Shown here: positions 1 through 64,000 of the stretch, piece after piece
How the letters are laid out: each line of letters opens with the position of its first letter
How positions within the stretch are numbered: the first letter of the stretch is position 1
Assembly (NCBI GenBank): GCA_021234155.1
Contig: JAJEKV010000103.1
Location: 2,850,001 to 2,914,000, forward strand
Length of the DNA: 64,000 nucleotides
From: Isoetes taiwanensis
Taxonomy: Eukaryota; Streptophyta; Lycopodiopsida; Isoetales; Isoetaceae
Reading direction: 5' to 3'
Translations under genes and position numbers: made by a program
The notes under the pieces: model-generated
Seen by the model: the letters and a program-made list of their open reading frames with translations, nothing else
Told to the model about the DNA's origin: nothing
The model's database searches: none

Positions 1-35
1 CACCCAGAGGGCAATAGACACCAATGAGGTTATAA

Positions 36-236
36 TTAGATAGTTGCAAAATGTGATAATGATAACATACCATTTAAGATAGCTATGTCAAGTCCTAGGA
101 TAGGAGTAGCCCAAGACCAAAATCTGAAAATCCTAAGACAAGAAAAGATATGCGAAGTGGATTCACTCACGTGACAACCCAAAGGGCATAAGTCATCTGC
201 TGAGACCCCACTTGAAGGGATGTCTATCAAAAGCAC
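36..236 (-). pseudogene. LINE ORF2 C-terminal zinc-binding fragment (zf-RVT)
   Basis: The translation shows an LCPLGC motif followed by SESTSHIFSC, i.e. Cys-x3-Cys then His and Cys. This is the reverse-transcriptase zinc-binding tail found at the end of plant L1-type LINE ORF2 proteins. The same arrangement (DDMCPLGCQV then HLFFCP) recurs on the plus strand near 34480-34550, so the two pieces look like copies of related LINEs. Only about 66 codons remain, and no RT core can be read next to it, so it is a fragment. The family assignment is by motif only. Confidence 0.6.
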
Positions 237-247
237 TGGATTCTTCT

Positions 248-290
248 AGGTAGATAGATAGATAGGTAGGTAGGTAGATAGATAAATATA
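248..290. repeat. GATA/GGTA microsatellite
   Basis: A short run of tetranucleotides alternates between TAGA and TAGG units and ends in an AT-rich tail. It lies just left of the LINE fragment on the opposite strand. Confidence 0.8.
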
Positions 291-2359
291 ATTTTAAATA
301 GACTTCCAAGAGGTGGCAAAGAATTGAATAGCAACAGAACCAATGATCCCCAATCTTAGCTATGCTTTTAAAGGAGATTCACTACAGACAACATGATATA
401 TTATAGACACTCTAAAGTTAGAAGAATCCAAGCAGCACCAGCTTTCCTCAGGACCCTCCACCCTAGAGAGACCAGAGACATTTGCCTTTAACTCCCTTAG
501 GATCTTCCTGTCTCCTTTTATGTTAACACCCTTCTTTTAAAGGTGGACAATGTAATCAATCTATCATGCTCTCAAAATGATATATTCTGCATATCCCATA
601 AGTTCTTCATTTTCTATAGGTCCGGGGAGGCGACAAAGCCAGAGGAAGATTCCTTAATCCCCAGACCCTTACATTCTAGAAAAGACTAATCTTGCCAGCA
701 TCCAGAGGCAAATCAGAGAGGAAGCATAAAGTTTGCACCTTCTCCCAAGTCTGGAGTATTCTCCTCATCACCGAAGAAGTACCTTGGGCAATCTTAAAAT
801 CCCTAAAGGCAGCTAGGAAGCGAGGGTTTGCCTTTGAGCTTACACAGCCGAAACCAATATCGGACAAACTTTAAGGTAGGAGAAGTGTATAAGGCCAAGA
901 TTATCGAGGTGACGAATCCTATTCGCCACCTCAGGGATATGAAGGAAAAGAGATACATGGTCCTCCATATCCAGTGATACACACTAAGTTTTATCCATAA
1001 AACTCAAGCCAGTAAAGGCTAGCTTGCCAAATACAAGTCACTAGAACCGATTGAGTGGGCGCAGCACCCTGATCTCCAAAGACAAGCTCCCTGACTTGCC
1101 TTCTAACAAGGAATGGATCCCCTATAATGATTATACCGCTTGTGCAGTTAAACTGATCCTGATAGATATATCTGCTATCGATAATAGTCGCCCACAATTG
1201 ATCTACAGGGCCTTGAACAAGTCCCCACCAGATGAAGTCGATGTTGACACGAAAGGCAAATCTGATGATAGTAAGAGCACCTTGAGGGGTCTCGGATGAT
1301 AGTGATTTTGATAATGACGAGGAAAATTGGGGTAAGGACGGTTACTTGGACAATAATTTTATTGCTCCTACACCTGCATCTTAGTCCAAGCACTCTAAAC
1401 TTGACTTTAATAAGTCTGTTGTGGATATTATACTTGACATAGGTAAAACTCTAGCTGAGAACACTAGGAGCAAGAGTGAGAAAGGATATTTAACTCTTTA
1501 TTTGAAAGTAATTGATATATTATGATAAAACATATTGATTTACATGTTCCCATATTTGATCACTATCATTTGAAATCAATGGAAGTCGCCAAACTCTATT
1601 TTGCTTAAAAATGCTACATGCGGTTCGAGAATTATTTCTCTCTTACTATTACAAGTTTTGACTCAATTTTTGTGACAATGAGTTCTTAACAATACAAGCT
1701 ATAGTCTAAGGAAACTTTTAGATGTTCATATATTATATTAGTATCGTTATTAATTAAAGAAACTATTGTACAGAATTCAAAATAAAAATATAGATTAAAG
1801 TGCTTCAATAAACCCCATCTATAAGTCTCACAAGGATAGTAAATGATGCATCCTAGTTAACTCTATATAGAAATTTACTCCACCAACTTAAATATAGTGT
1901 AACTAGGGTATAACCATGCATTATCTAGATTTAAACAAGATCTAATATAATAGGATGAACACATTGAAAGGTTCAAAAGTGCATTGATTACACCCTTATA
2001 GGTCTAAAACTCAACAATAATGTAGCTAGTGATGGTTATTGATGAAAGGAGGATAATATCACAAAGTTTAGCCATGACTATAAATAAATAGATCAAATTC
2101 AATTAAAATATTAACTTATTGCATTATATTTCTCCCATAATCCTTTTTAAATGACATAATATGTGATAAGAAGGTATATTGAGGTTCTTGGTGTGGTCTT
2201 ATTAGAAAACAAAAATGACGAAACCTACTTACTTCTCACTATTTAAAGTTAGTCAATATGTGGCCGCTCCAAAGTGTTGTAGTCTAAGTAGGACCATAGT
2301 ACATGTAGACCATTTTTTATGACATGCTATAATTTTTGTAAACCTGAACCTTTGTTGCC
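291..2359. other. unassigned DNA, no recognisable gene
   Basis: From about 690 to 1500 there are short overlapping open stretches on both strands (60-82 codons). These include a lysine/arginine-rich piece at 692-874 and an Asp/Glu-rich piece near 1290-1380, which together could be a decayed transposon ORF, but no domain is recognisable. From about 1500 to 2359 the sequence is AT-rich, stop-dense in every frame and shows no structure I can name. Confidence 0.4.
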
Positions 2360-2364
2360 AATAT
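2360..2364. other. target site duplication of element A (left)
   Basis: AATAT lies directly before the TG of the left LTR. The same five bases follow the CA end of the right LTR at 23359-23363. Confidence 0.85.
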
Positions 2365-2935
2365 TGTTAGTCCTGTACGTCCTGGTACAGGACTATTCAT
2401 ACACACCTCGGACCAGGTCAAGAACAAGGAGCCACAGTCAGGTCCAGGTCAGCCGTCAAAAGCCCAGCAGAAGACCCAGCAGAAGGCCACGCAGAAACCC
2501 ACACCGTCTAAGAAGAGGCAGAGAACAGACAAGTGACGGACCGTCAGCGTCAGCGTGATTTTAGGCATTTCAAGAGGCACCACTAGCATTCCCACAAATC
2601 AGGCCACCTTCCAGGAGTCGGCACCGAAATCTTACAAAGTGTCTATATTGGGCCAGAGGCCATTGTACTATATATATGAGTAGAGATAGCATTCGAGTTT
2701 TAGATGAGTTTTGGTTCTTGTCTCCATCATTTTCTCTCTTCATTGCGAGAGCTCATGTATTCTCATTGATATCAAGAAGTTTTCTTCACATATTTGTGTT
2801 TCAGTTGTCCTTTGTTTTCTCTTTCCTTGTTCTTTTGCAAATCCCGCGTGACACAGCTCCCAGATTCTCCTGTTTGATCCAAGGGTCCTCACAGAGGGTT
2901 GTCTTGCAGGAGTTCCCGAACCCAGACCCCAAACA
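2365..2935 (+). repeat. 5' LTR of element A
   Basis: A 571-bp direct repeat begins TGTTAGTCC and ends CCCCAAACA. It matches 22787-23358 along its whole length, with roughly 18 differences counted by eye (about 3%). It carries a TATATATA box at 2671-2678 inside the conserved string that reads TTGTACTATATATATGAG. The same promoter string is found in the LTR at 59700-60266. Confidence 0.9.
2671..2678 (+). promoter_or_regulatory. TATA box of element A LTR
   Basis: TATATATA sits in the middle of the LTR, as expected at a U3/R boundary. It is conserved in the right LTR (from 23091) and in the element D LTR (60005-60012), which argues for function in the active ancestor. Confidence 0.6.
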
Positions 2936-2936
2936 C

Positions 2937-2948
2937 TGGCGCCGTTGC
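2937..2948 (+). other. primer-binding site of element A
   Basis: TGGCGCCGTTGC begins one base after the LTR end. TGG pairs with the CCA-3' end of a tRNA. TGGCGCCGTTGC-type primer sites are common in plant Ty3/gypsy elements of the Athila/Tat group. The matching position in element D reads ATGCGCCGTAGG and is partly decayed. Confidence 0.8.
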
Positions 2949-3483
2949 TTCAAGACTCTCAGGAAACTTTCATGAACGGCATTCAAGGTTACATGGAAAC
3001 CACGGAAGCACTTCACAGGGATTTTCAGGCCGCCACTGTCAAAATTCAATCTCTCGAAGATAGTCTTCAAGAAAAGCACGAGGCTCTTTTACAGGCCCGT
3101 GAATCTCTCAAGGCAGAACAAGAAAGGACTAGCCAGCTCGCTGATCAACAGGCTCAATTACAGTCAACTATTCAAGAATTGTTGGCTACCATCAAGGACA
3201 AGGATAACCTCCTTGCAGACAAGGATAAACTCCTTGCAGATCTCCAAACTATGTACACGGAGCTCTCTCAGAATTACAACACACAGCTCCACCACGCCCC
3301 AGATATCTCACCTCGGATTGGCGTCTTCCCTTTTGGACTAAGGTCCTGGAAGGCCACACTGGATGGACTCCTCCTCAGATTTCCACAGATCTTCGATGGG
3401 ATCCGCGTTTTGTTCGACGCTCTAATTGGGAGAATGGGGCTACTTTGGAGCACACTGAAAATTGGATCTACATCCCTAATGAG
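2945..3483 (+). pseudogene. element A ORF, N-terminal coiled-coil part
   Basis: An open frame starts just inside the primer site, at the position of a gag start. The first ~110 residues are Glu/Gln/Lys/Leu-rich heptads (for example EHEALLQ-like and DKDNLLADKDKLLADL runs) and strongly suggest a coiled coil. After that the best protein-like frame changes: around 3300-3483 another frame is open and Trp-rich (LPFWTKVLEGH, NWIYIPNE). The ORF is cut by element B after its ATGAG duplication and resumes at 22321. There is no CCHC knuckle or Retrotrans_gag signature, so calling it gag is only positional. It could instead be a captured coding segment. Confidence 0.5.
3479..3483. other. target site duplication of element B (left)
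   Basis: ATGAG directly precedes the TGTTGAAGG start of the left LTR of B. The same five bases follow the right LTR at 22316-22320. Confidence 0.85.
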
Positions 3484-4170
3484 TGTTGAAGGTGTTCCTG
3501 GCAAAACCTTCAACCTCAGTGGTTTAGAACCTCCAGATTGCTTGAGGCAACCACTCTGAGTGCAAAGATTCCAGAAAAAGTGCACAAAAGTTCACTATGA
3601 GTATGCCCTGAAGGCAAAAAAGTCTGCTTCACTAAATACCCTGCAGAATATGATCTATCAAGCTATGGATATGGATATCTCTCCTCAAGATGCTTAACAC
3701 TTGACACCAACAAACTGCAAAAATTCAGCGAGGTCTGAATAGGTTAGATAGACCAAAATTAGATCACTGACCCAGGCAATTTTTGGTCAATATCCCTGGC
3801 AGAAAGCTGAAATTTGAAACTCGATATTGGCAAGGAATTTTTTTGAGCTACCAACTCTATTTTGCTCAGATTTGTCTGCACAACAGGGGCCAATTTTTCT
3901 TTTTGACAAAAAGGAACCTATTTTTTCTTTTTTGACAATTCTTTGCCTAAGACTATAAGAAATGAATAATCTTGAAAGAAAATATTTTCTAATGAAGGAT
4001 TGCACGCGTGTCTAGCATTGCCTTGTTCAACATATTTAGTTTGGCAAGATTGATGCTCAAACAATTGCTCTCCTATGCACCATGCCTGTTGTGCAATACC
4101 ATTGGATCTAAAAATGTTGGCTTGAATTGGTATTGTAAATTTGCTTTGACAGGAATTTGGCTTTTATACT
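3484..4170 (-). repeat. element B left (3') LTR, first part
   Basis: Starts TGTTGAAGGTG and matches 19790-20476 almost base for base. It stops where the inverted repeat of transposon C begins (GGGTATAAGC at 4171). The match to the right LTR resumes at 11856, which proves that C is inserted inside this LTR. Confidence 0.88.
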
Positions 4171-4196
4171 GGGTATAAGCGCGCTTTTGGGGGACA
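4171..4196 (+). repeat. left terminal inverted repeat of element C
   Basis: GGGTATAAGCGC followed by a short T-run, GGGGG and ACA. The inverse complement is at 11830-11855, with two mismatches. Confidence 0.85.
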
Positions 4197-4420
4197 ATTT
4201 TGCGAAATGAAAGCACCCCCCAAGCACCCTGCTTTGGTTTTTTATGGTGGGGGGGCTTTCATTGACGTTTTGCCGGGCTGGAGGAAAGATTCCCCGTCAC
4301 TTCCCCGTCACAAAATAGGGTTCCCGCCAATAGCTTTTCACTGTACTCCGACCTCCAGGTATGAATCAGAGCGCCAGAGGAGGATCATTGCATGTCATTT
4401 TTTCGTGAAATTATTTGGAA

Positions 4421-7038
4421 ATGGCAGGTAGCAGCAATGATTCGCCAGCGCCTTCTACGGGAGAAAAAAAAAAGGTTAGTTTTAGGTTTTTTGATATCCT
4501 TTCTCTTTCTTTCGCCAAAAACTTAGTTCTTTCTTAATTTTCCTCTTGCATTTCCGGATGAAAGTCGCTACTACAAATGAGGAGTTCGCTAAGTTTTCGA
4601 GGGCTATGTAATGAGGGCAGTGGATCGAGGAGACAATAACTTGGGATGAATGCCTTCCGTAAGATTTCCCGCAGGTATGGTCGAGCTAATGAAGGAGGGA
4701 AAAATCAAACTACACAAAGCCCTACTGAGTTTGCAAAGACCGGGTTAGGGATTTGGCGTGTCGAAAGTGTACCAGCTTTGGGATCAAGAACAAGGAAGCA
4801 AGGGTTTATTTTGCAAGAGCTTTTGCATGGCGAGTAATACAAGAAAAAAGCAAGACATACCGCAAAATATTTGGTTAATCGGGCAAAGTTTGCATTTACC
4901 GTGCATGAACCAACTGGAAAATGTTTAAGTAATGTGGATGTAGTGGTCGAGACATGCTTAAAGAATATAAATGTGGGACTTGAAGCATTGCAAGATAGGG
5001 CGTGTATCGTAAACCGAATTAAAAGCATGTCTTCTAGAGTCGTTGAGCTGCACAATGAGGTATGTAGGCTTGATGGCATGATTTTTTTATGAAGATGCTT
5101 GCATGGCACTTTGTGGGATATTCAAGAGCAAAAAAGTTGCATTGAAGATTTCAGTTCTTTATTTCCGTGAAGAAGATGGAGCCCCGAATGAACTTGCAAA
5201 AGGTGGTGATGGTATGGGTTTATCTCTTTAACTATGGTAAGGAAAAAAAAAAAAAAAGCATGATAGAGAAGAGGAGTGCCTTCAGATGCATGAGTGCACA
5301 AGACCTTGAGTTGCGCTTGTCTTCTTGCCGGACAACTCAACAAAGATTTTCGTAACGCCATTTCTAACTTGAACAGACTTTGATCTAATTACCTTCACAA
5401 GTCTTTGATCAAACCATGTGCGTGTGAATGGACAGTTGTAGATGGGGAGGATGGATGCAAGGCCTCGATGCTTTCTTTTGACACACGTTTCAGTTGGTGA
5501 CATTAGATTGTGGACACTCATACCATCTACTATGCTTCCAATTGTGCTTTGAGAATTTGTGCCGATAGTATGCAAGGCAACTATACCTACAAGATTGTCG
5601 ACATTGTGTGGGATGCAGATCATATCCCCGATCCGTAAGAAGTTTCGGGGACAATGAGCGGGGATCGATTACGGTTTCAAGTGATTATGAAACTCCAACC
5701 AATGATGATAACAACATGAAAAGAAGGCCTATAACGTGAGCCATGACCAGTCCAAATTGAAAAGGTAATTGCATTTACATTAATTGAATTAGAATGTAGA
5801 AGAATGTAAATTCTTTTAATTAACATTTGTGCATTGCGGTGGAGCAAAAAGAAGAGGAAGGTCTGGCAGAGAACAAGTCGAGATTACAGTAAAAACATGT
5901 TTGTTGTTGTGTATGGATTCATGTGTAGAAGGTGTTAATTGCTTTATTGATTTTGCAGATCCAAAGATCCTAAAAAAACACCAAGAGTCCAAAGAAGGCC
6001 ACTAACACCAAGAGTCCAAAGAAGGCCACTGCACGAAATGTGAATACAATACCTGCTGATGGTCTTGCAGATGATCAGAGCAACACATTAGCTCAATACC
6101 AAAAGCAGAGTACCACAGCTGCTGCAGAAGATGGGGTTGCTAAAGTATTAGATTTTGATGATGCCATGCCCACAGACAAGTGTAAGAAAGGCAGGAAAAG
6201 CATGCCTAGGAAGTGGAAGACTCCAAATAAGGGAACTGATGGTATGAACCAATTACCATTACCATTACTAATGATATTGGTAAATTCTTGAATGCTTACT
6301 ATTCTTTTTTTTTTTTTTTTGCAGCTACACCGCCAGTTACCAAACGTGTGGAAAAGAAGACCAAAAAAAGGAAGGAGAAAGTTGGAGCTGAGGGGGAAAA
6401 TTTGGATCATCAAAACGAGCTTTTGGACGTACTTTTTGAACAAGAGCAGCAGGGTTTGCAAGCAGGGCCTGTAGCTGAGCAGCAGGGTTTGCAAACTGAG
6501 TTTGAACAAGAGCAGCAGGGTTTATTGAGCAATGAAGTTGAGGACACGCATAAACAATCAGGTCTTGGTATAGAGCATTCAAATTTTGGTGCTAGTTGTG
6601 ACTCTGGGTTTGTCAACCATGTCTGGTATCCGAGGTCTAGTTCAATACCAGTTGCTCCGGGTGTTGTTAACCTGTACAGTAGTTCCTTTGGTGCTGCAGA
6701 GGTTTGTTCAGATGCTTTTTTTGTGCATAGAGTTAATCCTATATGTAATCCACAAATAGATCAGACAAGCACAAAGGATACCTCTGCAGTTGATGAGGCT
6801 ATTGGGGGTTTGCAATGAAATACTAGGTGGTAAAGAAGTTGCTAAAGAAGGTGAGTCAGACACATGTACAACTGCTACAAATGTAGAAGAAGATCATGTT
6901 ACAAAAAAAGTGGTTCTTGCCGAGAAAGAAGCTGATGTTGGAGATGAAGAGGCAATGAAAGAAGATACAGATGTTGGAGAAAGTGAAGAAGTCGATGAAA
7001 ATGAAGATGGTGATGAGAGTGAAGATGATGTGGACTAA
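4421..7038 (+). pseudogene. element C accessory gene (acidic, Gln-rich protein), decayed
   Basis: A likely first exon begins at ATG 4421 and ends at an AAG/GTTAGT donor near 4474. Reading frames around 4646-5092 are broken by stops. A clear two-exon part follows. One exon, with a repeated KSPKKAT motif, runs from about 5959 to 6241 and ends in a GTATGA donor. A 17-base T-tract and GCAG acceptor then lead to an exon at 6325-6818. This exon encodes a basic segment (KRVEKKTKKRKEK), three EQQGLQ repeats and a C-terminus that continues, after a frameshift, into an Asp/Glu-rich tail ending near 7038. No domain is recognised. Many plant DNA transposons carry a second ORF for a DNA-binding partner, which is a possible role by context only. 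Confidence 0.45.
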
Positions 7039-7454
7039 AACACTTGGCTTAATAATACTATGTCGCAAAGAGTGAAGAAGAAGATTCTGTTAAAATAGAC
7101 CGGCGTGTTTGTTAATATTCGGTGTTAATATTTGGTGTTAATATTCGTGATGTGGATGTATTCAAGGTAGCCTTCGGTATGTATCATTTTTGGAAACTTA
7201 AGTTATTCCTACAAAGAAAAACAGTTATGTAATGATGATTTTGCAAGTTAACAAACCGTGTTAACTTCATATATATTTTAACTTATATACCAGGTGGAAG
7301 AGATGTTGAATGTTCTTACACTTTCATCGATATTGTAATTGTGCTTTTGTAATGCATTTTTGATATGAAATACAAATGTATTTTTGATATTTGTGCAAAT
7401 ACGGAACTTGATTGATTTTCCTGTGTTTTTCTTGAATTCGGCCGCCCTCCGTTT

Positions 7455-7660
7455 CAAATTCATGTAAATTCAAATTCATATAAGCTCAAATTCATCTAAG
7501 TTTCAAATTCATCTAAGTTCAAATTCATCTAAGTTCAAAATTCATCTAAGTTTAAAATTCATCTAAGTTCAAAAATTCATCTAAGTTTAAAATTCATCTA
7601 AGTTCAAATACATCTAAGTTCAAATACATCTCATCTAAGTTCAAATTCATCTAAGTTCAA
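7455..7660. repeat. AAATTCATCTAAGTTC tandem array
   Basis: About a dozen imperfect copies of a 14-18 bp unit reading roughly AAATTCATCTAAGTTC lie between the 3' ends of the two convergent genes of transposon C. Unit length varies by one to three bases. Confidence 0.85.
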
Positions 7661-7664
7661 CGCG

Positions 7665-7945
7665 TAAGGGAATATTCGCAGTAATATTCCCAAGGTAAGA
7701 CCCTTATGGAATCTAGAACTCGTAAAAACTTGCAAGGGAATATTCCATGGGTACCTTTGTCAAGGAAATATTCCCACCTAATATTCCCGGGTAATACCCT
7801 TATGAATTCTAGAACCTTTAAATTGCAAGGGAATATTCCATGGGTAATACCCTTTACTTAATTTTAGAACTCAAAAATTAGAAGGGCAACCCGAGGCACC
7901 CAAAAGCACCCCAAGCACCTCGAAAAGCACCCCCAAGCATCCCGT
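7665..7945. repeat. GGGAATATTCC palindromes and AAGCACCCC cluster
   Basis: Directly after the tandem array, the palindrome GGAATATTCC (or half sites of it) occurs several times, alternating with TAAGACCCTTATGGAATCTAG-like strings. From about 7885 to 7945 there is a cluster of AAGCACCCC units. The same AAGCACC motif sits next to both transposon ends (about 4210-4232 and 11785-11810). Repeated subterminal motifs are typical transposase binding sites, but that role is inferred here. Confidence 0.6.
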
Positions 7946-8098
7946 ATATCTTAGTACAAAGAAATGATCATCTTCGCATACAACAAATTTAATTTGAGAT
8001 ACAAGGAGGATATGGAGACAAGGTAAATTTTTGTATTACAGATCAATTCTTTACAAGTTACATTCACTTCATTTACAAGTTACAAGTTAAGAAATCAT

Positions 8099-8455
8099 CT
8101 AAGATTTCTTGGAAGTCCTTTTAGCAACAGATTTTTTGGAAACTTCGGACATCACATTTGTTGCCGAAGTCCGCTTTTTGGACTTACTTTTAGCACCCGA
8201 TTTCTTGGCAACCGCAGACATCACATCGCCTTTCGACCAGATTCTTGGATGTCCTTTTAGCAGCCAGATTTTTGAAACCGCGGACATCACATTTGTTGCC
8301 GAAGTCGCTTTTTTGGACTTACTTTTAGCACCGATTTTGGCAACCGCAGACATCACATCACCGACGAAGAGCATTCTTGGATGTACTTTTAGCACCGTGA
8401 TTTTGGAAACCGCAGACATCACATTTGCTTCGAAGTCTCCGCCGGAGGTAAGCAA
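8099..8455 (-). pseudogene. basic repeated C-terminal tail of element C transposase
   Basis: 118 codons made of two and a half imperfect copies of a module. Each copy has TNVMSAVSKI, then a HPRM/HPRI spacer, then DVMSAVAKxxGAKSKSKK. The segment is Lys/Ser-rich and ends in AKRTSKKS before a stop. It follows the transposase core in the same orientation, so it is probably its tail or a short separate gene. Confidence 0.5.
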
Positions 8456-9262
8456 TTAATTATTTGCTCGTATGCTTCTTCGCACAACTTATACATGTTT
8501 TCCTCGCCGAACATGCCGCAATTCAACTTTGACAAGCAATAACAAGATGAGAATAGTTGCACGGTCCGGGCTTGTTTACCGTAAGTTCATATTTTTTTGT
8601 CGACCTCAACTCATAGTACTTCCCCGTAATGATGTGCTCTCTTCGCTGAATTTTGCACCCCAAACCATCTACAAAAGCCGCTTTCTACTACATGCATGGC
8701 CTCAGCAGACTTTACTAGCCAAAATCATACTTGTTTTTTGTACCGGTTCGCTAACAATGGCAAAGTTGTCACCGCTCTATGAGGCTAGCTTTCCACCATT
8801 ATCACCCTCAAACCGCACATGCTCAATTATATCTTCTCGATCCACCTCCTTTGGTTTGAGTTCGGAATAGACAAAGGCACCTCGTTCTTATCAAATTCAC
8901 ACAACTCTTACATAGACCCTTCCAAAGATGCATCACAAAAACATGAAAGTGTTTTGTGTGCCATCATAATGCACCTTTCTTTACAAAAAGGTTCCGATCA
9001 TGTGAACTTTTTTCGTCCCTTTTAAAGTGTCACAAATCATACCCGATAGACTGTCTACTTCTCCAAGTCCGATAAGCCAAAAGTTCCTACAAAATAATGC
9101 AAAATGAGAACACCTTTTGAATAGTAAAAAATGTGGTGAGAAGAAATGTGTACCTGATAGAATTATAGTCTTTCTCGCTTTCCCTTTTCACTAAAGTACC
9201 TCAGAAAAAGTACAAAGATCTTCTCGTGATTTTTAGTGGTGTGGAATTTCTTTTCAAAGATC

Positions 9263-9511
9263 TCACTTGTAAGAACTCTTTTGATCATCGCGACCGCACC
9301 ATCGTGTTTCGCCTTTTCCATGAGCCGAGGCAAAGAAGTGCCAAGTTATCTTGATGCCTCTCATCCGAAAAATACCGCCTAAATAATAAAATGCTCTTGC
9401 CGATTTGAACTGAAAGCAAAGACATCCATCCGACCGAGAGAAAACATGGTTATCAACTTCTATATTTCCAGCTTTAAGAGCATCACTATGCCTTTGCAAA
9501 CAATGCCGCAC
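9263..9511 (-). pseudogene. transposase catalytic-core segment (SDGC / HFFASAHGKGE)
   Basis: RSDGC is followed by FQFKSARAFYYLGGIF and WHFFASAHGKGE. In related transposase-like proteins these elements run as SDG..QFKS and W.(F/Y)F...HGKG(E/P). The Asp of SDG and the Glu after HGKG are candidates for catalytic acids. In another frame just upstream, NFYISDDRDHDCLF can be read, so a one-base frameshift separates the two parts. Confidence 0.6.
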
Positions 9512-10018
9512 AAATAAGCAATCATGGTCCCTATCATCGAGATGTAGAAATTTGTTTCCTTCACAATCTTCCCGTCACCAACAACCGGGTTTGCCTTCTC
9601 ACCATCTTTTGCATGTCTATATGTTATGTGCACTAGAAGCGTGCAGAATCGGTCATTTCTCCAATGGAGGGTTTGTATTTCCCGGCCAGATCTTAAAGGT
9701 ATAGTTTTCTCGCAAAATCAATGACATGTACCATTGTACCGGAGGGAATGTTTGCAAGCGGCCTTTGAACTTTTCAGCCCCGCCATCTAGCAAAGTAGTT
9801 AGTTGTGAGGAATAAACCGCTTAATAACACTCTTGGCATGCACAAAAACTCTTTGCAGAGAAGTGGATTTGTAAACTAGCTTCATAACATCCTTGGTTTT
9901 GGTCGTCCACCTTTTTAATGAAGGTCTCCCCGCACCTAAACAATGTACAAGCAAGGAAGAGCACATGTCAACCACAATCAATGGCATATATGTTGCTAAT
10001 AAAAAGTGAGTCACCTTT

Positions 10019-10462
10019 TCAAAGTTCTTCCATTCCACCTTTGCCATGTGGTCTGGCCTCTAAAAGGACAAAGTTGGAACTTTTAATTCCACAATCTGCA
10101 CATGACATCCTAAGGCATGCATCTTTGTGCAACTCCACATTCTCATTCTTTTCACATAAGAAACTTTTCCACAAAACGCTTGTGTTTGCAAAGACATGGT
10201 TCCTTGCTTGACAAGTAGGACCAACACCACATACCTTACATTGACAGTCACATTGTTCACCATGCACATTGCTGTCCCTTCTAATGCTATTCAGAGCCTG
10301 CCTTACATACTCCATTCTCATGTGATAGATGCAACAACAAGTCTCTCTTTCGTTTAACCTCCTCACAAACTTTTTCAAAGCTTCAAAAAGTCTCAATCCA
10401 ATGCAAATCTCTGGATGTGCTTTTTTGAACCTTTCAAAGAATGTGACCTGCAAGTACCACAA
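10019..10462 (-). pseudogene. transposase middle segment, Cys/His-rich
   Basis: 147 codons without a stop. An FxxFKKxHPEI motif is followed by RLNERETCCCIYHMRMEY, then CDCQCKVCGVGPTC, a probable metal-binding module. Downstream are HKDACLRMSCADC pairs. This is the best preserved piece of the element C transposase. Confidence 0.6.
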
Positions 10463-11829
10463 TATTTAGCAAGATGAATATGAATATACTAGGATTACTT
10501 ACTCATTTTTTCTGAATTGAATATGAATCCTAAGATTACTTACTTGTGGTTCTTCCAGAAAATGAATTGCATGCATCGAGTAAGGCTTCTGTTCCTTTCT
10601 TCCATTGGGTGTTCTTCTCAACTTGATAACTTGTCTCTTGTTAGGAGACACCCAAGTGTTATTTGTCCAAAACTGAACTATGTTTTCTCTATCTTCATCA
10701 CTCAACCTGTCAGATCTTTCCTTACGTTTGAACATATTCCAAGGGCCTCCGGCCGCTAGATTTCTCTTATCAATATTTTGCATAAACTTTTTTCTTCTCA
10801 AGTTTAAGACCTCACAAACCTTGCTTCGGCTGCACCCTTCTTTCAAAGCCATCATGATAGTGGATGATCTTGCATTGCAAATGTCCCCATTTTTTTTTTG
10901 TTGGTGGCGGAGTGTCTTTTAACACTCTCAACAACATGTTTCATTGATAACCTCTTTCTTTCCTAGCATCTTGAATTCGGTAGTGCTTCAGCACTTTCGT
11001 GCAATGACCTCCCTCTCGTCCTTAGGAATCATGTTTTTGCATCTTTTTTTCTATGAATTCGACTATGATCTGGGCTTCTAACTGTTTCACCCTCAAAGAA
11101 AGCCCTTCTTTTTTTTTTTTGCTCTGCTAAAGAATTCAATCCTAATCTTTCGGCTCTCCTTCTCCTTTGGTCTCTTCTCTTTGCGCCATAATTTTTCTTG
11201 TTGTACTTCTTTGGGGACATGCAACAACCACGGTTTCTTGTGCTTTGGAGAACATGGGGAATTTTGTGTAGAAGCATGCCTCCCTTTGCTTAATTGGCGC
11301 GTGCAGGGCGGGGTGAAGTCTCATATACCTTGTTTTCCCCTTGCAACCTGTGATGGACTCTCAATTTCTGGCCTTCCCCATCAATGGAATCATCATATTC
11401 AGCTTCTAAGAGATTTCTTTGTGGGGTAGTAATTCAAATCCACTCCCAAAGATTCTCACTGCCAAATCCAAATCCTGCCCCCCAAATTTAGCTTCATACT
11501 GCAACAAGAGAATCAAAGTCCATGCCATGCAACAAAATGCACTCTCGGAAAAGAAGGAGTCAAGAAAAAAATTCCAGGCAAGAACCAAGCAAAAGACATG
11601 GTTACCCCGCCCATTTTTGCCAAGAATGACTCCCCGCTGCTTTTCAAAATCAAAATGGAGCTCCCCTCCCTTCCCGAGCAGCAGGAGATCCGGCGCCACT
11701 AATTTCGTCTAATTATGATTAAGAAAAAATTAAAGAAAATGTTAACTACCCGTCAAAACAGGCGATGCCAAATTTTTAAAAAACACCCTAAGCACCCACA
11801 AAGCACCCCGATGTCGCGACATGAATTTC

Positions 11830-11855
11830 TGTCCCCCAATAGTGCGCTTATACCC
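11830..11855 (-). repeat. right terminal inverted repeat of element C
   Basis: Inverse complement of 4171-4196, with mismatches at two positions. It is followed by the TACT duplication and the resumed LTR sequence of element B. Confidence 0.85.
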
Positions 11856-13692
11856 TACTCTCTAATGAGTTGCTACATAGGCAGACCACACATATCTAAC
11901 AGTCTGTACAGGCACAAGACGCCTAGCCTCTAACAATTGTTTGCTTTTGGGAAAGAGTTTCAATGCAACTCAAACAGATTGCTACAAAGGTCGGATTTTC
12001 AATTTAATCAAACACTCAAAAGATACAAAGTAATATCCCAAGCTCCTGGTCTTGGGCACAGGATCAAATAGGTACACATTCAACAAATCCAGAAAATTGA
12101 GTCAATAATCTAGATCATAGGTAAACATTGGAGGTCAGAATCAAGCTCAGGATCATCAAGCCGGTCCTTCTTCAAAGCCAGAAAATCGCTTCTTTGCCTC
12201 AAAGCCCTCAATCTTCTTACGTACAAAAACCCCCTTCAGTAAATGCTCGTTCGTTGGGATCTTGATCATTCCCCCTCAATCCTCTGTCTTTTAGCTCGCA
12301 ATTATCATTCTTGGCATTAAACATGGTGATTTGGCCAGTTTAGGTCATGATTTATTAGTTTGTTGGGCCGAATAAACCGGATCTTGGTGTTTTCCAAATT
12401 TAGGGTTCACACGGGTTCGCAAAAAATATCCTGATCTTAAATGGATTTGGCTACCCACGGTATATAACGAAAGCGTAAAATTCAATATTTCTGATTATTG
12501 CGTGCAATATCCACGTGGGATCCGGTACCTCCACCGCCCCACACGCCCGGATGTTCCACGCGGCATGGGGAGATTGGCTGGAAAGAGAAATTAGGCTGGG
12601 GGGGGTAGATAGGAAAATTTTTGCACCCCCTAAACCCTATGGCACGATTCCCTAGGAAGCACATATAATGCCCAAAACAAAGCCTTTTTTCAAAATTCTT
12701 TTTTCCTAGGGAAATCTTTTTTCATACCCTATAAGATTCTGGAATCTCTTCTCACAAAGGAGCTCTTTGGATTTTGGCAAAAAATGAGCTAAGGAGTGGA
12801 TGAAGTGGGATTTGGAAATGATGACAAGGCTAGGTGGTATGATGTGGCAAATAGAAATGATGACGTGTTAGCCATCTTGAATTTGAAAATTCTTTCTTGT
12901 CAAAATTTTTGAATGATATGGAGATGATGTGTGTGAGTGATGAGGTGTCAATGGTGATGTGGCAACAATGATGCTAGTTTAACTTTGATATGAATTTTGA
13001 TTTGAATGTGAAAGTTTGACATGAAATGGCTAGAATGAAGATGGGTGTGATGACTTGGCGTGTGAAGTGAGGTGTGAAGTGACTTGGCACATCAAGTGCT
13101 CATTTTAGGAGCCAAAGATTTTATGGTGCAACTTTTAAGTACCTCTTTGGGCACATTCGAAATTTGAGCACTTCCCTTAGGAATTTTTGTAAACTCTTTT
13201 CTTTGCTCAAGTTGCATGGGATGTTGACTTCATGAGCAGGATTATGCCCAAGTCAAGTCACTTTTGAACTAGTGGATGATGAAGCAAGTAGGTGTTCCAT
13301 GAAAGTGTATTTTGACTAGAAAGAATCTTCAAGGTCAAGCTTGACTTTGGGAGGTGTGTATGAGCAAGGGGTCAAAGTTCAATGGTATCTTGGGATGGTG
13401 GAGTAAATGAGGAAGGGAATCAAAATGCCAAAGATGCCAAGATCACAAATAGCTACATACCATGGAATGTTCTTCAAGGGGTCTTCTTTTCTCCTCTTCC
13501 CTTCACTTCCTTTGCTTGTTTGACCTTTCGTATCTCTTGAGTGACTTGAGTCAATTGTCCTTCCTTTGCTCTTCAAACTTTGATGTATCCTAGTGAAGCA
13601 TTTCCCTATTGTCTTGCAAACCAAATCAAGCTGAGAGGATTAGTGCAAACACGTGCTTGGTTTCTTCCATCTTTGCCATGGCATGGCAAACA
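11856..13692 (-). repeat. element B left (3') LTR, second part
   Basis: Continues the match to the right LTR (20473-22315) up to GCCATGGCATGGCAAACA. Together with 3484-4170 it makes an LTR of about 2.5 kb. It contains an 81-codon minus frame at 13379-13624 that is preserved identically in the other LTR. That reflects recent copying, not a gene. Past 13692 the two copies diverge. Confidence 0.88.
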
Positions 13693-14443
13693 TTATGCCA
13701 AACTAAAAAGAGAAGGCTGGTCTACCAGCCCCCTTTGACTAAGTTTGTTTGTACTTGACATAGCTCGGCCGGTTGCCAATGTGAGAATATGGTTGGCAAC
13801 TCAATGACCTACATATGGATTTGAAAGTGATGATTTGGCATTATGAATGTATATATGAATGATGTTCCTTTCAGATGAACCTGCATGGAAAATAAAACTC
13901 TTTAGCTATGAAAAGCTGCAGGATGGTGGTATGTCAGCAGCTTGGGAATTTATGAAGATGTAGGGGTTTCCAGATGTAATGAGGCCAACTCTTGAACAGA
14001 TGACAGATGGAGGCAGATAAAAGGATGCACCTGCATGTGAAGATAAAGTTTGTTAGTTTGAATGAGCTGCTGGTGTGGAGGCAATGGCAGCAACTCCAGA
14101 TGATGAGGAATAATGTAATGTAGTGAATGAAATGTGTGAATGACATGCTCAGATGCACCTGCATGGAACTATGATCAGTATTAATTCACTCCCTCAGTTG
14201 ATCACAACCTGTACAACCCTTTTAAACTTGCAACACTAGAAACTTATTAGTACACGAATAATAACTTCAAAGCAAAACTAGACTAAACAAGATAGGCTTA
14301 ATTAACTTTTGCTTTCATCCAACTGAAGCACCCTCTTTTTTTTTTTTTTTTTTTTTCTTATATTTTGCTTTTTTTTCTGTTTTTTCTTATTTTTCTTTTA
14401 GCAATGCACTAACTAATCCTAACTACATCTTACCATGAAGACT
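13693..14443 (-). other. element B 3' untranslated region
   Basis: Non-coding stretch between integrase and the 3' LTR. On the minus strand a purine run (AAAGGGGGCTGG, about 13728-13739) lies some 35-45 bases before the LTR and is the only candidate polypurine tract. A run of about 21 T lies at 14337-14357. No gene is seen. Confidence 0.6.
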
Positions 14444-15684
14444 CTAGTTAAACAAAGCAAGGGCAACATGTTGTTGCCAATACCTTTTTAAGTGCACAAT
14501 GTTGATAGGGTTCAACAATTCTCTGCCATCAGCAATATCTTTCAGCCAATATGAATCCTTACCAGCTGTTCCTATCACTTCAAATGGTCCCTCCCAAAGA
14601 TTCTCAAATTTGGATGCTATATCTTCCCTTGCTTTGTTCCACTTTAACACCAACTCTCCTGTTTTTAAGACTCCCTGCAATTTGTGTGCTGCTTTGAAGG
14701 CTGCAATATCTTTAGCCTTTTTTCTCATTATTGCATTCTCAGCCTCATATCTATGCTCCTCAAGCTGCATCAATCTCACAAATCTGTCTTTTAGAGCATC
14801 ATCCATCTCCAAATTGATCTGATAAGCCAGTCTGAGTGATGGAAGCTCTAATTCTATAGGCAGTACTGACTCTATCCCATACACCAAACTGAAAGGAGTG
14901 TGTTTTGTAGCCATTTTGATGGTAGTTCTATATGCCCAAAGTGCATCATGGAGTTTTAAATGCCAATCCTTTTTTGAAACACTGATGGTCTTCTTGAGGA
15001 TAGATTTGAGAGTCTTATTGGTTGATTCTGCCTGGCCATTTCCTTGAGGGTAATAGGATGAACTCTTGGTATGTCTGACTTTCAAGGTGGCTAGAAGTAA
15101 TGCAATTATATGGTTGATGAACTGGCTGCCTCTATCAGAAACTATTTTGAAAGGGATGCCAAATCTGGCACAAATATTTTCATGCAGAAATCTTGCAGTG
15201 GCTTGAGCATTGGCTTCTCTCAAGGGAATTGCCTCTGCCCATTTGGTAAAGTAATCAGTGGCAACTAATATAAATTGGTGTTGAGCTGAAGAGGGTGGGT
15301 CTATGGGGCCTATAAAATCTAGCCCCCACATTTGGAAAGGTCCAGGGGAAGTTATGGTACCGTGGTAGTACCGGTCGCAAAGGTTTTTACCAAAAAATCG
15401 ACATTTATGGCAGCATTTTATAGTCTCATAACAATCCTTAAAGAGAGTAGGCCAAAATGTATCGACCTCGAGAATCTTTTTTTGCGGTTGTATCTCGCTG
15501 CAAAGTGTCCTCCACAAACTCCCTCATGACATGCTTCAATTATCATTCTAGCCTCTTCTTCATCCACACATCTCAGCAAGACTCCTTCCTTGTCAACTTT
15601 GCATAGGATCCCTTCAATTAGCCTGAATTTCTTGCACTTGTCCCTGAATCTTCTTTCTTGACTGCCACTCAAATTCTTAGGCAA
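14444..15684 (-). pseudogene. element B integrase
   Basis: The long minus frame (14444-15517) has CCHKCRFFG, the Cys pair of the HHCC zinc finger. Its core acids are WGLDFIGP, VSDRGSQF and SSYYPQGNGQAEST, i.e. the D, D and E region of a Ty3/gypsy integrase. The C-terminal part with LVLKWNKAREDI, KFENLWEGPFEV and LKRYW is the usual plant gypsy extension. The His half of the zinc finger (ACHEGVCGGHFAARY) is in a second frame at 15418-15684, so a frameshift separates them. It would insert retroelement cDNA into chromosomes; this copy is broken. Confidence 0.85.
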
Positions 15685-15723
15685 CTCATTGCTCTCAGAT
15701 AGTTTTCGATGTCAAATTGCCGG

Positions 15724-16046
15724 TCAATGTTTTACGCATCGAGAAGAAATCAAGTTTGTTAGATTGTCATCAACACATAAACCATCTTGATCTTCATGCT
15801 CAAACAACACAAGTGGAAGATAAGGCTGGGATTCTCGATCAACTTTACCACCTTTACAAGTAATATCATAAGCTTGGATCTTACAAGCCCACACTGCACA
15901 ATTTGGCCTTTGGTTGCTTTTTTGCAAAAAGGAGTGAAAAAGGATTTTGTCTCATGAATACTTGCACTGATTGTTTTGAAGAAGATGTCCTTGTCTCTCT
16001 ATCAAGAACATCGAGTCTGCTGCACTTTTCTCCAACCTTGGATATC
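15724..16046 (-). other. element B RNase H/integrase linker, degraded
   Basis: Between the RT/RNase H stretch and the integrase zinc finger there are only short open pieces. One is 15724-15927, with a Cys-poor, Asp-rich end. No second RNase H-like signature is visible here, although this is the place where Tat elements commonly carry their additional RNase H. Confidence 0.4.
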
Positions 16047-17205
16047 TTAATTCATGTCGGACCACATCTTGCTTGCAAAAGCAATTACATGGTCCCCTTG
16101 CAAAGCAGTGCCAAACCAATTGCTTTTTTTTGTCAATCGATATAAGCTTTGAAGGGTTTCTCTAGATCGGGGAGGTTTTAGTAGAATAGATTTGCAAATG
16201 GCATCAATGATCTTGTCAAAGGAATTTTGGCATTGCTCATCCCAATCTACTAGGATGTGTTTGCTTTCACTTTTGGAGAACTTTCCAACCTTTGTGAGGT
16301 TAGAGATTGGGCTCATAGTGTGGGAAAAATGAGGGACATACATTCTCAAAAAGCTGGTCATCCCCATGAAGCTTTTAACCTGTTTGAGGGTTTTTGGAGG
16401 TGCCAGTTTCCTTAGAGCTTCAACCTTACTATCAGATATTTGAATTCCTGCTGTAGATACTACATGCCCAAGCAATTCTCCCTTTGAGGATAAAAAACAC
16501 ATTTTTGCGGTTCAAACTCACTCCCCCTTTCTACACAAATCAAACAACATGGTTAGCATATCAAAATGTTTTTCCAGAGAAGTTCCCAAACAAAGGTCAT
16601 CCAAAAATACACGAAAAATATTGGCAGGCATTTCTCTAAAAATTGTATCCATGGCTCTTTGGAATGTTGCAGATGCATTCATCAATCCAAATGGCATTCT
16701 TTTCATGGCAAATGTTCCCCAAGGTGTGATAAATGAAGTTTTTGGCTGATCACTTTCCTTGATGCTTATCGATTAAAACACGAAAAGCCATCCAAGAATG
16801 AGTAAATCTCCTTCCCCTTTCTGAAGATGCAACACTTCTTCGAAATGGCAAAGGATAGCAATCTTTGATAGTGGCTTTGTTTAAATCTCTATAATCTATG
16901 CAAATTCTAATGGTCTTGTTTTTTCTTCTCAACAGGGAACAATGCAAGATAGCCACTCGGGGTTTACAATTTTGCAATCACACCGCATCTTTCATTTTGT
17001 ACAATTCCTCCTTGATTAGACCTAATAGAGAAGCATTTATCCTTCTTAGCTTTTGTATAATAGGTTTCATACCTTCCTTGATCTTGATTTCAAACTCACA
17101 AATGCTTTTGTCAACACCCACCAACTCATCATAATCCCAAGCAAAGATATCCTTCCAATCATCAAAGAATTTAGTAACCAAAGCATTGTCCTCTTCTTTA
17201 AACAA
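16047..17205 (-). pseudogene. element B reverse transcriptase and RNase H start
   Basis: Pieces in shifting frames follow the gypsy RT order. DDWKDIFAWDYDEL and PIIQKLRRI are at 16978-17205, RICIDYRDLNKATIKD at 16750-16977, and MPFGLMNASATFQRAMD with the catalytic box FLDDL at 16518-16706. The thumb and connection region follows (GHVVSTAGI, VKSFMGMTSFLRMYVPHFS), ending in an RNase H-like stretch with HVIAFASK. At least three frameshifts are present, so it is inactive. The catalytic box reads VFLDD where active elements usually have (Y/F)(L/I/V)DD. Confidence 0.82.
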
Positions 17206-17461
17206 ATCACCAACATATAATACCCTATCTAGACCCTTCTTCTTGACCTTGACTTCCTTTTACCTGTTTGTCTTCACTTGCATTGATTACCGGGATGGGG
17301 GTATAGCTGTTGCGGATCTTTCTTCTCAGCTCATCTTCTTGAATTGCTCCCTCACCAAATGTTCCAAAAAGATAGCACACCTCGCACAACGAGTGCGCTT
17401 CACAATTTTGCTCCCTTGGCACATGGCAAAGTTCCTGTGTTTCAAAATTCATCGGTTCCAA

Positions 17462-17757
17462 AGATAGCTTGATTTTCGAGCTGCATCATGTCTTCACTTT
17501 TGGCCCGATATTCTCCTCGATATTTGCTGCCAGACAAGCCGAGAGTCTCCAAAGATGATTACATCAGCGATGTTTAGATTTCTTGCTTCTTGAAGACCCG
17601 CAATCAATGCCTTATACTACGCCATATTAGAAGTGACATTTGGATAAATTCTTCCTACTTTAGCAAAGCAACTTTGTTGGAAGCATCCTTGAGAATAGCA
17701 GAGAAGATGCCACATTGAGCCTTTTGGAAACACCACCATCAAACCATAAATAAGCAA
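17462..17757 (-). pseudogene. extra RNase H-like domain between protease and RT of element B
   Basis: Reading minus from 17757, AYLWFDGGVSKRLNVASS gives the first RNase H Asp. After a frameshift the sequence continues with SNMA-stop-YKALIAGLQEARNL, then IIFGDSRLVWQQI. This is the D...(N)EAEY..L..GL...GDS.LV pattern of RVT_3/RNase H domains. The Glu of EAEY is replaced by Ala and a TAG stop, so the domain is dead. It lies upstream of RT, whereas Tat elements usually have it after the RT-RNase H. Similarity is by motif. Confidence 0.65.
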
Positions 17758-17958
17758 AATTGCTTGATTTAGTTGAAGCCCGAATTCTTTTTGGGATTTT
17801 TATGCTAGACTGCATTTAGTTCAAATTCTCCACATGGATGTGATACTTGACATTTCTTCTTCAATGAAATTCATGCTTTCAAACTCTCCTAACTTATTGT
17901 ACAATGTTACCTTTTTCTTGCCATTTGAAATATGCATTCTCCTTTTGACCACACGGGC

Positions 17959-18756
17959 CTAGCATCTCTTCAGAGAAAGCCATTTTCTGCCCAAAAGTAA
18001 GTCATATATATCTGATTTGTCCCTTATTCCTTCAAAAGCAACCACAACAAAGTTAGCTGCAACCATTATTCCTTCAACATCAATAGGCACGTTGCTAACT
18101 ATTCCAACTGGATTGATTTTTGAGTTAGAGAAGGATTTCAAGATCATTGGAGCCTTCTTGTCTATTTCTAGACCATATAGCCTCATGACATGGTGTGGCA
18201 TTACATTCAAGGGTGATCCTCCATCTAGCAGAACCTTGGTTAAAATTTTTCCTTCCATTTTGGCAACACAAGTGAAAGCTCCAGGATCATGATCATCCTG
18301 GGTGAGCATGTGCTCCTCAATATGGTTTGTTAGAGCAAACTCATCTTCTTTAGTGAGATTGAGCACCTTTTTTCTGTAAGAAGGGGCTATCTTGAGCAAG
18401 GTCAGCAAATCTACACAGATTTTCGAATTCTTCAACAGATATTCAAAGTCCTCACACTCTTTTTCTTTCTTGACAAATTTCTGAGCAGGAGGAGGAGGCA
18501 CAACCACTGCTTGCTCAGCATCTCTATGTTTCAAGATGTCAGCTTCCTCATGTGTTGATTCTCTCTCTTTGGCATTATTCATTCTTCTGGTGTGGACAGC
18601 CATTATCTCCTCTTGTTCCTCAATTTCCTGCACAAACCGTATAGATGCACTTGGCTCATTAATTTTAGACTTTTTAAATGCGGCAAAATATTCTTTGACC
18701 TTTGCACCTATCCTCATAATGTCCTCTGACCTTATAAAATTCACACACTGGGGCAT
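17959..18756 (-). pseudogene. element B protease-containing segment
   Basis: 265 codons on minus. After a charged N-terminal part (KEYFAAFKKSKINE, EEQEEIMAVHTRRMNNAKE), an aspartic protease-like signature VLLDGGSPLNVMPHHVM appears about residue 175, then DLLLGRKWL. The form DGGS replaces the classical D(S/T)G triad, as in several plant gypsy lineages. It follows the gag zinc knuckle in a different frame. Confidence 0.75.
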
Positions 18757-19747
18757 TCTTTACCAAAATGACCTCTTTTTCCACACTTAGTGCACGGCCT
18801 ATACCAGCAATAATCAGAAGAATGAGTGTCTCTAAAGCAATGCACACATGGAGGGTAAGTTTTCTTCTCAAATTTTGAGCTTTTCAGCTCTTGCAGTTGT
18901 TTGGTTACCTCAACCCGAAGGCCTCGAGATACTTTGGTAATCTCTCGCTCTTACATCCTGCTGCGGGGAGCATCATCATCTTCCATCTTAGCCTTTTTCT
19001 TTTCTTTTTGGATAGCATAGGCAGTCACAGTCTTTGCTCCCATATCCTCTTGCTCATAATCTGGAAAAAAAGGATCACTTGGTGAGTGCATGTCATCTGG
19101 TAAGTAAGATATCATATCTGCAATTTCAGTAGCCTTGGTGAAAGCCTTGTGTATTGTATCAAATCCCTCTTGTTTTTGGATCTTCAAAAGCTTTTACGTG
19201 TATCCTCGATTCTCTGCTGCTTAATCCCCCCGATAAAAGAAGCCACTAGATGCAAGGTATGGTTAGGAACATGATTGATTTGGCATTTGACAAGATAGTG
19301 ATTGAATCTTTCAACATACTGGTGCACACTCTCACCATGTTTGATGCGAAAAGTTTGCAACTCAAATATTAAATCTTGGGGGTCCAAGACTCTTCCAAAC
19401 CTTGCTAAAAACTTTTTTACCAGTTCTTCCCAAGAATTGGTGCCTAAACTTACAACATACTCTAACCAAGCCCTGACTTCATCATTCTTGAAACATTTTT
19501 TAAACTCAGAGAACTTACAACCCTTTTTGTGACCATATTCTTGATAGTATTCCTCAAAAGTCTTGAGGAAATTGTTGGCATTCATGCTTGGATCAAAAAC
19601 AGGGACTGGAGTAGGCACATTTAGCTCAAAGTATTGATAAGGCATACCTGCAGTTGCTTGTATAGTGACAGTAGGTGTTGCAGTAGCTTCATGATTATCC
19701 TGTGCTTCAGTAGGCTCAGATGCCTCATTAGTTCTTCTGGGTGCCAT
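18744..19747 (-). pseudogene. element B gag
   Basis: Translation from the ATG at 19747, about 43 bases inside the 5' LTR end, reads MAPRRTNEASEPTEAQ. It is followed by a Retrotrans_gag-type core (YFELNVPTPVPVFDPSMN, FLKTFEEYYQEYG, AWLEYVVSLGTNSWEELV, KKFLARFGR, VHQYVERFNHYL). After stops and a frameshift near 19184, a CCHC zinc knuckle CTKCGKRGHFGKEC is readable near 18745-18795. The protein would form the particle and bind RNA. It is inactive here. Confidence 0.8.
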
Positions 19748-19789
19748 GAGTTCAGATTCCAGGAAGATATCTCGGTAGAATCTCCAAAA

Positions 19790-22315
19790 TGTTGAAGGTG
19801 TTCCTGGCAAAACCTTCAACCTCAGTGGTTTAGAACCTCCAGGTTGCTTGAGGCAACCACTCTGAGTGCAAAGATTCCAGAAAAAGTGCACAAAAGTTCA
19901 CTATGAGTATGTTTCCCTGAAGGCAAAAAAGTCTGCTTCACTAAATACCCTGCAGAATATGATCTATCAAGCTATGGATATGGATATCTCTCCTCAAGAT
20001 GCTTAACACTTGACACCAACAAACTGCAAAAACTCAGCGAGGTCTGAATAGGTTAGATAGGCCAAAATTAGATCACTGACCCAGTCAATTTTTGGTCAAT
20101 ATCCCTGGCAGAAAGCTAAAATTTGAAACTCGATATTGGCAAGGAATTTTTTTGAGATACCAACTCTATTTTGCTCAGATTTGTCTGCACAACAGGGGCC
20201 AAGTTTTCTTTTTGACAAAAAGGAACCTATTTTTTCTTTTTTGACAATTCTTTGCCTAAGACTATAAGAAATGAATAATCTTGAAAGAAAATATTTTCTA
20301 ATGAAGGATTGCACGCGTGTCTAGCATTGCCTTGTTCAACATATTTAGTTTGGCAAGATTGATGCTCAAACAATTGCTCTCCTATGCACCATGCCTGTTG
20401 TGCAATACCATTGGATCTAAAAATGTTGGCTTGAATTGGTATTGTAAATTTGCTTTGACAGGAATTTGGCTTTTATACTCTCTAATGAGTTGCTACATAG
20501 GCAGACCACACACATCTAACAGTCTGTACAGGCACAAGACGCCTAGCCTCTAACAATTGTTTGCTTTTGGGAAAGAGTTTCAATGCAACTCAAACAGATT
20601 GCTACAAAGGTCGGATTTTCAATTTAATCAAACACTCAAAAGATACAAAGTAATATCCCAAGCTCCTGGTCTTGGGCACATGATCAAATAGGTACACATT
20701 CAACAAATCCAGAAAATTGAGTCAATAATCTAGATCATAGGTAAACATTGGAGGTCAGAATCAAGCTCAGGATCATCAAGCCGGTCCTTCTTCAAAGCCA
20801 GAAAATCGCTTCTTTGCCTCAAAGCCCTCAATCTTCTTCTGTGCCAAAAAAACCCCTTTTATAAATGCTCTGTTCCGTTGGGATCTTGATCATTCCCCCT
20901 CAATCCTCTGTCTTTTAGCTCGCAATTATCATTCTTGGCATTAAACATGGTGATTTGGCCAGTTTAGGTCATGATTTATTAGTTTGTTGGGCGAATTAAC
21001 TGGATCTTGGCGTTTTCCAAATTTAGGGTTCACACGGGTTCAGACGAAATATCCCACAGGCTTAAATGGATTTGGCGGCCACGGTATATAACGAGCAGAA
21101 AATTCAATATTTCGACGATTATTGCGTGCAATATCCACGTGGGATCCGGTACCTCCCAGCCCCCCACACGCTGGATGTTCCACGCGGCATGGGGAGATTG
21201 CTGGAAAGAGAAATTAGGCTTGGGGGGTAGGGGTAGATAGGAAAATTTTTGCACCCCCTAAACCCTATGGCACGATTCCCTAGGAAGCACATATAATGCC
21301 CAAAACAAAGCCTTTTTTCAAAATTATTTTTTCCTAGGGGAATCTTTTTTCATACCCTATAAGATTCTGGAATCTCTTCTCACAAAGGAGCTCTTTGGAT
21401 TTTGGCAAAAAATGAGCTAAGGAGTGGATGAAGTGGGATTTGGAAATGATGACAAGGCTAGGTGGTATGATGTGGCAAATAGAAATGATGACGTGTTAGC
21501 CATCTTGAATTTGAAAATTCTTTCTTGTCAAAATTTTTGAATGATATGGAGATGATGTGTGTGAGTGATGAGGTGTCAATGGTGATGTGGCAACAATGAT
21601 GCTAGTTTAACTTTGATATGAATTTTGATTTGAATGTGAAAGTTTGACATGAAATGGCTAGAATGAAGATGGGTGTGATGACTTGGCGTGTGAAGTGAGG
21701 TGTGAAGTGACTTGGCACATCAAGTGCTCATTTTAGGAGCCAAAGATTTCATGGTGCAACTTTTAAGTACCTCTTTGGGCACATTCGAAATTTGAGCACT
21801 TCCCTTAGGAATTTTTGTAAACTCTTTTCTTTGCTCAAGTTGCATGGGATGTTGACTTCATGAGCAGGATTATGCCCAAGTCAAGTCACTTTTGAACTAG
21901 TGGATGATGAAGCAAGTAGGTGTTCCATGAAAGTGTATTTTGACTAGAAAGAATCTTCAAGGTCAAGCTTGACTTTGGGAGGTGTATGAGCAAGGGGTCA
22001 AAGTTCAATGGTATCTTGGGATGGTGGAGTAAATGAGGAAGGGAATCAAAATGCCAAAGATGCCAAGATCACAAATAGCTACATACCATGGAATGTTCTT
22101 CAAGGGGTCTTCTTTTCTCCTCTTCCCTTCACTTCCTTTGCTTGTTTGACCTTTTGTATCTCTTGAGTGACTTGAGTCAATTGTCCTTCCTTTGCTCTTC
22201 AAACTTTGATGTATCCTAGTGAAGCATTTCCCTATTGTCTTGCAAACCAAATCAAGCTGAGAGGATTAGTGCAAACACGTGCTTGGCTCTTCCATGCTGC
22301 CATGGCATGGCAGCA
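19790..22315 (-). repeat. element B right (5') LTR
   Basis: A 2526-bp direct repeat that starts TGTTGAAGG and ends CATGGCATGGCAGCA, followed by the ATGAG duplication. It is uninterrupted and therefore preserves the target of transposon C around 20475. On the minus strand the gag ATG lies only about 43 bases downstream, so the primer site must lie in that short leader (TTTTGGAGATTCTACCG on minus); I could not identify its tRNA. Confidence 0.9.
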
Positions 22316-22320
22316 ATGAG
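22316..22320. other. target site duplication of element B (right)
   Basis: ATGAG, identical to 3479-3483. Confidence 0.85.
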
Positions 22321-22786
22321 CGTGATTGGCAGACGCCCACTCAAGTTGTCTCTGGCCTTGATCTCTTTTTGGAGCGTGCTGCCACCTCCCCGGATCTGTT
22401 CACTGCCAAGCAGGTGTTTGTGCCGCTTTAAAATGCCTTCTGTTGAGTTCTCTTGCCAGACAGCGTCCTATCTATTATTGCAACCCAAATGCCAGCGTCA
22501 GTGCCTTTGGGCTTTCTACCTGCCTTCTCATGGAATGTCAGTTTGTCCCTGCTGAAGCACACCGTGCCCTTGAAGAGATGGTCCACTCTGGGTTTCTCAT
22601 TGACACTCATCCCGCAATAGGTCTCAACACTCCTGAAGCTCTCACGGCACGACAAGACCTTATTGCCAACTATCACTCTGGCAACCGCCCTCATACACGG
22701 CAGGATGACTTTCAAGTTGTTGGGCTTCTACCTCCAGAGACTCTTCCCTCTTTTCTCATCCCTGAGTGTCGTTTGGTGGGGGGGAG
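22321..22786 (+). pseudogene. element A ORF, C-terminal part
   Basis: Directly after the duplication a frame reads RDWQTPTQVVSGLDLFLERA. It is in phase with the frame that ends NWIYIPNE before the insertion, so element B interrupted one ORF. After a stop near 22430 another frame (from 22443) runs through ARQRPIYYCNPN, HRALEEMVHSGFLIDTHP and ETLPSFLIPECRLVGG to the polypurine tract. No known domain is recognised. Confidence 0.45.
22775..22786 (+). other. polypurine tract of element A
   Basis: GGTGGGGGGGAG lies directly before the TGTTAG start of the right LTR, as expected for plus-strand priming. Confidence 0.8.
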
Positions 22787-23358
22787 TGTTAGTCCTGTAC
22801 CTCCTGGTACAGGACTATTCATGCACACCTCGGACCAGGTCAAGAACAAGGAGCCACAGTCAGGTCCAGGTCAGATATCAAAAGCCCAGCAGAAGACCCA
22901 GCAGAAGGCCACGCAGAAACCCACGCCGTCTAAGAAGAGGCAGAGAACAGACAAGTGACGGGCCATCAGCATCAGCGTGATTTTAGGCATTTCAAGAGGC
23001 ACCGCCAGCATTCCCACAAATCAGGCCTCCTTCCAGGAGTCGGCACCGAAATCTGACAAAGTGTCTATATTGGGCCAGAGGCCATTGTACTATATATATT
23101 GAGTAGAGATAGCATTCGAGTTTTAGATGAGTTTTGGTTCTTGTCTCCATCATTTTCTCTCTTCATTGCGAGAGCTCATGTATTCTCATTGATATCAAGA
23201 AGTTTTCTTCACATACTTGTGTTTCAGTTGTCTTTTGTCTTCTCTTTCCTTGTTCTTTTACAAATCCCGCGTGACACAGCTCCCAGATTCTCCTGTTTGA
23301 TCCAAGGGTCCTCACAGAGGGCTGTCTTGCAGGAGTTCCCGAACCCAGACCCCAAACA
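22787..23358 (+). repeat. 3' LTR of element A
   Basis: A 572-bp copy of 2365-2935, starting TGTTAGTCC and ending CCCAAACA, followed by the AATAT duplication. Confidence 0.9.
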
Positions 23359-23363
23359 AATAT

Positions 23364-24740
23364 ATATCTCAAATTTCATGTGAGAATAACATATTATATA
23401 CAAGATTTGAATATAAATAAGCATGGACTATTTATAGGTCCAGGATTAGACAAACTGGATGAAGAAAATTTCTCTATTTATTTGCGCTGGCTTTATTCAT
23501 TTTATCCCCTACAATGATACTATGACTTATCCTCGTATATGAGATAACCTTTGAAGGGTGTAAGTGGACGTCCACATACAATCAAAGTAGCCCTTAACTG
23601 CTTAGTTTTTGTGCTTCGATATCACCCTTTAGATAGACAATCCTCCCTAACCAACTAATGTTATCATATAGATGTGGTATACGTGAACTATATTCTAAAG
23701 AATTGATTAAGATGATGATGTTCTTGACTTTTAAATGAGAGGTCGTGTGGACCAATAATTGGCATCGACATAGCAGTCTGTCTTGATCTTCTTGAGTCAT
23801 AGCTTTTCATTTTTTCCTTGTTTCATCTTGTATTGCTTTCTTAACTTTAAGGGGCTTTGAAATATGGTGTTTGAATTCATCCTCAAGGCACAAATCTAGA
23901 GATCAAACATGGAAAAAATTTGATGATAACTTGAAACTAATACTACAAATTTTAGCCCAAACCGAGCAATAGATATTTTTTATTGATGGAACAGCTCATG
24001 AAATACTAACATCCTAAAATTCAATTTGAGATTGACTAATATAAAGAAGTTATTGATTTAAAATGAACCTACATATCAGTAATGGTCTTAGGTATAGAAA
24101 CCTTTCTTGATTTATTATGATCATGCCTTTCACTCTTTTTCTTTACTTGTTTTTGCATTGGTCTCATATCCGTACGAGCATTCGTATACAATTTTTTCAG
24201 TGACATAATATTTCAATAAATTTCCTTCAAATTTAACAAAATAAGCATCAATTAAAAGTCAGTTAAAATTGCTATTACAAGTCAAAGCTAAACCTTCAAA
24301 TTACAAGCCAACAAATATTTTTTGTGCATGAAGCAATTAGTCAACTGCTTATATACCAAATTTGAAGTCAAAAACCATTTTCACGCAAAATTTTTAGAAT
24401 TTTAATTGAAACAGCCTTCTGAGTCCACAGAAGACTGAAAACTGTTTTGGCCCTGTCATGTTTGACTGACTATATCTTCCTTCCTAGACTTCAGATTGGA
24501 ACAAGGTTGTTTGTGTATTCGTCTCTATCTCCTTTTATTGAGACAATTTTACATTATGTAAACATGAAGCAAACTCGACTTGACCCCCCTTGATTCACCT
24601 AAACATAACTTTCAATTTTAGAGGTATATGCATTTTTAATTACTTTTTCTGTACAACGTGATTGCCATATATTAAAATTTAGAAAGGGTTTAACTGAATT
24701 TTATGCCATTGATTTTATATGAATTTTAAAGTGAACTGTA
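23364..24740. other. AT-rich DNA without recognisable gene
   Basis: Stop-dense in all frames. Only short open stretches (up to 68 codons on minus) occur, and no repeat ends or domains were recognised. Confidence 0.5.
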
Positions 24741-24749
24741 CAAATGAAC

Positions 24750-25665
24750 AATTTATGGTCCATCAAGGGACAACTCTAGTGTTAAGTTTTGGGATATCCT
24801 GGAACAAGACTTCCTTAGGGCGGTCGGAGATGCATGGGATTCTCAACTTTGGTGGTGGGGTTTATCACTTTGGTGGTGGTGCCGAGATCCCAAGTGCTTA
24901 GCGAGTGGAGATCGATAGCTCTAGCCAACATCCTATATAAAGTAGTCACAAAAGTGCTTGCTAGTTAACTAAAACCTATTCTAAACAGGATTATTGATAT
25001 AGAGTAATTTGCCTTTCTCCCAAGAAGGTACATTCTGGACAACTATCTAGGTGCAACAGAAGGATTGCACTGGTGTGGGCATCAAAACAAAAGTGTGTGT
25101 TTGTAAAGATGGATTTCTGGAAAGCATATGATTCCTTGAGAGGTTATGGTCCATATAGCATTTCATCTACAATTTACTAATATCTCTTTGGGCATGAATA
25201 TATTGCTCTCAACCTTTGTGCTAATCAATGGAGAATCTTCTAGCCTCTTTGACCTTAGAAAAGGTATTAGACAAGGGTGCCCTCTAGCTCCCTACCTATT
25301 CCTAGTCATTGCAACGTTTCTTACCAATATGGTAAACCTCAGGGTATCAAAGGGATCATTAAGTGGACTAACTGCCTGGAGAAGATGATAAGCTCACTAT
25401 TATGCAGTATGCTGGTGCTGATGCCACCTTCATGTTTCTTAGATTTGATGATGATGGTTTCCAGTTATTCCGTGATATACTTATGAACTTTAAGATCATA
25501 TCTGGTATTGGACTTAGTGCTAATAAATCTTCTACCCTTTGGGCTCTAGATGGAGCTTCTAATCTGCATGCCATGAATTTAGGTTTTCTGAACCAAGGGG
25601 TTTATTGTTTTGGGGCAGGTTACAACGGCTAATGCAATCATATCTACCTCTCACGTTTACTTTTC

Positions 25666-25740
<75 letters not shown>

Positions 25741-26047
25741 ATCAGTGTTGGTTGCTCAAATATATGTATACAATCAAATCCAAGTCATAATCATGAAGTT
25801 GATTTGGGGAGATATGGCTAAGGTTGCCTGGACTGAACTCTGTAGAGACGAAAAGGAAGGTGGATTGGGTTGTAAGGATCCCTTCACTCACGCTCAGGCC
25901 TTACTAGCTAAATATGTTCTGCAACCAATACTTCCTAGTAACCTTTCCAAACGAAAGGGAAGTAGAATTGATTTTCAGAGAGGGTGTTATCACTTGTCTT
26001 CATGGCCAGATTCTATTTCAACGATGGAGGTCCAAGTTCAATGCTAA
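24750..26047 (+). pseudogene. L1-type LINE reverse transcriptase fragment
   Basis: The sequence reads WRSIALANILYKVVTKVLA, then AFLPRRYILDN and KGIRQGCPLAPYLF. The active-site region (QYAGADATFMFL, in place of YADD) follows, then SANKSS and WGDMAKVAWTELCRDEKEGGLGCKD. This is the standard order of a plant L1 RT from palm to thumb. Stops, frameshifts and a TATC microsatellite interrupt it, and the catalytic Asp pair is disrupted. No endonuclease is next to it. Confidence 0.8.
25665..25743. repeat. (ATCT)n microsatellite
   Basis: About 19 uninterrupted tetranucleotide units lie within the LINE RT relic. Confidence 0.95.
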
Positions 26048-26167
26048 AAATCCTGATGCACTCTATTCCCGTTTTTTTTTTTAAATCACCGATCTAGTTG
26101 CAAATCCTTGGCGATCCAGCATATGGTATTTTTTGTTGGTGATTTTCAAATATAATCAAAACTTTCT

Positions 26168-27350
26168 TTGGTATGCAGGAGTTCGTTGGAAAGCTTCAAC
26201 TTTTTTCCAGTTTGGTTATGTCTACCTAACCTTAGTTCAGAGTTTTGGACGAAAAAGGCCTTTAAAATTATAGCCTCTGTTCTTGATGAGTTTGTTTGCA
26301 TGGGCGACTACCCCAATGAGCCCCATAAAATTTGTATCTCAGTGAATATTTTCAAGCCCATTCCTTATGCCATTCTGTTCAAACGCTTTAACAATGAGAT
26401 CATCGAATTTCAGCTTCAAGTCTCTGGCCTCCCATTGCCCTGCTATAAATGCAGTGCCTTGGTGCATACTGGAGAAATATGTGCTCCTGCTGCTGTGGTT
26501 GAGCTGGCAAAATCAGGGACTTAAATAATCCCTCTGATGATGAAAGAGCAGGACACTCAGGTAACAATGGGGATCCCAAGATACCTCCCCCTGCTAGTGA
26601 TAAGCTGCAGCAGGCTTTAGAAGAAAGTTTACCTTTGTCTTCTTCCTATACTCCACTTCTTGTTTCTGTTATGACTGACATCCCCACTATTATTGTTGAT
26701 GAACAAGTTCAACAAAGCAAGATAGCTGTCCCCCTTTTCTGTCCCAAACTGGATCTTCTTCCCCATCAAGTAGGAAACCTCTGAGCGATGTGACAACTAC
26801 ATTAGAGGCTAGTCTTATGGAAAGGCACCCCTTTGAGACAAAGGCCGGCCCACTCTACTTATATCAAACTTTGGATGCTACTATGGGCATCCCTGCTTCA
26901 TTTATCTCCGACCCTACCTCTACTCATGTTCATGCAGATCCCTGCCCCCTGGGTGATATGTGTCCAATGCCTCACTCTCCTAAGCAACATCGACTTTAAA
27001 TGGCTCTGCTTCTGCAGGATCATTTTGAGGCTATCTCTGCCATCACCAAGGCTGGAGCCAACCGAGTGGTTGAGGATGCTCTCAAACTAGACTCGACTTC
27101 CATTGTTGCAGCAACAGTGCCCACTGAAGTTGTATCTGATAGACAGTCCCCTCCAAGCATGGAGAATCATATGTCTGCTGATGATACTAGGCTTGTTGAC
27201 GATGCAGCTTATCAGAAAAAGAAAAAGGCTATCCGTAAGAAAAGATATAAGCATAAATTCGAATCGGCAGTTGCTAAGCTTCTTTTAGATCATTCCAATA
27301 GTACACATCCAAAAAGAAGTGATGTATTGGCATACAAATTTGAAGCTGGA
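26168..27350 (+). pseudogene. LINE ORF1-like nucleic-acid-binding protein
   Basis: The first part (26168-26524) reads FPVWLCLPNLSSEFW, IASVLDEFV and LQVSGLPLPCYKCSALVHTG. The last piece is a CCHC knuckle, C-x2-C-x4-H-x4-C. This matches the DUF4283/zinc-knuckle layout of plant LINE ORF1. Downstream frames up to 27353 are Ser/Pro-rich and end in KKKKAIRKKRYKHKF, a basic stretch. Several frameshifts separate the pieces. Confidence 0.6.
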
Positions 27351-27785
27351 TAGAACATTAGAGTTTTATAAAGTTCAGGTTAGTATCTATTTCAATCAGC
27401 AGTATTTTAGTCTATGGCTTCCGATTTTGTGGTTTCGAGAGTCCACCTTGACAATGCCGCCTTTATGGCTGGAATCCGAATCAAGGGTTCAGATCTGTAG
27501 TGAAGCAATATCCGTTGTTAATCCATTTCCATTGGGGGTTTATTTGGTTGAAGGATCTGGTCATTTTGTTATCAAAGTAGGTCATTGTCTAGTTGGGGCT
27601 GGTTGCAATGTAAAGAGCATATAAACAGCTCTGTTGATATCAGGTTATTACTAATATATGTTTTATGATCTTGTCAATTAGTCAAGCTTTCATAAATAGC
27701 AGAATGTTTATCACCACAAAAGTCTATGTTGATATCTTAAGATAAAAATCTAAGATAAATAACCTCTACATTTTTCAAAAATAGT

Positions 27786-27790
27786 CTACA
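27786..27790. other. target site duplication of copia element (left)
   Basis: CTACA directly precedes the left LTR. An identical CTACA lies at 33304-33308. Confidence 0.85.
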
Positions 27791-28380
27791 TGAAGAAAGA
27801 TAGACTTGAGATATTAGCAGAATTTACACAATAGCAACAACTTCTAGCAACAACTTTTGATTGCTTTAGAAAATAATCATACAATGGTATTCAAAATGAG
27901 ACGTTTAACCATTGAGTTTCTACAGTACTTCGATTATTGTAGCAAAGGGAATGCAACCAAAAACTTAGCCAGCCCAAGCACTCTTGTGATCGTTCTAGAA
28001 TCACCTGCAGATCATACAATCAAGCACACACACATTACATCCTTGTTTTTCATTTAAGGATTCGATTTCCGGTCGCTATGGCTAGCCGAACGATCCAGCA
28101 TTGCCGGATCTGGCAAGTTTCTATTTTATGAATGCCTTTTGTTTCAGTATGAATTATCCCACATTCATACTACTGCCAAAACGACGTTTCCTTTTTCATA
28201 ATATAATAGACCATTGCTTTTAAGGTTAAACAATAACTTCAACCATTGCAACCTTAGGTTAAATTTCCGACCATAATTTAACCTAGATGATCTCGATTCT
28301 TCAACCTAGGCCATAGTTAACTAGGTCATATCTCCAACTGTTCTCCTGCTACTCAAATATTACATGATCATTCGATAACA
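27791..28380 (-). repeat. 3' LTR of copia element
   Basis: Starts TGAAGAAAG and ends TTCGATAACA on the plus strand. It is the same length as the right LTR. The last codons and the stop of pol lie just inside it. Confidence 0.9.
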
Positions 28381-31300
28381 TTTCCCCCTTCATGTAATAT
28401 TTCCTTGCTGTCACAGTGAATCAGACTTTTTAACTGTTGAAACCTGTATACTGGCAATGCTTTAGTCATGATATCAGCTACCTGTTCTTCCGTGTTAACA
28501 TAAGTTAACTGTATCAAGCCCTTTTCCACCGTGTCTCTTATAAAGTGAACCTCCAAATCTATATGTTTAGAACGTTCATGTAGCACTGGATTTTTAGACA
28601 TGGCTATGCAACTAGTGCTGTCACAGAACACCACTGTAGGCTCAGTCTGAATTACATTTAACTCAGTTATCAACCTTCTTTCCCAGACAATTTCTTTAGC
28701 AACCAAAGTTGCTGAGTTATACGCAGCTTCAGCAGTTGAAAGGGTAACACTATTTTGTTTTTTGGACTTCCAAGCCACAGGAGCTCCACCTAGTAACACT
28801 AAATATCCTGAAGTTGATCTCCTTTTGTCAAGGTCTCCACCCCAATCAGAGTCACAATAAGCCTTTAATTTCAGATCATCTGAATTATACATTATGCCAA
28901 GATCCATAGTGCCTTTGAGATACCTCAAGATTCTTTTCGCTGCAATCCAAAGAGCTTTACCTGGATCATTATTATACCTGCTAAGTAGATTTACAGCAAA
29001 GGAAATATCAGGTCTGGTGCAATTTGCAATATATAGTAAACAGCCAATCAAAGATCTGTAGGGTACATTTTCCATGTGTTTTCTTTCATTAGCATCTTGA
29101 GGACACATTAGGCCTGATATTCTATGTCCAGGAGCTATGGGAGAATTTGCAATGTTGCATTCCTTCATACCAAATCTTACAATCATATTCTCAACATGCA
29201 ACCTTTGATTCAGCAACAACCTTTTATTTTTCCTGTCCCTATGCACCTCTATTCCCAAGAATCTTTTTAATTCGCCAAGATCTGTCATTTGAAACCTCTT
29301 GTTCAGAATACTTTTGCACTGATTTAAGATCTTTGTTCCATTAGCAACCATAATATTGTCATCCACATAAAGTCCAATTATGCACCAGTCCTCCTTGTCC
29401 TTAAATCTATACAAGTTGCCATCATAATTTAATTTTTCAAATCCCTGTTTCTGCAAATAGCCATTCATACATTTGTACCATTCTCTTGGTGATTGCTTTA
29501 ATCCATAAACTGCCTTTTTCAATTTCCAGACCTTCTCATTTCCTTTTTCAAATCCTGGTGCTTGTTTCAAATATATTTCTTCTTCAAGATTTGCATTTAA
29601 AAAAGCTGTGCTAACATCCATGTGATGCACCTCAAGATCATGAGAGTTTGCAATGGCAAGCAAAATTCTCAAACTATTTATCTTAACCAAAGGTGAAAAG
29701 GTTTCATCATAATCTCGTCCCTTCTTCTGTGTAAAACCTTGTGCAACCAATCTAGCTTTAAATTTGTCAGGTTTTCCTTTGCTGCCAGGTTTAATCCTAA
29801 ATACCCATTTATTTCCAATGACATTTTTATTTAAGGGATTGTCTACAACATCATAAGTATCAGTTCTTCTAAATGCTTCCATCTCCTCTTGCATAGCTGC
29901 CAACCATTGCTTAGCAAACTTCCCATTTACTGCTTCATCATAGCTTTTTGGCAGCTCAATATTTTCTAGGCTTAAGACATCAAAGACACTGTGTATTTCA
30001 CCTACATGAAGCTGAAGCCTCTTACTTTTCCCTAATTCATTTCTGCCATGAAGTTCTACTAGCTGTTTATTTTCATCTTCAAGCATTTGGGCCTCAGTTC
30101 TTCTTGCTTTTCTTTTTGGTTTCTCTGGTGCAATAACTCTCTCAAGAGCATTTTCTGGTGCAATATTCTCATCTGGAACACCTGGCATTTCTGATTGTTC
30201 TTCATGAAACAATGTTTTATCTACTGTCTCTGCTTCACTCTCATCTTCAGATTCATTATAAGAATAATTTTTTGTTTCCTCTTCCATTTTCACATTTTCA
30301 AGTTTTTCCTCTACAGTTTCAGATCTGTCATGTTCAAGTTTATCCGAGGCATTTACCTTTGGTATCAATTTATAAAACTGGGACTCATCAAAGATGACAT
30401 CCCTACTGACTATGATTTTCCTATGAACGGGATCAAACAATCTATAACCTTTAGAATTTTCATCATAACTAACTAGATAAGTAATGTATGCCCTGTTGTC
30501 TAATTTTCTTCTCAACTCTTCTGGTACATGTGCAAATGCAAGACATCCATAAGCTCTTAAATTTTCAAAAGAAGGTAACTTACCTGACCATAGCATCTCA
30601 GGGGCAGCTCCATTTGTATTTGATGTTGGCAACAAATTTTGAACATACACAGCTGTCTTAACAGCTTCATCCCAAACAAAATTTGGTAAACCTGAGTACT
30701 TTAGCATGGATCTAACTGCATTAAGCAGTGTTCGATTCTTCCTTTCTGCCACACCATTTTGTTGTGGTGAAAACCTGCAGGTCAACTGCCTTTTGATTCC
30801 AAGTTTGGCACAAAACATCTTGAATTCCTTTGACAAATATTCACCACCACGATCTGACCTCAAACATTTTAGTTTTCTTCCTGTTTCAAGTTGTACCTCA
30901 GCAATAAATAATTTTAAAGCATCAAAGGCTTGATCCTTAGTTTTCAAACAATAACATTTTGTTCTTCTGCTGAAATCATCTATAAATGTCATAAAATACC
31001 TATGTCCTGTCATACTTGTCACATTTATAGGGCCACATAGATCTGTATGCACAAGATCTAATATTCCTTTTGCTCTTTTTTCTGTTCTTTTAAATGGTTG
31101 TCTGGTCTGCTTTCCTAGAATACAGCCTGCACATAATTTGTTATCAAGAATTTCATCCTTTGCCTTAATCCATTTCTTTTTTGCCAACATCTCTACATTT
31201 GTCATATTTGTATGACACATTCTATTATGCCAAGTTTTCAAAGAAGCATACTCCACAATGTTCATACTAGGCATTTGTTCAAAATCAAAACCAAAGAGAT

Positions 31301-31739
31301 TCCCAACTCTCTTGCCAATAAACTTGACTTCATTTCCAAAGAGAATTTTACATTCAAGTTTCTCAAACATGACCTTATAACCAAGGTCAACTAACTGACA
31401 AACAGAAATCAAATTTCTGACTAATCCAGGTACACACAAAACTTCTTTGAGTTTTACAGGTTTTTCTTCTAAATCAAATGTCTCCAACACACCAACGTCT
31501 TCTATTCTTTGCAGGGTTCCATCTCCCAGCTGCACATGTCCAGCCTCTTCTTTTTTGCACTCCTTAAGTATTTTTGGATCACAAGTCACGGTTTTCTCAG
31601 CACCTGAATCTATTATCAAGAATTTGTTACCCTTTTTATTCAAATTATCTGAAATGGACAGAATATGATTTGCCTTTACCTCTGTTGTTTCATCAATCTC
31701 CTCCTCTTGGGCTGACTTTGATTCTTGTACAATGTTCAT
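28368..31739 (-). CDS. Ty1/copia pol polyprotein (PR-INT-RT-RNase H)
   Basis: 1123 codons without a stop. Protease has IIDSGAEKT (about residue 44). The GAG-pre-integrase finger has WHNRMCH and LCAGCILGK (His-His-Cys-Cys). The integrase core has HTDLCGP, SDRGGEY and QQNGVAERKNRT. Copia RT has WVFRIKPGSKGKPDKFKARL, AVYGLKQSPREWY and the YVDD box. RNase H starts about residue 959 with YCDSDWGGD, then LSTAEAAY, where most copia elements have STAEAEY. Length and order fit Copia pol. The upstream frame continues into a glycine/arginine-rich gag end, so the ATG at 31739 is arbitrary. The polyprotein would be translated from the LTR transcript, but with gag broken this copy is unlikely to be autonomous. 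Confidence 0.9.
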   Translation of the reverse strand: MNIVQESKSAQEEEIDETTEVKANHILSISDNLNKKGNKFLIIDSGAEKTVTCDPKILKECKKEEAGHVQLGDGTLQRIEDVGVLETFDLEEKPVKLKEVLCVPGLVRNLISVCQLVDLGYKVMFEKLECKILFGNEVKFIGKRVGNLFGFDFEQMPSMNIVEYASLKTWHNRMCHTNMTNVEMLAKKKWIKAKDEILDNKLCAGCILGKQTRQPFKRTEKRAKGILDLVHTDLCGPINVTSMTGHRYFMTFIDDFSRRTKCYCLKTKDQAFDALKLFIAEVQLETGRKLKCLRSDRGGEYLSKEFKMFCAKLGIKRQLTCRFSPQQNGVAERKNRTLLNAVRSMLKYSGLPNFVWDEAVKTAVYVQNLLPTSNTNGAAPEMLWSGKLPSFENLRAYGCLAFAHVPEELRRKLDNRAYITYLVSYDENSKGYRLFDPVHRKIIVSRDVIFDESQFYKLIPKVNASDKLEHDRSETVEEKLENVKMEEETKNYSYNESEDESEAETVDKTLFHEEQSEMPGVPDENIAPENALERVIAPEKPKRKARRTEAQMLEDENKQLVELHGRNELGKSKRLQLHVGEIHSVFDVLSLENIELPKSYDEAVNGKFAKQWLAAMQEEMEAFRRTDTYDVVDNPLNKNVIGNKWVFRIKPGSKGKPDKFKARLVAQGFTQKKGRDYDETFSPLVKINSLRILLAIANSHDLEVHHMDVSTAFLNANLEEEIYLKQAPGFEKGNEKVWKLKKAVYGLKQSPREWYKCMNGYLQKQGFEKLNYDGNLYRFKDKEDWCIIGLYVDDNIMVANGTKILNQCKSILNKRFQMTDLGELKRFLGIEVHRDRKNKRLLLNQRLHVENMIVRFGMKECNIANSPIAPGHRISGLMCPQDANERKHMENVPYRSLIGCLLYIANCTRPDISFAVNLLSRYNNDPGKALWIAAKRILRYLKGTMDLGIMYNSDDLKLKAYCDSDWGGDLDKRRSTSGYLVLLGGAPVAWKSKKQNSVTLSTAEAAYNSATLVAKEIVWERRLITELNVIQTEPTVVFCDSTSCIAMSKNPVLHERSKHIDLEVHFIRDTVEKGLIQLTYVNTEEQVADIMTKALPVYRFQQLKSLIHCDSKEILHEGGNVIE

Positions 31740-32688
31740 GGCTGGTCCTCCCCTTTGATTTGATTTTCCTCTCCCAAATCCTCCTCTTGTATTTTGCCCT
31801 CTTCCTTTCCCTCTGCCTCTTCCAAAATTCCCTTTTGGACTTGGACAATTTGCTGCTACATGACCCTTCCCATCATAGTTATAGCATCTCTGCCCTCATT
31901 TGGACAATCAGCCTTAAGGTATCCATATTGGTTGCAATTATAGCATGGCCCTAATTTGTCTTTATTAAAATTTACTCCCTTTTTCATTTTTCCAGCAAAT
32001 AGGACCTCAGCAGAGTTTTCTTCATCTTCTAACTCAATCCCTTTTTGCTCAAATTCTGTTATAATCATTTGGATAGCATGTTCTTTAGATCTAGCAATAT
32101 TCCTTATCAAGGTGGACAACTGACTGTTATGAGATACTGCTCTTGCTAAGGATAAGATCTGATAATGTTCATTCAGAATTATGCCTGCTCCATCTAGATC
32201 AGCTATTATTGAATCAAAATTTTCCAAGAACTCTGTCATGTTGTCCTTTTCATAAAGCTTAAGCTTTCTAAGTTGTTTCTCTAAAACATCAATTTGAGAA
32301 GACGTTTTTTTTCCTACTGACTGATCAAATATTTCCACATATCCTTTGGGCTCATACCTCTCAATTTGAGTTTTATGACAGCTCCAACTTTGCTTGTAAT
32401 AATAGCTTGTGTTTCCTTAACCTTCATGGCATCTGCCAACCCTGCAACCACCTTAGATGCTGCAGCAGTCGATTTTTCTCCATCATCTGCAGTTGAGCTT
32501 TCACCACCTCCTTTAGTGCTTGACCCTTCAGTGCCTACTGTTATACTGCCATTGTTTTCTTCAACAAGATGCCACAAGTTTTCAAATTCCAACACCTGCT
32601 TAATCCCTTGCTTCCAGACCTGAAAACCACCTTCCCCCTTAAACACATCAATAGATGTCAGCAAGTTTGCCCCAAATCTAGTTGACAT
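31740..32688 (-). pseudogene. Ty1/copia gag, frameshifted
   Basis: The ATG at 32688 begins MSTRFGANLLTSIDVFKGEG with FQVWKQGIKQVLEFENLW, a typical copia gag N-terminus. A first frameshift lies at 32314-32338. The second frame (31856-32338) has LRKLKLYEKDNMTEFLENF and ends in the knuckle CYNCNQYGYLKADC, in which the usual His is Tyr. A second frameshift near 31880 joins pol, where another knuckle-like CYNYDGKGHVAANC has lost its second Cys. Particle assembly and RNA binding would be lost. Confidence 0.82.
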
Positions 32689-32699
32689 TATTCTGCTAT

Positions 32700-32712
32700 G
32701 GCTCTGATACCA
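32700..32712 (-). other. primer-binding site of copia element
   Basis: On minus, TGGTATCAGAGCC starts two bases after the LTR end. This is the well-known complement of the initiator-Met tRNA 3' end used by plant copia elements. Confidence 0.9.
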
Positions 32713-32713
32713 A

Positions 32714-33303
32714 TGAAGAAAGATAGACTTGAGATATTAGCAGAATTTACACAATAGCAACAACTTCTAGCAACAACTTTTGATTGCCTTAGAAAATAAT
32801 CATACAATGGTATTCAAAATCAGACGTTTAACCATTGAGTTTCTATAGTACTTCGATTACTGTAGCAAAGGGAATGCAACCAAAAACTTGGCCAGCCCAA
32901 GCACTCTTGTGATCGTTCTAGAATCACCTGCAGATCATACAATCAAGCACACACACATTACATCCTTGTTTTTCATTTAAGGATCCGATTTCTGGCCGCT
33001 ATGGCTAGCCGAACGATCCACCATTGCCGGATCTGGCAAGTTTCTATTTTATAAATGCCTTTTGTTTCAGTATGAATTATCCCACATTCATGCTATTGCC
33101 AAAACGACGTTTCCTTTTTCATAATATAATAGACCATTGCTTTTAAGGTTAAACAATAACTTCAACCATTGCAACCTTAGGTTAAATTTCCAACTATAAT
33201 TTAACCTAGATGATCTCGATTCTTCAACCTAGGCCATAGTTAAATAGGTCATATCTCCAACTGTTCTCTTGCTACTCAAATATTACATGATCATTCTACA
33301 ACA
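32714..33303 (-). repeat. 5' LTR of copia element
   Basis: 590 bp, starting TGAAGAAAG and ending TTCTACAACA, followed by CTACA. Confidence 0.9.
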
Positions 33304-33308
33304 CTACA

Positions 33309-35260
33309 ACCATTTGGTATTTTTGGGTCTTAAATAGGATCTAGCTATGATCGGAATTATTGGGCAGGGAGGGCTTATGTGGCACACTAATTTTGCACTC
33401 TCTTGGTGTAACAAGTTCATACGGCACACTAGAATCTATATACATTGGTGGACTACTTTGTGGTTAGAATCATTATCCTCTGAACTTTCTTGTGACTATT
33501 CAGTTGTCATTAGAGTCACATATATGAAGCTATACATGGGTTTATAATGGGACATAAGGTTTGGCAATAGGACCATTGTTATAGATGGGAACTATTATCA
33601 CAAGGGCAAGGTTACAAATGGTCAAGCCTTTATCAACTTTGTCTTTTATGGTCAATTTTTTTATTGGAGGCGGTTGTGGGCCTCCCCCTTTGACACGTAC
33701 CCTCAATAGATTGAAAACAAAATGTGGGCCTTAGTTGACAATGGTACCTTGTCTTGAGGTAATCCTTATTGGGATGGGTGGTTGGTGCAAGGTCAAAAGG
33801 AGCAAGAACTGCCCCTTCAGTTTTCTCATCGGGGATTAACATAGGGGGGCTCTCATCGGGGATTAACATAGGGGGGCTACATCGTGACCTTGGACTATGT
33901 GGCCCATGTGCAAGGAATATTTTTCTGGATGCAACCTGTTTAGCTTCTTGCAAGGCATACTATTATTATATTCACCATGAAGATTGTTTCTTGGAACCTT
34001 ATGGGAATAAAAGGTGTTCTTATACATGGCAGAGTGCTTGCCGCTATTCGCTCTATGTTGGCAGATGTTATTCCTATTCAAGAACACAGGCTTCCTGATC
34101 TTGAAGTTATTGCAACACCTCTGGGTTAATGGCAGATGAATTAACTAGACTGCATTCAAGAGTGCAATTTTGGATCCAGGTGAAGGGACCGCAAAGTTTT
34201 AAGGGAGATTTGACAGGTATTGTGGGTCTGTGTGAGAAATGGCTACATGATGGGCATACACAATATAGTGTGGCGAAGATATATAGTGATCTCTGCCAGG
34301 ACAATCCCTTGAAAGCTGAGGAAAGGCCCGGAGTATAAGTACTGCAGTAGCCAAAACTTTATTGGCTCTCCTAGAAGTCTACTTGTTCTAGGAAGATTCA
34401 GCTCTTTAGATGGTTAGCTCTTCAAGGGGGCCTAAGTACTAAGGAAAGTTTTATTTAATAAGGGTATCACGGTTGATGACATGTGTCCACTTGGTTGTCA
34501 AGTTACTAAATCTATTGCACACCTCTTCTTTTGCCCCCTCATTGCAGAGTTCTGGCAGTGGGTCTATCCTATAATAATTGGGCTCATGCTATAAACAATT
34601 GGTTTGGCCAAATTTGGTAATGATCTCGGATCGCTGTTGCATAGAAGCCTCCCTTGTCTTTTAGATGGGTTGTTGCCCTTGCATGTGCCGTCCCATAACC
34701 CGTTGGGTTCCCGTGGACGTAAAAATTCATCTTATCTTATCTTATCTGTGAATCTTATACTCTGTGTTATTTGGAAGCATCGGTATGATGCGGCTCTGGG
34801 TGCTCAGGAGATCTCCATGTTGAAAGAAAGAAAGGTACAAGATACAACACAGGACTTGACAGATTAGGGACCTTGGTAGGGTTCTATTCCTTCTTTAGAT
34901 GTCATTGGATTGATATTGACATTGTGGAAGGGGAGGGTGCCATTGACAACGGTGCAGATACTATTTATATTCAGGAGTAAGAACTGCTTGTAATTCCTGC
35001 ACTGGAATGGAGTTAGCTCTCTATGTAGCACCTACTCTCTAGTGAAGAAAGGGGATTTCCCTTATAAAATACTAATAGTGGGGAAGAGGAGAAGATGCCC
35101 TCGTAGTACATGTGGTTGAAGTCCAGCAACATCTTCATTCATCTGCATTCACCCTATAGAGGGTACCTATTATACATGTCCCTTATAAAATCCTAATAGT
35201 GGGGAGAAGATGCCCTTTTAATACATATATATAATCTTTCCCTCCAAAAAAAAAAAAAAA
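33309..35260 (+). pseudogene. LINE remnant: ORF2 start, zinc-binding end and poly-A
   Basis: At 33977 an ATG begins MKIVSWNLMGIKG and continues to ADVIPIQEHRLPDLEV, the start of a LINE apurinic-type endonuclease. After about 50 codons homology is lost. From about 34400 the frame reads FRWLALQGGLSTKE, DDMCPLGCQV and IAHLFFCPLIAEFWQ, the zinc-binding RT tail. The endonuclease body and the whole RT are therefore deleted. The element ends in a 15-base A-run at 35246-35260. A 27-bp tandem duplication (33824-33877) lies upstream of the ATG. The copia insertion separates this from the LINE DNA left of 27786. Confidence 0.7.
33824..33877. repeat. 27-bp tandem duplication
   Basis: Two adjacent perfect copies of a unit starting TCTCATCGGGGATTAACAT. 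Confidence 0.9.
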
Positions 35261-35950
35261 GTTTGCAAAGTTGATGGGAACGTCCAATAGATAGCACAAT
35301 AATAATTTCTACACTCCTTTATTCATTTCATTCCTAATTAACATTGTGTCCTAATTAACATTGTGTTTTTGTTGTCACATGAATGTAAGGGAAGGCAAGT
35401 AAGCCGTTGAGATTTAAGAAACTTTGAAAGGATCCATTAAATGTACCATTTGACATAATAAACAAGATAATGACAAGCTTAATAAGGTTCCCACTTGCCC
35501 GACTTCATAATGAAGAGGGAAGTTTAGATTGTACTTTAAACATATAAATTGGTGCTATTAATTAATGAACTTCAAAAATTGAAACAATACCTCATGTTAA
35601 TAAGTCCTTCAAGTTCCCCACCAAGCTTTCTCCATACTTTGAATGTGAACTTGCATACACATATTTCTACCAATTAGTCATTGGTTAAAGGGCCATGTGC
35701 AACTCCCACCACTACTCCTAAGATATGTGGGTGCCGACCTCATCCTGTTAATGCCTCTTTATCTTCTATTTGTAGTATTAGAGAAGCACTGGATGAACTA
35801 TAGTGAACCTACTTGCCAAAATCAGACCACTTGCCAAAATCAGAACACGAACAAAATTAAATAGAAAGCAAATACATTGGAAGTAGATGTCAAAGTGAGA
35901 ACATGAACAAAAATGAATATAAAGCAAAAAGACTTGAGATAAAAGATTTT
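35261..35950. other. AT-rich spacer
   Basis: No gene or repeat family recognised. Two short direct repeats, one of ACTTGCCAAAATCAGA near 35810-35840, are the only structure seen. The region is 3' of the DUF1685 gene and may hold its 3' UTR (AATATAAAGCAAAAAG near 35915). Confidence 0.4.
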
Positions 35951-35952
35951 AC

Positions 35953-36756
35953 CTATATTGAAGTAGATTGCTTCGCAATAAAAGCAACCGCCTTAGCCCA
36001 GAGCTTGAGTTTTGCCTTAGTCTCTTGAGGATGCTTAGATGAAAAGAAGCTGCAATCACTCGCGGCACGTCTAAGGTTAGAAGGAGAAGCAACATCACTC
36101 TCATTGCGTCCAAGGCTCCTGACAGGGTCGCTTGGAACACGTTCAAGGTGTTTGGAAGGCGAAGCCAATGATGCTTTTTTGAGTTTGATGGCATCAACCT
36201 CCTCCACTTTCTCTTCACTTAAGACATGAGTTGCAACAACATTGGAATGGAGTGATGCTTTTTCGAGTTTATTGGCATCAACATCCTCCACTTTCTCTTC
36301 ATCAATCTCCTCCACTTTCTCTTCAGTTAAAACATGGTTGGCATCAAGGGGAGAGATAGGCGAGCCCGAGAGAGCTTTAGAAGAGGGGGATTGTTCCACT
36401 CCCCCTTGCTGCAAGTTATGTGAAATATGATAGTTATGTGAGATATGATAGCACAACTCTAAAGCTGGAAGCAAATTCCAAAGAGCAGGATGTGCCTCAT
36501 TGTCAAATCGAAACCCTAAATCTGAAATACCCATCAACTCACTAAAATCATCCTCAGTTATTGTGAAAGCCGAATTGGACCTTCTCAGCCTTGCTCTCCT
36601 CCTCTGCCATAGTTCATCGTGTTGCTCCTTCGTCATATTACTCCAAGGCCTTGCTCCTCCAATGTCAGACTTTGATTTTACAAACTTACTTCTTTGGCTC
36701 TCCATTCCAGTCATGCCTTTGTGCTCAATTGAGTCCATTTTGCCTTTCCACTCCAC
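35953..36756 (-). CDS. DUF1685 family protein
   Basis: An uninterrupted 267-codon frame. The diagnostic parts are ITEDDFSELMGISDLGFRFD followed by LWNLLPALELCY (residues ~65-100). At the C-terminus, HPQETKAKLKLWAKAVAFIAK corresponds to the conserved K-x-K-L-x-x-WA(Q/K)AVA end of DUF1685 proteins. The N-terminus is Arg/Lys-rich (RRRARLRRSNS). The middle holds an internal duplication (HVLTEEKVEE.../HVLSEEKVEE... followed by KLEKASL/KLKKASL). Function is unknown in the family. I chose the first ATG. It looks intact and is the best candidate for a functional host gene here; a missing intron or retrocopy origin cannot be excluded. Confidence 0.72.
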   Translation of the reverse strand: MEWKGKMDSIEHKGMTGMESQRSKFVKSKSDIGGARPWSNMTKEQHDELWQRRRARLRRSNSAFTITEDDFSELMGISDLGFRFDNEAHPALWNLLPALELCYHISHNYHISHNLQQGGVEQSPSSKALSGSPISPLDANHVLTEEKVEEIDEEKVEDVDANKLEKASLHSNVVATHVLSEEKVEEVDAIKLKKASLASPSKHLERVPSDPVRSLGRNESDVASPSNLRRAASDCSFFSSKHPQETKAKLKLWAKAVAFIAKQSTSI

Positions 36757-36849
36757 CTTTCTTTTGTTATAATTTTGCCATCTAATTGTTCTTTTTGGAG
36801 GGCGGGATATTTAGGCATCTTTGCCATATTTTTGAACAAAAATCATCTC

Positions 36850-36934
36850 CAAAAATATGGGCGCCGGATTTTTTATTTATCCATGCTTATCCCCAAAAAT
36901 AAGGGCGCCGGATTTTTTATTTATCCATGCTAAT
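36850..36934. repeat. 42-bp tandem duplication upstream of DUF1685 gene
   Basis: Two near-identical copies of AAAAATATGGGCGCCGGATT plus TTTTATTTATCCATGCT lie about 100-180 bases upstream of the gene, where promoter elements would be. GGCGCC is a palindrome in each copy. Confidence 0.8.
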
Positions 36935-37002
36935 TCTTCTGCTTGTTCCAGCGCCAATCTGTCATTCTAATTTTGGTCATCCGTGCTAAAAATTGAGATG
37001 CA

Positions 37003-37584
37003 AATCTTGGAGTTATGTCTATCGGATTCATGCTTCCAGACTTCAGAGATCCACGGAAGGACAGTTTGATCAGCAGTTCTTGAAAGATGTTTATTGGAGT
37101 GATCTTGATTTTCTCGTAGTGGATGCTCAGCATTTAAAAGCAACAAATGTTGATGGGGTAATTGTTTTTACAATACCTTAAGAAGTGTCCTCATTGACGT
37201 TAATGGAGATTAATTCCTGTAAGAAGGTAGGGATTTCTGTTTCTGGAGTTGTAGAGAACATTAGTGGTCTCCAGGAGGGCTGCAAAGTTTAAGAAATTCA
37301 GAGAGGATAGGGAAGTGGAGGATGTTACTGGGAAATTGTTTGCTGAGCTAGAAAAGAATGCACCTGACTTGCTTTCAACCTTTGCATGTACTGACGTTTT
37401 CTATGTTGGATAAGGCCGAGCCGAAAAAAATGGCCAAGGAAATGGGTGTGCCTTTTCTCTTTTTCTGCCTCTTGATCCACATTTGAGCAAGGTTGCTGAG
37501 GAAGGACGTCCATGCTTCCCGGATTCTAAATGCAGATCAAGTGCTTTGGCCTTGCAGATGATAATAAAGGAGGTGAGCAGTTGA
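37003..37584 (+). pseudogene. NBP35: NBP35/NUBP1 cytosolic Fe-S assembly ATPase pseudogene
   Basis: The frame begins NLGVMSIGFMLPD, then QFLKDVYWSDLDFLVVDA, TNVDGVIVFTIP, EINSCKKVGISVSGVVENISGL, VTGKLFAELEKNAPDLLSTF, LPLDPHLSKVAEEGRPCF and a last ALQMIIKEV before TGA. This order is the C-terminal two thirds of NBP35, a P-loop scaffold for cytosolic iron-sulfur clusters. It has stops and frameshifts, and about 13 codons are missing after VVDA, which removes the conserved PPGTSDEH-type motif. No introns interrupt the match, suggesting a retrocopy. No A-tail is visible. Confidence 0.85.
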
Positions 37585-38790
37585 ATGGCACAATTGCTGT
37601 GTAAATAGAGAATGACTTATGACATAGGATTCGGTTTTGAAGACCCTGCCTTTTATGTATGTCAGTGCCATGTTAAATAAGCATGTTATTAGGGATATAA
37701 AATTGCAGACTGTGTAACAATCATGGATTATTAATGACAGTATCAAAACAGTTCTTTATAAGAAGGTATTGAGGCTAATGGAAGAAGTTGCTCTCTCCAA
37801 CTAGCAATGAAAATTATGTGAAGCAATCTGTACCACTTATATACTAAATAAAATTCTCATCCTGTGAAGGACCACATTAAATGGTGGCACAAAGATTCTC
37901 AAATTTTCTTCTCTTGAATGCAAAACTGGATTTTTTATTTTGCAGATTTGCCTTTGTGCATAAAGTTCAGAGGAGGGAAGTTCTTTATTCCATTCTCAAG
38001 ATTATGCAGCAAATGTGTAAGATGGCTATTAGGTATCAAGGTTTGTGCAATAAAAGTAATTCAATAGATCCAGTAGTTGCCAGGCTGTTATGACAAGTTA
38101 ATGATGCTAGCCTAGAGATAATATCCAATATTTAGAGGCTGATTGTTAGATTAGGAACTTGCAGTTCACTCAGTAGCTTAGAACTGCTCTATTTTTCTGT
38201 GGAGTACCAGTTGCGGAAACCATTCTAATTGCTTCCTCTTTCACCTACGCCTGCATTTGGTACCTTATGATTTTTATTTTGTTTTGAATCTAGTTCTTGA
38301 ATCTGGAGAAGTAGACTAGTTTTCTGTGAAATGATACACAGGACTTCCAAAAGCAGGTGCTCTCAAAAGCAAGGCAGTTTGGTACTTTACCACTTTCTAG
38401 TTTTGTTCTATTCTAACTTTCACATTGCAGCAGATAAGTAACAAAACAAGAGACAGTAATGTCTTAACCTAGGAAAAATGAAAGAATGGACAATTCTTGT
38501 TCTAAATGCAGTAACGTTAAATTGTTTTTATGTGGTTCTAGCAGAATGGTAATAACCTGATATTTCAGGTGATCCAAACACAATAGGTGGTCTTGGGCAG
38601 TTGAAATTGGAGGAGACCCTTTGTGGCACAGATTTGAACACACAAAACAAGACACACGGGTCCTAAAAAAGGTGATGTATTCTCAACAAGGATAGCTAAA
38701 GGAAGCCTCAGATATCCATTTAACTGAATGTGCAACATCATCTGCTCTATAAGGCCGCCCATGCTTCTTGCATACCAGTAACTTCTGCAG
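37585..38790. other. unassigned DNA
   Basis: Contains a 70-codon plus frame at 37881-38093 (VQRREVLYSILKIMQQMCK) and short minus frames. None is recognised. It may include 3' flanking sequence of the NBP35 copy. Confidence 0.35.
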
Positions 38791-39079
38791 AGGAACTTAG
38801 CCACTTTTGCCATCTTCCAATGCTAATGATATTTGTAACTTGGTTGCTCATGGATCATTTTGGTTGATATTATACTTTGTCATAAACTACGGGGGGTTCG
38901 ACAGGAACAATATGACACATTTTGCAAAGATAGCAAAGGAACTCTTAGCCACTTTTGCCATCTTCCAATGCTAATGTTATTTGTAACTTGGTTCTCGTGG
39001 ATCATTGTAGTAATATTATATACTTTGTCATAACAAGGGGGTTCTTCAGGAACTATATGACACGTTTTTCAAGGATAGT
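38791..39079. repeat. ~145-bp tandem duplication
   Basis: Two diverged copies, each starting AGGAACT(C)TTAGCCACTTT and ending near AAGATAG/AAGGATAG. Small indels separate them. Confidence 0.85.
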
Positions 39080-39443
39080 AAACCCTAGCTTGACAAACCG
39101 TTGATCAAGGTGGATAAATTTTTATCCACAGGAATCTTGCTCTATAATGTGTGCCCAATCAAGAACCATATTTTTATAACCTAAGATTTGTGAAGGTTTT
39201 TTTTCGTATTCGTATAGGAATATGTAGAAAGATGATGCTGGCATTTTGGTTTTGGTAAGAAGCAGTATTTGGATTTTTTCGAAGGTGGAGAGGCGAATAG
39301 GAGAGCGCGTGAGAACCGGCAGATTGCGACCAGTGAGCGCCATTCTAATTTGGTTTTGGCCCGCCCATTTATTTGTATCGCTGGATTTTGATGTTGTGCC
39401 AAGTCGTTCAGGCTAGCCTTGCAACTTCTGCAACTGGGGTGCA

Positions 39444-39513
39444 GGGGCATTTTAAATCTTTGTGTGCCTAAAGTTGAGAGGGCATTTTAAATCTTTGTGT
39501 GCCTAAAGTTGAG
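39444..39513. repeat. 35-bp tandem duplication
   Basis: Two adjacent copies of GGGCATTTTAAATCTTTGTG followed by TGCCTAAAGTTGAG. Confidence 0.9.
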
Positions 39514-40335
39514 GAAGAGTAGGTTCCTGTGTGCTTGAATAGTTCAGCTTTTGATGTTTCTGTAGCTAAATTCGTAGCAAATCACGAAATGGGTTCCAAT
39601 TTGGCAATGACTTGAAGCTTTTTAGGCAAGATGATCGGCAAATTCTCAAGCAGAATTGCATGTAATGCTGTGTTTTGTTGGCGGAAAGCCCAAGTTGTTG
39701 TTTGTGTGGGCAGGACGTACTTCTTCAAATAAAAACATCTAATGTCTTTGTCTTTGCAGACTGCAAGAATCCGACTTTTCTTTCAATGTCTTTTCCTATT
39801 CTGCATTGAATCTGACCATTTTAGCATACACCTATATCAAATTTTTATTGTATAGTTTTCTAGGAAATATTAGGCGGCCCGTTTGTGCGAGAGCAAGTTG
39901 AGCCTGCAATTTCATGAAGCCATCACTGACGGGTCTGTGCTACATGTATCATGTCAGAAATTAAACTGGATTGTGAAGCTCCAGATAAGGTAGGCGGAAA
40001 CGTCCTCTTCATGGTGTTCCAGGGAGGCCCTGAGCATTGGATTGGAACTGGGGTTTGATTCCCCAGGCTCATGTCATGTTGGAATGTTGATGCTATGTTT
40101 GAGTTATGTAGTTCTACATTGTATTAGTATATTGTACAGGGTAGTATACTATTTTAACCCATGGTGTGTAGCCTTCTAGAGACCCTTTTTAAATGGAGTC
40201 AACGGGGGCCAGCTTGACTCCAGAAAGACTCCAGATAGGAGAACACGATGTTTGGAGATGGAATATCCTATGAATTATGCCACGATCCAAGGGCCACGAG
40301 CCCTTGAATCGCCATTCTGGGTAGGGACGAGCCAT

Positions 40336-40343
40336 TATATAAG
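40336..40343 (+). promoter_or_regulatory. TATA box upstream of the ParB/methyltransferase-like gene
   Basis: TATATAAG lies about 440 bases before the ATG at 40780. The leader between them has C/T-rich DNA and a TTGTTGTTGTGCAG acceptor at 40749-40762, so a 5' UTR intron is possible. The upstream TGTTGGAATG at about 40079 resembles an LTR start, but no second copy exists in the window. Confidence 0.4.
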
Positions 40344-40493
40344 TATACTCCATATTCGAGGCCAGTTATCGGCGTCTTCTCACAGCAGCACTTCTCTCAT
40401 TGCCCATTGCTTCTCTCCCTTCCTGCCCTGATTGCTTGGGTGCTTGTTCATTGTTTTTCACATGTGTTTCTGTTCATGCATACCTTATTATTG

Positions 40494-40677
40494 TCCACCC
40501 CGAGGGTGTTGCTATAATCATGTTTTTACACCTGCATAGTGCGGCCTTGTTCTCCACCTGTGGCTGATGCTGTTTATTTCCACCCTGAGGGAGACGCAAA
40601 TTTCCTTTTTATTATATTCTTTCTTCCACCTGTTGGGTGATGCTTTTTCTTTCCACCCTCGCCCTCCGGGTGATGCT
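40494..40677. repeat. degenerate CCACCCTGAGGGTGATGCT repeats in leader
   Basis: About five imperfect copies (CCACCCCGAGGGTGTTGCT, CCACCTGTTGGGTGATGCT and variants), spaced 20-60 bases apart. They lie between the TATA box and the start codon. Confidence 0.65.
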
Positions 40678-40779
40678 ATCTTCTCTTCTACCATGTATTA
40701 TTTGATTTTCTCCTCAATACTAATCACTCACATTAGTTTTTTGGGTGCTTGTTGTTGTGCAGCTTGCCGCTTCGCCGTC

Positions 40780-42036
40780 ATGCACGTTCTAGAAACCTCC
40801 TTCCATTGCATTGAAGGCTACAAAAGACAACAAATTGCCTTCCCGGATGGACACAAATGGTTGCGAGTAGTTGCCAAGAAAAAAACTGTGGTTCCATTGG
40901 CTGTTGTAGGTGAACCATCAACTCCAAAAGAATCCTTAGTGTCATCTCAGCCTGTCTGCCATTGTCGATCCCTCAGGTCAAAATATGCTTATGCCTCTTC
41001 CAGTCTCTACTTCATCTACTCCCACCTCGTCCACCAACCCTATAGCTACGACTTCTATGTTGACTTGACCATCTGCTTTACGTATGCCTGATGAATTAAA
41101 ATTCAATCCAGATGAAGAAAAGAAGCTTGCTGAACAGGCCGCCTCCAAACTAGAAGAATTTAAAAGATTCTATCCTATGGGAGTGAACTGGTTCCAGAAG
41201 ATCAACATTCTTGATTGTGAGACAGCCCCTGCTAATCTAACTCATAGGGTTCGATCTAACGACCATGTACAAACATTAATCAAGAGCTTCAAAAGGTGCC
41301 CAACGAAGGTTCTCACGCCTGCCGATGTCGTCCCATTTGACCCAGTGACAAGGTAAGTTTTATTGCATATTTCTTTCTATTAGGCCGACTGTTTATAATG
41401 CCTATTAATTGATGGGACATCAATGCAGGAAGTTGATCACTTGGTCCCGCCCTGAAGAGCTCTTGAACAAGAAATTTTATATTATTTCTGGTAATCACAG
41501 TATTTTTGTTGCACAAATTCCTTGTTCTATGATGGGTAATGTCGAGCAATGGCTGGAATTTGCTAAAGCTTATACAAAGCGAAGAAGCCATGTGCTAAAT
41601 GGAAATCTCTCTAATAAGGAGTATATTCAGTTATCCATGCAGTGCAATGACATTATAGCGGATACATTATATAAGGAGCCACTAATTGAAAAGCTCCAGC
41701 AATTAAGGAATCGACACAAGGCTTATGGATGCCCTCCACAAGGCCCAATAGGCACTGCAGTATCATCTGCTTGGAAGGTTAGTCTTATTTTCAGCTTAAG
41801 AAGATCGCCGTCGCGATCCTGACCAGTTGTTATTTTCAGGATTTTGCCGATGTAGCTACAACGACATTGAAGGTTAAAGAACTCAAGGATGAAAAGCAAT
41901 TCCTTTTCATGCAAGAAGAATCATGGTCCAAGCTTGTTGTTGTTGTTAACAAATGGTCAGCGCGGAAGCTGGCTGATGATCATGGGGAACTGTCAGATAG
42001 CCTTCTCTTTAACAAGACTTTTCTAAGATACCTTTG
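40780..42036 (+). pseudogene. ParB/Srx-like N-terminal part of a multi-exon gene
   Basis: Exon 1 starts at ATG 40780 (FHCIEGYKRQQIAFPDGHKW). After a frameshift near 40965 and one stop near 41073 it reads MPDELKFNPDEEKKLAEQ, then SNDHVQTLIKSFKRCP and VLTPADVVPFDPVTR. A donor (AAG/GTAAGT, 41353) and acceptor (GCAG, 41428) join exactly in frame to KLITWSRPEELL and FYIISGNHSIFVAQ. A second intron (41778-41839) again joins in frame to DFADVATTTLKVKELKD, which stops near 42036. The spacing of R, LxxSF, VLTPADVV and GNHSxxVA recalls the ParB/sulfiredoxin fold (R, L..SI, P, GxHR..A). Exact splice joins show that it was a real gene. The fold assignment is tentative. Confidence 0.5.
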
Positions 42037-42445
42037 AGGAATGAATAATGACGAGGTCAGCCAACTGATGGACAAAATTCTCGAAGGCAAAGTGTTTTTA
42101 AAAGTTCAATCCGTTTATACATGGCGCTTTGATTGCTGACAGAGGGCGCTGGACATCAGAACACTGTCACTGATGCATCGTGAAGTGTTAGTCTTGAGGA
42201 GTTAGCTACACGTTTCCCAGAGCTTTCTGAATAACGATCGCTGGATATAGTCGACACAGATTTTGATTATATTAAAGCCAACTATAATAAAAATTCAATG
42301 CAAGGCAATCTCCCCAGTGCTTTTTCGGAAGCCATTATGGCCATTATAAAGCCAGAAGAGGCAAGGAAACATAAAAGAAGAGGAACATCATGCACCATGT
42401 CACCAAGTCTGGTATTCCCGTTTCTGTGCCGGTGCGAATGCCACA

Positions 42446-43438
42446 ATGATTTTTATTGACATGCGTAGTTTCACGATGCTATGGGAAGTTAAAAAATACA
42501 CAGATTTATTTAGCAGGATTGCAGGCATGGCGAAAGCCAAAGTTTATCATATCGTCATGTTCCTCAGATCCACCCATTTGCCAAATTGCATGTATAGTCA
42601 AAGTCAGGTTCAAGGTAATTCTCATGTTTCCCTTGGGGCTTATGAAGAACAAGGCTGGGAGAGCAAGAAAAATATCAAGGAGTTTCAATATTACGCGACC
42701 CATGTCACGAAAAACAGAAGTGAGGCTCGTGTGTTGCCTGTGAAGCCGAAACTGGAGCTACGGCTGACTCAGGTGACCAATGCGCCGAAAAGCACGCCCC
42801 TTCTGAAATATCCATTAACTAGTGATGAAGAGGTGGATATAAAAACAAAGAAAAAATATTGGGAGTATTTTACAGGTAAACCCAAGTTCTCTTGGGCAGC
42901 AATGGATGGCAACTTCGTCCATAAGAGCCAGGCAAAAATATTATATATTTACAACATGGTGAAGGAGATGGCTCCACTGAATGGTTGTGTTCTTGATTTT
43001 TTCTCGGCTGGCACAGCTTCAAAAGTTGCTCTGATGCAAGGAAAACGTAGTATTTCCTTTAAATATGATGATAAGATATGTCGTTTCCTCAGATCCTTCT
43101 TTGAAACTCTAGAGAAAATGGCAAGGCCTGCCAAAGAAGAGGAAGAAGAAAATGCTATGCCCGATAAGCCAAACAGTTCAGACATGACGGACATCAAAAT
43201 AACTCAGGAGATAGATCTCAGCAAGATGGATCAAATACTGGATGCTCTGGATCAGAAAAGTTTCGGAGAGTTACAGGAAACCAGGGCACTGCTAGAAAAA
43301 ACAGAAAAGGCAACTACTGAGCTCGACCCACAGTTCAAAAAGCTGGAGGCACTGAACAAAAATTTTGAGAAGATCCTGCCAGTGATAACAGGTTCTGTAG
43401 AAAAGCCGCTTCATAATTTCGAATACATAGGAATCTGA
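42446..43438 (+). pseudogene. N6/N4-type DNA methyltransferase-like domain
   Basis: 330 open codons in line with the preceding ParB-like exons. Near residues 160-205, WAAMDGNFVHKSQAKILYIY is followed by NGCVLDFFSAGTASKVALMQ and GKRSISFKYDD. In N6/N4 DNA methyltransferases the end of the domain reads (V)HPTQKP..L, then G..VLD.F.GSGT..AA...GR..IG.E.D. The match covers the HPTQKP box and the SAM-binding FxGxG region, here FSAGT. A (D/N/S)PP(Y/W) catalytic box is not visible; the preceding 42040-42440 is frameshifted. The C-terminus is a Lys/Glu coiled-coil-like stretch (LEKMARPAKEEEEEN, ELQETRALLEKTEKATTEL). Confidence 0.5.
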
Positions 43439-43460
43439 TGACGCATCTGGAAGTGGTAGA

Positions 43461-43467
43461 CTAGAGG
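43461..43467. other. target site duplication of LINE (left)
   Basis: CTAGAGG, repeated at 45742-45748 on the far side of the LINE. The host reading frame continues across (SDDASGSGRLE before, LEGDHSPKRQK after). Confidence 0.7.
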
Positions 43468-45741
43468 AAGGAAGGAAGGTTCTTTTATCGTCCGCGGAGG
43501 CCAATCGGCCTATGGGACCCAAATTACATGGGTGCAGCAAGCCCGTTGCTACCGGATTAAAAAACCCCCCTTACGAGGGAAAAATCGTCGCAGCAACAAG
43601 CCTACTGGCAGCTGTACAAATATACATATACACATGAATTCCCGGCACCTCAGGTAGGCGCGGGGGGATAGAGGTGAGTCCGCAGATCCAAAACCTCATG
43701 GAGGTAGGAGCCAAGGGATCGAACTGGCGGCGTACTGAGTACCTCGTGCAGTGGCAGACCAGGTCGCACCAACAGGGCATAGCGAGCCCAGATCTGACTA
43801 TTGGCTGGACAGCTCTGGAAGGCATGGCTTTCATCCTCAACAACCCCTAGCGGGCAAAACTGACAAAGCCTGTCCTGGCGCAGCTCTCCAATCCACCGAC
43901 CCGTCTCAAGCCGAAGATGGTGGGCTCCTGTTCGAATGGACAGATGATCCTGCGCTTCTTCATGGGCAACTGAGAACGCAGGTAGAGATGTGGGCCTCGA
44001 ACCAGGGTGGGGTTTATGTGATGTTTGTAGTGTGCCATCTTTACCTGTTCCAGAGCATTGTAGTCTTAGAGCTTCCCCAGGAAACAAGAGTCCAAGTACC
44101 CCCTCAGCCTATCCCGGTCGGCGTCTGTGTGCACCTGGACGCACCTATGTGCCTCTACGTTCCAGCACGCCAGCCACTGGGCTCTCTTGTCCTTCCAACA
44201 AGTCCTGAGTCGTTGCGGACTCATCGCCACAGCGTAAGCCAAGTGTGGGAGCCGAGTGTCGCCCATGCTGGCCACCTTCTGGAAATAAACAATGTGTCTA
44301 TCGAGGGCCGCATGCTGCAGGGGCATGAATCCTGTCTCCTACAACAAGATCTGATATGGAACTAAGGGCTTGACCCCAAGTGCCCGCGTCAAAAATGCCT
44401 TCTGGACCTGCTCCAAATCGTTCCAAGTCGCCAAAGACACCACTGGGCCCCACACCTCGACCCCATACTGTTTAAGAACTAGCTCCACCCGCCAGTGCAG
44501 AAACAAATGTGATTGGTGGCCCCGGTCATCACAACTACGCCTGTGACTATTGTTTTGCATTGCGTGACAGCCTTCCAAACTGCGGTCACCAAGGCGAATG
44601 GATGCATCCCAATACATTGAGGGCGGAAATTCCACCCCTGTGCTACTTGTAGGCGGGTGTGACCTCTACCATCCGCCCTCGATAAGTGAGCCGGAGAGGT
44701 GCTAGATGACGGAGGAGGATATGAGGACCACCTTAGTCTTGGCGAGGGTTGACACGCATGTCCGCCGCCTCGGCAAAATGTGTCCAGGCATCTAGGTGCC
44801 CTCGCATGCCCTCGGGTGTATGGGCCAAGAGGTCCACATCATCCGCATAGATGAGCCGCCGGATGACACGTGCAAGAGTCAGATACCCCCCCCATTGGCA
44901 AAGAAGCCGGGGCTTCCAACCGGGTCGATGTAAAGTCCAAAGAGTGTGGGTGAGAGGACAACCTTGCCTAACTCCAATGTTGCCGGGCAAATGACGTTCC
45001 TTCCGCTGCATGCGCCCAGGTAACTCTCGAGATACCAGATTAATCGCTGCTCGCAGATCCACAAGGAGCCCCAAATGGTGCAATCTCGCCTACAACTTTT
45101 CTGGGGTGCACCGTGGTCGAAAGCTTTTTGCAAAGTCCACAAAAAAAGAAGACAGTCCTCCCGACGGTTCTCGCCGGCCCCCACCGTGGCCCCGGTGTGA
45201 AGATGTGATCAATGGTCGAATGCCCGGTTAGTGCCCCGATTACCGCTTCCGCCTACCGGTTATTCGCTTTCGAGAATGCCCGCCAACAAATTTTGGCAAA
45301 CACCGAAATGACCATGATGGTTCTGGTGAATTGGTCGGATAAAGGTGGATCCCCCCTTGTAGATCGGAACAACCCGCCTGTGGTCCATGATCGCTGAAAA
45401 CCTCTTGCAAATACGCTGAACAAAGGCGGCAGGGCCGGCACCATGGGCTGTCCCCGCCCACTTGAGCAGCTCCGCTTGCGGGGCCGTCTAAGTCCGGCCG
45501 CCTTCCCATTAGCCAGCGGCCGCAGCCCTCTTCGACATCTTCTTACGCGGATCACCACGGTGAGCCATGCTTGCGGGGCACCATCCGTCCGTGTTCCCGG
45601 GGGATCATAAAGCTGTTGCGTGTATCGCTCCCATTGTCCGCCGTGATGTGCCCCAGAGGGTCGTGGCCGGGCCTTTGGAGTACTCTCTACGTTTAAAGTT
45701 CTCGGGTGGGTGTCTAGTAGGCCGAACATTTCTCCTTGGTG
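43468..45741 (-). mobile_element. 5'-truncated LINE inserted in the methyltransferase-like gene
   Basis: On minus the order is RPLANGKAAGLRR and PALPPLFSVF, then RTIMVISVFAKI (45253-45729). GVRQGCPL with a YADDVDLLAHTPEG active site follows (44733-45083), then LFLHWRVELVLKQYGVEVWG (44339-44635). The last part is a zinc-binding tail, RLCQFCPLGVVEDESHAFQSC (43650-44087). RT is in several frames, so it is inactive. The 3' end on minus finishes in a TTCC microsatellite (43468-43480), and 7-bp CTAGAGG duplications flank the insert. The related copy at 50340-50990 shares the 3' end (GGCCTATGGGACCCAA). The clade is not determined. Confidence 0.8.
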
Positions 45742-45972
45742 CTAGAGGGCGACCATTCACCAAAGAGACAGAAGTTGGTTTGCTCTACAGAATACTCTAT
45801 GGCATTGGAGGATGGATTGTTGGATAGTTCTCAGGTGTCAGGGCGTGTGCAAGAGATAGCTGACGCAATGGATGTGGATATGTCGGATACTACAAGATAT
45901 ACAGAGATGGACACATCACAGACGATTGCCGCAGGAAAGGAGCATGTTAGAAGAATAGCTGCGGAGCGTTGA
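45742..45972 (+). pseudogene. C-terminal tail of the ParB/methyltransferase-like gene
   Basis: After the right duplication the frame reads LEGDHSPKRQKLVCSTEYSM and MDVDMSDTTRYTEMD, ending HVRRIAAER and TGA. It contains a basic PKRQK patch that could be a nuclear localisation signal. The frame is consistent with the pre-insertion SDDASGSGRLE stretch, so it belongs to the interrupted gene. Confidence 0.55.
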
Positions 45973-47410
45973 TGTAGAGTCTGTGAAAGAAACTCAGTGA
46001 AAATATCAATCCATAATTACCTTTTTTGTAATTATACTTCTTTGAAAATACATGTTTTATGATGTGTGCCTACTTCACATGAATATGTTTGTCTCAAAGA
46101 TCGCGACTGCGATTATTCTGACAAGATTTCTCTATTTTATAGATTAATATTAGGTAATTGCAAGCATTAAACTCTTTATATTTTGCCTTGCTTTCTTGTC
46201 CAAACTATCGCCATGGCGATCTTTGGGAGCACTAGTGATGCTTTTGGAACCCCTGACACCTAGAGGCTATAGGTGTACAGGAGATTTTCGGCGATTCTAA
46301 ATTTTTCAGGCTGATTTACTAATTATTAACACTTCATTTTGGTTGCATGCAATCATTTTTTAGTTTGCCTGAGATGACCGCGACCTATTCGTTGTCAAAT
46401 GAGAAAATGAAATTTCTCTAATTAATGAAATCTTGCTTTGTAGCTGCAAATCAACCAATAATAAATAAAAATGGAAGCAAGATTCTTTTGCGGAAATAAA
46501 GTCTTCCACGTGTATTTGTCAGCAAGAGCATATCCTGTAAAAGCATATTTTTGTCGCCCAAATCACCTTGAGATTTAAGTATGAGAACGTGCAGCTACAT
46601 TATTTGTAATGGCAGATCTCCCTACCATAGAAAGGTACTTACTATTAATTTTTTAACTTTTTCTTTATAGGAGACAGAATGAAAGACCAGAGGCCTTTAA
46701 GACTGGATTTAATGGATAAAGATATGCCAAGCAAGTTTGTAGCTTCATTATGATGCCTTTACCGTCTAATGTCCCTTCCCTCCACAGCCCATTCATGAGG
46801 GCAACCCATCGTGCGACAGCACCCTTTTTTTTTAGATAATGATATTAATGGGATTCAGGTCGGATATAATCAGATGCGATCATATGGAAAATCCAATAAG
46901 AAGTTAATTATTTCTAATGCTCTGTTGGGTTGTTCAAAGCAAATGAAATTTTATTTGTTATAAATCATGTATTATGCTAAAGGTGCATGCTAAAATTTGT
47001 TATCATGTTAAAAGTTACTATTTAGTGTTGAATGGTTATATATGCACAACCCTAATAATAGCACTACTTATGTAATGATTGTAGTAAATTCAAAACATTA
47101 AACCTCAAAAGATCTTTATAAGTTGAATTTTTTACCAAGTACCAAAAACTTTTCAAATCGGATATGAAAGATCAGCAGGTCACAAATGCTCAATTCCAAA
47201 TATTTTATTCTATTTAGCATTCTTAAACAATGATTAGTTTTCCTAATGGAAAGAAAATATATTGGTCAAAATGAAACCTAATAAAGCCCCGGGGAGATAG
47301 TTTTCCTCCAGAATACTATATGAAACTCTAGGATATTCATAAGGCAGACTCTCCTGGTCAGCTATAGAATTTCATCTTGCTTTTTCATCTGGCATGATCT
47401 CTTTGTAGGA
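45973..47410. other. AT-rich DNA, no gene seen
   Basis: Includes a small hairpin (TAATTAC/GTAATTA around a T-run, about 46014-46034) shortly after the methyltransferase-like gene stop, and AATAAATAAAA near 46460 as a possible polyadenylation signal. Nothing else is recognised. Confidence 0.4.
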
Positions 47411-48060
47411 GCTAAGCTCTCGGCTTCAGGAAGGAGAGACCACTATACCTGCCACGGCAGTCCCACCTGCCCAAGAGCCTGCAAGGCGTCAGCCAGGGCC
47501 GTCTACTACTGCACCCCCAAGCCGCTCCATGCCACCCCCGCCCCAACGTGAGGGCCACATGACCTATGCCCCGCCGACAAAGAAACAACTCATGTTGTGC
47601 CGTGGTGATTGACCCAATACCGAGAGCTCCAGGAGCCTAGGCCGAAGCCACAATGTGGTGGTAACGCGGGTGGCATGACAAGAGGCGGTGGGAGGACCTC
47701 ATTAACCGGCTCCAAATGTTGATTCTTGCTCGAATGACATTCCCCATGCCAAGAATCCATTATTAGGGCGAGACGCCATGGCGCCCAAAGACCCGCATCG
47801 CCACACCGTGTGGTCACGCTCACAAGACGAGATGCGCAAGTGAAAGCAGCCATCTTGCGCCAGGGTAGGCAGCTAAAGGGAACTGCCCTGTATGTTGATC
47901 GAGACCTGACCCCGGCCCAACAAGAAGACCGCAGGCACGAGTTGGCCAAAGTTAAAAGCATTCGCAGACAGGGAGGAGCTGCAGGATCCATTGGGCAAGA
48001 TGCAAATTTTCAGACACCGAATGCCGCTACTGAATCTTGCTAACCCTCCAGCAGACCTCT
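47410..48060 (+). pseudogene. LINE ORF1-like fragment
   Basis: A Pro-rich stretch (PAQEPARRQPGPS, MPPPPQREGHMTYAPP) is followed, after stops and a frameshift, by TRRDAQVKAAILRQGRQLKG, then LYVDRDLTPAQQEDRRHEL and KVKSIRRQGG. The phrase DLTPAQQxDRR with a following Lys/Arg-rich part is typical of ORF1/nucleic-acid-binding proteins of non-LTR elements. Local GC is clearly higher than in the flanks, as in the LINE pieces at 43468 and 54830. Confidence 0.5.
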
Positions 48061-48109
48061 CGGCGGGAACCCCTTTGCCTCGCTACAAGCATAGCGCTAC
48101 CGCTCAACA

Positions 48110-50335
48110 CAAGGCACCCAAAAAATTAACTACTATAATTTACCACTAAAAAACCACTATTGGTGTGGTTTTCTATGCAGATTTTTTTATCCTTAATAAA
48201 AACCACATATTATTGTGGTTTTTATAATTAATACATAGTTAATTATATTGTTTTTTTGTTGAATCATGGTTTATTTGAGTTGATAATAGTTTTTGATATG
48301 GTTTTTAATGCAATAGTGGTAATTCATTATGGTTTTTTAATATACCATGGTTTATCGAATTGGTAGTGGCTTGTCGTAAGAGTTTTTCAATATTGTTTTC
48401 AATGTGATGATGGTTATTCACATTGATTTCAATTGTGGGACTATTTTAAATTTCATAGTGATTATTCATGTTGGTTTTTCTATTACAACATTAATTTATT
48501 AAAAATTGGATTATGGTCAATTTAGTGGTTACTCATAAGTTTCACTCAAAAGGGCCGTCATTTCATGATGGCTATTATAACTAATCGTTACCAGACCACT
48601 ATAGGTATAATTATTTTTGGGTCGCTCGAAAGGGCAAAACCTTGTTTGATGGTGTTGTGTGGGGGAGCTAAGAACATTCTCTTGATTCCCGATTCATGTT
48701 GAGTTATTAATGGGGATCACCCAAATGTTGTGGAGTTCCAGCGCTGGCTAGAATCCCTGCTTTTATGACCATACAACTTTTTTTTTTTTTTTTTTGCAAA
48801 ATGTAATTAAAGCTCAAAAGACACCATATATCTGATTTAAATGTAGAAGACGTCGAAGTTGCAACAGTCTTCAAAGCTTTCAGCTTAGACTGATCATCCA
48901 TGAGCAGGCGATTGCTTACGATTTTTTAATTTGGATCATCAGTTCTAACAAACGTTGTAACCCAAGAGAATTGTATCCAGTTTAAACATCATAGCAACAT
49001 TTCATATACACAAGAATGAGCTTGGATAAATAGTAATTATGGCAGAGGGACTAGAATTTACTGAAGATTTCTATTAATTTGGCACTTGAAGCATTTAGGT
49101 TATACAAGGTATTAAATAAATACATGCACGCCCATTATAATGACGTGAGTATTTGTGTTTTAGATTTGTTTTCTCATTCCAAGATGCTACCTTTTGCATC
49201 TCTTTTATGCATTCTAGAGTTTGGGATCTATAGTCGAGCGGAACCACTAACCTGACTAGCAAAATTTGATAGATCATTCACTCAAAAACTGGGATATCCC
49301 TGGCTTCAACAAGGATAGAGGATTCTGAAACTACCCCAAAGAGGCTAAAGTTACCTGAAACTTTCAATTCACTTACAATAAAAGGATCTTGATAAATCTC
49401 TAGAATTATGTTGCCTATAAAGAAGGGACCTGGATCATATGTTTCTAGCTTGGATACAGTTTTGATCTAAATGTAAAGGGAAATTAAGCTGGTGCTTCAA
49501 GTCTATTTACTTAACATGTCGTTTCTGAATGAAATTGTAAATTGTATGAAACCTGCTGGTTTACTTTGAACTTTGTAGGAATTTGTAGGTAAAATTTTTA
49601 AATTACCTTGTCACATTTCAAAGTGTAGGAAAAAATACTTCAGTAGGGGAAAAATTTCCCCAACCAAGGTCCTTAAACTTGCCCTGCTTAATTGCCACTA
49701 AGCTTTAGAGAAACTCCTTCTCTTTGATTTGATAACTGATTGTTGTTTTCCTTGATTTAGGCTGTGTCAAAAAAGCCCAGGATAACTGCTTATGGTTTTG
49801 ACCTTTAAAATTCTAGGAACACAGTCCTTGGAGATGCAATTAAGGTTATTAATTTCAAATTCTTATGCTACCTGAATGTATTTTATACTTCCTTCTTTTT
49901 AAAATGCATTTTGTTGGTGATACTAATATTATATATATTCAACCGAAGTTCAAGATTGTATATTTTCATATATATACAATTATATAAAGCTGCCCCCTTG
50001 TTGGTGGTATTTGCATGAGCCGTCAGATCCGAGATGGGCGGCCCCATGATGATGCCACCTCGAAACAACCCAGCAGCCCCCTTGTTGGTAGAGATTGAGG
50101 TGTCGCCATTTCGACCGTCGAATATGCAAGATCGACGTCCAAGATCGAAAGCCCTCTTATTTGGGGCGTTGGATGTCGGCCGTTGGATTTAAGGGTTTAA
50201 TCTCTGCCTTTGGTCAGAAAGTCGTGAAAATTAAATGGTACTTAAAGGCATTAAATGCTCAGTTCTAAGGTGGCAAGATTTTAATTTCCTATATTGTGAG
50301 GTGGCAGGGAATTAATTGTGCCTATTAAATAGCAC
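48110..50335. other. AT-rich DNA with TGGTTT-rich stretch and poly-T
   Basis: From 48120 to 48640 many TGGTTT/AAACCAC motifs occur, including a short hairpin (AAACCACTATTGGTGTGGTTTT). A run of 17 T lies at 48779-48795. The remainder to 50335 has no ORF or repeat that I recognise. Confidence 0.4.
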
Positions 50336-50339
50336 AACA

Positions 50340-50990
50340 AATAGAATAGAATAGAATATGATTTTATTGTCCACGGAGACCAACTGGCCTATGGGACCCA
50401 AGTACAAAGAGAGAGCAGCAGGCGTATTACTACGAGGATTAAAAACCCCTAGAAGGGTTTAGGGGAAAACCTTAGTAGCAATAAGGATCTTTGACATCTT
50501 TTGCCTGCTTATATACATAATTACAAGTACGGTGAGGTTAATGCCGGACGGGGGCATAACCGAGTCCCTACAGATCCATTACCTCCCGGAGGTACGATCC
50601 CAACAAGCCTACAGAGGCCGTGCTCAGTAGCTCATGCAAGGCCTGATGGGGCACAACTAACCGAGCATACCGAGCCCGGATATGCTCGTACGCCGGACAG
50701 GCCTGGAGGGCATGACTTTCATCCTCAATGGCGCCTGCTGGCAAGACGGACTCTCTCCTCCTCACGCTGGCTCGAATCCATCTCCCCTGCCTCAATGCGG
50801 AGGTGGTGTGCACTGTGTCGAATGGAAGCAATCACCTCGCGGCTTTTCATGGGTAGATGGGTGCGCAGTAGTGGTGTGGGCCCTCGTGAGCATGGGATTA
50901 ACTCGCATCGATAATTTGCCACCTTGACATGTGATGGGGCCCTCAGATCCCAAAGCTTAGCCATGAAGCAAGCATCCGGCATCGCTTCAA
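50340..50990 (-). mobile_element. 5'-truncated LINE, second copy of the 43468 family
   Basis: On minus the zinc-binding tail is readable as EDESHALQACPAYEHIRARY followed by LHELLSTASVGLLGSYLREV (50568-50831). It aligns with EDESHAFQSCPANSQIWARY and LHEVLSTPPVRSLGSYLHEV of the first copy. The 3' end (TGGGACCCAAGTAC..., ...TTTTATTGTCC on plus) matches 43480-43600 and finishes in a (ATAGA)n tail at 50340-50357. Only the last ~650 bp are present. Confidence 0.8.
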
Positions 50991-52730
50991 GGCAGCGTTC
51001 AAAAAAAAAGAAAAAGATAGATAGACCTATGAACTACGAAAATTTTAGCAGTCGAACTTAGGGTTTCTTGCGAGGAAAGGCGCCTAACAAGGTTTCCACA
51101 TGGTAGCATGAGGCCTTGCCGCTGCATGGTGGAGGTGCTACGGATCGGTTGAAGATTCCGGAAGCAATGAGCATGAGTTTAAAGCACCGTTCGACAAAAA
51201 TTCGTGAGCGGCTAAGGCCAAAATGAATTTCTGCGGATAGAGACGATGGTAATGGATGCGCGAGTAAGAGCTCCATGCCCTAATCTTCAAGAAAGAAACG
51301 AGCTTGCCGGATTTGGATGGCCGATGCTCAAATCGGGGAAGATATGGTCGGTTCATGATGAAGTGAGAGATTCAAATCACTCTTGGTGCATTGAGATCAT
51401 TTTTACGTTGTTGAGCATGAGATGCTAACCTGGATTGATGCATGCCAACCTGGAAGATTTTGTGCAACGACAACAACCGACATCCCGCTTGATCCCCTTT
51501 GCGGGCGTGAACCATTTGGATCAAAACATCGGGCTCTAGATGCTCGTTTATAGCTCGAATAGCATTGGAAAATCGTTTTGGGTTACTGATTTTTACGTTT
51601 TTTGATAAAGATGATCATTATGCATAAGTTTTGGCTGTGGTTAGCAGTGGTTTATTTTGAAAAAATACATATTGTATGGTTGCCTGGGTAATTTGTTGAT
51701 CTTGGTGGATGATTCTAGCATTCATAAGTCCGACTTTCCTTTTTTATTTGAGATTCTCTTTTTGATAATGCATGTCTATTTTGCAGGTTCACATATCAGG
51801 AGCTTAGGAGCTTACTGGCTGAAAATCTTCTCTGATATGGCAAAATCGTGTGAAGGAATTTGGTCAACTTTGGACGGACAGTTCTCCCTGTACGGAGCTC
51901 TGATTTTTGCAATTCAAAGTCGAAAAATGATCAGCAGAAAGTCTAGTTTCTAATGCAATTGAAATCGCTTAATTCCAGTAAGTACAATTCAACTTATCGC
52001 ATTTTAAACATAGGCACCTATTTGTGGACAGTTTTATAAAAGTTCCAGCTTCCTCTAACATGTATGTTCTCAACATAAGAGCCGCAAAGCTGTGAGTCTG
52101 TAAAAGTGCACTTTAAGACTCTAGCTCTTTAAATGGTTATCAGTGCATTTGGAGTAAGCAGGCCAGTTATGAAGGAAGTACACTTTAGTGCACCAAAGAG
52201 CACCACATCAATATAAAGAATGATTTGGTTTAGATGTCTTTATTTGAGTTGCTGAAATCAGGCTTTCTCATAGTTATGGGTTTATTAATGGATGTAAGTT
52301 CTATTTGCATTGTATTGTTGTATTTTGATTCTAATTTTTTTAATCTGAAACGCCACAGTGGCGCTCAACCTGAATCTAGTATCCATTGACAGAATTAGTT
52401 GTGGAATTAAAGGCCATCATGTATGTCGTGAGGAAGAATGGTTTGGGAATTGATCCCTTTGCAAAGTTGTTGTTTGGTCATTTGGCTTCTTTGTTCCGTC
52501 CCAATATTAATGTTGTGTACAAAGAAGCAAGTGGGCACTTTGTAATTCCACGGAATAGTGACTTGTTCAGTGAGGTGAAACAGAAAATAGCTTAGTAAAT
52601 AGTTGCAACAGAAATGTATGCATGTGTGCACATGCTGCATCTGCAAATTTGTTGTCATTATTTCCTTTCAATTCATGTATTTGAGGAATTTACTTGTGCG
52701 TAATGTCTTTTCTTCCACTAAGACGCATCT
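50991..52730. other. unassigned DNA with two short open frames
   Basis: At 51786 a TATTTTGCAG acceptor precedes an open stretch (GSHIRSLGAYWLKIFSDMAK) that stops at 51953. At 52386-52595 a 69-codon frame reads ELKAIMYVVRKNGLGIDPF and VYKEASGHFVIPRNSDLFSE. Neither is recognised. They could be exons of a gene with long introns, since the PDX2 exon lies 1.2 kb downstream in the same orientation, but they do not resemble PDX2. Confidence 0.3.
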
Positions 52731-53285
52731 CATTAGAGGTAATTTGAGATCTCATTTTGTCCCATTAAGGGATGCTTAAAAAGCCACATCAGCTTTTTAA
52801 ACTGTCCAATAAGAGAAGAGCTCCAGTGTATTTTATTCCAGTATTATGTGGCAGCAGTAATTAATGCAGTTCTAACTAACTTTTGCAGTGTCATTTTTCT
52901 ACTATAACTTTTGATCAAAAACTCCGATTCAAACACTATTTGTGGCAATGGATTCGTCTCCTCAAGATCTTTCTAATGACAACCCATTGTTATATCTTTT
53001 GGGATGTAAATATATAAGAAAAGAACAAAAAACCATATTTTTTAAGGTTAACACATATGGCTTGTATTGAAATACATCATAACCATATATCACTTGAAAG
53101 ATCTTTTCATTCTGCATCTAATGCAACAAACGCCGCAGCATTTTCATGAGTAGATCAAAAGTTATAGGGAAAAAACGACAGCAATGAAGTTGTTAATGCT
53201 GCATTAATTGCAGTTTGATGTAGAGTAGTCATTCTATTGGAGGATTCTTATGGGGACAAAAGGAGATCTCAAATTACCTCTAATG
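52731..53285. mobile_element. MITE with ~33-bp terminal inverted repeats
   Basis: The left end CATTAGAGGTAATTTGAGAT continues CTC(A)TTTTGTCCC. The right end is its inverse complement with one mismatch over 33 bases. The 555-bp interior is non-coding. Flanks read CATCT and TTTAG, so no clear target duplication is preserved and the superfamily is undetermined. Confidence 0.8.
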
Positions 53286-53510
53286 TTTAGGCTATTCATT
53301 ATATTGTAGGGTGCTCATTGTATATGGGAACGGGTCGATAGTGCTTTGGGGACTCCATGAGAATGAAGGGTAGGCAGTCTGGTGAACAACACTAAAATCT
53401 GTCAGATTTGTGCTGGAGATACCATGGATATATTTAGCAAGAGAAGGTAAGCTGAGTATAAAATTGAGATATATTTTTGCTGTATGTATTTGTGCAGGAA
53501 GGGATGATTG

Positions 53511-53655
53511 CACATCCATTGTTATGAGAGCATCTAACTAAGAAGTGCTGGAATCCATAGAATACATCCATTGCCATGAGAGCATCTAACTAAGAAGTGC
53601 TGGAATCCATAGAATACATCCATTGCCATGAGAGCATCTAATTAAGAAGTGCCAG
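53511..53655. repeat. 52-bp tandem repeat, about 2.7 copies
   Basis: The unit ATGAGAGCATCTAACTAAGA...AATACATCCATTGCC repeats with exact 52-base period at 53524, 53576 and 53628. Confidence 0.92.
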
Positions 53656-53790
53656 TTGTGCTTGAAGCCATAAGTTTTTTATGAAGCCATATTTTGCATC
53701 TTAGATCTGTAGAAGCCTATAGCATTTCTGGTGTTATTAACATTTTCGAGTATGTTGTCTTGCAGCATTAATTAACCAGCTTTTTTTCAG

Positions 53791-53938
53791 ATTAATAGCT
53801 TTGAGACGGAGCTTTTTGTGCCTGCATTGGAAGCAATTGAAGGTGGTCGTCCAAGCTTTCATGATGTGTTCATCCGTGCGCCTGCTATTATAGGAAGTGG
53901 TCCTGCAGTCGAAATTCTTGCTCCTTCCGGCAGAGCAG
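53791..53938 (+). pseudogene. PDX2: isolated exon of PDX2 (pyridoxal phosphate synthase glutaminase)
   Basis: A TTTTTTTCAG acceptor is followed by INSFETELFVPALEAIEGG, then FHDVFIRAPAIIGSGPAVEI and LAPSGRA, then CAG/GTCTGC as donor. In PDX2/PdxT glutaminases, which supply ammonia for vitamin B6 synthesis, the corresponding stretch is QSFE.EL.VP......GG...F..VFIRAPAI...GP.VE.LA. The 148-nt exon is open and has good splice sites. No other PDX2 exon (for example the PGGEST or GTCAG segments) was found here. It may be an exon of a gene with very long introns, or a relic. Confidence 0.65.
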
Positions 53939-54279
53939 GTCTGCTTGTATACATATACAAGTAGTTTTTTATTTAATAAATTATCGTAGGTCATTTGTTT
54001 TGAATAAAATGTGCGGAGGATAAGTCAGATATGAAGAAAGTGATTTAGTGCATGACTAAAGTATCCACTTTGGGTATAATGCACAATATATGGTTAAAAT
54101 GGGGTTCAAATCCTCATGGCTTTGATTTATTTGTTTTTATTATTTTTTGATCTTGCAAGCTTATGGAATTTGGGACTATCTTTTAGAAACCACTAGTCAT
54201 ATACACCTAGGCTTTGGAAAACAAGACGATAGTGATATATGCTTCAGAGAACACACCAATTATGAAGGGTTTGAACAAA

Positions 54280-54360
54280 GAAACCACTACAAGTTAAGAA
54301 AACAAAATTATATGGTGTAAGAAACCACTACAAGTTAAGAAAATAAAATTATATGGTGTT
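54280..54360. repeat. ~39-bp tandem duplication in AT-rich DNA
   Basis: Two copies of GAAACCACTACAAGTTAAGA followed by AAA(C/T)AAAATTATATGGTGT. The surrounding 54180-54740 is rich in ACCAC motifs and has no gene. Confidence 0.85.
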
Positions 54361-54829
54361 ATAAAGTATCTTAATCTGCTTTCTAAAACAAAACACTAGT
54401 GATTTATGACCTTTAACCACTCCATAAAAAACTTACTAAACCATCGTCCCATACTAAAAGCATTACGGGTTTGATCCATAAACATGCAAGGCTTTAGGCC
54501 ATTAAACAATCATGACCTATGACATGTAAACACAAGGAGAACCATATAAATTTACCACATCAATAAGTCATGTTATTTTAGCATTCTAAAAACCACGTAT
54601 ATATAACAATATATTAAACCACGTCTTATTACCACCATACCACACCACATTCACAAACCATGCATATAAAACATTATATTTAATTATTGCTTTTAAACAT
54701 GTTAGAAAAACACCTTGGTGAACACCATATAAAATTCATATAAGGTTTTTAATGATATCAACCCACAAAGATGTATTTGTTTTATTAAGCGGTTTTATAT
54801 ATATAACTAGGGTAAAAACCCATATTGGT

Positions 54830-55980
54830 TTTAATTTTGGGTGCCTTGTGCAAGTTGCCTCACCTTCCATTTGCTTTCGCACATCTCAGCCGCTTTCCAC
54901 GCCACCCCCTTCTGGCATTGCCGCCATGAATCTCCACCTGCTGCCCCTGCCAACAAATAGGAATTGTGCCTCCGCATGGTCTCCTGGAATTGTCGGGGCT
55001 TCCCATGGCAGAAGGGAGATAGTCTCAACTCAGTTGCTGCAGACATGGATCTCATCTTCCTCATGGAAACATGGGAGCATGCAGGACACAGGATACCTGA
55101 CTTGCCAGGATATCAGCACTACTCAATCTTCAATGATTGCACAGGAAAGCGGGGGCATGGGGGTTGCACGCTACTACCAAACAACCTTGGCACAATCAAT
55201 CTCCTTGTTCAAGGCGGACAAAAGCACAACCGGTGCATTTTTGTGGGTGCGTGTAAAACCGCGATGAGACCCTCTTTGTGGCGACCGCTACTTTCCACAT
55301 GCGAAAGCAACTTCTATCACACCCCCTTTCCGGATGTGGATGGGGCGGACCCCTATGTCGATCTATATGATGACATACGACATCATAAGCGGTTAGGCGT
55401 GTCGTACTCCTTGGAGACTTCAATGCGGGGTAGAACAACCCATGAGATTTGATCCCTTGCCCGATGATATATTGCGGTTGCAGAACCGAAGGAGCTTGGC
55501 CACGGACATCGGATGACAATTAGGTCACGCTATGGTCGACAGTTGCTTTTGCTCTCGGTTATCTTTGACACGGTGTCTGCAATGGACTAGCAGTGGCCTT
55601 CCACTTTCGCAAGAGCACTTTGTAGGGGAAAACCCAGGGGCGGATCTAGTGTGGTGGACTATGTCTTTGGTGCACGGCGAAAGGATATGCATGTCGTCAA
55701 GCACTTTCGGTGGGAGCGACTAATAGGAATGAAGAGATCGACTCGGACCACTTACCACTTTACTTGAAGTTGGCTTGGCGGGTTGTGCGAACCCCGGTGC
55801 AACAACTCCTCACATGCCTCATTTGCGATTGGATTATAAACATCACGAGGGGCCTTATGCCCGGATGCTTATAGATGACTGGCGAAATTTTGCAATATCC
55901 TACACTAGAAACAGCAAACGGGGGGGTGGCCCGATGTGCTTGGGGGCCGCCGGGTGAGAGGTGCTTTGGGATAAGCCGCC
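54830..55980 (+). pseudogene. LINE apurinic-type endonuclease fragment
   Basis: The frame from 54964 reads MVSWNCRGFPWQKGD, then DLIFLMETWEHAG and GKRGHGG. After frameshifts come VVLLGDFNAG and SDHLPLYLKL. These are the conserved WN(C/V)RG, E(T/H), GDFN and SDH boxes of LINE APE endonucleases. No RT follows: the frame runs into a CpG-rich minisatellite near 55990. GC content is above that of the neighbours. It may be the 5' half of the same LINE family whose 3' ends lie at 43468 and 50340. Confidence 0.7.
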
Positions 55981-55989
55981 AACAACAAG

Positions 55990-56400
55990 AGAATGGACAT
56001 TTAGCGATGTGGGCTTTGCGGCGTGCGTGCGGCGTGGCGTCAAAAATGCGCGTCACCATGCGGCGTCAAAAGCGGCGTCACGTCGCTGAACCGCCGCATC
56101 GCGGCGTGTAGTCGCGGCGTCGACACCGCCCAGTGGGCGCTTGCGCTGTGTGGGCGGCAAGGTGGCAGTGTCTCGCCCGGTGGATGTTTGACGTGGCGTG
56201 GCGTGCATGCGGCGTCATATATGTGACGTATGTGTGCGTATGTGGCGTATGTGTGGTATGTGGCGTCGATGCGTTATGTGGCGTATGTGACGTCGAATGC
56301 GTATATGTGGCGTATATGACACGTCGGTATGTATATGTGGACGTATATGACCGCGTCGATGCGTATATGTGGCGTAGGTGGTGCATGTGGCGTATATTTT
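55990..56400. repeat. CpG-rich GCGTC / TATGTGGCG minisatellite
   Basis: The first half is dense in GGCGTC/GCGGCGTC units. The second half has a run of GTATATGTGGCGTATGTGAC-like units with period about 13-24. CpG is very frequent, unlike the depleted flanks. Open frames across it are by-products of the repeat. A short similar string (TATGTGGACGTATGTGAC) recurs near 57938-57955. Confidence 0.8.
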
Positions 56401-56868
56401 TATACCACGAAGGTTAATGGTTTTAGGATTACAAATTCAATACTGTCGATTGATACACATGCGAAAAAGACTCGGCGACCAACCCGCGGCTTCATTTAAA
56501 AGCGTGTTGCCGCATGCATCATCACGATAGATGTAAGCACGCTATAAATTGTTCATTATAAAACCTGGCGTTATGCGTGTCAAAATCTAGTTGTTCCAAG
56601 TTTACAATCCTTGAAGGTAACTTGACAATAGGCTTGTTGTCAATCATTGTTCTTTGAGAAGAAACGGGATAAAGCCTTAAAATTTGTGCAAGAACACAAG
56701 AAAAATCCCACACTTTTACCTTTTGTCCGTAGAAGCATTATAGTGTTTAATATGACTTGCAGCCGCTTGTCCCGACGTCCTGATGGCGGATTCTAGGTTT
56801 ACCTCCTTCATCTAGACTCTTCAGAAACCGAACTGCGGAAAAATGGTTTTTTTGGGGGCTTTGAGAGC
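56401..56868. other. unassigned spacer
   Basis: No recognisable gene. Short minus frames of 63-79 codons only. Confidence 0.35.
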
Positions 56869-57238
56869 TTGCAAGAGCTGGAAAAATATTGTCTGGAACT
56901 ATATCAGCAAACCAAAGAAGCACATATGGATACGTCAATACAGGGGGAAGAAGGTTATGATCTAAAATCTCATGCTGGGTATACAAGTAATTCTAATGGC
57001 ACTATGGAAGTTGAAAGATCAACATCAAGGTTGGAATCAGCAGCAATGCTTGAACTTGCAACTTTACCTGCCAAACGTCAGGATGATTTTGTGATATATG
57101 ATGGTGGAGGAATTTGCGTTTCAATTGCACAAGTTCCATATGAAGCCGACCCCATTGATGAGGATTTTGAAAAGCCGAGATACTATGTGGCTACACCTGT
57201 TGATGGCCTTGTTTCGGAGATCCATACATGGAAAGTGG
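56869..57238 (+). other. open frame of unknown origin
   Basis: The plus frame reads LEKYCLELYQQTKEAHMD, RLESAAMLELATLPAKRQDD, GICVSIAQVPYEADPIDEDF and [17 protein letters not shown]. It looks protein-like and has no stop from 56869 to 57282, but its last ~45 bases overlap the B3 relic on the opposite strand. I do not recognise a family. Confidence 0.3.
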
Positions 57239-57239
57239 A

Positions 57240-57394
57240 ATTGGAACATAGCTCTGGCTGCTATGCCAGTAAGAGTATCTAAACTGCCAGCTGTTACCTT
57301 GGAAGTCTTCAAAGTAGAGCATGTCATGGTGCAAAGGAAAATGGGCTTCAGCCTGGAGCTTAGGGATCACAAGGCGGTTGAGCTTTGCGAGCAT
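57240..57394 (-). pseudogene. RAV-type B3 DNA-binding domain fragment
   Basis: Minus frame: [20 protein letters not shown], then [20 protein letters not shown] and SQSYV. This is the first two thirds of a RAV/NGATHA-type B3 domain ([17 protein letters not shown], W.FRYSYW.SSQSYV). The match ends abruptly at SQSYV. In front of LAKLNRL, a frame shifted by one or two bases reads FVKNPQYA in place of the usual TPSDVG, and a stop lies just upstream, so it is broken at both ends. Confidence 0.8.
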
Positions 57395-57909
57395 ATTGGG
57401 GGTTCTTCACGAACACCCAATCTAGAAAAACAGACCTCTCTTACGCTCCTACATGCCAAAATCAGATCCTTTGGGTGCGGTTTTTAACGCCATGCTCGAT
57501 TGTTTTTCGCTTCATGACTCATGAACTTGTTCCGTTTGAGCGCCAAGATTTTTATGGGTTCTTCTTTGCATCGATTGTATGATCAAACAGTCACAACATC
57601 TGACACAAAAATCATGCGCTTTTTTCGAAATCTCTTAACTGTCTTTTTTTAATTTCTTCATTATGGCCATTCCGAGGTTGTGGAGGCCATTTGCCTTCTT
57701 GGACAAGTTTGTTCATCGAAAATCAAAGAGAATTGTGGAGTTGGTTGAACCAAAATATTTTAATTGGTCATCTAGCAAAATGCTTTGGGAAGAAAATAAG
57801 TGTATTCTCTCTAAACATTCATTCTAGAACTTTCTACAACATTCGAATTTTCTAGAAGGATTCCTTAGGCTCACCCAAGATTCTCTTATATTTTAAAACT
57901 TTTAAAACT

Positions 57910-57927
57910 TTCTAGAACATTCTAGAA
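57910..57927. promoter_or_regulatory. heat-shock-element-like TTCTAGAACATTCTAGAA
   Basis: A perfect TTCnnGAAnnTTCnnGAA array. More TTCTAGAA copies lie at 57822-57860, so it may simply be part of a local repeat. No intact gene lies downstream within 1 kb; the plus-strand B3 relic starts about 0.7 kb away. Confidence 0.3.
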
Positions 57928-58599
57928 CTTTTGTATATGTGGACGTATGTGACATATGTGTCGTAGAAGGTCGCATGTTCGAAAGGCACCATCTTCATTG
58001 TGCCCTTAAGCCCCGACAAGCACATGAACTTTTAGTGTGAGCATTTCTAATGGATTGAGCTTCATTGAATAATTCTAAACCACCTAATGTTGACGGTGTG
58101 CCCCTTAGCCTGGGGTCGCTTCTTTTCATCCTCTTCGGATGATGGTTTACGTAATTGAGAACAAATGGTTCCATATGTAGTAAGCACAATGTCGTGCTTA
58201 CAAAATTCAACACAATTTATTCTTCCACGATCTTCATGGTATATGTACACGAGATAGCTTGACGGATGGTACTACTTTTTCCTTCAATTCATGTTCCCAT
58301 TGTTTTTAAAGCGATTTAGGGCAAACAATCAAGGTGCAAACAATCAGGGTTGACAAGGAGTATAGAAAATGATGGCGTCATCTTTTGGAGAGCTTGGATT
58401 CACGTTTGATACTGAGCCATGCGTGCCACAAAAGTTCAGCCTAGAGGATATTATGCTACACTCCACCAGATATTTCTGTGGTGGATCTAGTTGGCTCTCA
58501 AGATAGTGTAGATTGGTTAGATAAGAAAGTCCTTGAGACTGGCATTTCATTTCGTGCTTGTGCAACCAAGTGGGCAGACTTGATTTGATAAGCGATTCT

Positions 58600-58875
58600 G
58601 CGTTGAATTTTTTGTTTATTTCGTCATTCCAAAAATCGCGAAGCACATTTGCCTGCGATGGAATTGTGGGAAAAAAAAAAAGATGAAAATCAATGCATGT
58701 GGAAATTTAGATACTGTTATTGGGATAGTTCCCAAAGTTATGTCTTCACAAAAGGCTAGAGCAGATTTGTCAAGGCAAAGAATTTGCAGGTGAATGATGT
58801 GGTTTCGTTTGAGAGAGATATCCAAGGTAAAAATTTTTACATCACCGGGCGAAGGGATCCTTCTGGTCTTTGGAA
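58600..58875 (+). pseudogene. B3 DNA-binding domain pseudogene
   Basis: One frame reads FVIPKIAKHICL. After a one-base shift it continues HLPAMELWEKKKDEN, WKFRYCYWDSSQSYVFTKG, stop, SRFVKAKNLQVNDVVSFERD, then NFYITGRRDPSG. This is the standard B3 layout with TKGWSRFV, in which the Trp codon has become TAG. It overlaps the minus-strand fragment at 57240 in domain content (both contain FRY.YW.SSQSYV), so these are two different genes or copies. A run of 11 A near 58670 adds to the decay. Confidence 0.8.
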
Positions 58876-58994
58876 ATTCTGATGTTGATGCGGGGATGCT
58901 TGTTGACCCTTTTTGCGAGAAAGTTTTAGTTTGTTTGGAGTCGATTTGGTATTGAAGCAACTTAAATTCTATCTTTTGATATAACTATAATATG

Positions 58995-59395
58995 GTAGTT
59001 TTGAGCTCAGATTAGCTCTGGTTGATCCGAATTTTTGAGCTCGAATTTAGCTTATGGTTGATCGAAATTTTTGAGGTAATTTGCCTTTATGTATATAAGC
59101 ATGATGTAGAATACAAAAAGCTGGATATATGATATGATATAGATTTCGAAATCGGTTTTCAAAATGGAATTTGAAGATAAAAATATGAAGAAGATGAATA
59201 TGATCGGGATGGATATCAAGAAGATGAATGCCACGATGAATAAGGATATGACAATAATATTGCTTGTTTTAATTTATATAGGCCTATTTGTGCTATGGGT
59301 ATTTTGAAAAAGCGGATGAATTTAGTGATGGACATGGAGTTGGAGATGGTTGATCCAATTTTTTGAGCTCATAATTTAGCCACGGTTGATCAGAG
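58995..59395. repeat. dispersed TTTTTGAGCTC...TGGTTGATC repeats
   Basis: Three copies of a ~32-bp unit (TTTTGAGCTC, AATTTAGC, TGGTTGATC) lie at about 58998, 59031 and 59357. The interval between is AT-rich with GAAGATGAAT-type repeats. No gene. Confidence 0.6.
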
Positions 59396-59699
59396 AAAAA
59401 AAAAAGGAATTAGAAATGACATATAGATTTACCCCTAGAATTTCTAGCGAGAAGATTGGGTAGTCAAAAAGTGGGACTCCCATATCCTCGGTCCAACATC
59501 TTTAGAGAAGCAACAAAATGCAATCGAATGAGGAACTTGGTGTCGGCATAGTGGGAGAAGCGCCCCGGCGACTCCTTGCAAATCCAAGGCATTAATGTCC
59601 CATGTCAAAAGCGTCGATCAAATTTGCCTCAAAAAATGCCATCGCCCACGGCATCGTCACGCGACAAATGTCACGGCAAAAATGTCGGACTGTCGCGGC

Positions 59700-60266
59700 T
59701 GTTAGTCTGTGCCTCTGATGCACGGGACTATTCATGCACTCTGACGAGCTCAAGGATCCTCGATCATTACGGGTCACCATCAAAGGCTCGGTGAAGAAGA
59801 CCAAGCGGCGAACCACTTTGATCAAAACTGCGTCGGAGTCAACAAGCCGCTTCGAGACAAGTGATGACGAATCCGCGTGTCGCACGTCCGGCGTGATTCT
59901 AGGCATTTAAAGAGGCACCGCCAACATTCACAGAATCGGGCCTCCTTCGAGAATCGGCACAGAGATCGGTCGGAGTGTCTATATTGGGCCCAAGGCCATT
60001 GTACTATATATATGAGTAGAGCTAGCATATGATGGCTAGATGAGTTTTGAGTCTTGTCTCCTTTCGGTTTTCTCTCTATTGCGAGAGCTCATGTATGTTC
60101 ATCATTGATATCAAGGAAGCTTATCGTTTTCCTCTCATTTGTTACATTTTCTTCTTCTTCTTCTCTTCTTGCAAATCCGTGACATAGTCCCAGGACTCTC
60201 TCATTAGATCCACGGGTCCTCACGGAGAACGTCTTCGAGGGAGTTCAGAACCCAGACCCCCAAACA
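59700..60266 (+). repeat. 5' LTR of element D
   Basis: Begins TGTTAGTCTGTG and ends CCCCCAAACA. It shares with element A LTRs the blocks GACTATTCATGCAC, TTAAAGAGGCACCGCC-like, GTGTCTATATTGGGCC, CCATTGTACTATATATATGA and GAACCCAGACCCC. It is clearly more diverged from A than the two LTRs of A are from each other. Its right boundary is set by the primer-site position. Confidence 0.85.
60005..60012 (+). promoter_or_regulatory. TATA box of element D LTR
   Basis: TATATATA inside the promoter string shared with element A. Confidence 0.6.
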
Positions 60267-60267
60267 C

Positions 60268-60279
60268 ATGCGCCGTAGG
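60268..60279 (+). other. primer-binding site remnant of element D
   Basis: ATGCGCCGTAGG occupies the position of TGGCGCCGTTGC in element A. The GCGCC core is kept and the flanks have changed. Confidence 0.6.
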
Positions 60280-61784
60280 AATTGCGATTCCATCCTACTT
60301 TCTTACGCCGCCGTATGCGTAGAAATTTCCGCCCGAGAAGAACTCCTTTCTCGAGCGGCCTCGCTTGGGCGCCATCGGTCCGTCGAAGCTGTTCGCGACA
60401 TGTATGGATACGCTTATGACATAGAGGGAGGCCATCTTGGATCGAGGGCTCGGTCGGCGCCACCAACCCCTCGTGTCTGTCTCGTCCCGGTTCCCCCCAA
60501 GCGTGCAAACATTGCTCACAACCTCGGTCCCCTCATCACTATCGGGGAGCCTTATCGGGCTCAACCTTCTCAACCAGTACTTTCATACCCACGAACATGC
60601 CTACATCCATCATTCTTCCGGGCCATACGCCTCTTCCTTCACAACCATCTCTCTCCACCCAGGGTGGGCACGGATATCCACCGTCTCCTTTGCGCCTACC
60701 GGGGAATATCCTTTCCCTACGTTTCCCCTTTGCCCTTCTGTTTTACAACCTTACGGATCTCAAAACCAATGCTCCGGCTACCCCGGTTTCTCAACATGAT
60801 CACCCCTTCATCAGGGTCCTTGGGCACCATGCCACATCCAACTCAACCTCAATATCCTCACTATACTGTTCTGTCGGCCCAAGCACTTTCACATCTACCT
60901 TTGAGACTCACGGCCGGCTTATCCCACCTTTGGCAACACGAAGGCAAACCCTTAGACCAAAGTGCTCGAGGCCCACATGGAAGAATTTGAGGCTCTAGCT
61001 GTCCCTAAATGGTCATGCGCAACCTCAACTGAAATTCCACATCTTTTCCACCACCACTGCATTGGCTCTCCTCATCAATGGCTCATGTCCAACAAAGCCA
61101 TTGGAAACAAGGCCCGGTGAGGAAATGAAGCGCTTTTACGTCTCATTATGGGACCCGCGGATGATGATCAACTTCATCTCAAGCAACTCAATGAACTTCA
61201 ACAAGAGCCCGCAGTGCGCAGGGATTTCGCGGATCGACTTCACATTACGCTTTCGAAGTAAGCTCAAGGGTACCCCCCCGCAGAGCAGATTTTTTGATCT
61301 GGTTTCTCCAAAGGCCTTCCTCCGCTATTCGACTCATGGCCGAATACTGCGTCCCAAGACTTTGGGCGGGGCTATCGACCTGTCAATCCTTTCGATCAAT
61401 GTTTCCTCGAGGCGTGGCTCTTCAAGAGCTCCCGTTCATTCCACTGTCATGGATCCACAAGCGGTACATTCGACCTCAACCGCGCTAATCCGCAGTAGCA
61501 AATCAAATCGGTGCCATATTTGCAAATACCAAGGCCATTTGGCAAATGAGTGCAACTCCACCAATGGCCGCCTCATTTGCAAGCGATGCAACATGTGCAA
61601 TCATGCCGCGGAAGAGTGCACTCGCACTCATCCCACACCGTTCGCAACAAAATGGTTTATCAGGGTGCAAACCACACCTCGGCAACAAGCAGCACTATCG
61701 GCCACCACCACGCCCGGGTGCAACCCACTCAACTCTATCGACAGCGGGGGCAACAGCGGGGGATCCAACCCGTCCTCCTTTTGA
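60280..61784 (+). pseudogene. element D gag
   Basis: Frames shift several times, but a gag-type reading continues. There is a Pro/His-rich N-terminal region, then HMEEFEALAVPKWS and SPHQWLMSNKAIGNKA near 60970-61110. From 61513 two CCHC knuckles follow in one frame: CHICKYQGHLANEC and CKRCNMCNHAAEEC, both C-x2-C-x4-H-x4-C. The double knuckle ends at 61619 and a Ser/Gly tail follows. Confidence 0.7.
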
Positions 61785-62639
61785 TCCTTCTAAAGCTTCG
61801 GTGTTATCCTTTGTCAAGAATGGGGTCATACCACCCGCGGCGTGTCCTCAACTTCCACAAGTTGGAATGCGACTTCACGGCACAAATCCGGACCACATCG
61901 GTAAAGCCTCCGCGGCTTACCAACTACGGATTGCTAATGGCAAACAAGGCGAGACCGGTTCTTAAGAAGCCACCAAGGCGCCTCGGCAATCACGCTATCA
62001 ACCAGCTCCGGCAAATCAACCCTCATTTGGATCAACAAGCACAAGAGGAAATTTTTGGGCACTTAATCCTCCGGTCCGGTAGTCAAATTGGGTTGGTTTA
62101 GTTTTTTCGCGCCGGACCAAGGCATCCGTCCCTTGACCATTATTAGAATGGCACGCAACCTTTGCCTTTGCGGTTGACACCATTCCTCATGAGGGGCGAA
62201 AAAAAAAGGTTCACTTTGCACGACTTGGAGAAGCTCATGCCACATGTCATGCCAAAAGTTCGCCAAAGCATTTTGAACCTCATGCAAAGGCTGGCTTGAA
62301 GGCGCACATTGGCAAATGTTCATCACCACCATCGAGCTCAACAAAGACAAGATACACCTTCCACATCTCAACCTCCGCGCTCTCGGGCGTATCCCAATAT
62401 TCTTTTGCGGGGTTGACTTACTCAAAGAAGTTCTTTGCTTCACTACCACGCACTCCGGCACCGGTGGAACCCCAGCGGATCCTTTTTTCTCATGTGCCTC
62501 TAGAACTCCAAGAGGAGCTAGCCAAGATCAAAATTCCTTTAAGCTTGGCAACCATTTTGAAACTTCTGTCACGCTCTCAGGACCGGTTACCACTCCCATT
62601 TGTTTTAGTTGGGGGCGTGGCTACCTCTACACCCACGGT

Positions 62640-63160
62640 CCATGCCCACGGTGGGTAATCGGCAAGTCAACCATGTTCAAATAGATGGAGGTAGCGGTCA
62701 ATCTCATCGCGGATAAACTCGCAAACAAATGGGCATCACACAACTCTTTGCGTGCCCCATATGACATCAAAGTTGGCTAATGGCCATATCATGCGACCTC
62801 AAGGCGTCACACCTCTTCTTCACATCAACATCGGTGATCTCCGCTTCTCCATGGAATTTGGGTTTGGAAAGGCTGGCGAAGATCCGGTGACTATGAAATG
62901 TTGGTCGGCAGACCTTTTTTCTCGCCGGGCAAAGAGTATCCATTCTTGGGCCCGCGGACCGGTTAGTCATCAGCGATGGTCATCTCAATGCCACCATGGA
63001 CTTGCAAGCGAGGCGGGGATCATTTACGTTGAACATGCGGAACCCTCTCTCTCGGACCTGATTCCGGAAGAAGCTCAAAATATTTATCAAGTTAGGGCTC
63101 CACTGCTGAGTGCGCCTCTGTCATCCTACCCAGAATATCGCGATCCTTGGGAGAAATGAC
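62640..63160 (+). pseudogene. element D protease region
   Basis: Near 62680 one frame reads QIDGGSG and another, one base off, EVAVNLIADKLANKW. Together they match the plant gypsy protease form (I)DGGS.VNLIAD.LA, with a frameshift in the active-site loop. The downstream frame has GVTPLLHINIGDLRFSMEF. Confidence 0.55.
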
Positions 63161-63619
63161 TCTTGATCGGGAGTTGCGGTGGGCTGCTTTGCTTGACCCT
63201 TACGGCTCCTTGCAATTGAATCCAACGTGTTGATCACTTTTGGAATCTTTGAACCTCCGCAACTCTTGTTGATGTACATTGTCATGAAGCAACCTCTGCT
63301 TTGGATGGCGGAAGCAACCCCTCTTTTCATCACGCAAAGTGCCACGCATCCGGTTATGCTCCAACCTCCTGCACACATTGTCGGGATATCAAGTAATACC
63401 CCATATTGGGCTCGAGGAAGTGAGATTGTGGGCGTGGGCAACAATCAACTTGTCGCATTTACGCAAATCTACGGCTCCTTATCGTAGCGGTAGGGGCCGT
63501 CCAAGCTGTTCACAAAATTCAAACACATTTTTAAGCACGGAGTTCTGAGATCTTCGGGGAATCAACAAAAGCTTGGGGGAACTCACCATTCCTACCAAAT
63601 CGATGCGACCGGTTTAGCG

Positions 63620-64000
63620 GCGATGATTACCGGCTCAACCCTAATTGCAGTGTGATGCGTCGGCGGAAATTGACAAACTCCTTGCTGCGGGTTTGATCTA
63701 TGAGGTCAAACATTACGAATGGGTGAGCCCCATCGTCATTGCCCTCAAACACAATGGTAAGATCGCGTGCTGTGTGGACTATCGGAAACTCAATCCGGAC
63801 CACGGGCGTGATCATTTTCCACTTCCCTTCACGGACCGGGTTCTGGAAGAGGTGTTTGGACATGAGATGTACTCCTTCATGGATGGTTTTTCGGCTACAA
63901 TGGATCTCAATCAAAGAATCGATCAACTCAAGACTACTTTCACCACCCAGGTAGGGGCACTTTTGCCTACAAGGTGGTTCCTTTTGGATTATCAAACTCT
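63620..64000 (+). pseudogene. element D reverse transcriptase, N-terminal part
   Basis: The frame reads EIDKLLAAGLIYEVKH, WVSPIVIALKHNGKIACCVD, YRKLNPDHGRDHFPLPF, then TDRVLEEVFGHEMYSFMDG and, after a frameshift, GTFAYKVVPFGLSN at the window edge. The phrase DHFPLPFxDxVLE..xGHxxYSFxDGFSGYN is characteristic of plant Ty3/gypsy RT. Active elements have VCVDYRKLN where this copy has CCVDYRKLN. The catalytic YxDD box lies beyond the edge. Confidence 0.85.

Follow-up and report, generated by a model that had tools for sequence, protein, structure and literature searches.

A decayed transposon accessory gene of Isoetes taiwanensis, its putative ParB-methyltransferase descent, and class-specific palindromes as its candidate targets

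Anatomy of the window copy and of its transposon

A spliced gene of Isoetes taiwanensis raises the question of how domains of prokaryotic type came to reside in a vascular plant genome and what they might do there. An earlier note had read this gene as a fusion of a ParB/Srx-like domain and an N6/N4 DNA methyltransferase-like domain. Our analysis of the window, i.e., the whole 64-kb stretch of DNA containing it, partly supports that interpretation: the gene belongs to a cut-and-paste DNA transposon, being a dead copy of its accessory gene. The copy spans positions 40791-46438, slightly past the end previously given for it (45972), and has a LINE inside. Because homology to other copies starts only at 40791, we regard it as 5' truncated; a plus-strand remnant of the first exon (40791-41002), detected by blastn to the copies L021-L023, covers the N-terminal region of the class termed B below, and the 5' part and the neighboring DUF7869 gene are missing (no match within the 64-kb window). 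All further exons and introns also lie on the plus strand. The two halves of the ParB-like region occupy an exon at 41069-41352, recognized by its reading frame and by relatives with a matching exon arrangement, and another at 41429-41777, recognized likewise and containing an IISGNHS box. The two GT-AG introns predicted earlier are confirmed at 41353-41428 (GT at 41353, AG at 41428), where relatives separate the flanking exons in the same way, and at 41778-41839 (GT at 41778, AG at 41839), on the basis of splice signals and the alignment of relatives; the exon arrangement recurs in related copies. Alignment of class B copies revealed a palindrome, GATCGCCGTCGCGATC, inside the latter, last intron (41803-41818, no strand).

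The first part of the last exon (41840-43438), delimited by frames, relatives, and profile searches, comprises a linker, decayed by frameshifts and stops at about 42037-42350, and the methyltransferase-like domain. Its open segment (42350-43438; 362 aa) includes three motifs located by alignment, namely, FIDMR (42452-42466), which stands in place of a DPPY-type catalytic motif IV; the motif X-like FVHKSQAK (42914-42937); and VLDFFSAGT, the DFFSAGT of which (42995-43015) is a motif I-like SAM-binding loop. Modeled by itself with AlphaFold, the window ORF gave an unusable structure (pLDDT 36). Homology to other copies ends near 43465 and restarts at 45742, and this gap, together with a minus-strand reverse transcriptase (RT) frame with a YADD-type reading within 44733-45089, marks a minus-strand LINE insertion (43466-45741, ends approximate) that divides the last exon, as had been proposed. 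Beyond it, homology to other copies defines the C-terminal part of the exon (45742-45972), a motif scan located two strandless class B palindromic sites (46099-46114, one mismatch to GATCGCNNNNGCGATC, and 46206-46221, also one mismatch), and comparison of copies revealed the conserved right terminus of the transposon (46383-46438, plus strand), ending in ...CTTGCTT.

The mobile-element connection and the better-preserved relatives that had been anticipated are both borne out, the latter as copies with open frames. The genome yielded at least 113 scored copies, and in some of them the last exon keeps a frame of 600+ codons. The class B element is a DNA transposon of approximately 10 kb (10.1-10.4 kb in fully read copies) with imperfect inverted repeats of 20+ bp (AAGCATG[AG]TTTCATTAATT...). 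A 4-bp target duplication flanks 15 of the 17 copies examined and a 5-bp one flanks one more, against none of 272 mismatched control pairs; these end pairs span about 5.4 to 11.1 kb and comprise 14 short pairs, two full copies, and C1041, with 16 of the 17 picked from partial lists, the other readable pairs of which (C72, C979, C1019, and C1007 at 18.05 Mb) are outside this set. Genome-wide, the right-end sequence has 231 matches (≤2 mismatches) and the left-end sequence 585 (≤3 mismatches), with none for the reversed-pattern control of either. Sola1 transposons generate 4-bp target duplications, and the class B duplication fits that of the Sola superfamily. Such duplications are also described for Sola2 transposons (PMC3627910). 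A retrotransposon origin was rejected, since the integrase-like fragment downstream in L017 and L021 begins where the similarity among copies ceases and is therefore outside the element; copy number, element ends, and target duplications likewise rule out a host or domesticated gene.

The same genome carries the accessory gene in two transposon classes, A and B, with the window copy belonging to B. A DUF7869 gene lies near the accessory gene in all four class B loci read over 10 kb (three divergent, one in the other orientation), and among the best 150 + 150 listed places of class A, 24 DUF7869/PF01555 pairs lie no more than 20 kb apart, 22 of them divergent, with 0.54 expected. The DUF7869 gene, which presumably encodes the transposase, occupies the left side of the element and the accessory gene its right side, usually in divergent orientation; the name DUF7869 was not met in the literature searched. 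The DUF7869 proteins of the class A loci L031 and L032 are 95% identical; that of L031 and that of class B locus L024 share 51% identity over 67 aa and 23-24% elsewhere. Inverted repeats are also present in L031 (936-969/9004-9037), the single class A element checked for target duplications, and a clear 4-bp one was not found there.

The methyltransferase-like and ParB-like parts in the two classes

By its sequence, the class A protein is a genuine N6/N4 methyltransferase, matching PF01555 in Pfam at 2.3e-18, a PHROG methyltransferase at 1.2e-19, and the CcrM structure at 2.6e-8. Beta-class amino DNA methyltransferases have the motif order IV - X - I, and the class A motifs are, with small variants, DLPY (DIPY in L029), a variant of the [DNS]PP[YFW]-type catalytic motif IV; HYQKP; and DAFSGSGTT. 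The gene joins this part to a ParB-like one: among 150 + 150 listed places, 44 pairs of ParB and methyltransferase exons lie on the same strand at an offset of 1.6-2.4 kb and none lies on opposite strands.

For class B, a distant relationship to methyltransferases is supported, if weakly in direct tests, in line with the earlier methyltransferase claim; active methylation by this protein is not supported. The window class matches PF01555 with an E value of 0.002, under the Pfam cut-off; profile-profile comparison with class A (hhalign) returned a P value of 2.5e-4 and a probability of 43%; and a search of solved structures with the class B profile found no methyltransferase. These three observations are what one might expect if the class B domain were unrelated to methyltransferases and its motifs matched by chance. 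We nevertheless consider this improbable, because PF01555 is the family that most class B members match (9 of 13 at E ≤ 1) and because motifs IV, X, I, and II succeed one another as in the beta class and match up with their class A equivalents: F[IV]D[MI]R, K[SGC]Q[AL]K, and DFFS[AG]GT follow in the order IV - X - I, and the profile alignment places ADLPYG opposite IDMR and brings the motif I sequences of the two classes together. In all 13 open copies aligned, the domain is 222 codons long and motif IV reads D-[MI]-R with invariant D and R; none of them has a [DNS]PP[YFW]-type motif. The dN/dS ratio is 0.05-0.18 in 33 of the 36 calculable pairs (42 of the 78 pairs have saturated dS and yield no ratio) and 0.35-0.50 in three close pairs (window-L009, L024-L043, and L037-L035), the set including the window row, itself a decayed gene. 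Given that the catalytic motif IV is gone and yet the domain is under purifying selection, class B apparently encodes a selected pseudo-methyltransferase, most likely a pseudo-enzyme that binds SAM or plays a structural part.

Such conservation, alongside an apparently catalytic relative elsewhere in the genome, would also suit a non-catalytic subunit that partners class A in trans, as in heterodimeric methyltransferases. This is highly improbable, since, among the listed places, A and B genes do not occur together (a single pair lies within 60 kb, against 1.2 expected) and the palindromes of the two classes differ completely. An element combining both classes was not found among the listed places.

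The ParB claim fares differently in the two classes. A ParB-like identity is plausible for the class A part, which matches a ParB-like PHROG (E value of 0.024) and DUF6551 (E value of 0.012). The corresponding region of class B retrieved no profile match (two members in Pfam to an E value of 5 and one in PHROGs); its position, the GNHS box, and a faint match to class A over this part (hhalign P value of 0.0046, probability of 8%) constitute weak evidence of ParB ancestry. ParB_N (PF02195) retrieved nothing over the cut-off in a genome search.

Horizontal capture is likely to lie at the origin of the gene, since domains of prokaryotic type carry introns here, as the earlier note had suspected. 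In tblastn searches against phages, the class A last exon matched 953 records, all weakly and below 60% identity, and the class B last exon matched none; pattern scans of IMG/VR (viral) and GTDB (prokaryotic) contigs with the class A last exon confirmed no relative.

Class-specific palindromes and their predicted role

We found that each class has its own palindrome. That of class A, GTGTATTCCGGAATACAC, occurs at 2585 exact sites in the genome and that of class B, GATCGCGGCCGCGATC, at 364, with none for either control. The former is present in both class A 10-kb loci, at a pitch of 41-42 bp, and in none of the six class B sequences; the latter is present in all six class B sequences and in neither class A locus. 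These two class A and six class B sequences thus have lineage-specific palindromic cis sites, as expected of a ParB-parS type of system. In class B the palindromes frequently depart from the exact sequence, and in class A a good one is lacking from two of the eight loci, each read over 3-4 kb (L026 has none and L025 one with 3 mismatches). The window has three sites (≤2 mismatches), only modestly above chance in that 2 of 100 shuffles reach three. Other palindrome shuffles, including those for the comparison of the two class A and six class B sequences, were simple base shuffles. Of the first 50 sites listed for each class, a non-random sample compared with part of the listed features, 20 in class B and 19 in class A are near elements; three of the latter adjoin one hand-added DUF7869 place (16 without it).

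The sites are placed largely in noncoding DNA: 10 of the 11 in L031 are outside exon frames, with exon bounds drawn by hand from reading frames, and 32 of the 33 mapped in class B are outside protein matches. The last-intron site recurs in all 21 aligned class B copies, with exact arms in 12, one change in 6, and more in 3; the alignment comprises 21 of 30 copies, the other nine (L004, L007, L008, L010, L014, L015, L019, L039, and L043) having been dropped with exon ends unmatched on both sides. A splice branch point after the site could account for part of this intron conservation, and column conservation of the sites is biased because they were picked by the motif.

On the basis of the specificity, phasing, and placement of the sites, we infer that the proteins of both classes most likely bind, via their ParB-like half, the palindromes in noncoding parts of their own element. 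One competing possibility is that the DUF7869 transposase, and not the ParB-like protein, uses the palindromes for binding or synapsis. In its favor, DUF7869 proteins, like the palindromes, differ widely between classes A and B, but the sites lie mid-element and in accessory-gene introns, away from the termini, and C534, an internally deleted derivative that keeps only one palindrome, has a target duplication; we judge this possibility quite unlikely. The same derivative suggests that the palindrome array may be dispensable for mobility, and it does not support a cis requirement for the palindromes. Another is autoregulation, in which the accessory gene would encode a KorB-like repressor and the palindromes would serve it as operators, in the divergent promoters and in introns, to regulate copy number instead of countering silencing. 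One class A cluster, between the divergent genes (4856-4939 in L031 and 5973-6015 in L032), and the class B sites upstream of the accessory gene (9007-9264 in C1041) speak for it. Such a model has no need of the further class A arrays deep in the accessory-gene intron (6881-7134 in L031) or of the single class B sites in the 3' part (46099 and 46206 in the window), and we regard it as unlikely.

Own-palindrome binding would amount to recognition of the element in cis, after which the class A protein would methylate and/or coat its own element and the class B protein would coat it without methylation. Descent from a fusion of a ParB-like domain with a beta-class N6A/N4C DNA methyltransferase is supported for class A, which keeps the canonical form, and weakly for class B. 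The purpose is likely to be that the element withstands host silencing, remaining transcribed and mobile, and/or that its divergent promoters are set, with the palindromes as predicted parS-like binding sites in a VANC-like form of anti-silencing. We hold the explanation as a whole, i.e., a dead accessory-gene copy of ParB-methyltransferase descent, own-palindrome recognition, and a class B pseudo-enzyme, to be somewhat more probable than its negation. A broader proposition, to which we give rather less than an even chance, is that DNA transposons of land plants harbor a eukaryotic means of self-recognition akin to ParB-parS, in which the protein loads on helically phased arrays and shields the element from silencing, with one lineage also writing N6A/N4C and the other being a selected pseudo-enzyme with a wholly changed tag.

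Relationship to known systems and biological meaning

The closest precedent is the accessory protein of Sola1-1_Ec32, a DNA transposon of Ectocarpus, which combines ParB-like and N4C/N6A methyltransferase domains, is encoded on the strand opposite the transposase, and has already been proposed to bind and modify its own element; the same source cites comparable transposon proteins from green and red algae (Iyer 2011; Petroll 2025) (PMC12477816). The Isoetes class A gene resembles it in joining both parts, in being borne by a DNA transposon, and in lying opposite the DUF7869 gene. The Isoetes elements differ in their vascular plant host, their high copy number, their two lineages, one without motif IV, and their class-specific palindromes, none being mentioned for Sola1-1_Ec32 in the available text of that source (PMC12477816). 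Fusions of ParB and N6_N4 methyltransferases described in phages and conjugative elements (PMC12704722) share both domain types with the Isoetes protein but are prokaryotic. In mode of action, the predicted system resembles bacterial ParB-parS, which likewise pairs a ParB-like domain with palindromes in cis close to the gene encoding it; unlike the bacterial one, it lacks a match to the ParB_N profile, and its sites form phased arrays inside a transposon. VANC, the anti-silencing protein of Arabidopsis VANDAL transposons, recognizes short, often tandem-repeated motifs of its own family, which lie in accessory-gene introns and upstream of the transposase and differ among related families (PMC5735166). 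The Isoetes sites are class-specific and similarly located, a likeness in the way of working. VANC has other domains, DUF1985 and DUF287, and the motif YAGTATTAY (PMC5735166) in place of a long palindrome.

ParB-methyltransferase transposon proteins have thus been reported from algae; new here are their occurrence in a vascular plant, which widens the range of the family, and the class-specific palindromes, of which we found no report in the literature for such proteins. Plants have lost the AMT1 pathway, and claims of 6mA in them are disputed (PMC12695648). There is now a concrete candidate target for an enigmatic accessory protein that eukaryotic transposons carry, one combining ParB with a bacterial-type methyltransferase, and this opens to direct testing the published idea that proteins of this kind bind and mark the element encoding them. 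Since the two lineages differ in their DNA tags and one of them has naturally lost the catalytic motif, they would make DNA binding separable from methylation. If the anti-silencing role is true, the Isoetes system would be an independent counterpart of Arabidopsis VANC.

A decayed copy of a DNA transposon

The window gene is a decayed copy of a transposon accessory gene that extends from 40791, the point where similarity to other copies sets in, to ~46438, which is a conserved transposon terminus. The exons, introns, and motifs described from the window sequence are all present as the earlier note stated. Similarity to other copies is absent from ~43465 to 45742, where a LINE on the minus strand interrupts the gene; this insertion (43466-45741) sits in the last exon and has a YADD-type reverse transcriptase reading frame, also on the minus strand. 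DUF7869, the presumed transposase of the family, has no match in the 64-kb window. Upstream of the truncated copy (40000-40790) lies unrelated sequence with a TATATAAG box, possibly another inserted element.

The relatives predicted elsewhere in the genome were recovered. A search of 1,658,258,908 bases in 1110 contigs with a 362-codon window segment yielded at least 113 scored copies (the 3525 first-look candidates being a rough number), and the domain is open in 13 that were aligned. Four loci with a LEAFY domain point to a genome of the land-plant lineage or of close relatives of it. The element of this family, here termed class B, is a DNA transposon. The right end is sharp and common to the copies: a 30-base sequence taken from it has 231 genome matches with ≤2 mismatches, against 0 for the reversed control. 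The left end is an imperfect inverted version of the right one, and its 32-base pattern gave 585 matches with ≤3 mismatches (control, 0). The 4-bp target duplication is perfect in 15 of the 17 copies for which both ends were examined and is replaced by a 5-bp duplication in one more; among 272 mismatched end pairs, none matched at 4 bp. Three copies followed from end to end measure ~10.1 to 10.4 kb. The left side carries the DUF7869 gene (PF25273; E 2.7e-32 in the class B locus L024), whose product we infer to be the transposase; of the four loci read initially, three have it divergent from the accessory gene, and L022 has it the other way round. On one contig, class B right ends occur three times on the same strand at intervals of ~7 kb (G000 C996:11128044, 11135040, and 11142053), suggesting tandem amplification of an element or a fragment. 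In L021, also class B, a frame just past the shared part of the element (8447-8824) is similar to a Ty3/gypsy integrase C terminus (Pfam SH3_Tf2-1; E 0.048).

Canonical class A genes and the divergent class B domain

The same genome also encodes many canonical relatives (class A) combining ParB-like and N6/N4 methyltransferase domains. PF01555 scores over the cut-off in all of the 150 best listed places, out of 1444 first-look candidates in the genome profile search. Among 150 + 150 listed places, 44 pairs have a ParB-like exon (HYVLGGNHSFKA...LTDEEAKIVAN) 1.6 to 2.4 kb upstream of a methyltransferase exon with both on the same strand, and no pair has the two on opposite strands. Class A proteins possess the motifs ADLPYG (ADIPYG in L029, TDLPYG in L028), NHYQKP, and DAFSGSGTT, and against solved structures their last exon matches CcrM, MboIIA, and RsrI (best E 2.6e-8). 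Among those listed, 24 class A genes are ≤20 kb from a listed DUF7869 match (0.54 expected), 22 of them divergent. In the class A locus L031, 34-bp imperfect inverted repeats (TTCTCATATAACA...; 936-969 and 9004-9037), with a 4-bp duplication that is not clear, are probably the termini of an element of ~8.1 kb. No Pfam match covers the C-terminal portion of the DUF7869 protein (ITEITKGMPIALPTEEDDKGRPFWTAK...; L031 1307-2104, minus strand; L032, likewise class A, 8534-9667, plus strand); our impression is that this portion may be an extra chromatin-reader-type module.

The methyltransferase-like domain proposed for the window gene stands in part: most class B members have PF01555 as a match (9 of 13 at E ≤ 1, the best being 0.002), but all of these fall short of the family cut-off. 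Profile comparison of the methyltransferase parts of the two classes gave P 2.5e-4 and a probability of 43%, with class B IDMR aligned to class A ADLPYG; class B is probably a distant relative of class A. The expected ParB profile match was not found: the class B members tried retrieved none in Pfam or PHROGs, ParB_N had no place over the cut-off genome-wide, and between the two classes the ParB-like regions matched each other only at P 0.0046, with a probability of 8%.

All 13 class B copies with an open domain, whose identity to the window copy falls as low as 52%, have a domain of 222 codons, with motif IV as F-[IV]-D-[MI]-R (D and R invariant) and motif I kept as DFFS[AG]GT. Of the 36 pairs for which dN/dS could be calculated, 33 have a ratio of 0.05 to 0.18 and three, all close pairs, one of 0.35 to 0.50; dS is saturated in another 42 pairs. 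Where the PPY-type motif is lost, amino-methyl transfer is predicted to be lost with it. Since this motif is gone while selection on the domain continues, the class B domain looks like a preserved pseudo-methyltransferase.

ParB-methyltransferase transposon proteins are already known from algae. Searches of an open-access collection, the red-algal paper not included, yielded no account of vascular-plant members, of a branch without motif IV, or of arrayed palindromes in these transposons.

Class-specific palindromes

Each class carries its own palindrome, a candidate protein-binding site. That of class A, GTGTATTCCGGAATACAC, often extended to AAAGTGTATTCCGGAATACACTTT, has 2585 exact genome sites (reversed control, 0) and, at ≤3 mismatches, 11 and 9 sites in two elements. 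Nineteen of 50 sites are ≤8 kb from a listed class A feature against ~0.2 expected, both from partial lists. The sites form arrays with a pitch of 41 to 42 bp (about four helical turns): of the 22 neighbor distances <400 bp among those listed, 10 are 41 to 42, 6 are 83 to 85, and 1 is 124, the remaining five being 25, 101, 117, 159, and 191. In L031, 10 of 11 sites are outside exon frames. One array there (4856, 4898, and 4939) lies between the divergent genes, where the first main rival reading, autoregulation of divergent promoters, would place it; an accessory-gene intron holds another (6881-7134). Arrays occupy the corresponding places in L032.

The class B palindrome, GATCGCGGCCGCGATC, has 364 exact genome sites (control, 0) and, at ≤3 mismatches, 2 to 9 sites in each of six sequences. 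On partial lists, 20 of 50 sites have a listed class B feature ≤12 kb away, where 0.17 would be expected. They occur upstream of the accessory gene, within introns, and in the 3' part, and 32 of 33 do not overlap any match to proteins of the element; the single exception is in a stop-to-stop frame that served as its own query. In the last intron, the site is at the same place in all 21 copies aligned (of 30), with arms ATCGC/GCGAT that are exact in 12, changed once in 6, and more altered in 3, around a variable center. In the window, the intron site persists at 41803-41818, and two further sites remain in the 3' part, at 46099 and 46206. None of the six class B sequences contains the class A motif, and neither of the two class A loci contains that of class B.

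Proposed role of the accessory protein

The combination of a predicted ParB-like DNA-binding protein with lineage-specific palindromes in the noncoding stretches of its own element suggests self-recognition in cis. The second main rival is that the palindromes are bound by the transposase. An internally deleted copy has a single palindrome site yet shows a target duplication, which weakens the need for full arrays in movement, unless the deletion came after insertion.

The nearest working analogue of this proposed quillwort system is VANC of the Arabidopsis VANDAL transposons. The motifs that VANC targets vary from one family to another and are often tandemly repeated, in accessory-gene introns and upstream of the transposase (PMC5735166). 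On the basis of this analogy and the self-recognition layout, we favor an anti-silencing or element-marking role for the accessory protein, which would be exerted with putative methylation in class A and without methylation in class B.
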